Positions 1-43,395 of a stretch of DNA of 43,395 bases are shown here, one piece after another (the first letter of the stretch is position 1; each line of letters opens with the position of its first letter). Made by a program: the position numbers and the translations under genes. Under the pieces are notes generated by a model that saw only the letters and a list, made by a program, of their open reading frames with translations, was not told the origin of the DNA and searched no databases. Source of the stretch: Deltaproteobacteria bacterium (GTDB lineage: Bacteria > Myxococcota_A > Polyangia > HGW-17); NCBI GenBank assembly GCA_016937155.1, contig JAFGWM010000078.1, positions 1-43,395 on the forward strand. The letters run 5' to 3'.

Positions 1-131
1 CCGACCGTGTTGTCATCCAGAAGATCCTTCATCTGGATAACTGCAACTCCGCCACCTTCAGAGGCTTCGAGACGGGACCTGAACGAGCATCCCATCTGCA
101 CGGTTGCCAGCTTTTTTATTTTCATCTTCAT
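1..131 (-). CDS. Type I restriction specificity (HsdS-like) protein, N-terminal fragment
   Basis: The gene starts at the ATG at 131 and runs off the left edge, so only 43 codons are visible. A Shine-Dalgarno stretch (AAGGTGA) lies about 6 bases upstream of the ATG on the minus strand. The visible protein begins MKMKIKKLATVQMG and continues CSFRSR, then VIQMKDL. This resembles the beginning of the first target-recognition domain of HsdS-type subunits, which choose the DNA target for type I restriction-modification enzymes. It has its own promoter and no gene before it, so it would be the first gene of a leftward operon. The partner methyltransferase and nuclease would have to lie outside the window. 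A stand-alone half-size S protein is also possible. Confidence 0.6.
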   Translation of the reverse strand, partial: MKMKIKKLATVQMGCSFRSRLEASEGGGVAVIQMKDLLDDNTV

Positions 132-170
132 TTATTCACCTTACAATATGCTGTAATGTTATTTCTGCAT

Positions 171-199
171 AATATACGAATATGCGAGATGTTTGTCAA
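171..199 (-). promoter_or_regulatory. Sigma70-like promoter of the HsdS-like gene
   Basis: On the minus strand a perfect -35 box TTGACA (194-199) is followed after 17 bases by TATATT (171-176). The predicted transcript would start about 30 bases before the ATG at 131. The direct repeat ATTTCTGCA occurs at 161-169 and 220-228, on either side of the promoter, and could be a regulator site. The assignment rests on consensus match only. Confidence 0.6.
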
Positions 200-231
200 C
201 CCCATTTTGCAAAAATACCATTTCTGCACTT

Positions 232-681
232 TCACCTCCATTTGCCAGAGGTGATCCGCTCCGCATCATGACCGGGGTTGTAGTGGTACAACCAAGCAGG
301 CCGGATCAAATCGTTGACCTCCACCGCCACCAGAACCCGCGTATAAACACAGCGGCCATTGGGATCAAATGCCTCCAGCCGATCGATGGGCGGCAGATCA
401 AAGCCGGGATTGGCGAAGATCATCAGCTCACCATGAACAAGATCCCAGTCGCCTTCCGGGCGGGGCATTCCATTTTCTGGCAGCTCGATGGCGTTCTGGG
501 TTCTGGTATCGGCCAGAGGATCGGCGGTGCCGGCGGCCAGTATGCTGCTCTCCGGTACTTCCAAGGCGGGGAATCCAGCGGGCAGCTGGTATAGCCTGCC
601 CCAAGTAGTGGCGGGTTCAATATTGATAGCCCGGGTGCAGAACCGGTCAAAGTTCCGCCGTCCGCAATCCCCAATCCGCAA
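232..681 (-). pseudogene. 5'-truncated gamma-glutamylcyclotransferase-like (AIG2/YtfP fold) relic
   Basis: From about residue 10 onward the reading frame matches the gamma-glutamylcyclotransferase-like family: GRLYQLPAGFPAL, then VHGELMIF, then the region IDRLEAFDP with its acidic residue, then a YTRVLVAV strand and AWLYHY. These small enzymes release 5-oxoproline from gamma-glutamyl peptides or amines. The N-terminal strand and nucleotide-like loop of the family (YGTLxxG) is missing. The first nine codons before NFDRF are unrelated and run into the DNA next to the 3' end of ssrA. No convincing ribosome binding site precedes the ATG at 681. GC content is clearly higher than in the neighbours, which suggests transfer. 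I read this as a gene broken at its 5' end by integration or deletion at ssrA; a functional short protein is less likely. Confidence 0.6.
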
Positions 682-692
682 TGATAAAATAG

Positions 693-1042
693 TGGAGGCG
701 CCGGGAGTCGAACCCGGGTCCGAAGGTGGTCCACAGGAGCTTCTACGTTATAGTCACTGATTTAATTTAGTCACACCAAACGTCCAGAGACAGACTTTTA
801 ATATGACGAGCCATATTAATCTTATTTCCCGTTATATGACGTGGGGGAAACCAGCCGGCATTGATGACGCCCCCTCCCGGTGCCACCGGCAGAGCCCCGA
901 GGGAGACGCTCGCAATTAAGCAGCGAGTGCTAAAGAATTATCTTCGGCAATTGAAAATTTTCCGCCTGTTTAACGAGGGCCATGCGGAGACCTCGAACGC
1001 CACTCAAGCTTTCCAAACCCCCGTCGAAACCGTTTCGCCCCC
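693..1042 (-). ncRNA. ssrA: Transfer-messenger RNA (tmRNA)
   Basis: This RNA rescues stalled ribosomes and tags the unfinished protein for degradation. Read on the minus strand, the 5' end is GGGGGCG followed by the conserved GGTTTCGACGGG. The 3' end carries the T-arm GGGTTCGACTCCC and closes with CGCCTCCA. The two ends pair as a 7-bp acceptor stem with one G-T wobble. The terminal CCA is not encoded. The tag reading frame ends AEDNSLALAA followed by TAA at 916-918, the usual hydrophobic degradation tail. Its first codon is probably the GGC near 964-966, giving a tag of about 15 residues, but the resume codon cannot be fixed from sequence alone. The 350-nt length fits a one-piece tmRNA. Confidence 0.95.
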
Positions 1043-1056
1043 GAGAGTTACAGTGA

Positions 1057-1087
1057 AATATATGGGGCTGAATTGATAAAAAGTCAA
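1057..1087 (-). promoter_or_regulatory. Probable ssrA promoter
   Basis: On the minus strand TTGACT (1082-1087) is followed by a -10 region CATATATT (1057-1064), with 17 or 19 bases of spacing depending on which hexamer is chosen. It lies about 15 bases upstream of the mature tmRNA 5' end, as expected for a constitutive sigma70-type promoter. Confidence 0.5.
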
Positions 1088-1478
1088 GGAATTATAAATT
1101 ATAATGCCAGTAATTTTATACTGAAAAAACTAACCTGGGGGGGAATTGGGGCAACTCATGACCTGCTTTTTCAGGTTGTCCGGTAAAGACCCCGATGTCT
1201 ATTCTTTCTGGGAAAGTAGGCTCCATGGTATTGCTCAAAAAACAAATTTAAATAATCATTAAATTTTAAAAAATACAAAAATATCAATACAATATGTGGT
1301 TTTATTTATTGCTGGTTTGTGTTTTATAAATATCTTATGCTGTTTATAATTTGCATAGTCTGCAAAACAAACATTAAACGTTGAAAATCTATTGGAAAAG
1401 TGAAAAAATATTCAATTTATTATTTGCAAAAAAGTGTAAAAAAGATTACAAATAAAAAATGGGAAAAAGGAGCCAGCC
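1088..1478. other. AT-rich intergenic region between ssrA and the lipase-like gene
   Basis: No gene is visible here. It holds the paired element at 1146-1216 and an inverted repeat TTTGCA-5 bases-TGCAAA at 1350-1366 that could be an operator for the gene at 1479. I could not place a clear -35/-10 pair for that gene in the very AT-rich stretch 1240-1470. Confidence 0.5.
1146..1216. other. Candidate structured RNA element, family not recognised
   Basis: Three stems can be drawn. The outer stem is TTGGGG (1146-1151) with CCCCGA (1190-1195). Inside it is a hairpin GACCTG (1160-1165) with CAGGTT (1172-1177) and a 6-base loop. A separate hairpin CTTTC (1204-1208) with GAAAG (1212-1216) follows. 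The junction GTCCGGTAAAGA between the inner hairpin and the outer strand is the kind of unpaired purine-rich segment seen in ligand-binding RNAs. The element stands out as GC-rich in an AT-rich spacer about 260 bases before the lipase-like gene. I compared it mentally with c-di-GMP riboswitches and found similar topology but no sequence match. Confidence 0.3.
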
Positions 1479-3167
1479 ATGAAACACAACTTAAAAACAT
1501 TTTTTTCATGTATGCTGTTGTCATCGGTATTATTCATTCCTGGTATTTCATCAGCAATCGTCAGAGATACAGTTTATCTTGAAGCGATGCCTTCAGAACC
1601 TCTTTATTATGAGGAGCCTGACTTCTATGAAGAGGCAGAAGTTGAGCGCAGTGTGTATCCCTCCGATGAGGCATTTCTGGAAGTATCATACTGTCCTTCA
1701 TCTCCTTCAACTCCTTTACCGGCGGATAGTGAATTCGATTCATCTCCAAGCAGTTATTTGAATGTTTGTATTGCTGAAGGTGAAGAATTTATACCCGAGG
1801 ATCCGCCGTACCGTGATCCCAGGTGTCCGATTGCAGGTTCTTGGTATGATGGTGCGAACTGCTTTGTAGCAGCTGTGCCATCTGGACTAACTGGATTTGT
1901 TTATAATAACAATCTTTATACATCCCCTGTACGGAAGTATTGTCCCGTGGGTTCATACGATGGTGCGAACTGCTATAAAAGCGCAGTACCTTATGATTCC
2001 GTTAATGCTTTTGTATCAGGTATGAACTGGTATTATTATTCCAATTATTCCACCTGTAGTCAGGGTATAAAAGTTGGTACCTGGCTTCTTACAAAAGCAA
2101 TTTGTTATGTTGGTACTGCCCCTTCTGGAAGTGCAGGTGCTTTTATCTGGGGAAATGCATTCTATTATCAGCCACTGGTTTCCAGTCCAGCTTGTGTAAT
2201 AGGTTCCTATGATTCTGCCAATTGTTATGTGGCAACTCCTCCTTATGGTACTCAAGCTTTTATATGGGAAGGAAACCTTTACCATACGCCATATAGTGGT
2301 CCTCCCGTTGAACTATGGGGTAGTCAGAGCCGTTTACGTGGAGTAATGGCAACTATTTATATCCATGGACGTAATGCCGGTGGAAGTGGTCCGATTTACG
2401 GATGGGGTTACAGCGCTTGGAATTATAGTGCAAAAGGTCCTCAGCCAATCTGGCTGGCGTGGGATTCAACTCAGAGAATTTCCAGTGGTATCGCCGGTGT
2501 AATGGGAAATCTTGATATAGCATGTAAAGGTCCGGATCTCCCCTGTCATGTGGTTTGCCATAGTGCTGGCTGCCTGATGGTTACAAGAATTTTAGCAGAA
2601 AATCCAGGTAGATATAATATCGCAAGTTTGACAGCAATCTCCGGGGCTCAGGGTGGTAGTGAAATAGCAAATATAGCAAGTGCTCTTCCCTGGTATATTA
2701 AAGATCTTGCTGCCTATTTCAAAGTACTACTCCCACTGGATGCGGATCTTACAACTTCTGCAGCTCGAAATATGTTTGATCACAACCAGACAAGTGGTGT
2801 TCCAGTTGTTACAGCTTCTGGTAACTGGAAACCTCTCGAATACGCCGATAGCTGCAGTTGGTGGATGTGGGTTATTGCATCTCCATATTGTGGTGGTGTT
2901 GAAGCATGGAATGGTGTTGTATCCCTGGTTAACGGATTTATGTCTGATATATTTAATGGTGGACATGATGGTGTTCTTGCATATCACTCGTCTGCCGGAT
3001 TTAAAACAGTTACCGGTTCATCCAATGCTTGCAACCCATCAGGTTATGGATACTGGACAAACTACACGAGTGTAAATCGCCGTGGTGGATGTTATGAAGG
3101 TCTTAATGATATGTTCCACTCCGATGGATATAAATATTTGAATGCCTGGGGAACAGTTCCTCCATAA
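1479..3167 (+). CDS. Secreted lipase-like alpha/beta hydrolase with four N-terminal ~40-residue repeats
   Basis: The protein has 562 residues and starts at an ATG with an AAAGGAG Shine-Dalgarno. Residues 1-26 form a signal peptide ending in SSA, so it is exported. An acidic, Tyr-rich stretch follows. Residues 115-272 hold four repeats of the pattern C-x-x-G-S-Y-D-G-A-N-C-Y, then a P-x-G turn and an AFIWGNxxY strand. From about 285 an alpha/beta hydrolase domain begins, with the oxyanion strand IYIHGRN (His296-Gly297). The nucleophile is Ser362 in CHSAG, a GxSxG elbow whose first Gly is Cys. Asp497 in GGHDGVLAY and His547 in DMFHSDGY are likely triad partners. The fold suggests a lipase or esterase; the substrate is unknown. 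The repeats may bind a surface or polymer. The membrane-anchored protein downstream may belong to the same unit. Confidence 0.7.
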   Translation: MKHNLKTFFSCMLLSSVLFIPGISSAIVRDTVYLEAMPSEPLYYEEPDFYEEAEVERSVYPSDEAFLEVSYCPSSPSTPLPADSEFDSSPSSYLNVCIAEGEEFIPEDPPYRDPRCPIAGSWYDGANCFVAAVPSGLTGFVYNNNLYTSPVRKYCPVGSYDGANCYKSAVPYDSVNAFVSGMNWYYYSNYSTCSQGIKVGTWLLTKAICYVGTAPSGSAGAFIWGNAFYYQPLVSSPACVIGSYDSANCYVATPPYGTQAFIWEGNLYHTPYSGPPVELWGSQSRLRGVMATIYIHGRNAGGSGPIYGWGYSAWNYSAKGPQPIWLAWDSTQRISSGIAGVMGNLDIACKGPDLPCHVVCHSAGCLMVTRILAENPGRYNIASLTAISGAQGGSEIANIASALPWYIKDLAAYFKVLLPLDADLTTSAARNMFDHNQTSGVPVVTASGNWKPLEYADSCSWWMWVIASPYCGGVEAWNGVVSLVNGFMSDIFNGGHDGVLAYHSSAGFKTVTGSSNACNPSGYGYWTNYTSVNRRGGCYEGLNDMFHSDGYKYLNAWGTVPP

Positions 3168-3192
3168 GGAATGATTATTATAATCTTTCCTT
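3166..3192 (+). terminator. Stem-loop at the 3' end of the lipase-like gene
   Basis: AAGGAA (3166-3171) pairs with TTCCTT (3187-3192), and GATTA (3173-3177) with TAATC (3181-3185), across a T-T mismatch and a 3-base loop. There is no T-run after it, so it may be an mRNA-stabilising hairpin or weak attenuator between two linked genes rather than a true terminator. Confidence 0.35.
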
Positions 3193-3232
3193 CTAAATCT
3201 CCCCGTATTATAAACTAAATCGGATATTGAAA

Positions 3233-4501
3233 ATGAAACAAACAAATCATTCTAATAAAAATGTAAAAAAATATCTGATAATATGGATTGGGGCTGTTGC
3301 TGCTATTATCGTACTTGTGTTAATGATCTATGGATCGAGTAAAAAAGACAAAAATAATAAAAAAATTGACGTAAATACAAACCATGAAAGTATGACTTCA
3401 TTTGATAGACAGCATCATGGCATAAAGTCTTCTCCCCAAATGGTTAAATTACCTGATGGTGCAGACAATGGACTTGCTGGAGTTGTAACTGATGATAATG
3501 TTTATGGAAATAGTAAATCAGTAAAACGGCTGCTAAATTTATATAAAAAATCCAGACGATATGGGCTATCAACTTTTAAACTTACGAGTGATATGGTTGA
3601 TATTTTAAAGCCAAATAGATTTCATGCTGTTACAGCTCCATTTACTACTCGTGCAGATTCTGCTGATGGTCAATTCAGCGACGATCCGGAAGAAAGAATA
3701 TATTTCCGTTTTGAAACAGACAGGTTTAGCTTCATGGAGGATGAAAAAATAGAAATACGCCTTGCTGTTTACCGCGGAGAAAAATCAAAAAAACCATTAA
3801 AAGCAGTTTTATCCGATGTTTCAGTTTCTAAAAATAATGAACAGGGAGTGTTTGAGCTTCTTACAACAACTAATATGGGGGAATATTCTCCCCGATTTCC
3901 TGGTGATAGTCAGTATGTTGGTAATTTTATTCCTTCTAAATTTATCCCTGATTTTTTCGATGGATACCTGAAGTTCTCTGTGAAATGGCAGATTGAAGGT
4001 GAAAATCCATCTGTTAGTGAAATCCTGGTGCACTATACTAGATTTCCTCCGGCGGAGTTTACAGGAAATATGCGGGATGAAATAGTTGATGGTTCATTGA
4101 AATTAACAGCAGGATTGAATGTAAGGAAAGCAGGTAAGTACATTTTAACAGCTCTTTTATATGATTCAGATGGTAAAAATCCAATAGCCTATTCCAATAT
4201 TGCAGTTCAACTGGGAGAAGGAGAAACTCAGGCGGAATTTATATTTTATGGTATTGTCTTCAGGGATTTAGCAATAGCTGGGCCCTATAAAATTACTAAA
4301 TTATCAGGATATTTATCTGGTGTTTCAGCATTTGGTAAGGGCCCGCTACTTAAGGATTGGACTGGAAGTTTTCAAACACAGCCATATAAACTGGATGAAT
4401 TCACAAATTTACCTTTTACTGATCCCGTTACTCAAAGCACAATAAATGCATACGAAAAGCAAATCAAAGAACTTGAACTAAAAGAAAGTCAATCTAATTG
4501 A
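3233..4501 (+). CDS. Membrane-anchored periplasmic beta-rich protein, unknown function
   Basis: I place the start at the ATG at 3233; a TTG two codons upstream is the alternative. No strong ribosome binding site is present. The 422-residue protein has a short polar N-terminus, one hydrophobic helix (about residues 12-33, YLIIWIGAVAA onwards) and then a soluble part, so it is most likely an N-in anchored periplasmic protein. Residues about 130-260 and 260-370 look like two beta-sandwich modules; the second includes LNVRKAGKYILTALLYDSDG and then GPYKI. This kind of module occurs in large envelope proteins of delta-proteobacteria-like lineages. It follows the lipase-like gene by 65 bases. The anchor plus position recalls lipase foldases, but I see no foldase sequence motif, so that idea stays speculative. 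Confidence 0.65.
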   Translation: MKQTNHSNKNVKKYLIIWIGAVAAIIVLVLMIYGSSKKDKNNKKIDVNTNHESMTSFDRQHHGIKSSPQMVKLPDGADNGLAGVVTDDNVYGNSKSVKRLLNLYKKSRRYGLSTFKLTSDMVDILKPNRFHAVTAPFTTRADSADGQFSDDPEERIYFRFETDRFSFMEDEKIEIRLAVYRGEKSKKPLKAVLSDVSVSKNNEQGVFELLTTTNMGEYSPRFPGDSQYVGNFIPSKFIPDFFDGYLKFSVKWQIEGENPSVSEILVHYTRFPPAEFTGNMRDEIVDGSLKLTAGLNVRKAGKYILTALLYDSDGKNPIAYSNIAVQLGEGETQAEFIFYGIVFRDLAIAGPYKITKLSGYLSGVSAFGKGPLLKDWTGSFQTQPYKLDEFTNLPFTDPVTQSTINAYEKQIKELELKESQSN

Positions 4502-4596
4502 TTTTAAAGATCTATTACACTCAATACAAAAAATAGTGTGAACCTGAAAATAATTAAAATTGTATCTATTTCCTGCCTGATGCTAAATCCCGCTTC

Positions 4597-4810
4597 ATGT
4601 CAGTCACACGAAAAGTTCGTTCCATTAAAGAAAATTATGAAGTACCGGATGAAAAAACAGGCGGATTTTCCGATAGTCATAATCTTTCTTGTCCAGATAC
4701 TTGTGGCGCATGCTGCAAAAAAAAAATATTGAAGCTTCTGTACTTGGGTTCTTCCTCTTGCCATGTCATGGTTTGAACTGGGAATTGCCTTGGACAAAAT
4801 GGAGAATTAA
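4597..4810 (+). pseudogene. Frameshifted remnant of a YkgJ-type Cys-cluster protein
   Basis: Read from the ATG at 4597, the frame gives SCPDTCGACC, the CxxxCGxCC signature of the YkgJ family of small metal-binding proteins. It reaches a run of ten A residues (4717-4726). After that run the family-like sequence continues in another frame as NIEASVLGF, and after a second shift as LPLAMSWFELGIALDKMEN with a stop at 4808-4810. No single frame stays open and no ribosome binding site is seen. I infer two indels in a decayed gene. The first sits in a homopolymer and could be a sequencing error, but the second does not. Confidence 0.45.
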
Positions 4811-4819
4811 AGCAAAATC

Positions 4820-5092
4820 GTGATGGTATCTACCGCAAACCGACTCACCTGCCTTCATCAAGGCCAGCAAGCCCAAAAGACGAGGAGAAAAAAGCTCTCC
4901 GAGCAGATCTCCGCTGCCGTCATCAAGACGCTCAACGACAAAGGGATTCTCGACCGCTTCAGGGACCAGGACCCACTCCTTCAATACAGCCTCCCCCTCG
5001 CTCAAATCACCGGAGCCTCTATCCAGCACCACATCGCCCTGGGCGAAAACTCCACATCGATACTAATTACTAGAGAAAAATTGGCACCTTAA
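4820..5092 (+). mobile_element. GC-rich relic resembling the C-terminal part of an IS91-type transposase
   Basis: The patch is clearly richer in GC than its surroundings. The + strand frame ends in a segment that reads SAAVIKTLNDKGILDRF, then DQDPLLQYSLPLAQITGASIQHHIALGEN. This recalls the C-terminal region of IS91/Y2-type putative transposases, which have a short acidic DPL motif, then an ASIQGRxALG-like motif before a G-x-x-V strand. The nuclease domain with its tyrosines is absent. The opposite strand is also open over this stretch (a frame ending about 4766), so the coding strand is not certain. I call it a degraded mobile-element fragment with modest confidence. Confidence 0.35.
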
Positions 5093-5303
5093 TCAGCGGA
5101 ATAAAGGGCAAGGTTAGAGAAAAGGGTCTTGGCAAAATTCAGGAAATGCGGTTAGTATCTCTTACGATTTTGATAGCTAGCTTTTTAATATTTTCTCAAT
5201 TATTATTCAGGTTATTTCGTGCAACTTGACTTGTATCAATTGAAGACTAAAACCATAAATATTCAATCAGAAAATGGTAGGGTTTACCAATTGGAGAAAA
5301 TTT

Positions 5304-6917
5304 ATGTCCGCTGAATTTAATACTTTTCAATTATTCATCATTATTCCATTGTTTCTTCTTCAGTTATTGGGATGTGATAATGATAAAAATACTGAACCTG
5401 TCGGAGCGGTTTCAATTGAAAATTCGATGGTTGAGAAAACACCGGCATTTTACGATTCAATAACTGAAAAGTTTCATTCAACGGTTACCGTCACAATAAA
5501 TGACCCTTCTGAAAATCCGATTGAGGGTGTAACTGTAAGCCTTACCCCCGACGGGACACTTGTTTCAGTGCTGGAGTCAACAGTATCAACAGATTCTCAG
5601 GGTAAAGCAGTTTTTGAAATTTATGGAAATCATACAGGCGAGCATACACTTGCAGTGGTAGCCACTCCTTTTGAAGGAGATTCCGTAAACCTGGAGGATG
5701 TGCAGATTACTCATGAAATAATTATTCTCGTTGAACCCGCCGGAGAACCTGAATATGTTTGGGATTCCGGTTCTTTTCCGTTCAAAATGATTCTTTATGA
5801 TTCCACCGGTGTCATTGTCTCCGGAAATATCACATCTGATAATGATGCAGTATTCCCAGTTAGTTTAACTACTGACGGTTCCGGTCAGGCACTTTTTACA
5901 GTGGAAACAGAAGAGCGTGGTGAGATGGACATAGTATTTTCACTGGCAGGCATTATTGGTGAACTCGTTGCAAATATTACACTTTTGGAATTTGGTCACG
6001 GAAGTATTCGCCCAGCATGTCAGTATGAACCAGGATCGGGCCGTATTCCTTATTTTGAAGCACCAGTTGTTGTTTCTCCAGACTGGAGTGAGCCTGTAAA
6101 AGTTTCCAGCCCGGTAACTGATGCATGTCCAAATGATGCAATTTCCCTAAGTAACGACGGAAAAACACTGTATTTTTTCTGGTCTCCGGTTGTTGAAGGA
6201 AACAATGAACAGTTATTGCATATACACACGGGGACATACTGGGCTGACTTGACAGGTGAGGGGCCTGGAAATTTTACGACTCCACGGTTTTATGATCTGA
6301 ATGGAGGTAACGGAGGCTCTGTTGATGGTGCTTTGAGTTTTACTCCAGATGGTTCAGAAGTTATTTTTCATTCGACAAGGAATGAAAATCTGGGTTTTCA
6401 GGAGAATCCGATTGTTAATGACTTTCTTGATATGTATATCGCTCCCGTCAATGATGGTGTTCCCGGTTTACCTGTGAATCCCGGGGTTTCCCTTAACTCA
6501 ATTTATATCGATGGAGAGCATGGTCTTGATAGCACAGGTTCTATTCTTTACTTTTCATCTGATCGTCCCGGTGGAGAAGGGGGGATTGACATCTGGTTTT
6601 CACTGCGGAATGGTCAGACCTGGGAAAATCCAATAAATCCCGGGCCACCATTGAATACTGCACAATGGGAAGGACAGCCAAATTTTGGTGTTTCTGAGCC
6701 GGATAAAATGTACTTTGTTTCAAATCGGGACGGACCAAATGGTATTTATCAAAGTGTTTACGAAAACGGTGCATGGTCTGAACCTGAACTTCTATTCACG
6801 GGATATGTTGGTGAACCGACTATTTCACCGGATGGCAACACGATGTATTTTGTTCATGTCCTGGTTGATGAGGAAGGTGTTTATGGTTCAAATATCTGGT
6901 ACTCTGTCCGTAACTGA
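5304..6917 (+). CDS. Lipoprotein with Ig-like domains and a TolB-like beta-propeller
   Basis: The start is taken at the ATG at 5304 because GGAGA lies 8 bases before it; an in-frame ATG at 5274 has no such site. The 537-residue protein opens with a lipoprotein signal peptide ending in LLGC. Residues about 35-235 look like two Ig-like (Big-type) domains, with patterns such as ENPIEGVTVSLTPDG. The remaining part has at least five PD40/TolB-type blades, each with a signature such as SFTPDGSEVIFHSTR, LYFSSDRPGG or ISPDGNTMYFV. Such propellers usually bind peptides or sugars at the cell envelope. The protein is probably surface- or periplasm-exposed. No enzyme motif is visible and the ligand is unknown. 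Confidence 0.75.
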   Translation: MSAEFNTFQLFIIIPLFLLQLLGCDNDKNTEPVGAVSIENSMVEKTPAFYDSITEKFHSTVTVTINDPSENPIEGVTVSLTPDGTLVSVLESTVSTDSQGKAVFEIYGNHTGEHTLAVVATPFEGDSVNLEDVQITHEIIILVEPAGEPEYVWDSGSFPFKMILYDSTGVIVSGNITSDNDAVFPVSLTTDGSGQALFTVETEERGEMDIVFSLAGIIGELVANITLLEFGHGSIRPACQYEPGSGRIPYFEAPVVVSPDWSEPVKVSSPVTDACPNDAISLSNDGKTLYFFWSPVVEGNNEQLLHIHTGTYWADLTGEGPGNFTTPRFYDLNGGNGGSVDGALSFTPDGSEVIFHSTRNENLGFQENPIVNDFLDMYIAPVNDGVPGLPVNPGVSLNSIYIDGEHGLDSTGSILYFSSDRPGGEGGIDIWFSLRNGQTWENPINPGPPLNTAQWEGQPNFGVSEPDKMYFVSNRDGPNGIYQSVYENGAWSEPELLFTGYVGEPTISPDGNTMYFVHVLVDEEGVYGSNIWYSVRN

Positions 6918-7149
6918 ACTCTCTATATTCAACAAACAGGGTTGGAATGAGAATTTTGCATTATGTTTGACATTAAACATCCAGCAATTCTAAAAGGTTT
7001 TCATTTTTTTTATAGATTCACCATGCCTGATTAAATCGATGTAAGACTATATTGAAACTTTCTTGTTAAATCCTGAAGGAACTGTATGGTGTTACAGGAA
7101 TAGGCAAAATGAACGGTGTCAAAAAAAATCCTGAACCGGAGGAACAAAA

Positions 7150-8382
7150 ATGTGTTCAATGAATGATGTTGATAAGTCTGCTGGCTTCAAGGTTTTACTT
7201 ATTTTATCAAAAATTATATGGAAAATTTCAATAGTCTTATTCACTTTTTCAGGTGTTTTCTCATGTAGCGATCATGATAAGGATGTCAATAATATCAACG
7301 AAGATTCTGGAATTTCAGATGTTCTGCAGGATCCAGATAGTGCCTCAGATGGTGATGGCGAAATCGATGGTGGTAATGAGGAGAAGTGTCAAGCGCTTGA
7401 AATACGATTGATAGAAGTTATGGAAGACTACGCAGGTCGTGGCATGGTTGCCGGAGTTTCAAGTCCGGAATGCGGTCGATGGACGCATGGAATGGGCTAC
7501 GGAGAATCGGGAGATGAAATATCCACAACTGATTTGTTTCGTATTGCCAGCGTCACCAAAACATTTACTACTGCAACTGTATTGAAACTTATGGAAGAAG
7601 GGTCTCTGGCACTGGAAGACACAATTGATATGTATGTTTCCGGTGCACCAAATGGTGATATTATTACAGTTAAAAATCTGCTGAATCATACCAGTGGGTT
7701 ATTTGATATAATAGATGATACCGAATTCATGCACTCTGCATCTCAGGATCCTGAGATTCCATTCACTCCGGAAGAGCTTCTTGCAGTTTCATTTTCTCAT
7801 GATCCGGTTTTTGATCCGGGGATGGCTGTCGAGTACTGCAACTCGAATTTTCATGTTTTAGGTTCAATTATCGAAGATGTGACGGGAGAACCAGCTTCAG
7901 AGGCTATTACCTCCAGAGTGATAGATCCTCTTTCACTTTCAGTTACAGTTCTCGAGGGTGAACCTCCTATGACAGATGTTATTGTGCCGGGATTCAGCGA
8001 AACAGGTGTCAATCTTACGGGAGTACTTCATCCTACTGTGCGCTGGACTGCCGGTGCCATGGTTACTTCCGTTGATGAGCTGCTCAGTTGGACAGAGTCT
8101 CTCTACGGAGGTAATCTACTTAATAACCAAACAAAGGAAAGTATGATTTTAACAACAGTGCATGCTCCTTCCGTGAGTGTGGGGCTTGGGGTTTTTATAC
8201 GAAATATTGAGGGTGTGGGAGAAGTCTGGGCACACGGTGGAATTACTGCTGGATACCGTTCATATATTATGTACATACCTGAATTTGAAACTTCCGTGGT
8301 GATGATTGCAAATGATGCCGGAACCGATAATATTGGTGTTGCTGATGCTCTTGCCCTTGCAGTTTCAGAAAATCTGCACTGA
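7150..8382 (+). CDS. Serine hydrolase lipoprotein, class C beta-lactamase/DD-peptidase fold
   Basis: The start ATG at 7150 follows GGAGGA by 6 bases. The 410-residue protein has a long N-region, a hydrophobic segment and a lipobox-like VFSC (Cys39), then an acidic linker. The catalytic domain carries the three hallmarks of the family: Ser134-x-x-Lys137 in RIASVTKTFT, Tyr229-x-Asn231 in EYCNSN, and HGG in VWAHGGITAGY near residue 365. Members are DD-carboxypeptidases, esterases or beta-lactamase relatives; the sequence alone does not pick one. As a lipoprotein it would act in the periplasm or at the surface. It stands alone, 232 bases after the propeller lipoprotein. Confidence 0.85.
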   Translation: MCSMNDVDKSAGFKVLLILSKIIWKISIVLFTFSGVFSCSDHDKDVNNINEDSGISDVLQDPDSASDGDGEIDGGNEEKCQALEIRLIEVMEDYAGRGMVAGVSSPECGRWTHGMGYGESGDEISTTDLFRIASVTKTFTTATVLKLMEEGSLALEDTIDMYVSGAPNGDIITVKNLLNHTSGLFDIIDDTEFMHSASQDPEIPFTPEELLAVSFSHDPVFDPGMAVEYCNSNFHVLGSIIEDVTGEPASEAITSRVIDPLSLSVTVLEGEPPMTDVIVPGFSETGVNLTGVLHPTVRWTAGAMVTSVDELLSWTESLYGGNLLNNQTKESMILTTVHAPSVSVGLGVFIRNIEGVGEVWAHGGITAGYRSYIMYIPEFETSVVMIANDAGTDNIGVADALALAVSENLH

Positions 8383-8437
8383 TGATGCGTGGTAAACCAC
8401 AGAAAAAAATCTTTATAACGGGATAAGTTTTCTTTAC

Positions 8438-8656
8438 TTAATCCTTTGTGGCATAAAGGAGAACTCTGGAACATTTGGTGCACAGATAACCATTTATAAT
8501 TCCGCTGCGGTTTTTCATGCCACCCCTCAACGCTCTTGTCCTGATTTCATCATCAAGAGTGTATTCCAGACCGGATTTGACAATTCCGCCGTTTATATTG
8601 TCAGCTATAATAATTTTTGAAAGTTCGATTTTACATTCCGGACATAATCTGATCAT
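8438..8656 (-). CDS. Small zinc-ribbon-like protein
   Basis: This 72-residue protein begins MIRLCPEC and has a second knuckle CTKC near its C-terminus, together forming a likely four-Cys zinc site. A GGAGG Shine-Dalgarno lies 7 bases before the ATG at 8656. It has no membrane segment. It is transcribed towards the serine hydrolase gene and away from the hydrogenase operon, with which it shares the upstream control region. The role is unknown; small ribbons of this type may bind nucleic acid or act as accessory subunits. Confidence 0.7.
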   Translation of the reverse strand: MIRLCPECKIELSKIIIADNINGGIVKSGLEYTLDDEIRTRALRGGMKNRSGIINGYLCTKCSRVLLYATKD

Positions 8657-8802
8657 TTGGAAACCTCCATGATTGATAACAAAATACTACTGAAAACAAT
8701 AATTTTAAACTCTCGATAGCAATTTCTGAGTATTCAAGTCAATGATGCTGATTTTTTGAAAAATACATCCAAGTTATATTTGAATATATATGTCTTAAGT
8801 AT

Positions 8803-8816
8803 ATGTAAATTTACAT
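8803..8816. promoter_or_regulatory. Perfect 14-bp palindrome ATGTAAATTTACAT
   Basis: It lies in the 338-base divergent region between the zinc-ribbon gene and the hydrogenase operon. The symmetry suggests a dimeric regulator site, but no family is recognised. A second weaker repeat (GCTAA-6 bases-TTAGC) follows at about 8835-8850. Confidence 0.35.
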
Positions 8817-8860
8817 GAAAATAAATTTTAATGAGCTAACTGTAATTAGCAGATGCGTAA

Positions 8861-8878
8861 TTGTGAAAAATATTACAA
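8861..8878. promoter_or_regulatory. Probable Rex operator for the hydrogenase operon
   Basis: TTGTGAAAAATATTACAA matches the Rex box TTGTGAAnnnnTTCACAA with a perfect left half and 5 of 7 bases in the right half. Rex is a repressor that leaves DNA when NADH is high. A site 117 bases upstream of an NADH-linked hydrogenase start codon fits known Rex control of hydrogenase and fermentation genes in other bacteria. Confidence 0.55.
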
Positions 8879-8902
8879 AAAAGAGCTTGAATGAGAAAAA
8901 AA

Positions 8903-8921
8903 GATCGATTAGATATCGATC
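8903..8921. promoter_or_regulatory. Inverted repeat GATCGAT-5 bases-ATCGATC
   Basis: A perfect 7-bp inverted repeat sits between the Rex-like box and the first hydrogenase gene. It could be a second operator or a stem in the leader RNA. No regulator family is recognised. Confidence 0.4.
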
Positions 8922-8994
8922 GGTATTAAAAAAATCAATTTCGTAATACAGCACCTGTTAAATGCAGTGTGTTTTTTCAGAAAGGAGTTATGTG

Positions 8995-9471
8995 ATGTCA
9001 ATATCCCTGTCAGTGAAAACTGCAATTGAAGAATCTGGGAATTCCAGAGAAAACCTGATGTCTGTTCTACAAATTATTCGCAGTGATCTTGGAACTCTCA
9101 GTCCTGCAATTCTTACTGAGGTTGCAGATCAGATGGGTTTGAGCAGAGCTGATGTTTATGGAACGGCTACATTCTATTCTTTTCTGGAAACGACTCCTGT
9201 TGGCAAGTATTCCATCAGGATATGCAGGAGTATAAGCTGTGATATGAAAAATAAAAACGCAGTCAGGGAAGCTCTTGAAAACCATCTTTTCATTAAAAAG
9301 GGTGAAACAACAAAAGACGGGATGTTTACTCTTACAGAAACCAATTGTTTAGGCCACTGCCATGAAGGTCCTGTGATGCTTGTAAATGATGAAATACACA
9401 CTGAGTTAACACCTGATTCAGCCGTAAAAATAATTGAGGAAATACGCATCAGGGAAGGAGTTGATGAATAA
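8995..9471 (+). CDS. NuoE-like [2Fe-2S] subunit of an NADH-linked [FeFe] hydrogenase (HydC type)
   Basis: The start is the ATG at 8995, 7 bases after AAAGGAG; an in-frame ATG at 8962 lacks such a site. The 158-residue protein is a thioredoxin-fold ferredoxin of the NuoE/HydC family. The ligands are Cys77 and Cys82 in ICRSISC and Cys118 and Cys122 in CLGHC. The YGTATFYSF segment before them is typical. It carries electrons between the flavin subunit and the hydrogenase subunit in the cytoplasm. It is the first gene of a three-gene operon and its stop codon overlaps the next start by one base (TAATG). The N-terminal helical region has normal length for the family. Confidence 0.9.
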   Translation: MSISLSVKTAIEESGNSRENLMSVLQIIRSDLGTLSPAILTEVADQMGLSRADVYGTATFYSFLETTPVGKYSIRICRSISCDMKNKNAVREALENHLFIKKGETTKDGMFTLTETNCLGHCHEGPVMLVNDEIHTELTPDSAVKIIEEIRIREGVDE

Positions 9472-10640
9472 TGACAAGAGAACGGATTTCAAAAATGCAG
9501 GAAAAAGTAAATTTAATATTTTCTGAATGCGACTCAATGGAACTGCTGGAACAGGCTCTCAAAGTAGAACCACAGCAGATCCTGAAAATGCTTCTGACTT
9601 CATCACTCCGTGGGCGTGGAGGTGCAGGATTTCTCACATCACTCAAATGGAAATTTGCTTCCGAGGCTGATGGAAACCGGAAATTTGTTGTTGCAAATGC
9701 TGATGAGGGTGAACCCGGAACATTCAAGGACCGTGAAATACTTGACAAAGTTCCATGTAAAGTTCTGGCTGGAATGGCTATCTGTGCCCATACAATTGGT
9801 GCACGAGAAGGATATATTTACCTTAGGGGTGAATACAACTATATGAAAAAATCACTTCAGCAGAAGCTGGATGAATTCAATGATAAAATTAAAAATATGC
9901 TGGATTTTACCATTAGTATAAAAAGTGGCAGCGGGGCATATGTCTGTGGTGAAGAAACAGCACTTATTGAAAGTATGGAAGGTAAAAGGGGTGAGCCTCG
10001 CAATAAGCCTCCTTATCCGGTTACCGAAGGCTATCTCGGCTTTCCTACTGTTGTAAACAACGTTGAAACTCTAGTGTATGTGGCCATGATAATGAAGCAT
10101 GGCGCTGCCCACTTTGCTTCTCTCGGTACAGAGAAATCCAAGGGTGCAAAAGTGTTCAGTGTCAGCGGAGATACTCCAATTCCAGGTATTTATGAGCTGG
10201 AAATGGGAATGAACCTAGCTGAATTTGTAGAACTTTTCGGAGATGGAGATACAAAAGCAGTTCAGGTTGGCGGTGCAAGTGGATTCTGTGTTCCACGACG
10301 AAAATTTGCTGAAACAATCATTGGTTTTGAGGGGATTCCCACTGGTGGATCCATGATGCTTTTCAATTCATCACGCAGTATGTACAATGTTTTGCACAAT
10401 TATCTTGAGTTTTTCTGCGAAGAGAGCTGTGGGCAGTGTACCCCGTGTCGTGTGGGATGTCAGCAGCTTCGTAATGGAATTGAAGCAGTAAAACAAAGAA
10501 AACTGCCTCCTTCACATCTTGATGTTCTTTCAAAAATGACCCGGACAATGAAAATTGCTTCCAAATGTGGGTTAGGTCAAAGTGTGCCTAACTCTTTCAA
10601 TTCCATTGTAACAAGTTTTAAAGAAGAAATTATTTATTGA
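9471..10640 (+). CDS. NuoF-like NADH/FMN subunit of the hydrogenase (short HydB type)
   Basis: The 389-residue protein has the NuoF core. RGRGGAGF near residue 48 and the NADEGEPGTFKDR segment bind FMN and NADH. SGAYVCGEETALIESMEG follows, and the C-terminal 4Fe-4S site is in ESCGQCTPCRVGC plus a later Cys in SKCGLGQ. It oxidises NADH or reduces NAD+ for the hydrogenase. Unlike the well-known HydB of bifurcating enzymes it has no N-terminal thioredoxin-like [2Fe-2S] domain and no C-terminal pair of 4Fe-4S clusters, so it is about NuoF length. A GGAG site upstream of the overlapping ATG lies inside the preceding gene. The next gene starts 8 bases after its stop, so translation is probably coupled. 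Confidence 0.92.
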   Translation: MTRERISKMQEKVNLIFSECDSMELLEQALKVEPQQILKMLLTSSLRGRGGAGFLTSLKWKFASEADGNRKFVVANADEGEPGTFKDREILDKVPCKVLAGMAICAHTIGAREGYIYLRGEYNYMKKSLQQKLDEFNDKIKNMLDFTISIKSGSGAYVCGEETALIESMEGKRGEPRNKPPYPVTEGYLGFPTVVNNVETLVYVAMIMKHGAAHFASLGTEKSKGAKVFSVSGDTPIPGIYELEMGMNLAEFVELFGDGDTKAVQVGGASGFCVPRRKFAETIIGFEGIPTGGSMMLFNSSRSMYNVLHNYLEFFCEESCGQCTPCRVGCQQLRNGIEAVKQRKLPPSHLDVLSKMTRTMKIASKCGLGQSVPNSFNSIVTSFKEEIIY

Positions 10641-10648
10641 GGTCTGTT

Positions 10649-12424
10649 ATGAAAAAAATGAAATTATATATAGATAATAACGAAGTTGAAGTGATGGAAG
10701 GGACCACAATTCTTGAAGCAGCTCAAGGACTTAACATCACGATACCCACTCTTTGTCACCATGAAGACCTCTGCATCGCCGGAAACTGCAGAGTCTGTGT
10801 AGTTGAGGTGGAAGGATCGGAAATGCTGAGCGCTGCGTGTGCTACACCGGTTTCTACAGGTATGAGAATTAAAACGAATTCGCTGAAGGTAAGAGATTCA
10901 AGAAGAACAATCATAGATATGCTTCTTAGTGAACATGCCGGTGAGTGTGTGACATGTCAGCGGAGCGGAAATTGTGAACTGCAGACTCTTGCAGTTCTTT
11001 ATGGCTCTCCTGACAATCATCTGATGGACATTAGTATTAAAACAGAACCGGATCGCAGTTCTTCATCAATTATTAAAGATGATTCCAAATGCATAAAATG
11101 TCAGAGATGTGTGAGAACATGTCAGGAAATTCAAAAAATTGGTGCTCTTACCATGAGTGGTAAGGGGGAACATGCAAAAGTAAGTACTTTCTTTGAGTTG
11201 CCGCTCAACACCGTGGTGTGTACAAATTGTGGTCAGTGTGTCATACGTTGTCCTACCGGGGCTCTGGTTGAAAGGACATATATAGATGAAGTCTGGGATG
11301 TAATTGGAAATTCAGATGTTCATACCGTTGTTCAGACTGCCCCAGCTGTCAGAGTTGGACTTGGTGAAGCTTTAGGGCATGATGCAGGAGGACGTTTCAC
11401 CGGACAAATGGTGAGTGCACTGCGAAAACTGGGTTTTGATGCAGTTTTTGATACAAATTTCACGGCGGATCTCACAATAATTGAAGAGGGGAGTGAACTG
11501 CTCAATCGTCTGACTAATGTTATAAAAGGTAGTGGTGAAGCTCTTTTACCGATGTTTACATCCTGTTCTCCCGGATGGATAAAGTTTATTGAACACCAGT
11601 TTCCACATCTGCTGGGTCATCTGAGCACGTGTAAGAGTCCACAACAGATGTTTGGGGCACTCGCAAAAACAAGATGGTCAGAGAAAGCGCAGATCGAACC
11701 GGAAAAAATATCCAGCATATCCATTATGCCTTGTACTGCAAAGAAATTTGAGGCAGCAAGACCTGAAATGAACGACAGCGGCTATAGGGATGTGGATTAT
11801 GTTCTTACCACCAGAGAGCTTGCAAAGATGATAAAACAAGCTGGGATCGATTTCGATAAACTTGATGAATCAGAGTGTGATTCACTTTTGGGAAAACATT
11901 CAGGTGCCGCAGTTATTTTTGGAGCAACCGGTGGAGTAATGGAAGCAGCAATTCGAACAGTTTACGAGCTTGTTACCGGAAGACCTGTACCCTTTGAAAA
12001 CCTGAATATTACAGCTGTCAGAGGGATGGAGGGTATAAGGGAGGCTACTCTCAGGATAGAAGGAACTGTTGAAAAATATAATTTTCTCGAGGGGGTGGAA
12101 CTGAAAGTAGCTGTTGCTCATGGTTTGAAAAATGCTAATGCAATTATGGAGTTAGTTTCACAGGGTAGTGCACCGTGGCATTTTGTTGAGGTGATGGCCT
12201 GTCCGGGTGGATGTCTTTCAGGTGGCGGGCAGCCAATTCCCACTTCCCCTGAAATAAGGGAAGCCAGAGCAAGGGCAATATATGAAGAGGATGAAAGTCT
12301 GCCAATTAGGAAATCTCATGAAAATCCAGAAATAACAAGAATTTACGAGGAGTTTCTTACGGATGGCCCATGTGGTCACAAAAGTCATCATCTGCTTCAT
12401 ACTCACTATACCCCGCGCCGTTAA
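10649..12424 (+). CDS. hydA: [FeFe] hydrogenase catalytic subunit
   Basis: The start ATG at 10649 follows GAGG by 6 bases. The 591-residue protein makes or consumes H2. In order it has a plant-type [2Fe-2S] domain (Cys36, 47, 50, 64), a His-Cys cluster (His96, Cys100, 103, 109), two 4Fe-4S sites (Cys148-158 and Cys191-201) and the H-cluster domain. The H-cluster motifs are TSCSPGW (Cys306), MPCTAKK (Cys362) and EVMACPGGCLSGGGQP (Cys518, Cys522). The C-terminal tail LLHTHY is the usual one. In the first motif the second Cys of the common TSCCPGW form is Ser307; that position serves proton transfer in well-studied enzymes. Gene order NuoE-NuoF-HydA indicates a trimeric NADH-dependent enzyme. 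The maturation genes hydE, hydF and hydG are not in the window. Confidence 0.95.
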   Translation: MKKMKLYIDNNEVEVMEGTTILEAAQGLNITIPTLCHHEDLCIAGNCRVCVVEVEGSEMLSAACATPVSTGMRIKTNSLKVRDSRRTIIDMLLSEHAGECVTCQRSGNCELQTLAVLYGSPDNHLMDISIKTEPDRSSSSIIKDDSKCIKCQRCVRTCQEIQKIGALTMSGKGEHAKVSTFFELPLNTVVCTNCGQCVIRCPTGALVERTYIDEVWDVIGNSDVHTVVQTAPAVRVGLGEALGHDAGGRFTGQMVSALRKLGFDAVFDTNFTADLTIIEEGSELLNRLTNVIKGSGEALLPMFTSCSPGWIKFIEHQFPHLLGHLSTCKSPQQMFGALAKTRWSEKAQIEPEKISSISIMPCTAKKFEAARPEMNDSGYRDVDYVLTTRELAKMIKQAGIDFDKLDESECDSLLGKHSGAAVIFGATGGVMEAAIRTVYELVTGRPVPFENLNITAVRGMEGIREATLRIEGTVEKYNFLEGVELKVAVAHGLKNANAIMELVSQGSAPWHFVEVMACPGGCLSGGGQPIPTSPEIREARARAIYEEDESLPIRKSHENPEITRIYEEFLTDGPCGHKSHHLLHTHYTPRR

Positions 12425-12432
12425 AATAAATG

Positions 12433-12476
12433 CAGTTTTTAATACTGAAAACACAGTCTGTATAATTAAAAAACTG
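12433..12476. repeat. AT-rich inverted repeat after the hydrogenase operon
   Basis: CAGTTTTTAAT (12433-12443) pairs with ATTAAAAAACTG (12465-12476) with a single bulge. The intervening bases contain a small nested ACTG/CAGT pair. It starts 8 bases after the hydA stop codon and may act as a weak terminator or a 3' stabilising hairpin. It is not a textbook GC-stem terminator. Confidence 0.45.
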
Positions 12477-12522
12477 AATTATAATGTTTTCTCCGATATT
12501 TATAGTGTCAATGTGATAGTAT

Positions 12523-12547
12523 GCCTCAGGAAATGATTTCCGGAGGC
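12523..12547 (+). promoter_or_regulatory. Stem-loop covering the ribosome binding site of the alpha/beta hydrolase gene
   Basis: The 25 bases form a near-perfect palindrome: GCCTC pairs with GAGGC and GGAAAT with ATTTCC, with one mismatch pair and a 1-base centre. The 3' arm contains the Shine-Dalgarno GGAGG (12542-12546), five bases before the ATG at 12552. When folded it would hide the ribosome binding site, so translation could depend on opening the stem. Confidence 0.5.
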
Positions 12548-12551
12548 TTTA

Positions 12552-13415
12552 ATGAACGAAAATACAACTCCGAAATGGCTGAATCGAGATGAATATCCTT
12601 TTGATTCCAACTGGTTCGAACTTCCAATGGGTAAAATGCATTATGTGGATGAGGGCGAAGGAGACAGTTTGGTTTTTGTACATGGTAACCCCGGTTGGTC
12701 ATATGAATTTCGAAAAGTGATAAAAGCTGTTTCACGCACAATGAGATGTATTGCCTGTGATCACATTGGATTCGGGTTGTCTGATAAGCCCTTTGAATGG
12801 AATTATCTACCTTCTTCCCACGCTGATAATTTTGAAAAACTTATGCTTCACTTGGGACTGGACAATATAATTCTGGTGGTAAATGACTGGGGTGGGCCAA
12901 TAGGACTTTCATTTGCTCTGAAATATCCTGAAAAAATAAAGCATATTATAATTACAAACACCTGGATGTGGTCAGCAGAGAATGACCCTTATTACAGGAA
13001 ATTCAGTTCATTTATGGGTGGTCCCATAGGCCGATTTTTAATACGCAATTTTAATTTTTTCGGAAAAGTTGTGATTAAAAAATGTTATGCGGATAAAAAG
13101 AATTTTGATTCAGGAATATATGCTCACCTGAATACCAGAAATGATCGCAAGGGATGCTGGACGTTTCCGGGGCAGATTATCGGATCCTCCCGATGGCTTG
13201 AACAGTTATGGAATGATAAGGAAAAACTGGAGTCAGTCCCAAAAACCCTGATATGGGGATTGAAGGATATTGCCTTTCGGGAAAAGGAATTTGAAACATG
13301 GAGAAAATCCATGGTTTTTCAGCGTATTATTCCTCTTCTGACATCGGGACACTACCCTCATGAGGAAGATTCAAATGTAATTATTGAGGAAATTGTAAGA
13401 TGCAGCGAAGAATAG
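12552..13415 (+). CDS. Haloalkane-dehalogenase-like alpha/beta hydrolase
   Basis: The 287-residue protein has the complete alpha/beta hydrolase core without a signal peptide, so it is cytoplasmic. The nucleophile is Asp112 in VVNDWGGP, followed by Trp113. With Asn46 in HGNPGWS this forms the halide-binding pair of haloalkane dehalogenases. Asp239 in WGLKDIAF is the likely acid and His267 in SGHYPHEED the base, which fits the subfamily with the acid after strand 7. These enzymes hydrolyse carbon-halogen bonds. Epoxide hydrolases and fluoroacetate dehalogenases share much of this core, but the Asn-Trp pair favours haloalkane dehalogenase. The ribosome binding site is inside a stem-loop. It is 127 bases after hydA and need not share its operon. 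Confidence 0.8.
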   Translation: MNENTTPKWLNRDEYPFDSNWFELPMGKMHYVDEGEGDSLVFVHGNPGWSYEFRKVIKAVSRTMRCIACDHIGFGLSDKPFEWNYLPSSHADNFEKLMLHLGLDNIILVVNDWGGPIGLSFALKYPEKIKHIIITNTWMWSAENDPYYRKFSSFMGGPIGRFLIRNFNFFGKVVIKKCYADKKNFDSGIYAHLNTRNDRKGCWTFPGQIIGSSRWLEQLWNDKEKLESVPKTLIWGLKDIAFREKEFETWRKSMVFQRIIPLLTSGHYPHEEDSNVIIEEIVRCSEE

Positions 13416-13464
13416 CGAGTATCAGGTTTATAATTTCAAACTGAAGAATCAGGAAGAAGGGGAG

Positions 13465-14340
13465 TTATTTACTGGAGCAGCTGTATCCGAAGGCACTCTG
13501 CAGATAACCTACACACCAGATCAGATCCTCATTTCCTGTGGGATCACATGTGCCTATATTCTGTGAGAAAGTCTCCTGACAGTCATCGAGAATCTGCTGA
13601 GTTCCCATATCCAGAGTTGTGTATTTTTCTGCGCAGTCAACACTGAAGCTGCATCCTTCACATTCCGCAACCCATTCATCCATATAATCACAGGATGTCT
13701 GTTCACAATCTGCCGGGCAGTTTGTCCAGTTTTCACTCATTTCACAGCTTCCGTTACCGCATATCGCACCACAATCATCAGAGCATGAATCAGCATCCTC
13801 TGTTGATTCGCAGTATCCGTTTCCACATACAGCTGATGTGCAATCAGCAGGACATGTGTCATAATTTTCAGTTTCATCACATGTGCCGTTACCACAGTCG
13901 CCTGTACAATCCAGTGAACAGCTTTCCAGTGTTTCGTCACCGTTACATACGCCATCACCGCATATCGCAGGCTGTAAACAGACTAGACCCAGATACTGCT
14001 GTCCAAAACCTACACATGAACCCATATCACCCTGGAAATCCCAGCACATGTCTGAATTGAGAGCAAAAGTATCAACACATTCATCTGCTATCTGCTGCAT
14101 TTCAGAGGCGAGGCCTGCATATCCGGTGTCGCATGATGTCATGGTGCAGTTATCACAGTTTGAAACCCAGTTTTGCCATGCTGAACATGTATCATTCGAA
14201 TTATTGGTGGAGTTATTGGTTATGTTGTTGGATGTGTTATTAGTTGTATTGTTTGATGTATTGTTGGATGAGCTGTCGTCATCACAACCTGAAAGACCAG
14301 AAAATGCTGAAACAATAAGGATTAATGCAAGTTTTTTCAT
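13465..14340 (-). CDS. Cys-rich lipoprotein with duplicated domain around CGNG repeats
   Basis: The ATG at 14340 follows GGAGG. Residues 1-19 are a lipoprotein signal ending in GLSGC. A stalk of Asn and Thr (residues about 26-50) follows. Residues 52-121 form a Cys-rich domain (CSAWQNW, CTMTSCDTGY, then MQQIADEC). Residues 127-212 hold four repeats of the pattern CGNGxCxxxExxxxCxxDC. Residues 217-288 repeat the first domain (CDYMDEW, CSFSVDCAEKY, then TQQILDDC). The protein is probably anchored in the outer membrane and disulfide-rich. CGNG repeats are common in surface proteins of myxobacteria-like lineages, where they may act as binding modules. No enzyme motif is seen. It faces the gene at 12552 and is divergent from the kinase at 14489. 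Confidence 0.8.
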   Translation of the reverse strand: MKKLALILIVSAFSGLSGCDDDSSSNNTSNNTTNNTSNNITNNSTNNSNDTCSAWQNWVSNCDNCTMTSCDTGYAGLASEMQQIADECVDTFALNSDMCWDFQGDMGSCVGFGQQYLGLVCLQPAICGDGVCNGDETLESCSLDCTGDCGNGTCDETENYDTCPADCTSAVCGNGYCESTEDADSCSDDCGAICGNGSCEMSENWTNCPADCEQTSCDYMDEWVAECEGCSFSVDCAEKYTTLDMGTQQILDDCQETFSQNIGTCDPTGNEDLIWCVGYLQSAFGYSCSSK

Positions 14341-14397
14341 TCTATTTACCTCCGGTAATGAAAATATTTCAAGGGCTCATTTCTACACGAAAAAAAT

Positions 14398-14448
14398 TTT
14401 TTGTACAAAAATATTGATTCAATATTAACTGCATATGAGTATACTCAT
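14398..14448. promoter_or_regulatory. Three adjacent palindromes between divergent genes
   Basis: In 51 bases there are TTTTTGTACAAAAA (14398-14411), AATATTGA-T-TCAATATT (14410-14426) and ATGAGTATACTCAT (14435-14448). Each is a perfect palindrome apart from the single central base of the second. They occupy the space where promoters of the divergent lipoprotein and kinase genes must lie, so operator function is plausible, but no regulator family is recognised. Confidence 0.4.
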
Positions 14449-14488
14449 TATAAATGACTGATGTATAGAAATATGGAAAATAATTGCC

Positions 14489-17400
14489 ATGACTCCAAAT
14501 GAACAGGCTTTAAGAGAAAAAATATCACTTCTGGAAAAGGAAGTTAAAGATCTCAGACTTCTTCTGGAAAACAAAGAGGAAATGCCCAAGGAATGTCCAA
14601 TTCCTGATGTTATATCAGTATTCACTAATATTCCCGATGATGAAATTCTCGAGGATTATATCTGTGAGAAATTCAGAAATTTTGCCAAGGGTGAATTGGG
14701 TATTTTTCTGAGCGTCAGCGAAAGCGACATTCTTACCATCGAATCTGTTCAGGGAAACTCTGAATCGGTTGAGAATCTTGAGAGACTGATAGGCTTCTCT
14801 CCTCTTGGAATGAAATTTCCACGGAGGGTTTTTCCGGTAAAATCAACCAAAGGACACAGGAGTGTTGTTAGATATTTTGAAAACATCAGGGATGTTGCAC
14901 ACCCTGAATTTTCAGAGGAACTGCTCCAGAATATTCAGAATCAACTGGCTCTGGAGGGCGTATATACAATCAGGATTGAAATTGGTGACAAAACCATAGG
15001 ATATGTATCAGTTTTTTGTATGAATAAATCAGACTGTACGGACTCTTTTGAAGCGGCATCAAAGTTATTGTCTATAACTCTTAAAAATCATGAAATACTC
15101 AAGGATAAGGTTCGGGAATCATTGAAGCATGAATTTGTATTTGAAAATATGCCTGTTTCAATGACTATATCCACTGTGGTTTACGATAAGGATGGTAACC
15201 CTGAAAATTTCAGATTTTTAAATGTAAACAAAATGTGGTCTGAAATTACACATGTTTCAAAAGAGGACGCTATTGGTTCCACTTTGTTTGATCTGGTCAG
15301 TGAAGCAGATATTGCTGTTTTTCATAACTTCCTGAAATGCGTGAATGAACGAAAACTTGTCAGGTTTACACATCACCTAGTTAGGTTCAATAAAACAGTT
15401 CAAATGCTCCTGGCTCCATTTGATGAAGACACAGTTATTTCCCTGTCAGTTGATATATCTGAAATGAATGATGCCTATGAAAAAATTGCAAATCTCGAAA
15501 AACAGCATCGTCTTTTACTTGAAGGTCAGAGGGATGCAGTTGTTACTTCCGATGAAAAAGGTTTTCTGACGTACTGTAGTGACGCTGTGAGAAAGTTTGG
15601 GGGGTATGATCCCCTGGAGTCTATTGGAACTCATATATCGCAATACCTGAATCTCGAAAAATATGAACTCGAAAATCTTATGAGTCAGGTGATGACATCC
15701 GACTCTCCTGTGGTTCTTGAAGCCCCATACCTGAGAAGTGATGGTACAGTTATCCCCATTGAAGTGGTGGTCAACGCAATTCATGAAGAAGGAGCACCAT
15801 CACAGTTTCACTGTATTATGAGAGATATACAGTTTAAAAAACATCTTGAGACAGTAATGCAAAAAGGAGACATACTGTTAAGGGGTGTAATTAACGCGAT
15901 TCCCGATCCAATAATGGTTCATGACTCCACTGGTAAAATGGCACACTGCAATATTGCAGCAAATATTTTCTGGAGGAATTCACAAAAGTCGGAGAATTCG
16001 GTATGCAGTCTTCTTTTTGATGAAGTTGTGAGAACAGGTGAAGCCCGTAAAACACAGATGTTTATCACTGAAAAAAACTCATGGTTTGATGTGCGGGCAT
16101 GGCCAGTGCCTGATGAAAATGATGAAATTGATGCAGTTGTTGAACATCTCAGGGATATTACCTCTGAAAAACTCATGCAGCTTAAACTTGCGGAGAGTGA
16201 AGCTGACATGGCTGCCATTATCGACAATGTCCATGATGGTATTATTGCTCTTAACAGAGAGTTGAAAGTTCTGCTGGTTAATAAGACAGCAATGGAATTT
16301 ATAAAAGTTCATGCGTCAGAGATAAAGGGTATGGATTTATCAGATGTAATTGATTTTTATACTGTAAAGACCAGAGAACCTTTAAGTTTTTCATTGTCTA
16401 TGCCTCAGTTGGTGGAACTTTTCGACCAAAATGGTAACTGGCACCTCGTGGAGTTAAAGCTCGCTCTAAATAATCTCAAGGAATTTGAAGGACCGGTACA
16501 CATCATCACTTTAAGGGATGAAACAGCTCTTCATGCTGCGGGAATGCAATTGGCAGCAAGTGAGAAACTCTACCGGACAATTATTCACAACTTCCCAGTG
16601 GGGATCATCAGTCTTGACAGCCATCTGATAGTGAAAGAGTGTAATGGGAAATTCGCAGCACTACTTGGAAAAGAAATTACAGAAATAATTGGAGAAAATG
16701 TTTCCTTCTTTGGGTTTAAGGGAATTGCCGACGCCTGTGAGGAGTCAATTAATGGAAGGGAAGGTTATTTTGAAGGTTCATTGTACCTGGAAAAATCTGA
16801 TTCTGTAAGGGCAGTAAGTTTCAGAACCGTCTCTGTCAAAAATGAGGAAAATATCATCACCGGTGTAATCGGTTCACTTCAGGATATTACAGGACAGAAA
16901 ATCAATGAAAAGATGAGGCTGGATGAGCTTAGCCGGATTAGTCGGCAAAAAGACGCACTGCTTGAAGTATCTCTTATTCCTCCGTCAACCGAGAGTAACG
17001 ATGTCTATCGTACAATAACCAGAAATTGTGCTTCGACACTCGAAATTGATTTATGCGCACTATATATGGTCGACAGTATTAAGTCTGAATATAACTGTAT
17101 TTCAATGTACAGTGCCCGAAGGGGGAGATATATTCCTGGGAAATTTCATAAATCAAGGGATATAGGCGGTATTCTCAGGAAATTGAGAAAATCGGATTTC
17201 ATTACTGTAAATTCTGATGAAATCGAAGAAAGCGGAATTGGTTTTCATCACCGGACTTCAACTGAAATCAATCTCTTTCCAGTTAGAATTGGTGGGAAAA
17301 TTTCCGGTTTTATCCTCATAGAGGATGCAGCATCTGACAGAAACTGGTTCAATGATGAGATTCATTTTATTTCTGAGCTATGTGCTCAGGTGGCACTTTT

Positions 17401-18604
17401 CTCAGTAAAAGAAAGCAGTGAAAAGGAAGTTACACGTCGGCATAAACTGGAAATGCGGATGCAGCAGACCCAGAAACTGGAAAGTCTTGGAATTCTCGCT
17501 GGGGGTATTGCCCATGATTTCAATAATCTCCTGATGGGAATTTTGGGTAATGCATCCCTTGCGCTGATGGAAATACCGGAATATTCTCCTGCAAGAGAAA
17601 CGATTCAGTCTGTTGAAAAAACTTCAAGAAGAGCTGCGGAGTTGATAAAGCAGCTCCTTGCATACAGTGGTAAAGGAAAATTTGTTCTGGAGAAAATTGA
17701 TCCCGGGGCTTTGGTGGAGGAGATGGCTCACCTTCTGGAGGTTACTATTCCCAAGAATGTTTCCATCAGATACAAGTTCCGCGAGAATGTTCCTGTAATA
17801 GAAGGTGATCCAACTAAGATTCGACAGATTGTAATGAATCTGATAACCAACGCTGCCGATGCTATTGGAAAGGTCAGTGGTCTGATAACCATATCCACCG
17901 GCAGTATGGAATGCGATGAGGAATATCTTCAGGATAATTATACTGAATATGAACTTCCACCGGGAACTTATAGTTTCATTGAAGTGAGTGATACCGGTGA
18001 AGGTATGGAGAAAGCTGTTCTGGGAAGGATATTTGATCCTTTTTATACAACAAAATTTACAGGTCGAGGGCTTGGGCTTGCGGCAGTAGTCGGAATTGTA
18101 AGGGGCCACAGAGGTGGAATTAAAGTATACAGCGAAGTTGGACAGGGTAGTACTTTTAAGGTAGTTTTTCCCTCAAAAACAGGGAGCAGAAGTGTTGAGA
18201 TTTCTGCTTTGGAGGAAAAAGACGATAATGCCGGAGGTTTGATCCTGATTGTTGATGATGAAACAACTGTCAGAAATGTTGCTGCGAAAATGGTGAAGCG
18301 ACTGGGATATGAAGTTATAACCGCCATAGACGGTGTTGATGGATTAAATATTTTCAAGGAACGCTGTGATGAAGTCGGGCTTGTACTGATGGATTTAACC
18401 ATGCCTCATATGGATGGCGAGGAGTGTTTCAGGGAAATGCGCAATGTCAGGAGTAATGTAAAAGTAATACTAAGTTCAGGATATAACGAGCAGGAACTTA
18501 TTTCACGTTTTGCAGGGAAGGGTCTCAGCGGATTTATCCAGAAACCATATTCAATCAGTCAATTAAGGGAAATTGTCGCTAACGTATTCAGGAAAAAAGT
18601 ATAA
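14489..18604 (+). CDS. Cytoplasmic hybrid histidine kinase with GAF and multiple PAS domains and a receiver
   Basis: The 1371-residue protein has no membrane segment. It begins with a short coiled coil (to about residue 35), then a GAF-like domain (about 40-205), a chain of about five PAS domains (about 215-815, for example LLEGQRDAVVTSDEKGFLTYCSDA) and a second GAF-like domain (about 830-980). The kinase core follows, with the phospho-acceptor His1009 in GGIAHDFNN, the N-box VMNLITNAADAIG and DTGEGM with FDPFYTTKFTGRGLGL. The C-terminal receiver has the DD pair in IVDDETT and phospho-acceptor Asp1302 in LMDLTMPHMDG. It would sense soluble signals and pass phosphate internally. No output partner is adjacent. 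The ribosome binding site before the ATG is weak. Confidence 0.92.
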   Translation: MTPNEQALREKISLLEKEVKDLRLLLENKEEMPKECPIPDVISVFTNIPDDEILEDYICEKFRNFAKGELGIFLSVSESDILTIESVQGNSESVENLERLIGFSPLGMKFPRRVFPVKSTKGHRSVVRYFENIRDVAHPEFSEELLQNIQNQLALEGVYTIRIEIGDKTIGYVSVFCMNKSDCTDSFEAASKLLSITLKNHEILKDKVRESLKHEFVFENMPVSMTISTVVYDKDGNPENFRFLNVNKMWSEITHVSKEDAIGSTLFDLVSEADIAVFHNFLKCVNERKLVRFTHHLVRFNKTVQMLLAPFDEDTVISLSVDISEMNDAYEKIANLEKQHRLLLEGQRDAVVTSDEKGFLTYCSDAVRKFGGYDPLESIGTHISQYLNLEKYELENLMSQVMTSDSPVVLEAPYLRSDGTVIPIEVVVNAIHEEGAPSQFHCIMRDIQFKKHLETVMQKGDILLRGVINAIPDPIMVHDSTGKMAHCNIAANIFWRNSQKSENSVCSLLFDEVVRTGEARKTQMFITEKNSWFDVRAWPVPDENDEIDAVVEHLRDITSEKLMQLKLAESEADMAAIIDNVHDGIIALNRELKVLLVNKTAMEFIKVHASEIKGMDLSDVIDFYTVKTREPLSFSLSMPQLVELFDQNGNWHLVELKLALNNLKEFEGPVHIITLRDETALHAAGMQLAASEKLYRTIIHNFPVGIISLDSHLIVKECNGKFAALLGKEITEIIGENVSFFGFKGIADACEESINGREGYFEGSLYLEKSDSVRAVSFRTVSVKNEENIITGVIGSLQDITGQKINEKMRLDELSRISRQKDALLEVSLIPPSTESNDVYRTITRNCASTLEIDLCALYMVDSIKSEYNCISMYSARRGRYIPGKFHKSRDIGGILRKLRKSDFITVNSDEIEESGIGFHHRTSTEINLFPVRIGGKISGFILIEDAASDRNWFNDEIHFISELCAQVALFSVKESSEKEVTRRHKLEMRMQQTQKLESLGILAGGIAHDFNNLLMGILGNASLALMEIPEYSPARETIQSVEKTSRRAAELIKQLLAYSGKGKFVLEKIDPGALVEEMAHLLEVTIPKNVSIRYKFRENVPVIEGDPTKIRQIVMNLITNAADAIGKVSGLITISTGSMECDEEYLQDNYTEYELPPGTYSFIEVSDTGEGMEKAVLGRIFDPFYTTKFTGRGLGLAAVVGIVRGHRGGIKVYSEVGQGSTFKVVFPSKTGSRSVEISALEEKDDNAGGLILIVDDETTVRNVAAKMVKRLGYEVITAIDGVDGLNIFKERCDEVGLVLMDLTMPHMDGEECFREMRNVRSNVKVILSSGYNEQELISRFAGKGLSGFIQKPYSISQLREIVANVFRKKV

Positions 18605-18613
18605 AATTCATTC

Positions 18614-18641
18614 TTGACAAATGCAACGGACGATTTATGTT
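18614..18641 (+). promoter_or_regulatory. Promoter of the RND efflux operon
   Basis: A perfect -35 TTGACA (18614-18619) is followed after 16 bases by TATGTT (18636-18641). The predicted start of transcription lies inside the palindrome that follows, which fits control by repressor binding. Confidence 0.6.
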
Positions 18642-18645
18642 AACC

Positions 18646-18684
18646 GAAACGTTAAACGGTTGGGTTAAACCGTTGGAACGTTTC
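18646..18684. promoter_or_regulatory. Large nested palindrome, likely repressor operator of the efflux operon
   Basis: The outer arms GAAACGTT (18646-18653) and AACGTTTC (18677-18684) enclose inner arms AACGGTT (18655-18661) and AACCGTT (18668-18674), centred on nearly the same point. The site begins five bases after the -10 box and ends ten bases before the start codon. Double palindromes of this size are typical of TetR-family operators for efflux pumps. The repressor gene is not adjacent. The same DNA could form a hairpin in the leader RNA. Confidence 0.55.
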
Positions 18685-18694
18685 AGGGAGAGAA

Positions 18695-19828
18695 ATGTCA
18701 ACACTTAAGAAATATCTGACATTATTCGGTTTTATAGTAATTTCTGTAACAGGGTGTAAAACGCAAAAAAAGGCTGCGGATAATTCAGGAGAGTTCACCT
18801 ACAGCGTAAGCACAGAACAGGTGTCATCACAAAAAATTTCAATGAATCTGATATTCAGCGGAAGTGCAATGCCATGGGATCAGTACATTCTTTCATTCAA
18901 GGCAAGTGGCCGATTAAGAAAACTAAATATCGAGGAAGGGCAGAGAATCAGGAAAAATGATCTAATCGGTATTATAAGTGAGGAGGATTACTGGCTTGCA
19001 ACCAGACTTGCATCAATCCAGGTTAAAACTCTGGATCCTGACTATAAAAGAATCGTAAAACTGACAAAACTAAATGCTGTACCGGGAGCAGAAAAAGACA
19101 GGATGGAAGGTCGTTTAAAAGCGGCTAAAACACAACTAAAGCAGGCTGAAAGTATGCTTGCCGGAACAATTCTCAGGGCTCCGGTTGATGGCATAATAGT
19201 AAAAAAAATGGTAAATGTTGGTGATCTTATCGGACCTCAACGACCAGCTGGGGTTTTGCTGGATCTGAGTCACATGAAAGTCATTATTAATGTTCCTGAA
19301 GACAATCTTAAATTTGTGAAAAAGGGAATGAAAGTAGATGTCAATTTCAGTGGTGCTGATATAAAAACCACTGGGACTGTCCACTATATTTCATATATCG
19401 TGGACTCAATGACCAGGACCTTTCCGGTCACAATTAAAGTGAGTAATGTTAATGATTCTGATGGAATGCCCACTATACGTGCAGGAATGTCCGGGATTAT
19501 TTCAATACCAAGAGCCCCCGAAGAGGGTATTTTTATTCCATACAGCAGTGTCATGAAGGATACAGACGGGGCACTTTTTGTTTTTATCGAGGTTGATAAA
19601 AGAGCATTAAAAGTTGGTGTAAAGAGTAAAAAACTGGTAAATGGATTTCTCAAAATAGATGAAGGACTGAAAGGTGGGGAAAATCTGGTTATAAGGGGTC
19701 AGCAGTTTTTGAGAAATCACAGTGCACTCATGATACGTGAAAACTCCTCCCGGCCAAAAGAGAAGGATTCCGGGATTAAGAGTACTTCCTCAAATATAAC
19801 CCCAAAGGCTGATGGCGTTTCAAAATGA
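18695..19828 (+). CDS. RND efflux periplasmic adaptor (membrane fusion) lipoprotein
   Basis: The 377-residue protein has a lipoprotein signal ending in SVTGC (Cys21). The barrel-sandwich (lipoyl) halves are visible around residues 70-100 (GRLRKLNIEEGQRIRKNDLIG) and 150-180 (APVDGIIVKKMVNVGDLI), with a short helical hairpin between them. A beta-barrel and a membrane-proximal region follow. It would join the inner-membrane pump to the outer-membrane channel. The hairpin is short compared with AcrA. Its stop overlaps the start of the pump gene (ATGA), so the two are translationally coupled. Substrate cannot be told from sequence. Confidence 0.9.
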   Translation: MSTLKKYLTLFGFIVISVTGCKTQKKAADNSGEFTYSVSTEQVSSQKISMNLIFSGSAMPWDQYILSFKASGRLRKLNIEEGQRIRKNDLIGIISEEDYWLATRLASIQVKTLDPDYKRIVKLTKLNAVPGAEKDRMEGRLKAAKTQLKQAESMLAGTILRAPVDGIIVKKMVNVGDLIGPQRPAGVLLDLSHMKVIINVPEDNLKFVKKGMKVDVNFSGADIKTTGTVHYISYIVDSMTRTFPVTIKVSNVNDSDGMPTIRAGMSGIISIPRAPEEGIFIPYSSVMKDTDGALFVFIEVDKRALKVGVKSKKLVNGFLKIDEGLKGGENLVIRGQQFLRNHSALMIRENSSRPKEKDSGIKSTSSNITPKADGVSK

Positions 19829-22800
19829 ATCTTCCAGAACTATCCTTAAAAAAACCTACTGTAATACTGCTCATCTTTGCCGGTTTGAGTGTGTGGGGTG
19901 TTTTTTCCTTTAAAACAATATCCAGAAGAGAAGACCCGAAAATAGAGATTTCATATGCTGCTGTTCTGACAATTTATCCAGGTGCAAGTGCACTGGAAGT
20001 TGAAAGAAAAGTCACCAGGCCAATTGAGGAAAAACTTCAGTCACTTTCTTCAATCGAGGAGATAAGCAGTGTATCCAAAAGCAATGTTTCAATGATATTT
20101 TTAAAGGTAAATTATAACACTGATTTTGCTCAGCAGTGGGACCTTGTTCGCGCACGGGTTGCTCAAATAAGACCGATTCTTCCCTCCACCGTTGATGGAC
20201 CTAAAGTTATTGATGATTTTGGTGATGTGGTGGGTATGATAATTTCGATTCATTCTCCATCTGCTGATCAGAAGGTGCTTGATAAGTTAAGCGAACGCCT
20301 GAAAAACCGTTTTCTGGGAATTAAGAGTGTGGGTAAAGTTGATATCAAAGGGCTTTGGGATGAGGAAATTGCAATTGAGGGGACTCTGGATGACTTTTTA
20401 AGATACAATTTCAGTCCGGTTGCTGCCCAGAAACTTCTGGGAGCACAGAATATGGGTATTCCCGGGGGCGTAAAACATGGAGATAATGTGGATTATCGTA
20501 TTGTCCCTCCAACGGAATACTCAAATCTGAATGAACTCAAAAACCAGATATTTTCAGTTTCAAAAGAAAACGGTGAAGCAATAAAGCTAGGACAGGTATT
20601 TGATATTAAAAGAAGATACGCTGACCCGCAGAATATGTATTACCGAACCAACGGTGAAAACAGTGTTGTGATGAATATTACAATGAAAACCGGGTTTGAT
20701 ATTACAAAAATGGGGACTCAAGTCAGGAAAGTTGTTGACGAATTTAAAACCACACTGCCTGAAGGGTATAAAATCACAATTCTCCATGATCAGCCTAGGC
20801 ATGTTGATGAAAATCTTGGCGGATTTCTCGCAAATCTTCTGCAGAGCCTGCTGCTGGTTGCAATTTCAATGGCTTTATTACTTGGAATAAGGTCTTCACT
20901 TTTAGTATCTCTGGGTCTTCCTCTGGCGGTTCTGATAAGTATTGCACTTATGCCCATGCTGAAAATTGATCTCGAAAGAGCAAGTGTTGCTGCTTTTATT
21001 GTTGCTCTTGGGATGCTTGTTGATAATTCCATTATTGTAGTGGATCACATTCATAATCTTCTTGATAAGGGTTATGAACTGTCAAAAGCGTGTATAAGCG
21101 GAGCCCAGGAACTGATTATGCCTGTGCTTGGAGGTACCGTTGCATCAATTCTTGCTTTTTTCCCCATGCTTTTATTACCTGATGAAATGGGTGCATATAT
21201 AAGAAGTCTTCCATGGGTACTTACGTTGAGTCTTGGAGCTTCATTCTTTATCAGTGTTACCATAACTCCTTTGCTAGCTTACTTTTTTCTCAGATTTGGT
21301 AAAAAACATAAAAACCAGGAAGACAAAAAACCTAAAAAACCCGGTTTTCTCTCAAGGGGATATTTTCACCTGATGAGTTTCAGTCTACGTGCCTGGCCTC
21401 TGATAATTATTGCTGTAGGGGGGATTGTATTTGCATCCACTATACTTTTTAAAAATCTTGGAGTTTCATTTTTCCCGGTAGCTGAAAGAGATCAGTTTGT
21501 TATAGAAATCTGGACTCCGGAGGGTTCAAGTATAAAAAATACCGCAAAATATGCTGAAATGGTGGAGGATATTCTGAAAAAGGATAAAAGAGTTGTATCC
21601 ACATTGACAGTAGTCGGTAACGGACTTGACAGGTTCTGGATTGCTTTGAAACCTGAACTGAATTCCTTCAATCTTTCACAGATACTGGTGAATACTAAAA
21701 CTCCCGGAGATACAGTTGATATGGTGAAGGAACTTAAGGGAACACTTTCAAAGGTTCCAGGGGCTAGAATAATAGTCAAACAGCTGCTTCTGGGAATAGC
21801 GATTGATGCCCCGGTTTCCTTCAAAATTTATGGTGAAGATATTAATCAGTTGAAGAAGATAAGCGATAAAATCCAGAAAATTATGCTTAAGGATCCAGGA
21901 ATTGAAAATACCAGAGATAATTTTGGAGTAAATTCTCTGGCATACAAAGTGGAGGTGGATGAGAGCAGGGCCCTAAAAACAGGTATTACAAGAGCTGAGA
22001 TCGCTCTGGCACTTATTACCGCAAACAACGGGTTGCCTGTTACCAGATACACAGGAGATGATGATCCTGTAAATGTGGTACTGAAGGTCAGAGACAGTGA
22101 GATAAAAACTCCAGAGGATCTTTTGAGAATGGCAGTGAGCAGCACTGCAACCGGTGCAACTTTTCCAATCAATACTCTGGGGGTAATAAAACCCATGTGG
22201 GAACCAGGAAAAATTAACCGTGATAAGGGCCGGAGAGCAATTAACATCAACGGTTATACAAAACAGGGTGTTTTGGCTAATGATGTTCTTAAACGACTTT
22301 TACCGACTCTGAAAAAAATGAAATTTCCACAGGGATATGAATTCACTGTTGAAGGAGAAGAAAAAGAAAGAGCCAAAACCTTTGGTGATTTAACCATTGT
22401 CTTTGGGGTAACCATTTTTGCACTTTTTGCCGTTCTGGTATTTCAGTTTGGAACCCTGAGACAGGCGGTTGTTGTTTTAGGAAGTGTTCCCCTTGCTCTT
22501 ATCGGCGGAATTCTCGGTCTGATTGTAACAGGGAACAGTTTTGGTTTCAGTGCTTTTATCGGGATGATTGCTCTGGCTGGAGTGGTGATAAAAAATGCTG
22601 TGGTCTGGGTTGATTTCGTGGAAACATCTGTTGCTTCAGGGATGGAATACAGAACTGCTGTTATTGAAGCAGGTGTGGCAAGACTCAGACCGATTTTACT
22701 GACAGCTGCAACCACAATTGGTGGTCTTATACCACTGGGAATAAGTAAGGATGCAATGTGGAGTCCCATGGCCTGGACACTGATGTTTGGTCTTGCGGTT

Positions 22801-22881
22801 TCAACAGTTCTTACTCTTATCGTCATTCCTGTGTTGTATTTTATTGTAGTAAGGCATCAAAGTGCCAGTGCTGAAAGTTGA
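19825..22881 (+). CDS. RND-family efflux pump (AcrB-like inner-membrane permease)
   Basis: The 1018-residue protein has the normal length and two-fold layout of RND permeases: an N-terminal helix, a large periplasmic loop, helices 2-6, a second loop from about residue 560 and helices 8-12. The proton-relay residues are present: Asp in GMLVDNSIIVVD of helix 4 (the usual second Asp is Asn, as in many HAE-1 members) and Lys in VVIKNAVVWVDF of helix 10. It would export drugs, lipids or metabolites using the proton gradient. The neighbours are its adaptor and its outer-membrane channel, so the operon encodes a complete tripartite system under the promoter at 18614. Confidence 0.93.
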   Translation: MNLPELSLKKPTVILLIFAGLSVWGVFSFKTISRREDPKIEISYAAVLTIYPGASALEVERKVTRPIEEKLQSLSSIEEISSVSKSNVSMIFLKVNYNTDFAQQWDLVRARVAQIRPILPSTVDGPKVIDDFGDVVGMIISIHSPSADQKVLDKLSERLKNRFLGIKSVGKVDIKGLWDEEIAIEGTLDDFLRYNFSPVAAQKLLGAQNMGIPGGVKHGDNVDYRIVPPTEYSNLNELKNQIFSVSKENGEAIKLGQVFDIKRRYADPQNMYYRTNGENSVVMNITMKTGFDITKMGTQVRKVVDEFKTTLPEGYKITILHDQPRHVDENLGGFLANLLQSLLLVAISMALLLGIRSSLLVSLGLPLAVLISIALMPMLKIDLERASVAAFIVALGMLVDNSIIVVDHIHNLLDKGYELSKACISGAQELIMPVLGGTVASILAFFPMLLLPDEMGAYIRSLPWVLTLSLGASFFISVTITPLLAYFFLRFGKKHKNQEDKKPKKPGFLSRGYFHLMSFSLRAWPLIIIAVGGIVFASTILFKNLGVSFFPVAERDQFVIEIWTPEGSSIKNTAKYAEMVEDILKKDKRVVSTLTVVGNGLDRFWIALKPELNSFNLSQILVNTKTPGDTVDMVKELKGTLSKVPGARIIVKQLLLGIAIDAPVSFKIYGEDINQLKKISDKIQKIMLKDPGIENTRDNFGVNSLAYKVEVDESRALKTGITRAEIALALITANNGLPVTRYTGDDDPVNVVLKVRDSEIKTPEDLLRMAVSSTATGATFPINTLGVIKPMWEPGKINRDKGRRAININGYTKQGVLANDVLKRLLPTLKKMKFPQGYEFTVEGEEKERAKTFGDLTIVFGVTIFALFAVLVFQFGTLRQAVVVLGSVPLALIGGILGLIVTGNSFGFSAFIGMIALAGVVIKNAVVWVDFVETSVASGMEYRTAVIEAGVARLRPILLTAATTIGGLIPLGISKDAMWSPMAWTLMFGLAVSTVLTLIVIPVLYFIVVRHQSASAES

Positions 22882-22888
22882 GTGAATT

Positions 22889-24445
22889 ATGGCTTTTTTA
22901 CTTTTGATTTCTCTGTTTCTAGGGCAAACCAGTACCTTGAAATCCGAATCTGAAATTCAATCTGTTCATTCAAAAACTGGTGGTGGTAAGTCAATGAAAG
23001 TTGGGTCAGTTGAAAAAACTGAAAACGTTACAAGTGGGGTTAAAAAATTAAAGGAAGTAAAAGGGGACGGAGTAAATAACAGCAAGAAACTTCCATTTTC
23101 CAAGAGTATCAGGAACGTAGCTGAAGGATTTGCAAAAGGACATCCAAAACCCCCGAAGAAAATTTTAAAAAACTCAGGTGTGGTGATTTCCCTTAAAAAA
23201 GCAAGACTTCTGGCAGAAAAGGGTAATCTTGATATCAGACTTCTTGCCCTTAAACTGAGGGAACTGGAAATTGAAAAGAGTATTTCCAGATACAGAATGT
23301 ATCCTATTATTAAAGTGGAATCCAATGCTGTACTGTGGAATGATAAATTGGAATTTAAATTTTCACTTCCTCAGGAGTTTAATGATTTTTTGGCACAGGT
23401 AAACCCGGATCTGGTTGTTGATATACCTCCGATGCTTATAAGAAAACAATTCACATGGCAGACAAGTGTCACTGTGGCTCAGCCAATAACTCCCCTGCTG
23501 TCGTTGTCCCATGTGCATAAGATGAAGAAATATGAAATTGATGCTCAAAAGATGAATATAAAAGTGGAAGGGAGGAAAATTCTGGACACTGTTGATCAGG
23601 CCTGGTTCAACTGCAAACGTGCGGAAAAGTACCTTGAAGTAATTATTGAAGCTGAAAAAATGCTTAAAGTGCAGGAAAAAAGGGTTAAAGCCCTGATAGC
23701 TGCACAGTATGCAAATTTTAGTGATATTTCAAGGGTTAAAAGTGCGATGGCAGATGTTCACGCCCAGAAGATAAAGGCATTCGCCGCTATTGTCATGTCA
23801 AGACAGTATCTGGCTTATATTCTGGGGAAGGATCCATCCAAACCACTGACCGTTGGTGAGTATCAGGCTATTTCATTTAAGCCCTTGAGTGTAAGCGGCT
23901 GTTTGAAACATGCCCGAAAAAGTCGTCCTGAGTTTAAGGTGATAGAAATGTCCAGTCTTCAACTGAGGCATGCTGTGAAAGCTACTGAATTTGATAGAAT
24001 TCCAAGAATTGTAGCTGTTACACAGTATAAGAATTCTCAGGGCACAGGAAATCTTGAGCCTGAGAATCAGTGGTTTGTGGGTGCAATGCTGAGCTGGGAA
24101 TTTCAATGGAAGAACAAGTGGAGAGAGAGAGATAAACTTTTACTCAAAAAAGAAAGTATTTCGATTATGATGGAAAAAGCATCCAGGGGAATTTCCCTTG
24201 AGATAAATCGTGGAAATCAGGATATAAAAACATCCAGAGCACTTGTTTCAGCTCGTAAAACTGCACTGGATGCAGCCAGGGACAGTTATGAAAAAACTCT
24301 TAAGCTATCAGGAAGCCAGATGTCCACAACCACTGATGTTTTATCCGCCAGACTTGAAGTTACAAAAGCTGCAGTAAATCTCATAAATGCAGAATTTGAC
24401 TACAGATTAAGCATGGAAAAATATCACCGAAGCTGTGGATTTTAA
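22889..24445 (+). CDS. TolC-like outer-membrane efflux channel
   Basis: The 518-residue protein starts 7 bases after the pump gene, so it is the third gene of the efflux operon. It has a short signal peptide and then about 75 residues rich in Lys, Ser and Val with no obvious fold. From about residue 95 (VVISLKKARLLAEKGNLDIR) the outer-membrane efflux protein domain begins, with two long helical repeats such as RAEKYLEVIIEAEKMLKVQEKRV and RALVSARKTALDAARDSYEKT. These form the trimeric channel of TolC-type proteins. The long basic linker is unusual for the family. The ribosome binding site is weak (GAG), in line with translational coupling. Confidence 0.85.
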   Translation: MAFLLLISLFLGQTSTLKSESEIQSVHSKTGGGKSMKVGSVEKTENVTSGVKKLKEVKGDGVNNSKKLPFSKSIRNVAEGFAKGHPKPPKKILKNSGVVISLKKARLLAEKGNLDIRLLALKLRELEIEKSISRYRMYPIIKVESNAVLWNDKLEFKFSLPQEFNDFLAQVNPDLVVDIPPMLIRKQFTWQTSVTVAQPITPLLSLSHVHKMKKYEIDAQKMNIKVEGRKILDTVDQAWFNCKRAEKYLEVIIEAEKMLKVQEKRVKALIAAQYANFSDISRVKSAMADVHAQKIKAFAAIVMSRQYLAYILGKDPSKPLTVGEYQAISFKPLSVSGCLKHARKSRPEFKVIEMSSLQLRHAVKATEFDRIPRIVAVTQYKNSQGTGNLEPENQWFVGAMLSWEFQWKNKWRERDKLLLKKESISIMMEKASRGISLEINRGNQDIKTSRALVSARKTALDAARDSYEKTLKLSGSQMSTTTDVLSARLEVTKAAVNLINAEFDYRLSMEKYHRSCGF

Positions 24446-24469
24446 TCAGAACTTCAGAAAATTCAGATT

Positions 24470-24652
24470 TTATGCTGTTGTATCCACAGTGGTACCAGTT
24501 CCAGGTGGCGGTACCGTCTGGGGTATTTCCATCGCACTGTCGATCAGTTTGATCGCCTGCTCTCCTTCAAGATTCATCTGATCCTTCATTTTTCCCAAAA
24601 TAGCTCCCGTGATTTTCAACTGTATTGCACTTGCTGATGAACCAATTTCCAT
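24470..24652 (-). CDS. YjfB-family small protein (putative motility protein family)
   Basis: This 60-residue protein starts at 24652 after a clear GGAGG. It has the layout of the YjfB family: MEIGSSASAIQL, a central helix with ILGKMKDQMNLEGEQAIKLIDSA, and a Pro/Gly tail ending TTVDTTA. The family is annotated as putative motility-related, with little experimental support. No flagellar or chemotaxis genes are in the window, so the link to motility is not supported here. It is convergent with the efflux operon and follows the histidine kinase gene by 79 bases on the same strand, so it may be cotranscribed with that kinase. Confidence 0.7.
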   Translation of the reverse strand: MEIGSSASAIQLKITGAILGKMKDQMNLEGEQAIKLIDSAMEIPQTVPPPGTGTTVDTTA

Positions 24653-24731
24653 AATGACCTCCGTTTTGGGTCATCGGATAAAAAATGATAAACTAAAACA
24701 CCGTGAAATAAAAAAGTTCAGGCGAAGCTCA

Positions 24732-26120
24732 CTAAGGAATGGATTTTGTTTCAATTTCAGTGTTCTGAAGTAATGGGAAGAGAATGATGAAACGTGTGCC
24801 TTTGCCGGTTTCACTCTCTACTTCAATTGAGCCTGAATGATCCTTTACTATTCCGTAGACTGCAGTGAGTCCTAGGCCTGTTCCCTCACCTCCAGGCTTT
24901 GTGGTGAAAAATGGTTCAAAGATGTGATGAATATGTTCAGGGGAAATTCCACTACCTGTGTCTTCGAAGGTTATTTTAAGATATTCACCGGCTTTCAGGG
25001 AAAACGGAGAATTCATGACTGCTGTCATCGATAGAGAAATTTGTTCAGTGGTAATAGTAATGGTTCCACCTTCAGGCATTGCATGCCCCGCATTTATACC
25101 CAGATTGATAACTGCATTTTCCAGAGCTGAGGCACAACCTGAAATTACAGATTCTTCAGTACACAAAATAAGCGCTGTTTTGATTTCTTTAGGAATAGTA
25201 CATCGTAAAATCGCCACAGAGTTTTGTAATACTTCTTTTAAATCAGTAGGTTCAAATGAGACAGTTTCCTTTTTGCTGAAAGCCAGCAGTTTGGATGTCA
25301 ATGCACTTCCACGTTTTGTTGACTGCAGTATCAGTTTTATAAGTTCAAGAGTATCTCCGTCCAGATTATTTTCCGGAAGTACCAGAATTGAGGCTGCACC
25401 GGATATCCCGGATAAAACATTATTGAAATCATGAGCAACTCCACCCACCAGTTTACCCAGAGCATCAAGACGTCTGTGGTGGTAAAGTTGCTCCATCATA
25501 ACTTCTTTTGCTTTCTGGGTTTTTTTACGTTCAGTAATATCCATATTGATACAGAGCCAGGCAGGATGTTTTTCAGTTTCAGAAATTCGAACACCGCTAC
25601 GGAGCACTTCAACTCTGGTTCCATCTTTTCTTATGAAGGTAAATTCTTCAGAAAAACGGGATGATGTAACAGAAAATTTCAGGTTATGTATAAATTTTTC
25701 TGATGATTCTGTGCACATGAATGAGGAAACCGGTTTCCCGATCATTTCATCCAGAGTGTATCCCAGCATTCGAGCAGAGTTATCACTGCATTCAATTATT
25801 ATTCCTTTTTCATCAATAAGTTCAGCTCCATTTGGCAGAAGGTTAAAAAGCTCCATGTATCGCTGCATGGTTTTTCTGATTTCAGTATTCTGTGTTTTAA
25901 TCAGTTTCTGCTGGTTGAGCATTTTCAAAAAAAAGAATCCCAGTATTCCTCCGGATATACCTCCGAATCCCAGTGGTATTATGAACCCTTTCATGTGTAT
26001 TGGAGTTCCAATAATCCTTTTTTGGAGGACGGAAAACAAAGAGAGAATTACAGCACCAATAACTATCGAGAGAACAAAACAAAATCTGCACCTGATAACT
26101 GAAAGCTCTTTTTTCCTCAT
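24732..26120 (-). CDS. Membrane sensor histidine kinase with one PAS domain
   Basis: The 462-residue protein has two N-terminal membrane helices (about 12-31 and 46-67) with a very short loop between them. A PAS domain (about 85-200, LFNLLPNGAELIDEKG to ITERKK) follows, then the kinase core. The phospho-acceptor is His230 in GGVAHDFNNVLSG. The ATPase has ENAVINLGINAGHAM, FEDTGSGI and FEPFFTTKPGGEGTGLGL. There is no receiver domain and no response regulator next to it, so it is an orphan kinase. The type is the same as the core of the hybrid kinase at 14489. An AGGAAG site precedes the ATG. The signal is unknown; the PAS domain probably senses it. Confidence 0.9.
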   Translation of the reverse strand: MRKKELSVIRCRFCFVLSIVIGAVILSLFSVLQKRIIGTPIHMKGFIIPLGFGGISGGILGFFFLKMLNQQKLIKTQNTEIRKTMQRYMELFNLLPNGAELIDEKGIIIECSDNSARMLGYTLDEMIGKPVSSFMCTESSEKFIHNLKFSVTSSRFSEEFTFIRKDGTRVEVLRSGVRISETEKHPAWLCINMDITERKKTQKAKEVMMEQLYHHRRLDALGKLVGGVAHDFNNVLSGISGAASILVLPENNLDGDTLELIKLILQSTKRGSALTSKLLAFSKKETVSFEPTDLKEVLQNSVAILRCTIPKEIKTALILCTEESVISGCASALENAVINLGINAGHAMPEGGTITITTEQISLSMTAVMNSPFSLKAGEYLKITFEDTGSGISPEHIHHIFEPFFTTKPGGEGTGLGLTAVYGIVKDHSGSIEVESETGKGTRFIILFPLLQNTEIETKSIP

Positions 26121-26453
26121 TTGGACTTCCTGAAAATCTTTGGAGCGTAAACAATTTATGTCGTCTGAAAAAATGTCAATTTTCCGGACAAACTACAGAA
26201 CCAAGGATGCACACAGGAAAGAATCATTCTGCTGAAACACACTTTCACCTGTGTCTAAAAAGTATTAAATTGGTTACACTTCCTTTTGCCAATGGAGAAT
26301 TTATAGCGTAAATTTAATTTTTTCCAAGGCTGTTTGGATATATTTCAGATTACCCTGAGTATAATCTTTGGTATTGTGTCTTTAAGGATATTCTTTTCAG
26401 GTATCCCGGGACAGATTTATAACCATATTAAAACCAGGAAAAGAGGGATTACG
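26121..26453. other. Divergent intergenic region, 333 bases
   Basis: No gene is supported. A frame upstream of the exported-protein start is open from a TTG at 26334 and has an AAGG six bases before it, so that gene could have a 40-residue longer N-terminus. Otherwise only AT-rich DNA is seen, without a clear promoter or operator. Confidence 0.4.
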
Positions 26454-27392
26454 ATGAGACCAGTTAGAGTTATTTCGAGTTTGATATTTTCTTTGATTTT
26501 AGTGGTAGGCAATGCAGTGTCAGCTTCATCAATGAGGATGCACACCGGCAAATATTCAGAAAAGGATTTCAGGATGGAATTCAAAATGAGATTTGCATCC
26601 TGGATGTACCAAAAAAATGGAAAGAGAGTTGCGGGAAGCAGCAGGAGGATTATTCTCAGATTTTTTCCTAAAATATCAACAATGCTGGATCCAGGGATAA
26701 TTTTTAACGGTAAAAGTCATTATCTGAAAAAACTTGCGGATGGTTCAACAGATGTTTCACTTTCAATTGCCGTTGAGTCTTATCAAAAGGAGTATAAACT
26801 GACTCTTCAGTATATCATTCCTGCATCAATTTTTGGCAGGAGTCTTATGATTAGTAATACTTTTACTCTAACACCGGTGCTTGTAAAAGGTGGGGGTAGA
26901 GAACATAAATTGAAAATTTCAAATGACAGGAAGGTCCGGACCGGTTTTCAGGTTCTTAAAGACAGTGAGAAAAAATGGAAAAATCTGAATCGTTCCATGA
27001 AAGGAAATTATTCATATACCTTATCATTTGGAAGTTTTTCAGGTTTCGGGTCAACAACTGTCGTAACAGTAAGAAATAACAAAATATTCTCAAGAAACTT
27101 TCGCAGATGGAAGCTGGTTAACAAGGGTGGGAAAATGGTGGACCAGACCACAGCCAGCTGGATTGAAAATAAAAACGAACTGGGCAAAAAAGGAAAAGGG
27201 TTCAAAGCCTATACTATGAATAACTTTTATGAACAGGCCCGGAAAGTGCTTCAGAAAAAACTGGAAAAGTATCAGCGTATTGTTTTTTCCTTTAATTCTC
27301 AGGGAGTTCTTCTGAGGTGCTGCACAGTGGATACACGGATAGTTGATGACGTTCCCTGTGTGGGTGTCAATCTCTCATCTGTTCAAAAATAA
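26454..27392 (+). CDS. Exported protein of unknown function
   Basis: I chose the ATG at 26454 because it follows GAGGG and because the protein then opens with a clean signal peptide (MRPVRVISS to VSASS). A TTG at 26334 is an alternative. The mature part, about 285 residues, is basic and beta-rich. The C-terminal half reads SYTLSFGSFSGFGSTTVVTVRNN, then an EQARKVLQKKLEKYQ helix, then VFSFNSQGVLLRCCTVDTRIVDD. This order (strand, valine-rich strand, helix, strand with DxxxxDD) faintly resembles small periplasmic DUF6174-type proteins, but the match is weak. It stands alone between a kinase and the giant TPR gene. Function unknown. Confidence 0.65.
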   Translation: MRPVRVISSLIFSLILVVGNAVSASSMRMHTGKYSEKDFRMEFKMRFASWMYQKNGKRVAGSSRRIILRFFPKISTMLDPGIIFNGKSHYLKKLADGSTDVSLSIAVESYQKEYKLTLQYIIPASIFGRSLMISNTFTLTPVLVKGGGREHKLKISNDRKVRTGFQVLKDSEKKWKNLNRSMKGNYSYTLSFGSFSGFGSTTVVTVRNNKIFSRNFRRWKLVNKGGKMVDQTTASWIENKNELGKKGKGFKAYTMNNFYEQARKVLQKKLEKYQRIVFSFNSQGVLLRCCTVDTRIVDDVPCVGVNLSSVQK

Positions 27393-27757
27393 ATAAAATA
27401 TAAATAATAAATTCAAAAATATATAGAGGTTTAAAGAGATTTTTTATAACGGTTCCACTGAAATTCTGAAGACTCATGATTCTGTCTCAGGCGGTTATTC
27501 CTCCTATTGTGTTTTAAAACTGACAGTACTTTAATTTTTCAGCATAAATTTAAAAAAAATATTCTTTGGTAACTTGAATGTATGTTATTAATTATGCAGT
27601 TAAATTGTAATTGTTCGAAAATAAAATAATTATTTTGAATTATGTCAGATAAATCATGATGTTAAATGATTTTCAGGCTGTTCTTGATGTGTCCAAAAAC
27701 TTGAGAAATTCAGTATTTTGAGGTTATGTTGGCACAATTCGAATCAGGAGGTCCGGC
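27393..27757. other. Intergenic region before the giant TPR gene, 365 bases
   Basis: No gene is seen. The stretch is AT-rich with poly-A/T runs and no strong terminator after the exported-protein gene. The best promoter candidate is TTGAGA (27701-27706), 18 bases, TATGTT (27725-27730), which would start transcription a few bases before the Shine-Dalgarno of the TPR gene. Confidence 0.35.
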
Positions 27758-30700
27758 GTGGCTAGAACAGAAGAAGAACATCGAGAAAATTTTGTTAATG
27801 ATCCAACATCCATGGAATCCTTCAGTGCATTGAGACGTACCTATCAGGGTGATGAACGCTGGGCGGATCTTGCATGGCTTTACAGTGAAAGAGCCAGAGC
27901 TCCCCTTGAGGACAACCGAAAGGCGGACATGTTTTTCAAAGCAGCTGATCTGTATTTTGACCAACTGAATGATGATGCGGCAGGAGTGGATGCACTCTAC
28001 AACGGAGTTCTTCTGGATCCGAGACACCGCAGAAACAGCAGAAAACTGAAGGAGATTCTCAAGGAAAAAAAGGATAACGAAAGATATCTGTATATTCTGG
28101 AAAAAGAAATAGAGCTTCTGGAAGAGCAGGGAACCGATAAAAGAGGTTTAAGTCAACTGCATTTTGAAGCTGGGGAATTATTTTCAGGTCTTGGTGGAAG
28201 AAATGCTGATGCCCTCAAGCATTTCAGGGAATCCTTCAGAAATGATCAGCAGAATGTTAAAGCTTTAAATTGTGCCAGTGAACTACTTGTTTCTGAAAAA
28301 ATGTATGAAGAAGCTCTTCCGTTGCTGGAGTATCAACTGAAGACAATCAGAGAACCCCATGAAAGAGCTGAGAAACTTGAAATAATCGGACGGATAAAAC
28401 TGGAAGAGATAAGAGATGTTATGGCGGCTGAAGCTGCATTAAAAGAGGCTATTTCTCTTGTTCCGGATAAGGTTAAATACCTTTATACCCTTGGAGAGAT
28501 TTATTCAGATCGCAGATATCCTGCACAAGAGGCTCCTCTTAAAAATGCCAGAGTATTTTTGAATATAGCCAGACTCCATCAGCAGTCATCTGAAAACGAA
28601 AAAGCGGTAAATGCCCTCAAACAGTCAATATCGCTAGATCCTTTTCTTGATGAAAGTTTTTCTCTTCTGGCGACGATATATGAGCAAAATAGTGATTATC
28701 AGGCATTGAGTGATCTCCTTGATAAGGGTGGTCATATACACGAGGGGCAAACCAGACTCAGGTTACTGGTGAAAAGAGCCGCAATACTTGAAACACATCT
28801 TGGTAATCCAGGTGAGGCCAGACGTATATACTTTGAGCTTTTAGAGGAATCTCCCGAATCTATTATTCCAAGACTGGTAATGAGTCTTGAAAAAGAGGAA
28901 AACTATCAGGAACTGGCGAAACTACGGGAAAAAGAGCTCACTCTATACAGGGATAATACAAAAATTGTTGAAACAAGACTGTCCCTTGTGAGACTTTTCA
29001 GGGATCACCTTAATCGTCCGGACAAAGCAGCCGGCCATATTCATGAGATTCTGACCATTGAACCGGAAAATCTTGAAGCTCTGGATCTGTACATCACTCA
29101 TTTCAGAGAGAAGGGTGATCGCAAATCCCAGGTGGATACCATGGAATTTGCCCTTGAAGTCGCCAGGAAACAGAGGGCTTCCAAGGAATATGTCATTTCA
29201 GTTCTGAAGGAGATGGCTGACATATATCACAGACATCTTGGAGATTTAGGGAAGACTGAAAGATGCCTTTCAATGCTCGCACGAATTGAACCGGAAAATG
29301 ATCGGTTTCAGCAAGCACTGGCAAAAATAGTGCAGAAAAGGGAAATGTGGGAAGGTTATAAAACCGATCTCATGGCTGACATTGAAAATGCTGCCTCTCA
29401 GGGTGACAAAATATATGCCATGAAAAACCTTGCTTCAGCTCTCAGTGAACGACGTCTGGATGTTAGTCTGAATATTAAACTTTATCAGGAAATCCTTGGG
29501 ATGGATCCAACGGATGAGGATGCTTTTTATGGGCTGGAGGATCTTTTCCACAGGGAAGGAGATATGGAAAGCCTTTACCGTATGTATGAGATGCGTCTGG
29601 ATGGTGCAACTCCCGAGCAGCAGGAAGAGATTCTTTCCAGCATGTTTGAACTGGCACGGGAAAAACTTATGGATCCAAATCGGATTGGCAGGACAGCTGC
29701 AAAACTTCTGGAGATAGATCCTTCCCATGAAGAAGCCCTGAAGGCCTTAATTGACAGTCTTGAAGCTTTGGAAAACTGGCCGAAACTCGCCGCTGTTCTG
29801 GAAAAATATGCCAATTCTCTATATGATCCGGCAGAAAAATGTGAATATTTCATTAAAGCAGCTGATGTTTATATGGGTAAACTCAGAAATGAATCTGAGA
29901 CGATCAGACTTTTATCCGGTGTGGTCAGCGAACACTGCTACATGGAAACCACTGTTCCAAGACTTCTTGAATTGTATGAAAAATCAGGTAGGTATGATGA
30001 ATATGTTAAATTAGCTGAGGAATCTATTCATGGAGGCTACTGGCCTGGGGAACCGTCTGAAGAAGGTGACTCGTGGAAAAAAGTGGGCCAGGTCTTCGAG
30101 CGTAATCTGGAAAATCTGGATAAGGCTCTGGAATGCTGGCAGCGGGTTCTTGAGATTGATGAAAATGATTCCGAAGCACTTATATCACTGGCCAGAATTT
30201 CATATTTCACCGAGAGGTGGGATATTTTAGCTGAAACCATGGAAAGACAGGTATCCCTTAGTGAAAATCCCGACCAGAAGCAGAACCTTCTTGGGAAACT
30301 TGCTGACATATATATGGAAAAGCTCTCCCAGCCCGACGATGCACTTCGAATTATTGAGCAGATACCTGAATCTGACAGGGGAGAGGAACTTGAGCAGAAG
30401 CAGGCATCTCTTTATCGGGTACTTGGTGAATCTGAAAAAGCCATATCCCTTTATCAAAAATGGCTTGATAATTCGACAATACCCCAGGACAGGATACGTC
30501 TTCTCCTCGCACTTTCGGATATTTATATCAATGAGCTTCATGAAATGGATAAGGCAAGCGGTGTTCTTGATGAAGTTTTACAGCTGGAACCTTCAAATAT
30601 GGAAGCGTTGAAGCTGCAAAGAAAACTGTGTGTGGAAGAAGGGAAATATGAAAGACTTTCAGAAATATTAAGAACCCTTCTGGATATTTCCAACGATGAT

Positions 30701-33700
30701 GAAGAAATTCTTACTCTTTTTGAGGAACTTGGAGATGTTTATTCCGTCCATCTTGAGGACTTTTCCAATGGCTTTCTGAATTATTTTGAAGCTTTCCGAA
30801 GAGCTCCCCTGAATGAGGAACTGGGTGAAAAAGCTGAAAAAACTGCAAGAGATGGCCAGCTCTACAATGAACTTGTGAAGTATTACAATTATATTCTGGG
30901 TCGGACACAGGACATATATGAAGAAAAGGAATTTCTCACTAAACTAATTGAAGTTCTCGAAATTAAAATGGAGAATCCAAAGAGCGCTATGGATGTGCTC
31001 TCAAGGTATGTTCTGAAATATCCACTTGATGATGAACTTTTAGTTGAAGCTGAACGTGTGGGGAGAACCTTTGAAGAAGGGCGGTTGAGTCTTCTTTCTC
31101 TGTATGAGCATATAATCAATAATATTGATGACAGGGTCAGGAAATCTGAATTTCTGATTACAGCAGCAAAACTCTGTGAAAAGGAAATGAATGATCAACC
31201 TGGGGCTTTAAAGAGATATGAAAGAGCATACAGAGCCAATCCTTTCCATGAGGATCTCATTCCTGAAATAGAACGTCTTTCACGTAATCTTGGCGAGTGG
31301 GATATTTTCAATGCTATTCAGATTCCAGTGTTATCAGCTATGATTGATCCACTGGATAAGGTTGACCATCTGCTGAATGTTGCACAGGTTCTTGAAACAG
31401 AAGCTGGTGCTCCAGTGAGAGCTTTCAGAGTATATCTCCATGCGTTTTTAACTGAACCCGGTAACAGTAAGATAACGGATAATATCTGGCGGTTAGCTGA
31501 AAAGATAAAGCTATACACTGAAGACCAGAGGAAAGAAATTCCCATAAGGAGTGATAGTGTTCTTGTGGGTGGCATTAAAGATTTCCTGCGTGGAGAAGAT
31601 GCATTCAGGGCCCAACTGGCAAAGGGTTCAACCAGAAGGCCTGAAGTAACTCAGGAAATAGATTTTGATGAACTGGAAGTGGTTGAATCATCCTTTCAGG
31701 AGCTGGATCCTGAAGATCTCAGTGAATTCAGAAAATCGGAGATGACTGGACCTACACATTCCCTTACCATGCAGGATTTGCTTGAATCCAGAACCGGAAG
31801 TTATCAGGAGGTAAGTCAGGTTATAGAGGAATATGGTGGTGATGTCAGTTATAAATCAGTCACAGAAGTGGCCAGTTCTGAGATGGGCGGAGTTATTGGA
31901 AGTAACGGAGAACTACCTCCTCCGGAATCTCCATGGGAGGAGTTTGCAAGAGCCTGGGCTATGCTTCCAAGCAAGGACACTTCTGAAAGAGTCAGCCATC
32001 TCAAGGAAATGGCAAGGATCTGGCTGGACGGAGCTCAGGAACCTCAAAAAGCATTCAATGTGTTTGGAAGAGCATTCACTATTAATCCGGCCGATGAAGA
32101 GGTGGCTTCCAATATATATGAAATTGCCGGAAAACTTCAGAGTGTTGACAAACTGGCATTTTTATATTCCAAGGTAGCCTCACAGAGCAGCAATGAACTT
32201 GCAATCGAGCTTTATAGTGTGGCCGCCGGATATTTTCGTGAGCTTGGGGATGCTCCCCATGAAGAGGATATGCTTAGAGCAATTCTAGCCCTCGAACCAG
32301 GGCACGAAAAAGCTTATGAGGATCTCCTTGAAAAACTAAGAAAAGAAAGTGCATGGAACGATATCTTAGCTCTAATGGAATGGAGATTTGATTTATTCCG
32401 TTCAGAAATGTCCCTTGAGGATATACAGAATTTCTATCTTGATATGGCCAGACTGAATGAAGAAAAGGTATTCAATCCTGATGCAGCATTGATTTTCCGT
32501 TTGAAGTATCTGGAAAATGAACCAGATCATGTTGAAAGTCTCGAAAAAGTTGTTTCTCTGGGAACCACTATCAATGCTTGGGGAAAAGTTGCAGAAGCTT
32601 TGAGAAAACTAGCTGATATCAGTGATGATGAAAGTACTATTGTTTCCACACTCATGCATCTTGCTTCAATTTCTGGAAATGAACTGGAACTTCCAGATCA
32701 GGCTATTAATGTGTACCGTGAAGTGATTTCAATAGACAGTTCAAATCTGGATGCTCTGAATGCACTGGATTCACTTTATGTGGTACATGAACTCTGGGAG
32801 GAACTGGAGAATATTCTTATAAAACTTTCTGCCATGGAGGAGGACCCCAATAAAAACAGGGTTTTCAAAGACAGAATGTGTGAAGTTCTCGAGAAGCTTG
32901 ATAGAGAGGAAGAAGCCGCAGTTATATATAAGGAACTGTGGGAGCAGACCAGAGAAACACGTTATGCAGTTAGAGCATCCAACATGTACATGGAGATGGG
33001 TGAACCTTCAGCAGGAGTGGAGATTTTATCAAATCTTCTCAGCAGTGATGAGGCTCAATATGGAGCTGCCGAAAAAGCATCCATGTGGACGAATCTTGCT
33101 AAAATACAGAAAAGAAGTCTGAAGGACATGATCAGTGCAAGAAAATCACTTGAAAATGCACTGGAATTATCTCCCGATCATATAGAATCTCTAAATATGC
33201 TGAGTGAAATTCAGTATGAGGACAGGGACTGGGAAAAATTTGTACAGACTCAGTTACATATCTCGGAAGTCACCGATGATCAGGATGAAAAACAGTCATG
33301 TCTGTTTATCGCAGGGCGAACATGTCGTGATGAGTTGGCGGATATAGAAAAGGCTGAGCAGTATTTTGACAGAGTGGTAAAACTGAATGCAGGTCATATG
33401 GATGCAATTATGGCACTTCAGAGCATATATGAAATGCAGCAGAATTTCACAAGAGTTTACGAGATTATCAGTGTTAGACTGAAAAATGTCACATCTCCTT
33501 CTGAAATTGCAAAGCTTTTGAGTTCTCAGGCCTATATTGCACTTAATAACTTCAATGATGATGAGCTCGCATACAGACTTCTGACGGAAGCACTAGGACA
33601 TGATCAGAGCAGTGTGGACGCAATACTGACTTTAGCTGATCTTGCTCAGGCAAGAGAAGAATGGGAACAGGCAAGTGATCTCCTGGAAAATGCCCTGAAG

Positions 33701-35812
33701 AAAACAAGAGATGAACCTGAAAAATCTGCCCGCCTTGGCAGGCGATATGCCCAGTTGATGGACATGCAGGGAAAAGCTGAAAACGCCGTTACTCTCCTTC
33801 AGGAGCTGGATCGAAAATATCCTGATGAGCTTTTAATTAAACTTACACTTGGAGAGATAAGATTTAAATCAGGACGCTGGAGGGAGACAGTTAAAATTCT
33901 TTCGGGTCTTGGTGATCATCCCATGGTAAGTGAATATCCCGAAGAAGTTGCAGCTGCACTATGTATGGCTGCAACAAGTGAAATGAAGCAGCGGAAGGGA
34001 TTCTTGCCGAGGGAGCTATGGGAAACTGCTGTTAAGATCAAACCTGATTATCTTCCGGCTATTGAGAGTCTTATTGAATATCATCTCAGCAGGGGTGAAG
34101 AAGTTGAGGGCGCCACTTATCTCAAGGCACAGGCAGAGGCTGCGGAATCTTCAGAGGTTAGAATCAAGCTGTTCAGATCATTAGCTGATCTTTACAGGGA
34201 TAAACTGAGAAAACCTGATCTGGCTCTTGACTGTTATCTGGAATGCTACAACCTGCTGGATTATGTTACTGAAGATGAACAGGAACTTCTAAAAATAATT
34301 GCTGACATCGCATCAGAGCGGGGAAGGCTTAATGAGGTTTACGAAATTCTGAAGGATCTGATCAGTTTTGTTCCTGAAAGTGAAAAGATGAATTATCTTA
34401 TCATGGCCGGGGATGTGGCACTTTCCAGAGGTCTTGTGGATGAAGCAGCATCCTGGCTTGAAGACGCACAAAAAAGAGCTCCGGCAAACGAAAAGGTTCT
34501 TCTGGCTCTCAGCGAGTTATACGAAAAATCAGGAAAGACCCTTCAGGCAGTATCCACTCTGGAAACTCTTCTGGACAGAAAAACCGGACTTATGGCGGAA
34601 GAGGGCAGAAGAAGTTCAATACAGGGTCGACTTGGAAGATTATACAGTGAACTGGGTGACGATGAAAAAGCATGTCTGATTCTTGAAGAGTGCCTGGCAT
34701 CAGATGAACCATGCCTTGACTATCAGAAACTGATAGTGAGTATTTACGACAGAACCGGTGTAAATCCGGAAAGACTAGCATTCCATCAGAACAAGTTATT
34801 ATCCAGTCATCCTGTTAATCCTCAACTGATAAAACTTCTGGCTGATAATGCTCTTAAATCAGGGGATCATAGTGCCGGCTATCTTTATTGTCAGTTGCTG
34901 GATGTTATGCAGCAGCCTTTTGAGGAACATCAACAGTTCTATAATGAACAAAACAGCTTCATTTCCCGGGTTGAATTATCGTGGGATGGAAGACTTGATG
35001 AAAATGATCGTGAACTCCTCAGTGCAGGTGCTGATACTCATGGCATGACAGAAATTTTTGAAGCTCTATGGGAAGCGGCACCATCTATTTTCGGTACTGA
35101 TCTCAGTTCACTGGGGCTTTATGCATCAGACAAAGTCAGTCCCGTTGATAAATCGGATCTCGCAATAATATACAGTGAGGTCAGTAAGGTGCTTGGGGAT
35201 CGTAAAACCGGGTTATACATGGGTCGTGATAAATACAGCGGTGTTACAGTCGCCTGCCATGCACCACCACTGATAGTGATTGGTGATGATACAATAACTA
35301 ACAATCCTTCCACCCTCCGTTTCCTTCTGGCCAGATCCATAATGCTTGCAAATCCAAGATTCATTATGGCTGCAGGTTTTTATCCGGAGGAATTTTCCAA
35401 ATTCATCAGTGCTTTAATGAGGGCGTTTCATCCGAAATATTCGAGACGGCAGTTTAAAACTCTGGATCCAATCGATGAAAAAGCCTCGCAGTTGAAAAAT
35501 CAGGTGCCCTATCGTGTAAGCAAATCTATAATTGATATGTTAGCTGAAACCGGGGAACAGGAATTTAACAGTGGGCACTGGCGCAGAAATGTCTGGATGA
35601 TCGGAAACAGAGCCGGTCTGCTTCTTAGTGGAGATCTCAAAGAAGTGATTAGGCTACTGGTATATGAAGAGACTGGAGATATAACAGACGGAACTGCTAC
35701 ACCGGAAAAACTTCTTGAATATTCAGAAAAGGTGCCTGCTATAAGGGATATTCTCTCCTTCCATATCTCTCCCACCAATATGAAGTTGCGAGAAAAACTC
35801 CTTGGGAGATGA
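27758..35812 (+). CDS. Giant tetratricopeptide-repeat protein (2684 residues)
   Basis: Translation starts at a GTG with a strong AGGAGGT five bases upstream; no nearby ATG competes. The 2684-residue protein has no signal peptide or membrane segment. Most of it is repeated helical pairs of TPR type, with signatures such as LFRKALxLDPxxxxAL and LAxIYExxxxYxxL, in an N-terminal block (about 1-1285) and a second block (about 1390-2400). Between them is a disordered acidic linker (about 1290-1387) with ESPWEEF at its end. The last 280 residues form a globular domain (TGLYMGRDKYSGVTVACHAPP, then RFLLARSIMLANPRFIMAAGF) of the kind that ends large TPR proteins of myxobacteria-like genomes; no catalytic motif is visible. 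It probably acts as a cytoplasmic scaffold. It has no operon partner. Confidence 0.9.
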   Translation: MARTEEEHRENFVNDPTSMESFSALRRTYQGDERWADLAWLYSERARAPLEDNRKADMFFKAADLYFDQLNDDAAGVDALYNGVLLDPRHRRNSRKLKEILKEKKDNERYLYILEKEIELLEEQGTDKRGLSQLHFEAGELFSGLGGRNADALKHFRESFRNDQQNVKALNCASELLVSEKMYEEALPLLEYQLKTIREPHERAEKLEIIGRIKLEEIRDVMAAEAALKEAISLVPDKVKYLYTLGEIYSDRRYPAQEAPLKNARVFLNIARLHQQSSENEKAVNALKQSISLDPFLDESFSLLATIYEQNSDYQALSDLLDKGGHIHEGQTRLRLLVKRAAILETHLGNPGEARRIYFELLEESPESIIPRLVMSLEKEENYQELAKLREKELTLYRDNTKIVETRLSLVRLFRDHLNRPDKAAGHIHEILTIEPENLEALDLYITHFREKGDRKSQVDTMEFALEVARKQRASKEYVISVLKEMADIYHRHLGDLGKTERCLSMLARIEPENDRFQQALAKIVQKREMWEGYKTDLMADIENAASQGDKIYAMKNLASALSERRLDVSLNIKLYQEILGMDPTDEDAFYGLEDLFHREGDMESLYRMYEMRLDGATPEQQEEILSSMFELAREKLMDPNRIGRTAAKLLEIDPSHEEALKALIDSLEALENWPKLAAVLEKYANSLYDPAEKCEYFIKAADVYMGKLRNESETIRLLSGVVSEHCYMETTVPRLLELYEKSGRYDEYVKLAEESIHGGYWPGEPSEEGDSWKKVGQVFERNLENLDKALECWQRVLEIDENDSEALISLARISYFTERWDILAETMERQVSLSENPDQKQNLLGKLADIYMEKLSQPDDALRIIEQIPESDRGEELEQKQASLYRVLGESEKAISLYQKWLDNSTIPQDRIRLLLALSDIYINELHEMDKASGVLDEVLQLEPSNMEALKLQRKLCVEEGKYERLSEILRTLLDISNDDEEILTLFEELGDVYSVHLEDFSNGFLNYFEAFRRAPLNEELGEKAEKTARDGQLYNELVKYYNYILGRTQDIYEEKEFLTKLIEVLEIKMENPKSAMDVLSRYVLKYPLDDELLVEAERVGRTFEEGRLSLLSLYEHIINNIDDRVRKSEFLITAAKLCEKEMNDQPGALKRYERAYRANPFHEDLIPEIERLSRNLGEWDIFNAIQIPVLSAMIDPLDKVDHLLNVAQVLETEAGAPVRAFRVYLHAFLTEPGNSKITDNIWRLAEKIKLYTEDQRKEIPIRSDSVLVGGIKDFLRGEDAFRAQLAKGSTRRPEVTQEIDFDELEVVESSFQELDPEDLSEFRKSEMTGPTHSLTMQDLLESRTGSYQEVSQVIEEYGGDVSYKSVTEVASSEMGGVIGSNGELPPPESPWEEFARAWAMLPSKDTSERVSHLKEMARIWLDGAQEPQKAFNVFGRAFTINPADEEVASNIYEIAGKLQSVDKLAFLYSKVASQSSNELAIELYSVAAGYFRELGDAPHEEDMLRAILALEPGHEKAYEDLLEKLRKESAWNDILALMEWRFDLFRSEMSLEDIQNFYLDMARLNEEKVFNPDAALIFRLKYLENEPDHVESLEKVVSLGTTINAWGKVAEALRKLADISDDESTIVSTLMHLASISGNELELPDQAINVYREVISIDSSNLDALNALDSLYVVHELWEELENILIKLSAMEEDPNKNRVFKDRMCEVLEKLDREEEAAVIYKELWEQTRETRYAVRASNMYMEMGEPSAGVEILSNLLSSDEAQYGAAEKASMWTNLAKIQKRSLKDMISARKSLENALELSPDHIESLNMLSEIQYEDRDWEKFVQTQLHISEVTDDQDEKQSCLFIAGRTCRDELADIEKAEQYFDRVVKLNAGHMDAIMALQSIYEMQQNFTRVYEIISVRLKNVTSPSEIAKLLSSQAYIALNNFNDDELAYRLLTEALGHDQSSVDAILTLADLAQAREEWEQASDLLENALKKTRDEPEKSARLGRRYAQLMDMQGKAENAVTLLQELDRKYPDELLIKLTLGEIRFKSGRWRETVKILSGLGDHPMVSEYPEEVAAALCMAATSEMKQRKGFLPRELWETAVKIKPDYLPAIESLIEYHLSRGEEVEGATYLKAQAEAAESSEVRIKLFRSLADLYRDKLRKPDLALDCYLECYNLLDYVTEDEQELLKIIADIASERGRLNEVYEILKDLISFVPESEKMNYLIMAGDVALSRGLVDEAASWLEDAQKRAPANEKVLLALSELYEKSGKTLQAVSTLETLLDRKTGLMAEEGRRSSIQGRLGRLYSELGDDEKACLILEECLASDEPCLDYQKLIVSIYDRTGVNPERLAFHQNKLLSSHPVNPQLIKLLADNALKSGDHSAGYLYCQLLDVMQQPFEEHQQFYNEQNSFISRVELSWDGRLDENDRELLSAGADTHGMTEIFEALWEAAPSIFGTDLSSLGLYASDKVSPVDKSDLAIIYSEVSKVLGDRKTGLYMGRDKYSGVTVACHAPPLIVIGDDTITNNPSTLRFLLARSIMLANPRFIMAAGFYPEEFSKFISALMRAFHPKYSRRQFKTLDPIDEKASQLKNQVPYRVSKSIIDMLAETGEQEFNSGHWRRNVWMIGNRAGLLLSGDLKEVIRLLVYEETGDITDGTATPEKLLEYSEKVPAIRDILSFHISPTNMKLREKLLGR

Positions 35813-35946
35813 ATAGCATCTTGCAAAGTTAATTTTGCGGACTAAACAGTAAAATCAAATCCCCATTTCAAGTACGCCTTCTTGGATCAGGCTGCTTTTT
35901 TCTTCCTTTTATTAATGGTAAAGGGAGAAAGCAAGTTGGGAGATTT

Positions 35947-37326
35947 ATGTTGAGAGTTAGTCCTATGAGAAGTGAGTTTATCAATAGTTTAAAGGAATAT
36001 GATTTCAGGAATTTTCTCATTGCCGGTTTTTCGAATCACACTGGAATTTCAGGTGGTGATTTTTTTGAAAGAATGGCCATCCCTTTTAGTGTAATCTGCA
36101 AAAATGAGAAACAAAAAGAACTCCTGGCATCTAAATCATATTCTCATCTTGAAAATGTATTCAATTCTGATGAAATAAACAGTATTCCGGTTGAATGCTC
36201 CGATGTACTCATCAGTACATCCAACCCGGACATTGAAGGTTTGATTAGTATCTGTGAAAAGGAAGGAAAACGATGGTGGACTGAACTTTCACTGGTTTTT
36301 AAACTTCTTGGTAATTCCAGGATAATAGCTGTTTCAGGGAGTGAAGGCAAAACAACCGTAAGTATGATGCTTTTTGAAATCTTGAGAGAACATATGAATA
36401 TTTCACACTGTGGAATTGGTGGCAGGCCTCTTCTTGAAAATATAGAGAAATGCGAAAATTATGATTACGTTGTCATGGAAGTAAGTTGTTTCCATCTGGA
36501 TTACACAACTAATTTTAAACCGTATATGACGTATATCACAAATATTGATGAGTATTTCCCCCTTAAATATGACTGTTCAAAAAACTATTTTGAAGCCTGC
36601 TCCTCAATTGTTAAAAACTGTGATATTAAAGACTTCTTTTTCAGAAATAACAATGATCTGCGTCTAAGTGATTTTTTCCCTGAAAATGTATCTGTGATAG
36701 ATGTTGATACCCCCGGGAAATACTATAACAGCGTTACCAGTATGTTCACGGCGGGGGACTTTGCACTTCCGTCCAGAAACTGCAGAATTCGTGGAACCCA
36801 TAATCTGAGAAATATCAGTGCTGTTATTGCAATGTCCCTTCAACTGGGTATTGAAGGTGAAACTGTTTTAAACAAAATCAGTAAATTTCAGGGAGTCAGG
36901 CACTGCTATGAATTTATTGGAAACCATATGGGTGTTGACATTTACGATGATTCAAGAGCTACCAGTCCATCAAGTGTAATGGCAGCACTTGAATCCATGG
37001 AAAGCCTGGGGGTTGTAATCATGGGGGGGAAAGCCATGGAGCAGGATTTCACTCCATTACTGAAATATTCTCATAAAATAAAAAATCTTATCACATACGG
37101 GGAAGACGGTGAACGTATAAGGGCCGTTTTCAAGTCAGTCAATTCCGGTTATTACCATAAATTTGAGGATGCTGTAAATGAGGCAGTATGCAAGGTCACA
37201 AAAGGTGATACTCTTCTTCTGAGTCCTGGATGTCCAAGTACTGATCAGTTTCTGAATTGTGAAAAACGTGGAGAACAATTCCAGAATATTGCTGTTTTAG
37301 CCGTGAATCGAAGGGTAAAAGTCTGA
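35947..37326 (+). CDS. MurD-like Mur ligase with altered catalytic residues
   Basis: The 459-residue protein has all three MurD domains. The UDP-binding domain begins at LIAGFSNHTG, the ATPase has GSEGKTT (131-137) and Glu178 in VMEVSCFHLD, and the C-terminal domain has RGTHNLRN, DDSRATS and LLSPGCPSTDQF. MurD adds D-glutamate to UDP-MurNAc-L-alanine. Compared with E. coli MurD, the Mg-binding His183 position is Tyr203 and the carbamylated Lys198 is Cys218, with the same spacing between them. Arg302 is Cys320 and Lys319 is Arg337. The gene is not in a cell-wall cluster. It may be a paralogue with another substrate or an inactive regulator. GGGAGA precedes the ATG at 35947; an in-frame ATG at 35968 is possible. 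Confidence 0.8.
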   Translation: MLRVSPMRSEFINSLKEYDFRNFLIAGFSNHTGISGGDFFERMAIPFSVICKNEKQKELLASKSYSHLENVFNSDEINSIPVECSDVLISTSNPDIEGLISICEKEGKRWWTELSLVFKLLGNSRIIAVSGSEGKTTVSMMLFEILREHMNISHCGIGGRPLLENIEKCENYDYVVMEVSCFHLDYTTNFKPYMTYITNIDEYFPLKYDCSKNYFEACSSIVKNCDIKDFFFRNNNDLRLSDFFPENVSVIDVDTPGKYYNSVTSMFTAGDFALPSRNCRIRGTHNLRNISAVIAMSLQLGIEGETVLNKISKFQGVRHCYEFIGNHMGVDIYDDSRATSPSSVMAALESMESLGVVIMGGKAMEQDFTPLLKYSHKIKNLITYGEDGERIRAVFKSVNSGYYHKFEDAVNEAVCKVTKGDTLLLSPGCPSTDQFLNCEKRGEQFQNIAVLAVNRRVKV

Positions 37327-37331
37327 TAATC

Positions 37332-37856
37332 CTATAGTGCAGTAAATGTTTTACCGTAGCAACCATTGCATATTGTATAAATCACATTGAACTGGCTGGA
37401 TTCATGTGAATCAGCTTCAACCCACTGCTTGTCAACCTTAATTTTTCCGCATATGCTGCAACGAAGTGGAGCTTTTTTACCGGGGGAGTTTGTGCTTTTG
37501 AAAAACACCGGTTTTTTTCTCAGTTCAGTGGAAAGAAGGATGTGCTCGATGCAAATTTCGCCGGAACTCTCATATGTTGCATTCATGAGCATATTTCTTC
37601 TTAAATTTGGGGAATCACAGCGGTAATTCCGACTTATGGTTTCCTTTTTTAATTCCGCCAGTTTTAGAACTGTTTCAAACCACATTTTTGTTTCATAACC
37701 AGTAATGAAATCATAAATACTTCGGTTTTTGATTTTATCAAAACAGCTTGATAAGCCATCATTTTCCTGAGCAAAATTATCCCAGGTGCTGCTTACTCTG
37801 ATAATTTTCATTTCATGATCAAGCCAACATGTATTTATTTCACATCCGGATTCCAT
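37332..37856 (-). CDS. PAS-like protein with C-terminal CxxC-GKIK zinc-type motif
   Basis: The 174-residue protein starts at 37856 after AAAGGT. Its N-terminal part (RVSSTWDNFAQEN, then RSIYDFITGYETKMWFETVLKL) looks like a small PAS-type sensor domain, and YRCDSPNLRRNM is a conserved bridge in this group. The C-terminal tail has CSICGKIKVDKQWVEAD and ends ICNGC, four Cys that probably bind zinc. Tails of the form CxxCxxIR-W-E-CxxC occur at the end of many sensor proteins. No membrane segment is seen. It is convergent with the MurD-like gene, with only five bases between the stops. Its ligand and partner are unknown. Confidence 0.7.
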   Translation of the reverse strand: MESGCEINTCWLDHEMKIIRVSSTWDNFAQENDGLSSCFDKIKNRSIYDFITGYETKMWFETVLKLAELKKETISRNYRCDSPNLRRNMLMNATYESSGEICIEHILLSTELRKKPVFFKSTNSPGKKAPLRCSICGKIKVDKQWVEADSHESSQFNVIYTICNGCYGKTFTAL

Positions 37857-37998
37857 GTTTTTACCTTTCGGAAAATGTATAATTTAAAAACTAATTTCCA
37901 CAGAAAAAAAATCAAATTAAAAGTAGTTCTTAAATTTATTTTCGGTAATTTGACTGCAAAATTTACAAAAAATGTCTGTGTTTATACTACATATTTTC

Positions 37999-38026
37999 TT
38001 GACTTTGCATCAGAATGTACTAATAA
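37999..38026 (+). promoter_or_regulatory. Candidate promoter of the papain-like lipoprotein gene
   Basis: TTGACT (37999-38004) is followed after 16 bases by TAATAA (38021-38026). It would give a leader of about 40 bases before the ATG at 38073. Assigned from consensus only. Confidence 0.4.
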
Positions 38027-38072
38027 CAACATGTCGTTTTACTCGGATACAATTTTATTCAGGAGATGTTAT

Positions 38073-40025
38073 ATGAAGGTTTTCAGATATTCCGTTTCGT
38101 TGTTGTTTGTTTTTCTTATGACAGTGTCGTTTTCCGCATGTGACAATTCATCGGACAATAATACTGTAACAGAAGAAGATCCACTTTCTGATCTTGATGC
38201 TTTGATGGAAGGGGTCCCATCCAATTCTGAGCTTCCGGAGGACGGGAAAGCTGATGCAGTTTATCCTCCTCAGTTTGATCTTGCTGCCTACCAGTCCCCC
38301 ATAAGAAGTCAGGGTAGTCGTGGAGTATGTTCCATATTTGCAACTGTAGCACTGATGGAACACCTTTACTTAAAAGAAGGCTCCATGCCCAATCCGGATT
38401 TTTCTGAACAGTTTCTTCAGTGGAGTGCAAAGGTTGAGGTGGGTTCTTTTCAGGATACTGAAGGCTCCAATGCAAACTATAATCTTCAGGCAATTTCCAG
38501 GTACGGAATTGTTACTGAGGATGTATGGCCCTATCAGACAAGATCATGGACAACATCAAATGATGAAAGATGTACCGGTGATGATCGTCCGGTTATCTGT
38601 TACACAAATGGTGATCCCACCGAAGAAATGCTTGATGCACCTCGATGGAAGCTTCCTGCAGGCCGTTATGTAAATTCGCGTGCAAAGAGTATAAAGGCTT
38701 TCATAACCGAAAACAGCAGTGGCGTTGTTGCTGGAATGACTTTCTTCTATCAGTCCTGGAATCATGGTGCTTCACCTCTGACAGTTAACAGAAACTACTA
38801 CAAAGAAGGATACATTCTTTATCCAAATGAAAAAGATAAGGAAGAAAGCCTTAAAAAACGCGCAGGTCATGCGATTTTAATTCTCGGTTGGGATGATGAA
38901 CTTGAAGTTTCACGCATGGATGAGAACGGTCAGGTAATGAAAGATGCAGAAGGAAACGAACTGACTGAAAAAGGTTTCTTCCTCATCAAAAACAGTTGGG
39001 GAACCGGTGGCTTCGGAGCTAATAACAAGTTTGGTTCCGGTTACGGATGGCTCTCTTACAGATATGTTGAAGAATATGCCAGTGTTTATGGTAGTGGTGT
39101 TCCTTCACTTAACATTTATGAAGTATGTGATGACGGTAAGGACAACGACTTTGATGGTAAAGTTGATTGTGATGATGAGGACTGCGCAACTGACAGTGCA
39201 TGTGATCCCAGTGGACTTAAATTTTCAAACAGCACAAGTATCCCTGTGACAGATAATGACCCTGAAGGTATTTCCAGTGTAATCAGTGTTTCTCAGGAGG
39301 GCTTTGTTGATACTCTGACTGTTGACGTTGATATTACACATACATACAGTGGTGATATTATACTGAAACTTACATCCCCTGATGGAACAACAGAGGTTCT
39401 TCAGGAAAAACTTGGCGGAAGTGAAGATGATATTAAAAAATCATTCACTCCATCCGGATTTACAGGACTGTCTATAAACGGAGACTGGACACTTACAGTT
39501 ATAGATACTGCTTCCAGTGACACCGGTACCCTCAACAGATGGTCAATAGAATTTAAACTTGGTGGTGAAGTTCCTCAGGAAATCTGTAATGATGGAATCG
39601 ATAATGATGCCAATGGTTTTATTGATTGTGCTGATGAAGCTTGTGCTGATGATGAAACATGTCAGAGTGCAAGTGAAGTCAATATCACGAATTCAAATCC
39701 TGTTTCAATTCCTGATGAGGATCCTGATGGTGCACAGAGTACAATAAGCGTTAGTGAGGAAGGCTCAATTGAGAGTCTTCAGATTGATGTTGACATTGAA
39801 CATCCCTTCAGAGCTGATCTTACTGTAAAAATTACAAGTCCTGAAGGAACCGAAGTTGTTTTATTTGATGAAGAAGAATATGAAGTGAATCTGGTTCGTA
39901 CATTTAATGTTTCAGACTTCAATGGTGAATCCATAAGTGGTGACTGGATTCTTACTGTTATAGATAAATTCTCCGGTGATGAGGGAACCCTCAATAGCTG
40001 GAGACTCTATGCGGTTATTCAATAA
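38073..40025 (+). CDS. Papain-like (C1) cysteine peptidase lipoprotein with Asp-rich repeats and two P domains
   Basis: I place the start at 38073, six bases after AGGAGA, because it opens with a lipoprotein signal ending in FSAC (Cys23). The frame is open further upstream, but no better start is seen. In the 650-residue protein the C1 domain has Gln80, Cys86 (QGSRGVCSIFA), His266 (RAGHAILILGWDD) and Asn307 (LIKNSWG), all four catalytic positions of papains. From about 350 there is an Asp/Cys-rich repeat (CDDGKDNDFDGKVDCDDEDC), then a P domain of the proprotein-convertase type (about 384-500). A second Asp-rich repeat and a second P domain follow. Asp-rich repeats probably bind calcium. It would be a surface-anchored protease. 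The unit is monocistronic as far as can be seen. Confidence 0.85.
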   Translation: MKVFRYSVSLLFVFLMTVSFSACDNSSDNNTVTEEDPLSDLDALMEGVPSNSELPEDGKADAVYPPQFDLAAYQSPIRSQGSRGVCSIFATVALMEHLYLKEGSMPNPDFSEQFLQWSAKVEVGSFQDTEGSNANYNLQAISRYGIVTEDVWPYQTRSWTTSNDERCTGDDRPVICYTNGDPTEEMLDAPRWKLPAGRYVNSRAKSIKAFITENSSGVVAGMTFFYQSWNHGASPLTVNRNYYKEGYILYPNEKDKEESLKKRAGHAILILGWDDELEVSRMDENGQVMKDAEGNELTEKGFFLIKNSWGTGGFGANNKFGSGYGWLSYRYVEEYASVYGSGVPSLNIYEVCDDGKDNDFDGKVDCDDEDCATDSACDPSGLKFSNSTSIPVTDNDPEGISSVISVSQEGFVDTLTVDVDITHTYSGDIILKLTSPDGTTEVLQEKLGGSEDDIKKSFTPSGFTGLSINGDWTLTVIDTASSDTGTLNRWSIEFKLGGEVPQEICNDGIDNDANGFIDCADEACADDETCQSASEVNITNSNPVSIPDEDPDGAQSTISVSEEGSIESLQIDVDIEHPFRADLTVKITSPEGTEVVLFDEEEYEVNLVRTFNVSDFNGESISGDWILTVIDKFSGDEGTLNSWRLYAVIQ

Positions 40026-40243
40026 TTTTTCTCTGCTTTGATTTTCATAATTAAATCCTCCACTTTAACTCTTCCATTAAATTAAATTCTTAGAATTGCT
40101 GAATATAAAGAGTTTACTTTCTATTGAGTTTCGGACATAATCTCTTTTGGGGATTTTTTCACTCTGCATAAAAATTGGTTTTTAATGCTTTGCAGTCTTT
40201 AAAGGGCTGTGGGAAGTTGTTTGTCTTCAAAAGGAGGAGAAGT

Positions 40244-41455
40244 ATGCGTGTCATTTCAGTTTTTTTAGTTATTTTGTCCATAATGGTGTATGGCTGTGAT
40301 TCCAAGGACTCCAGTTCTGAGAATAATTTGTCAAACAACTCCAACAATACAATAAATAATGATAATACTATTTTAAACAATCAAACCAATAATGAAACAA
40401 ACAATACGGTGAATAATCAGAATGACGCCGGTACAGATGGGTTCACCGATGAAATTGATTTTGATGGATGTGTAAGTGTGACTGAAGAGGCGACTCTTGG
40501 AAGGGGACCTGCTGATGTTATATTTGTCATAGACAATACTCCAAGCATGGAAAATGAAATTAATGAAGTCAGGGAAAATATGAACCAGTTTTCTCAGATG
40601 GTTTTTGATGAAGGTCTCGATCTTCACGTGGTTCTCATTTCATGTCTGAACGATGATTGCGGTTCCCACGCAGACTGGCACGGAATATGTATAGATGCTC
40701 CTCTGGGAGCTGAAGGTGGTTGTCCGGATGGTGGTCCTTATGCTGACACAAATGAGCCAATCTATTTCCATGTAAGTGAACCGATTCCGTCAACGCAGGG
40801 ACTCTCAAAAGTTGTTTCTACTTATGACAGATGGTCGCATATGATTCGTGACAACAGCGCAAAACATATAGTTGTTGTTAGTGATGACAATGATGACTGG
40901 ACCGCTCAGCAGTTCATTGATGAACTCACAGCTCTGGATTCAAGGTTTGTAGGTTTTCAGGCTCATGGAATTTATTCCTTCATGAGCAAGGATGCAGCAT
41001 GCGAAATTTCAGATTCCGAGCCGTGCTGTACATACGCAAGTCCTGATGGTGAAGGCACAGTTTATCGTGATCTTGTGGAACTCACAGGTGGTCTTAGTGG
41101 GGATATGTGTCTCCAGGATTTTGACCCTGTATTCAATCAACTTGGTGGAGCTGTAATTGATAGTGCTGTTATGAGCTGTGACTGGGAGATTCCAGCTCCC
41201 CCTGAAGGTGAGGATCTTGATCCTGATCTGGTGAATGTTGAATATACCTCATCTTCAACGGAGTCCGTTTTTATAGGTCGTGTTAATACCGCTGATGATT
41301 GTGCCGATGTATCCCAGGGTTGGTATTACGACGATAACAATGATCCCCAGAATATTCATCTGTGTCCTTCAAGTTGTACATGGGTCCAGGGTGACACAGG
41401 AGCTGCAATAAATATACATTTCGGTTGTGAACAGATTATTGCCATAGTGGAATAA
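40244..41455 (+). CDS. vWA-like lipoprotein with Asn-rich stalk
   Basis: The start ATG at 40244 follows a strong AAGGAGGAG. The 403-residue protein has a lipoprotein signal ending in VYGC (Cys18), then an Asn-rich linker (about 27-60), then a von Willebrand A-like domain. Its first strand is ADVIFVIDNTPSMENE, where Asp97-x-Thr99-x-Ser101 stands at the metal (MIDAS) site with Thr in place of the usual first Ser. A later VVVSDDNDDW strand is typical. The C-terminal third is Cys-containing (CTYASPDGEG, SCTWVQGDTGA). It is likely displayed on the surface and may bind a protein or matrix. It resembles vWA lipoproteins of Bradymonadota/Myxococcota type. The stop lies two bases from the convergent metallophosphoesterase stop. 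Confidence 0.8.
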   Translation: MRVISVFLVILSIMVYGCDSKDSSSENNLSNNSNNTINNDNTILNNQTNNETNNTVNNQNDAGTDGFTDEIDFDGCVSVTEEATLGRGPADVIFVIDNTPSMENEINEVRENMNQFSQMVFDEGLDLHVVLISCLNDDCGSHADWHGICIDAPLGAEGGCPDGGPYADTNEPIYFHVSEPIPSTQGLSKVVSTYDRWSHMIRDNSAKHIVVVSDDNDDWTAQQFIDELTALDSRFVGFQAHGIYSFMSKDAACEISDSEPCCTYASPDGEGTVYRDLVELTGGLSGDMCLQDFDPVFNQLGGAVIDSAVMSCDWEIPAPPEGEDLDPDLVNVEYTSSSTESVFIGRVNTADDCADVSQGWYYDDNNDPQNIHLCPSSCTWVQGDTGAAINIHFGCEQIIAIVE

Positions 41456-41457
41456 TA

Positions 41458-42519
41458 TCAGGGAACTGAGAGCCACTCGGAAGGATAGGGCACCCATGGG
41501 GTTTCGGATAGGACTGTGAGTTTTTCTGTTATTGTTTTATTTCCATTAACAGGTTTTACATGGTACCACCACCACTTTTGTGTTTCCAGGTGCCATGCCC
41601 CGAAAAAGAAATAGTTATCTGTAACTCTAATTACACCGAAATCCTTTTGTGAGTGTTTTACACTTCCTATGTTGTATACATCAAATCCCTTCCATTTGTA
41701 GTATCCACTTCCGTGGAAATGTCCGTGCAAAATAGCCAGAATGTTAAATTCTTTAATTATATTGTATAAAGACTCTGTGTATGTATCAGCAGTAAACCAG
41801 GTTTTACTGTAAGGTCCGTATAGAGGAAAATGCATAAACAGTATGACTGGTCGGTTTTTCCCGGTGCGGGCCAGGATTTTCATAAGTTTTTTCAGATCCT
41901 GCTGTGAAGGTGCTTCTCCAAGTGCCACTATCCTCAGATCATTGAAATCCCGGAAGTATAGTGTTCCACCCTGACGCTGATTCATTCTGGTAAGAGTGTA
42001 GGCTCTGTTTCTCAGATCGTGATTTCCCGGAATATCAAAAACAGGGAATTTAAGTTTTCCATCTTTTCCTGTCAGTCCGAATAACCGTGTATATTCAATC
42101 CATTGGTTGTCATATCCATTTTGTGTAAGATCTCCACAGACAATTACTCCGGAAGGGATGGGAACTTTTTGATTAAATACAGGTAGAAATTTGTCTGAAA
42201 TGGTATTCATGGATTCAATCAGTTTTAATATCCATGGTCTTATTGGCGTACATGTTTTAAGTATTTTTCCATCCTTCTTCAGGCTCCAGTTGCAGCTTTT
42301 TGATCCAACATGGATGTCAGAAGCAACAAGAAGTGTTGCATCAAGATTTCCTTTTCGTGGTACTTTTTTTATTGTATGTGTTTTTCCATACCAGGTTAGT
42401 ATCTCTTTGGGAAGAGTTCTCAGATATCCTATAAGAAAAAAAGTAAGAATAATAATGAGTAAACCCATTTCAATTTTAATTCTCGAACTCATTAAAAATT
42501 TTGTTTTATTCGGTTTCAT
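41458..42519 (-). CDS. Membrane-anchored metallophosphoesterase
   Basis: The 353-residue protein (ATG at 42519; in-frame ATGs at 42549 and 42492 are alternatives) has an N-terminal hydrophobic helix (about 20-36, LLIIILTFFLIGYL). The calcineurin-like metallophosphoesterase domain follows: SDIHVG, GDLTQNG, GNHDLR, MHFPLYG and GHFHG, the full set of metal ligands for a two-metal site. GNHDLR carries the catalytic His. The domain would face the periplasm. Substrate unknown. The start lies within the last codons of the preceding small membrane protein gene, which points to a two-gene operon. Confidence 0.85.
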   Translation of the reverse strand: MKPNKTKFLMSSRIKIEMGLLIIILTFFLIGYLRTLPKEILTWYGKTHTIKKVPRKGNLDATLLVASDIHVGSKSCNWSLKKDGKILKTCTPIRPWILKLIESMNTISDKFLPVFNQKVPIPSGVIVCGDLTQNGYDNQWIEYTRLFGLTGKDGKLKFPVFDIPGNHDLRNRAYTLTRMNQRQGGTLYFRDFNDLRIVALGEAPSQQDLKKLMKILARTGKNRPVILFMHFPLYGPYSKTWFTADTYTESLYNIIKEFNILAILHGHFHGSGYYKWKGFDVYNIGSVKHSQKDFGVIRVTDNYFFFGAWHLETQKWWWYHVKPVNGNKTITEKLTVLSETPWVPYPSEWLSVP

Positions 42520-42934
42520 TATAATAATCACCGTATAGCAATTTTGCACAGTCAGGACAGACAGTGTGAGTGACTTTGGTGTCAGTGTTCTTCAGTAGAA
42601 AATTCTCAAGAAATTCCCATTCATCATTTGAATTTCTTATCTTTCTGCAGTTAGCACATACAGGAAGGTAGGACTCAAGCTGCTTCATTTTTTTAAGAAT
42701 TTTTGCTGTAAAAAAAATTACAATCGATCCGGTTATCAATACAAATACAGTTTCCAGTAATGATTCCCGCCAGTTAACAGGAGTTGCAGGGGCGCCCAGA
42801 ACAAGAGCAGGAAGATCAAATAGTTCATCCAGCCACAGCATGATAATAATTACCAAAAAACCGAAAAATTCTATTAGAGGAAGATATTTAATTAAAATAG
42901 GTTCCGTGGAATTAGGTTTGGATCTGACTTTCAT
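42506..42934 (-). CDS. Small membrane protein with CxxC...CxxC tail
   Basis: The start at 42934 is chosen because GGAGGA precedes it; the frame is also open from 42973. The 142-residue protein has two membrane helices (about 18-36 and 58-78), then a short cytoplasmic tail with CANCRKIRNSNDEWEFLENF and VCPDC. This CxxCxxIR-W-E-CxxC tail usually ends sensor kinases and other signalling proteins and probably binds zinc; here it stands with only a membrane part. A TATAAT at 42972-42977 lies about 40 bases upstream and may be its -10 box. The tandem array begins about 55 bases further upstream. It overlaps the metallophosphoesterase gene by about 14 bases. Confidence 0.7.
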   Translation of the reverse strand: MKVRSKPNSTEPILIKYLPLIEFFGFLVIIIMLWLDELFDLPALVLGAPATPVNWRESLLETVFVLITGSIVIFFTAKILKKMKQLESYLPVCANCRKIRNSNDEWEFLENFLLKNTDTKVTHTVCPDCAKLLYGDYYNETE

Positions 42935-43030
42935 AATTTCTTCCTCCGGAATAAATAGTTTCGCAAGTATCATTATACCCGTGAATATTTCAAAATTTTA
43001 CAAATGTTTTACGTTTTAATAATAATAATG

Positions 43031-43395
43031 AAAAACCAACCCGGGAGGAGAAAAACCAACCCGGGAGGAGAAAAAATAACCCGGGAGAAAAAATAACCAA
43101 GGAGGAGAAGAAATAACCAGGGAGAAAAAAACAAAGCAGGGAGAAAAACAAAGCAGGGAGAAAAACCAACCCGGGAGGAGAAAACAAAGCAGGGAGAAAA
43201 AAATAACCCGGGAGGAGAAAAAATAACCCGGGAGGAGAAAAAATAACCCGGGAGAAAAAATAACCCGGGAGGAGAAAAACAAAGCAGGGAGAAAAAAATA
43301 ACCCGGGAGGAGAAAAAATAACCCGGGAGGAGAAAAACAAAGCAGGGAGAAAAACCAACCCGGGAGGAGAAAAAATAACCTGGGAGAAAAACAAA
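43031..43395. repeat. Mosaic tandem array of A/G-rich units, cut by the window edge
   Basis: At least 19 head-to-tail units of 16-21 bases follow one another, and a twentieth is cut off. Each is an A-run, a short core and GGGAG or GGGAGGAG. Three cores occur: CCAACCC (units 1, 2, 8, 18), ATAACCC with ATAACCA or ATAACCT variants (units 3, 4, 5, 10-13, 15, 16, 19) and CAAAGCA (units 6, 7, 9, 14, 17). The order is mixed, not simply periodic. Cores with CCCGGG contain a SmaI site. The array starts after an AAT run (43018-43029). No reading frame is credible. It lies upstream of the gene at 42934. Confidence 0.9.

Follow-up and report, generated by a model that had tools for sequence, protein, structure and literature searches.

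A purine-rich minisatellite at a contig end of a deltaproteobacterial genome and its probable origin from RAYT/TIRYT-type terminal repeats

Introduction

In TIRtrons, or TIRYTs, the gene for a REP-associated tyrosine transposase (RAYT) has TIRs on its flanks, and these make up families, dimers and clusters (PMC3733652). Many of these TIRs, but not all, contain the motif GGGGWSAS, and since unrelated TIRs have also been reported (PMC3733652) this motif does not define the TIRYT group as a whole. Tandem REP clusters that include flanking DNA are likewise known (PMC3733652, PMC3116915), and TnpA-REP proteins perform cleavage and strand transfer in vitro (PMC8266576). In TnpAREP subclass 2.1, to which most TIRYTs belong, a search near the gene yielded no REP-like sequences (PMC6006769).

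Here we describe a repeat array at the right edge of a 43,395-nucleotide stretch of DNA (the window) from a Deltaproteobacteria bacterium, corresponding to contig C42 in a genome (G000) of 4.1 Mb and 85 contigs, together with the family to which the array belongs. Similar to TIRtrons and TIRYTs, elements of this family in other genomes have a RAYT-like HUH Y1 gene and inverted terminal repeats that also occur separately as families, dimers and clusters. However, the family's motif, (Y)AACC(C/T)GGG preceded by an A-rich lead, differs from GGGGWSAS, which we did not see in the element ends read in this genome, its sister species or the distant genome G238; moreover its ends expand to long unidirectional arrays of 17-46 bp units, and the long C-terminus of its protein gave no match to an HTH domain of Pfam. 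Similar to REP/BIME/REPIN systems with their RAYTs (PMC3116915, PMC8266576), the units are intergenic, multicopy, RAYT-linked and clustered in tandem with flanking DNA, but classical REPs are palindromes tagged with GTAG or similar and BIMEs alternate in orientation, whereas the units here run head to tail, are purine-rich and are weakly or not palindromic. What they have of a REP is the many intergenic copies linked to a RAYT, and not the palindromic hairpin or the GTAG tag. The Y1 elements of the IS200/IS605 family share the HUH/Tyr nuclease superfamily with those described here, but end in subterminal hairpins with guide tetranucleotides (PMC8266576), and the transposase here is of a different subgroup with a long C-terminal domain. 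Bacterial VNTRs and minisatellites are likewise tandem, variable in copy number and rich in block duplications, yet the arrays here have one seed motif, a transposon terminus.

Results

The array in the window

43031 to 43395, + strand: head-to-tail array of 19 full units and 1 partial unit, 16-21 bp, each an A-run followed by (Y)AACC(C/T)GGGAG(GAG) or CAAAGCAGGGAG
43181 to 43242, + strand: exact 62-bp multi-unit block, copy 1 (offset 95)
43276 to 43337, + strand: exact 62-bp multi-unit block, copy 2 (offset 95)

All units start with an A run and end with GGAG or GGAGGAG, and because the contig end cuts the array, the 19 full and 1 partial units are a lower bound on its length. Between start and end we found three core types, CCAACCCGGGAGGAG, TAACCCGGGAG with or without GAG, and CAAAGCAGGGAG; counted by main unit core there are four copies of CCAACCCGGGAGGAG, five of TAACCCGGGAGGAG, two of TAACCCGGGAG and five of CAAAGCAGGGAG, with the variants TAACCAAGGAGGAG, TAACCAGGGAG and TAACCTGGGAG present once each. 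Reading the units directly thus bore out what the sequence-only reading had described, namely a poly-A start, a GGGAG(GAG) ending and three cores in irregular order over 16-21 bp. The TRF score of the array is 343-450, and its purine share is 81%, against a maximum of 62% in equal-size stretches elsewhere in the window.

Exact copies of 62 bp (offset 95), 46 bp (offset 58) and 45 bp (offset 189) lie inside the array and indicate that blocks of several units were duplicated, in keeping with the earlier suggestion of unequal exchange or shuffling over single-unit slippage. The order of unit labels alone is weakly non-random (p = 0.04 for repeated pairs, repeated triplets not significant). Triplex DNA, also proposed, finds little to build on in a longest pure purine run of 15 nt, and the idea of GGAGG as a Shine-Dalgarno sequence fails, since no start codon stands within 14 nt after any GGAGG of the array. 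The window units have no GGTT arm and so, unlike classical REPs, form no hairpin (fold -0.1 kcal/mol, no better than shuffles); they contain no GTAG, and their GGAG lies 3' of the core and has no stem. We found no G-quadruplex in the window array, one being possible in some related arrays (G238, C27), and neither Rfam nor the viral contigs searched gave a match to it. A CRISPR array was considered and rejected, since the units abut and no spacers separate them. Elsewhere in this genome a CRISPR-like repeat, GCTTCAATGGGGCCACTTCTCTTTGGAAGTGGAAAT, with variable sequence between its copies, is present at G000:C84:253769-254308 and C75:44-445 (L122).

Neighbouring gene and rest of the window

42506 to 42934, - strand: gene closest to the array; its 142-aa product has two CxxC pairs and hydrophobic, probably membrane, segments
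42972 to 42977, - strand: TATAAT, possible -10 of the 42934 gene
690 to 1042, - strand: tmRNA gene, the sole Rfam match in the window (gathering score)
1128 to 1139, + strand: single terminal core AACTAACCTGGG / AAAAACTAACCTGGGGGGG, at the window's opposite end, with about 90 bp between it and the tmRNA gene

The array lies upstream of the 42934 gene, about 97 bp from its start codon, and a GGAGG Shine-Dalgarno sequence immediately precedes the ATG. A putative -10 box had been placed 55-60 bases from the array; TATAAT is indeed present at a close distance, about 53 bp, and no convincing -35 accompanies it. Promoter-like sites near the array numbered 3, compared with 1.9 expected in shuffles, which is chance level. 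The one syntenic site in a relative is on a GC-rich G006 contig of doubtful origin. The window also holds a 2684-aa open frame, mostly TPR repeats, at 27758-35812 (+).

A family of arrays with a common core

We examined 2.48 of the 4.11 Mb of the genome base by base, nearly every contig end included, and ran TRF. Two or more copies of AACC[C/T/A]GGG were found in 22/34 intergenic tandem arrays as against 1/77 arrays in reading frames (Fisher p ~1e-13), a count that treats as intergenic the arrays of the window and of C43, in which the open frame on the pyrimidine strand is a product of composition. In all, about two dozen arrays of this bacterium carry the terminal core, most of them at contig ends. 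Their units measure 17-20, 35, 37, 39, 45-47 or 55 bp and have as their constant part an A-run with AACC(C/T)GGG, the remainder often being unrelated from array to array. The core AACTAACCTGGG occurs 86 times genome-wide and its reversed control not once, and the chance that a 20-mer unit drawn at random from the composition of the array contains the core is p = 0.0006.

A search for the window units elsewhere, as had been advised, gave matches at C74, C52 and C17 of the same genome and in 0/95 relatives. Two units of the window array align at 86% over 41 bp with the double end motif of C17 and C80, and C52 and C74, with 37-bp units in common and ends that face one another, seem to be opposite sides of one further body-less array. 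Two-unit arrays also lie well inside contigs (C13:3273-3317 and C43:4836-4881). The 35 matches of a 17-mer scan of genome_contigs were at chance level, and TRF with motif clustering identified no related intergenic array there.

The core as the terminus of multicopy elements

Contig ends, 0.11 Mb of the sequence read, contain 161 matches to a looser core pattern, compared with 28 in the 2.37 Mb of contig interior. In 40/46 ends repeated body DNA lies outward and unique DNA inward immediately after the core (p = 3e-7, counting insertions as separate, although copies of one element are related), which shows that the core is directional and marks where multicopy elements terminate. These elements fall into at least seven body classes with little in common beyond the end (A, B, C, D, E, F/G and J), and we count about 13 ends of class A, 6 of B, 2 of C, about 16 of D (the 45-bp arrays) and 5 of J; classes B, C, D, E and J are represented by their ends alone. 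Within class D the number of units varies from about 4 to 11 between copies that share one body, each array stopping at the core with differing unique DNA after it, and altogether some fifteen arrays stop at the core and pass into unrelated unique DNA. Short-read assembly of a multicopy element whose end bears an array of variable number would give this picture. C20 contains a small deletion derivative that carries both element ends. Stems of 4-5 bp in the 45-bp-array unit and the sister-species ends are weak and not clearly better than shuffles.

At G000:C45:75628-76227 the terminal core adjoins a tyrosine-recombinase (Phage_integrase) stretch that is apparently truncated, as if split by an insertion. 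A tyrosine-recombinase fragment at C45R had prompted an integron/attC reading; judged by eye the ends misfit attC boxes, and the reading was replaced by the RAYT link.

The link to RAYT genes

Class-A bodies open with a reading frame ending DHDVYFPPGTNQMYETHGVRISQLAIERLKMET, and those at C13, C55, C57, C33 and C34 encode the C-terminus DHDVYFPPGTNQMYETHG. This C-terminus is homologous to proteins of 335-347 aa in the sister species G001 and to a 326-aa protein in G002. The homologues match the NCBIfam REP-associated tyrosine transposase model (REP_Tyr_transpos, 6.6e-12), with RAYT matches to NF047646 at 45-65 bits against a curated cut-off of 80 bits, and they keep the HUH motif (NHYH) and Tyr-x3-NP. 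Pfam gave no match for the homologues, and the sequence search found no PDB relative. As Pfam Y1_Tnp has no match in this genome either, the RAYT link is drawn from sister-species protein homology and the NCBIfam model. The bin contains no complete class-A RAYT gene, and what it does contain are C-termini at contig ends, a divergent copy at C7 and broken copies. The C7 copy (G000:C7:1850-2749, L058) is a 384-aa RAYT homologue with HSH in place of HYH, and just upstream of it, beside the left end of an element, is a phage-integrase-like coding fragment.

In G001 the alignment of two RAYT elements (L227 and L229) spans 1.54 kb at 86% identity and has its limits exactly at AACC(N2)CCGGGGT and AACCCCGGACGGTT. 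The ends of L227, AACCGTCCGGGGTT and AACCCCGGACGGTT, are perfect inverted copies situated at these exact homology limits, and the pattern AACCC(C/G)GGN(C/G)GGTT occurs 15 times in G001 and never reversed. A RAYT of another type at G001:C103, 65% identical to the 384-aa C7 copy, has the terminus (AATATAAAAAATCAACCCGGG)x2, a 21-bp tandem duplication close to the window units.

Among 188 other genomes of the phylum we found the core in one, G238, which belongs to another family and has 54-59% GC. At G238:C96 a 324-aa RAYT has inverted tandem pairs of AACCTGGG on both flanks, upstream as CCAGGTTGATT (read as CCACCCAGGTTGATTTCC...CCACCCAGGTTGATTTTT) and downstream, in the opposite orientation, as AATCAACCTGGGAGAGAAATGACGGGAGAAACTAACCTGGGAGGG. 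Solo arrays of AAAAACTAACCTGGGTGGG lie elsewhere in G238, for instance between genes that by their sequence resemble tyrS and a DsbD-like gene. A second Y1/RAYT-type transposase gene of this genome, at G238:C170 (L273), is flanked by GGGGCGAATTATCATTCGCCCCTACG-type repeats and apparently belongs to another REP-like family.

Taken together, a RAYT-like HUH Y1 gene stands between the repeats in the relatives' elements and is connected with the class-A ends here through their C-termini; the inverted motif is at both ends of L227 and G238:C96. The window array, up to the point where the contig stops, has no such gene attached and one side only. The sequences thus fail the REP definition and fit a TIR/RAYT definition only through the relatives and the class-A ends, which suggests that they work like RAYT/TIRYT terminal repeats. 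The array had been said to match no known repeat class; we place it instead in a genome-wide family whose core is a RAYT/TIRYT-type element end.

Discussion

The presence of the core in the window array, its alignment with the C17 and C80 ends and its body-less state lead us to interpret it as a solo tandem array of RAYT/TIRYT-type (HUH Y1) terminal repeats, grown by block duplication, an origin that we consider probable. That it is body-less follows on the left from a flank of unique DNA, and since the right side runs off the contig, no RAYT body is attached to it, which counts against this origin, as do its orientation, the minority one (6/46 ends), the missing GGTT arm, the lack of a complete class-A RAYT gene in the bin and the NF047646 scores below the cut-off. 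On this reading the RAYT/TIRYT-type elements end in an A-rich stretch, (Y)AACC(C/T)GGG and then a G-rich tail, and a single terminus repeatedly turns into a head-to-tail array, both on copies of the element and body-less in intergenic DNA; the window array probably derives from such an end. A Y1 nuclease might nick the terminus and strand transfer or template switching enlarge the array, such growth by copying after single-strand nicking being suggested by the in-vitro cleavage and strand transfer of TnpA-REP (PMC8266576), and later unequal exchange, which would explain the block copies, might then copy several units at a time. In sister strains, the junction with an empty site would be expected at AACCCGGG.

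An ordinary intergenic minisatellite (VNTR), formed from local purine-rich DNA by slippage or unequal exchange and unconnected with transposons, with a core that is coincidental or prone to slippage, is in our view unlikely. The window array indeed has short purine-rich units and no attached element body, recombination alone yields block duplications, and the genome is rich in coding minisatellites. However, the core is common to intergenic arrays that are otherwise unrelated (units of 35, 37, 39, 45-47 and 55 bp), is nearly absent from coding arrays (p ~1e-13, as above) and recurs at the ends of RAYT elements in two other genomes. Still less probable is a repeat kept for host use, such as an array of binding sites or a multi-copy regulatory or RNA element that tunes the adjacent gene. 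The array is intergenic and about 97 bp upstream of a start codon, and a very similar motif forms arrays between housekeeping genes in the 54-59% GC genome of another family; but the array is found in 0/95 nearest relatives and the core in 1/188 other genomes of the phylum, an absence that makes it patchy like a mobile element, the locations of the arrays are unrelated to any one gene set, there is no Rfam match, and promoter-like sites are no commoner than in shuffles. Most likely, then, the array has no dedicated host role, and any effect on the 42934 gene is incidental. An assembly artefact or contamination, a worry raised by the sequence-only reading in the form of vector or foreign DNA, we regard as very improbable, for although nearly all arrays are at or near contig ends, short-read lengths are unreliable (lower bounds) and the contamination estimate is 2.8%, the units show irregular variants and not one looped k-mer, related arrays with distinct units and different flanks are on many contigs of the same bin, some two-unit ones inside contigs, and the same structure appears in independent genomes, the unrelated one having its own version.

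TIR-flanked RAYT genes and tandem REP clusters with flanking DNA are already known, and what is new here is that the ends are of the AACCYGGG type, are non-palindromic and expand into long minisatellites running in one direction. To RAYT/TIRYT elements this adds a terminal repeat that is not palindromic, runs head to tail and varies in copy number, for a type of transposase with few descriptions of REP-like sequences in its vicinity, and a puzzling bacterial minisatellite becomes tied to a mobile-element family, with a testable cause for where arrays are born. At present we can only speculate that RAYT/TIRYT nucleases manufacture minisatellites, in that single-strand cuts at (Y)AACCYGGG ends copy the terminus and adjoining DNA repeatedly and turn ends into arrays that persist as solo VNTRs, perhaps serving as multi-site landing pads for the nuclease. 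If true, such enzymatic manufacture would be a specific origin for a whole class of bacterial VNTRs.

The terminal arrays also explain where this assembly breaks. Many coding minisatellites are present at other contig ends of G000 (L055, L064, L066, L123, L130 and others), with units that are multiples of 3, several of them 100-340 bp, and belong to cysteine-rich or Asp/Asn-rich repeat proteins. A second intergenic family, AGCAGGGAATCAGGGGCAGGAG..., which has no AACCYGGG core, occurs at G000:C33, C48, C58 and C67 (e.g. C58:3126-3302), and at C48 it directly abuts a class-A element end.
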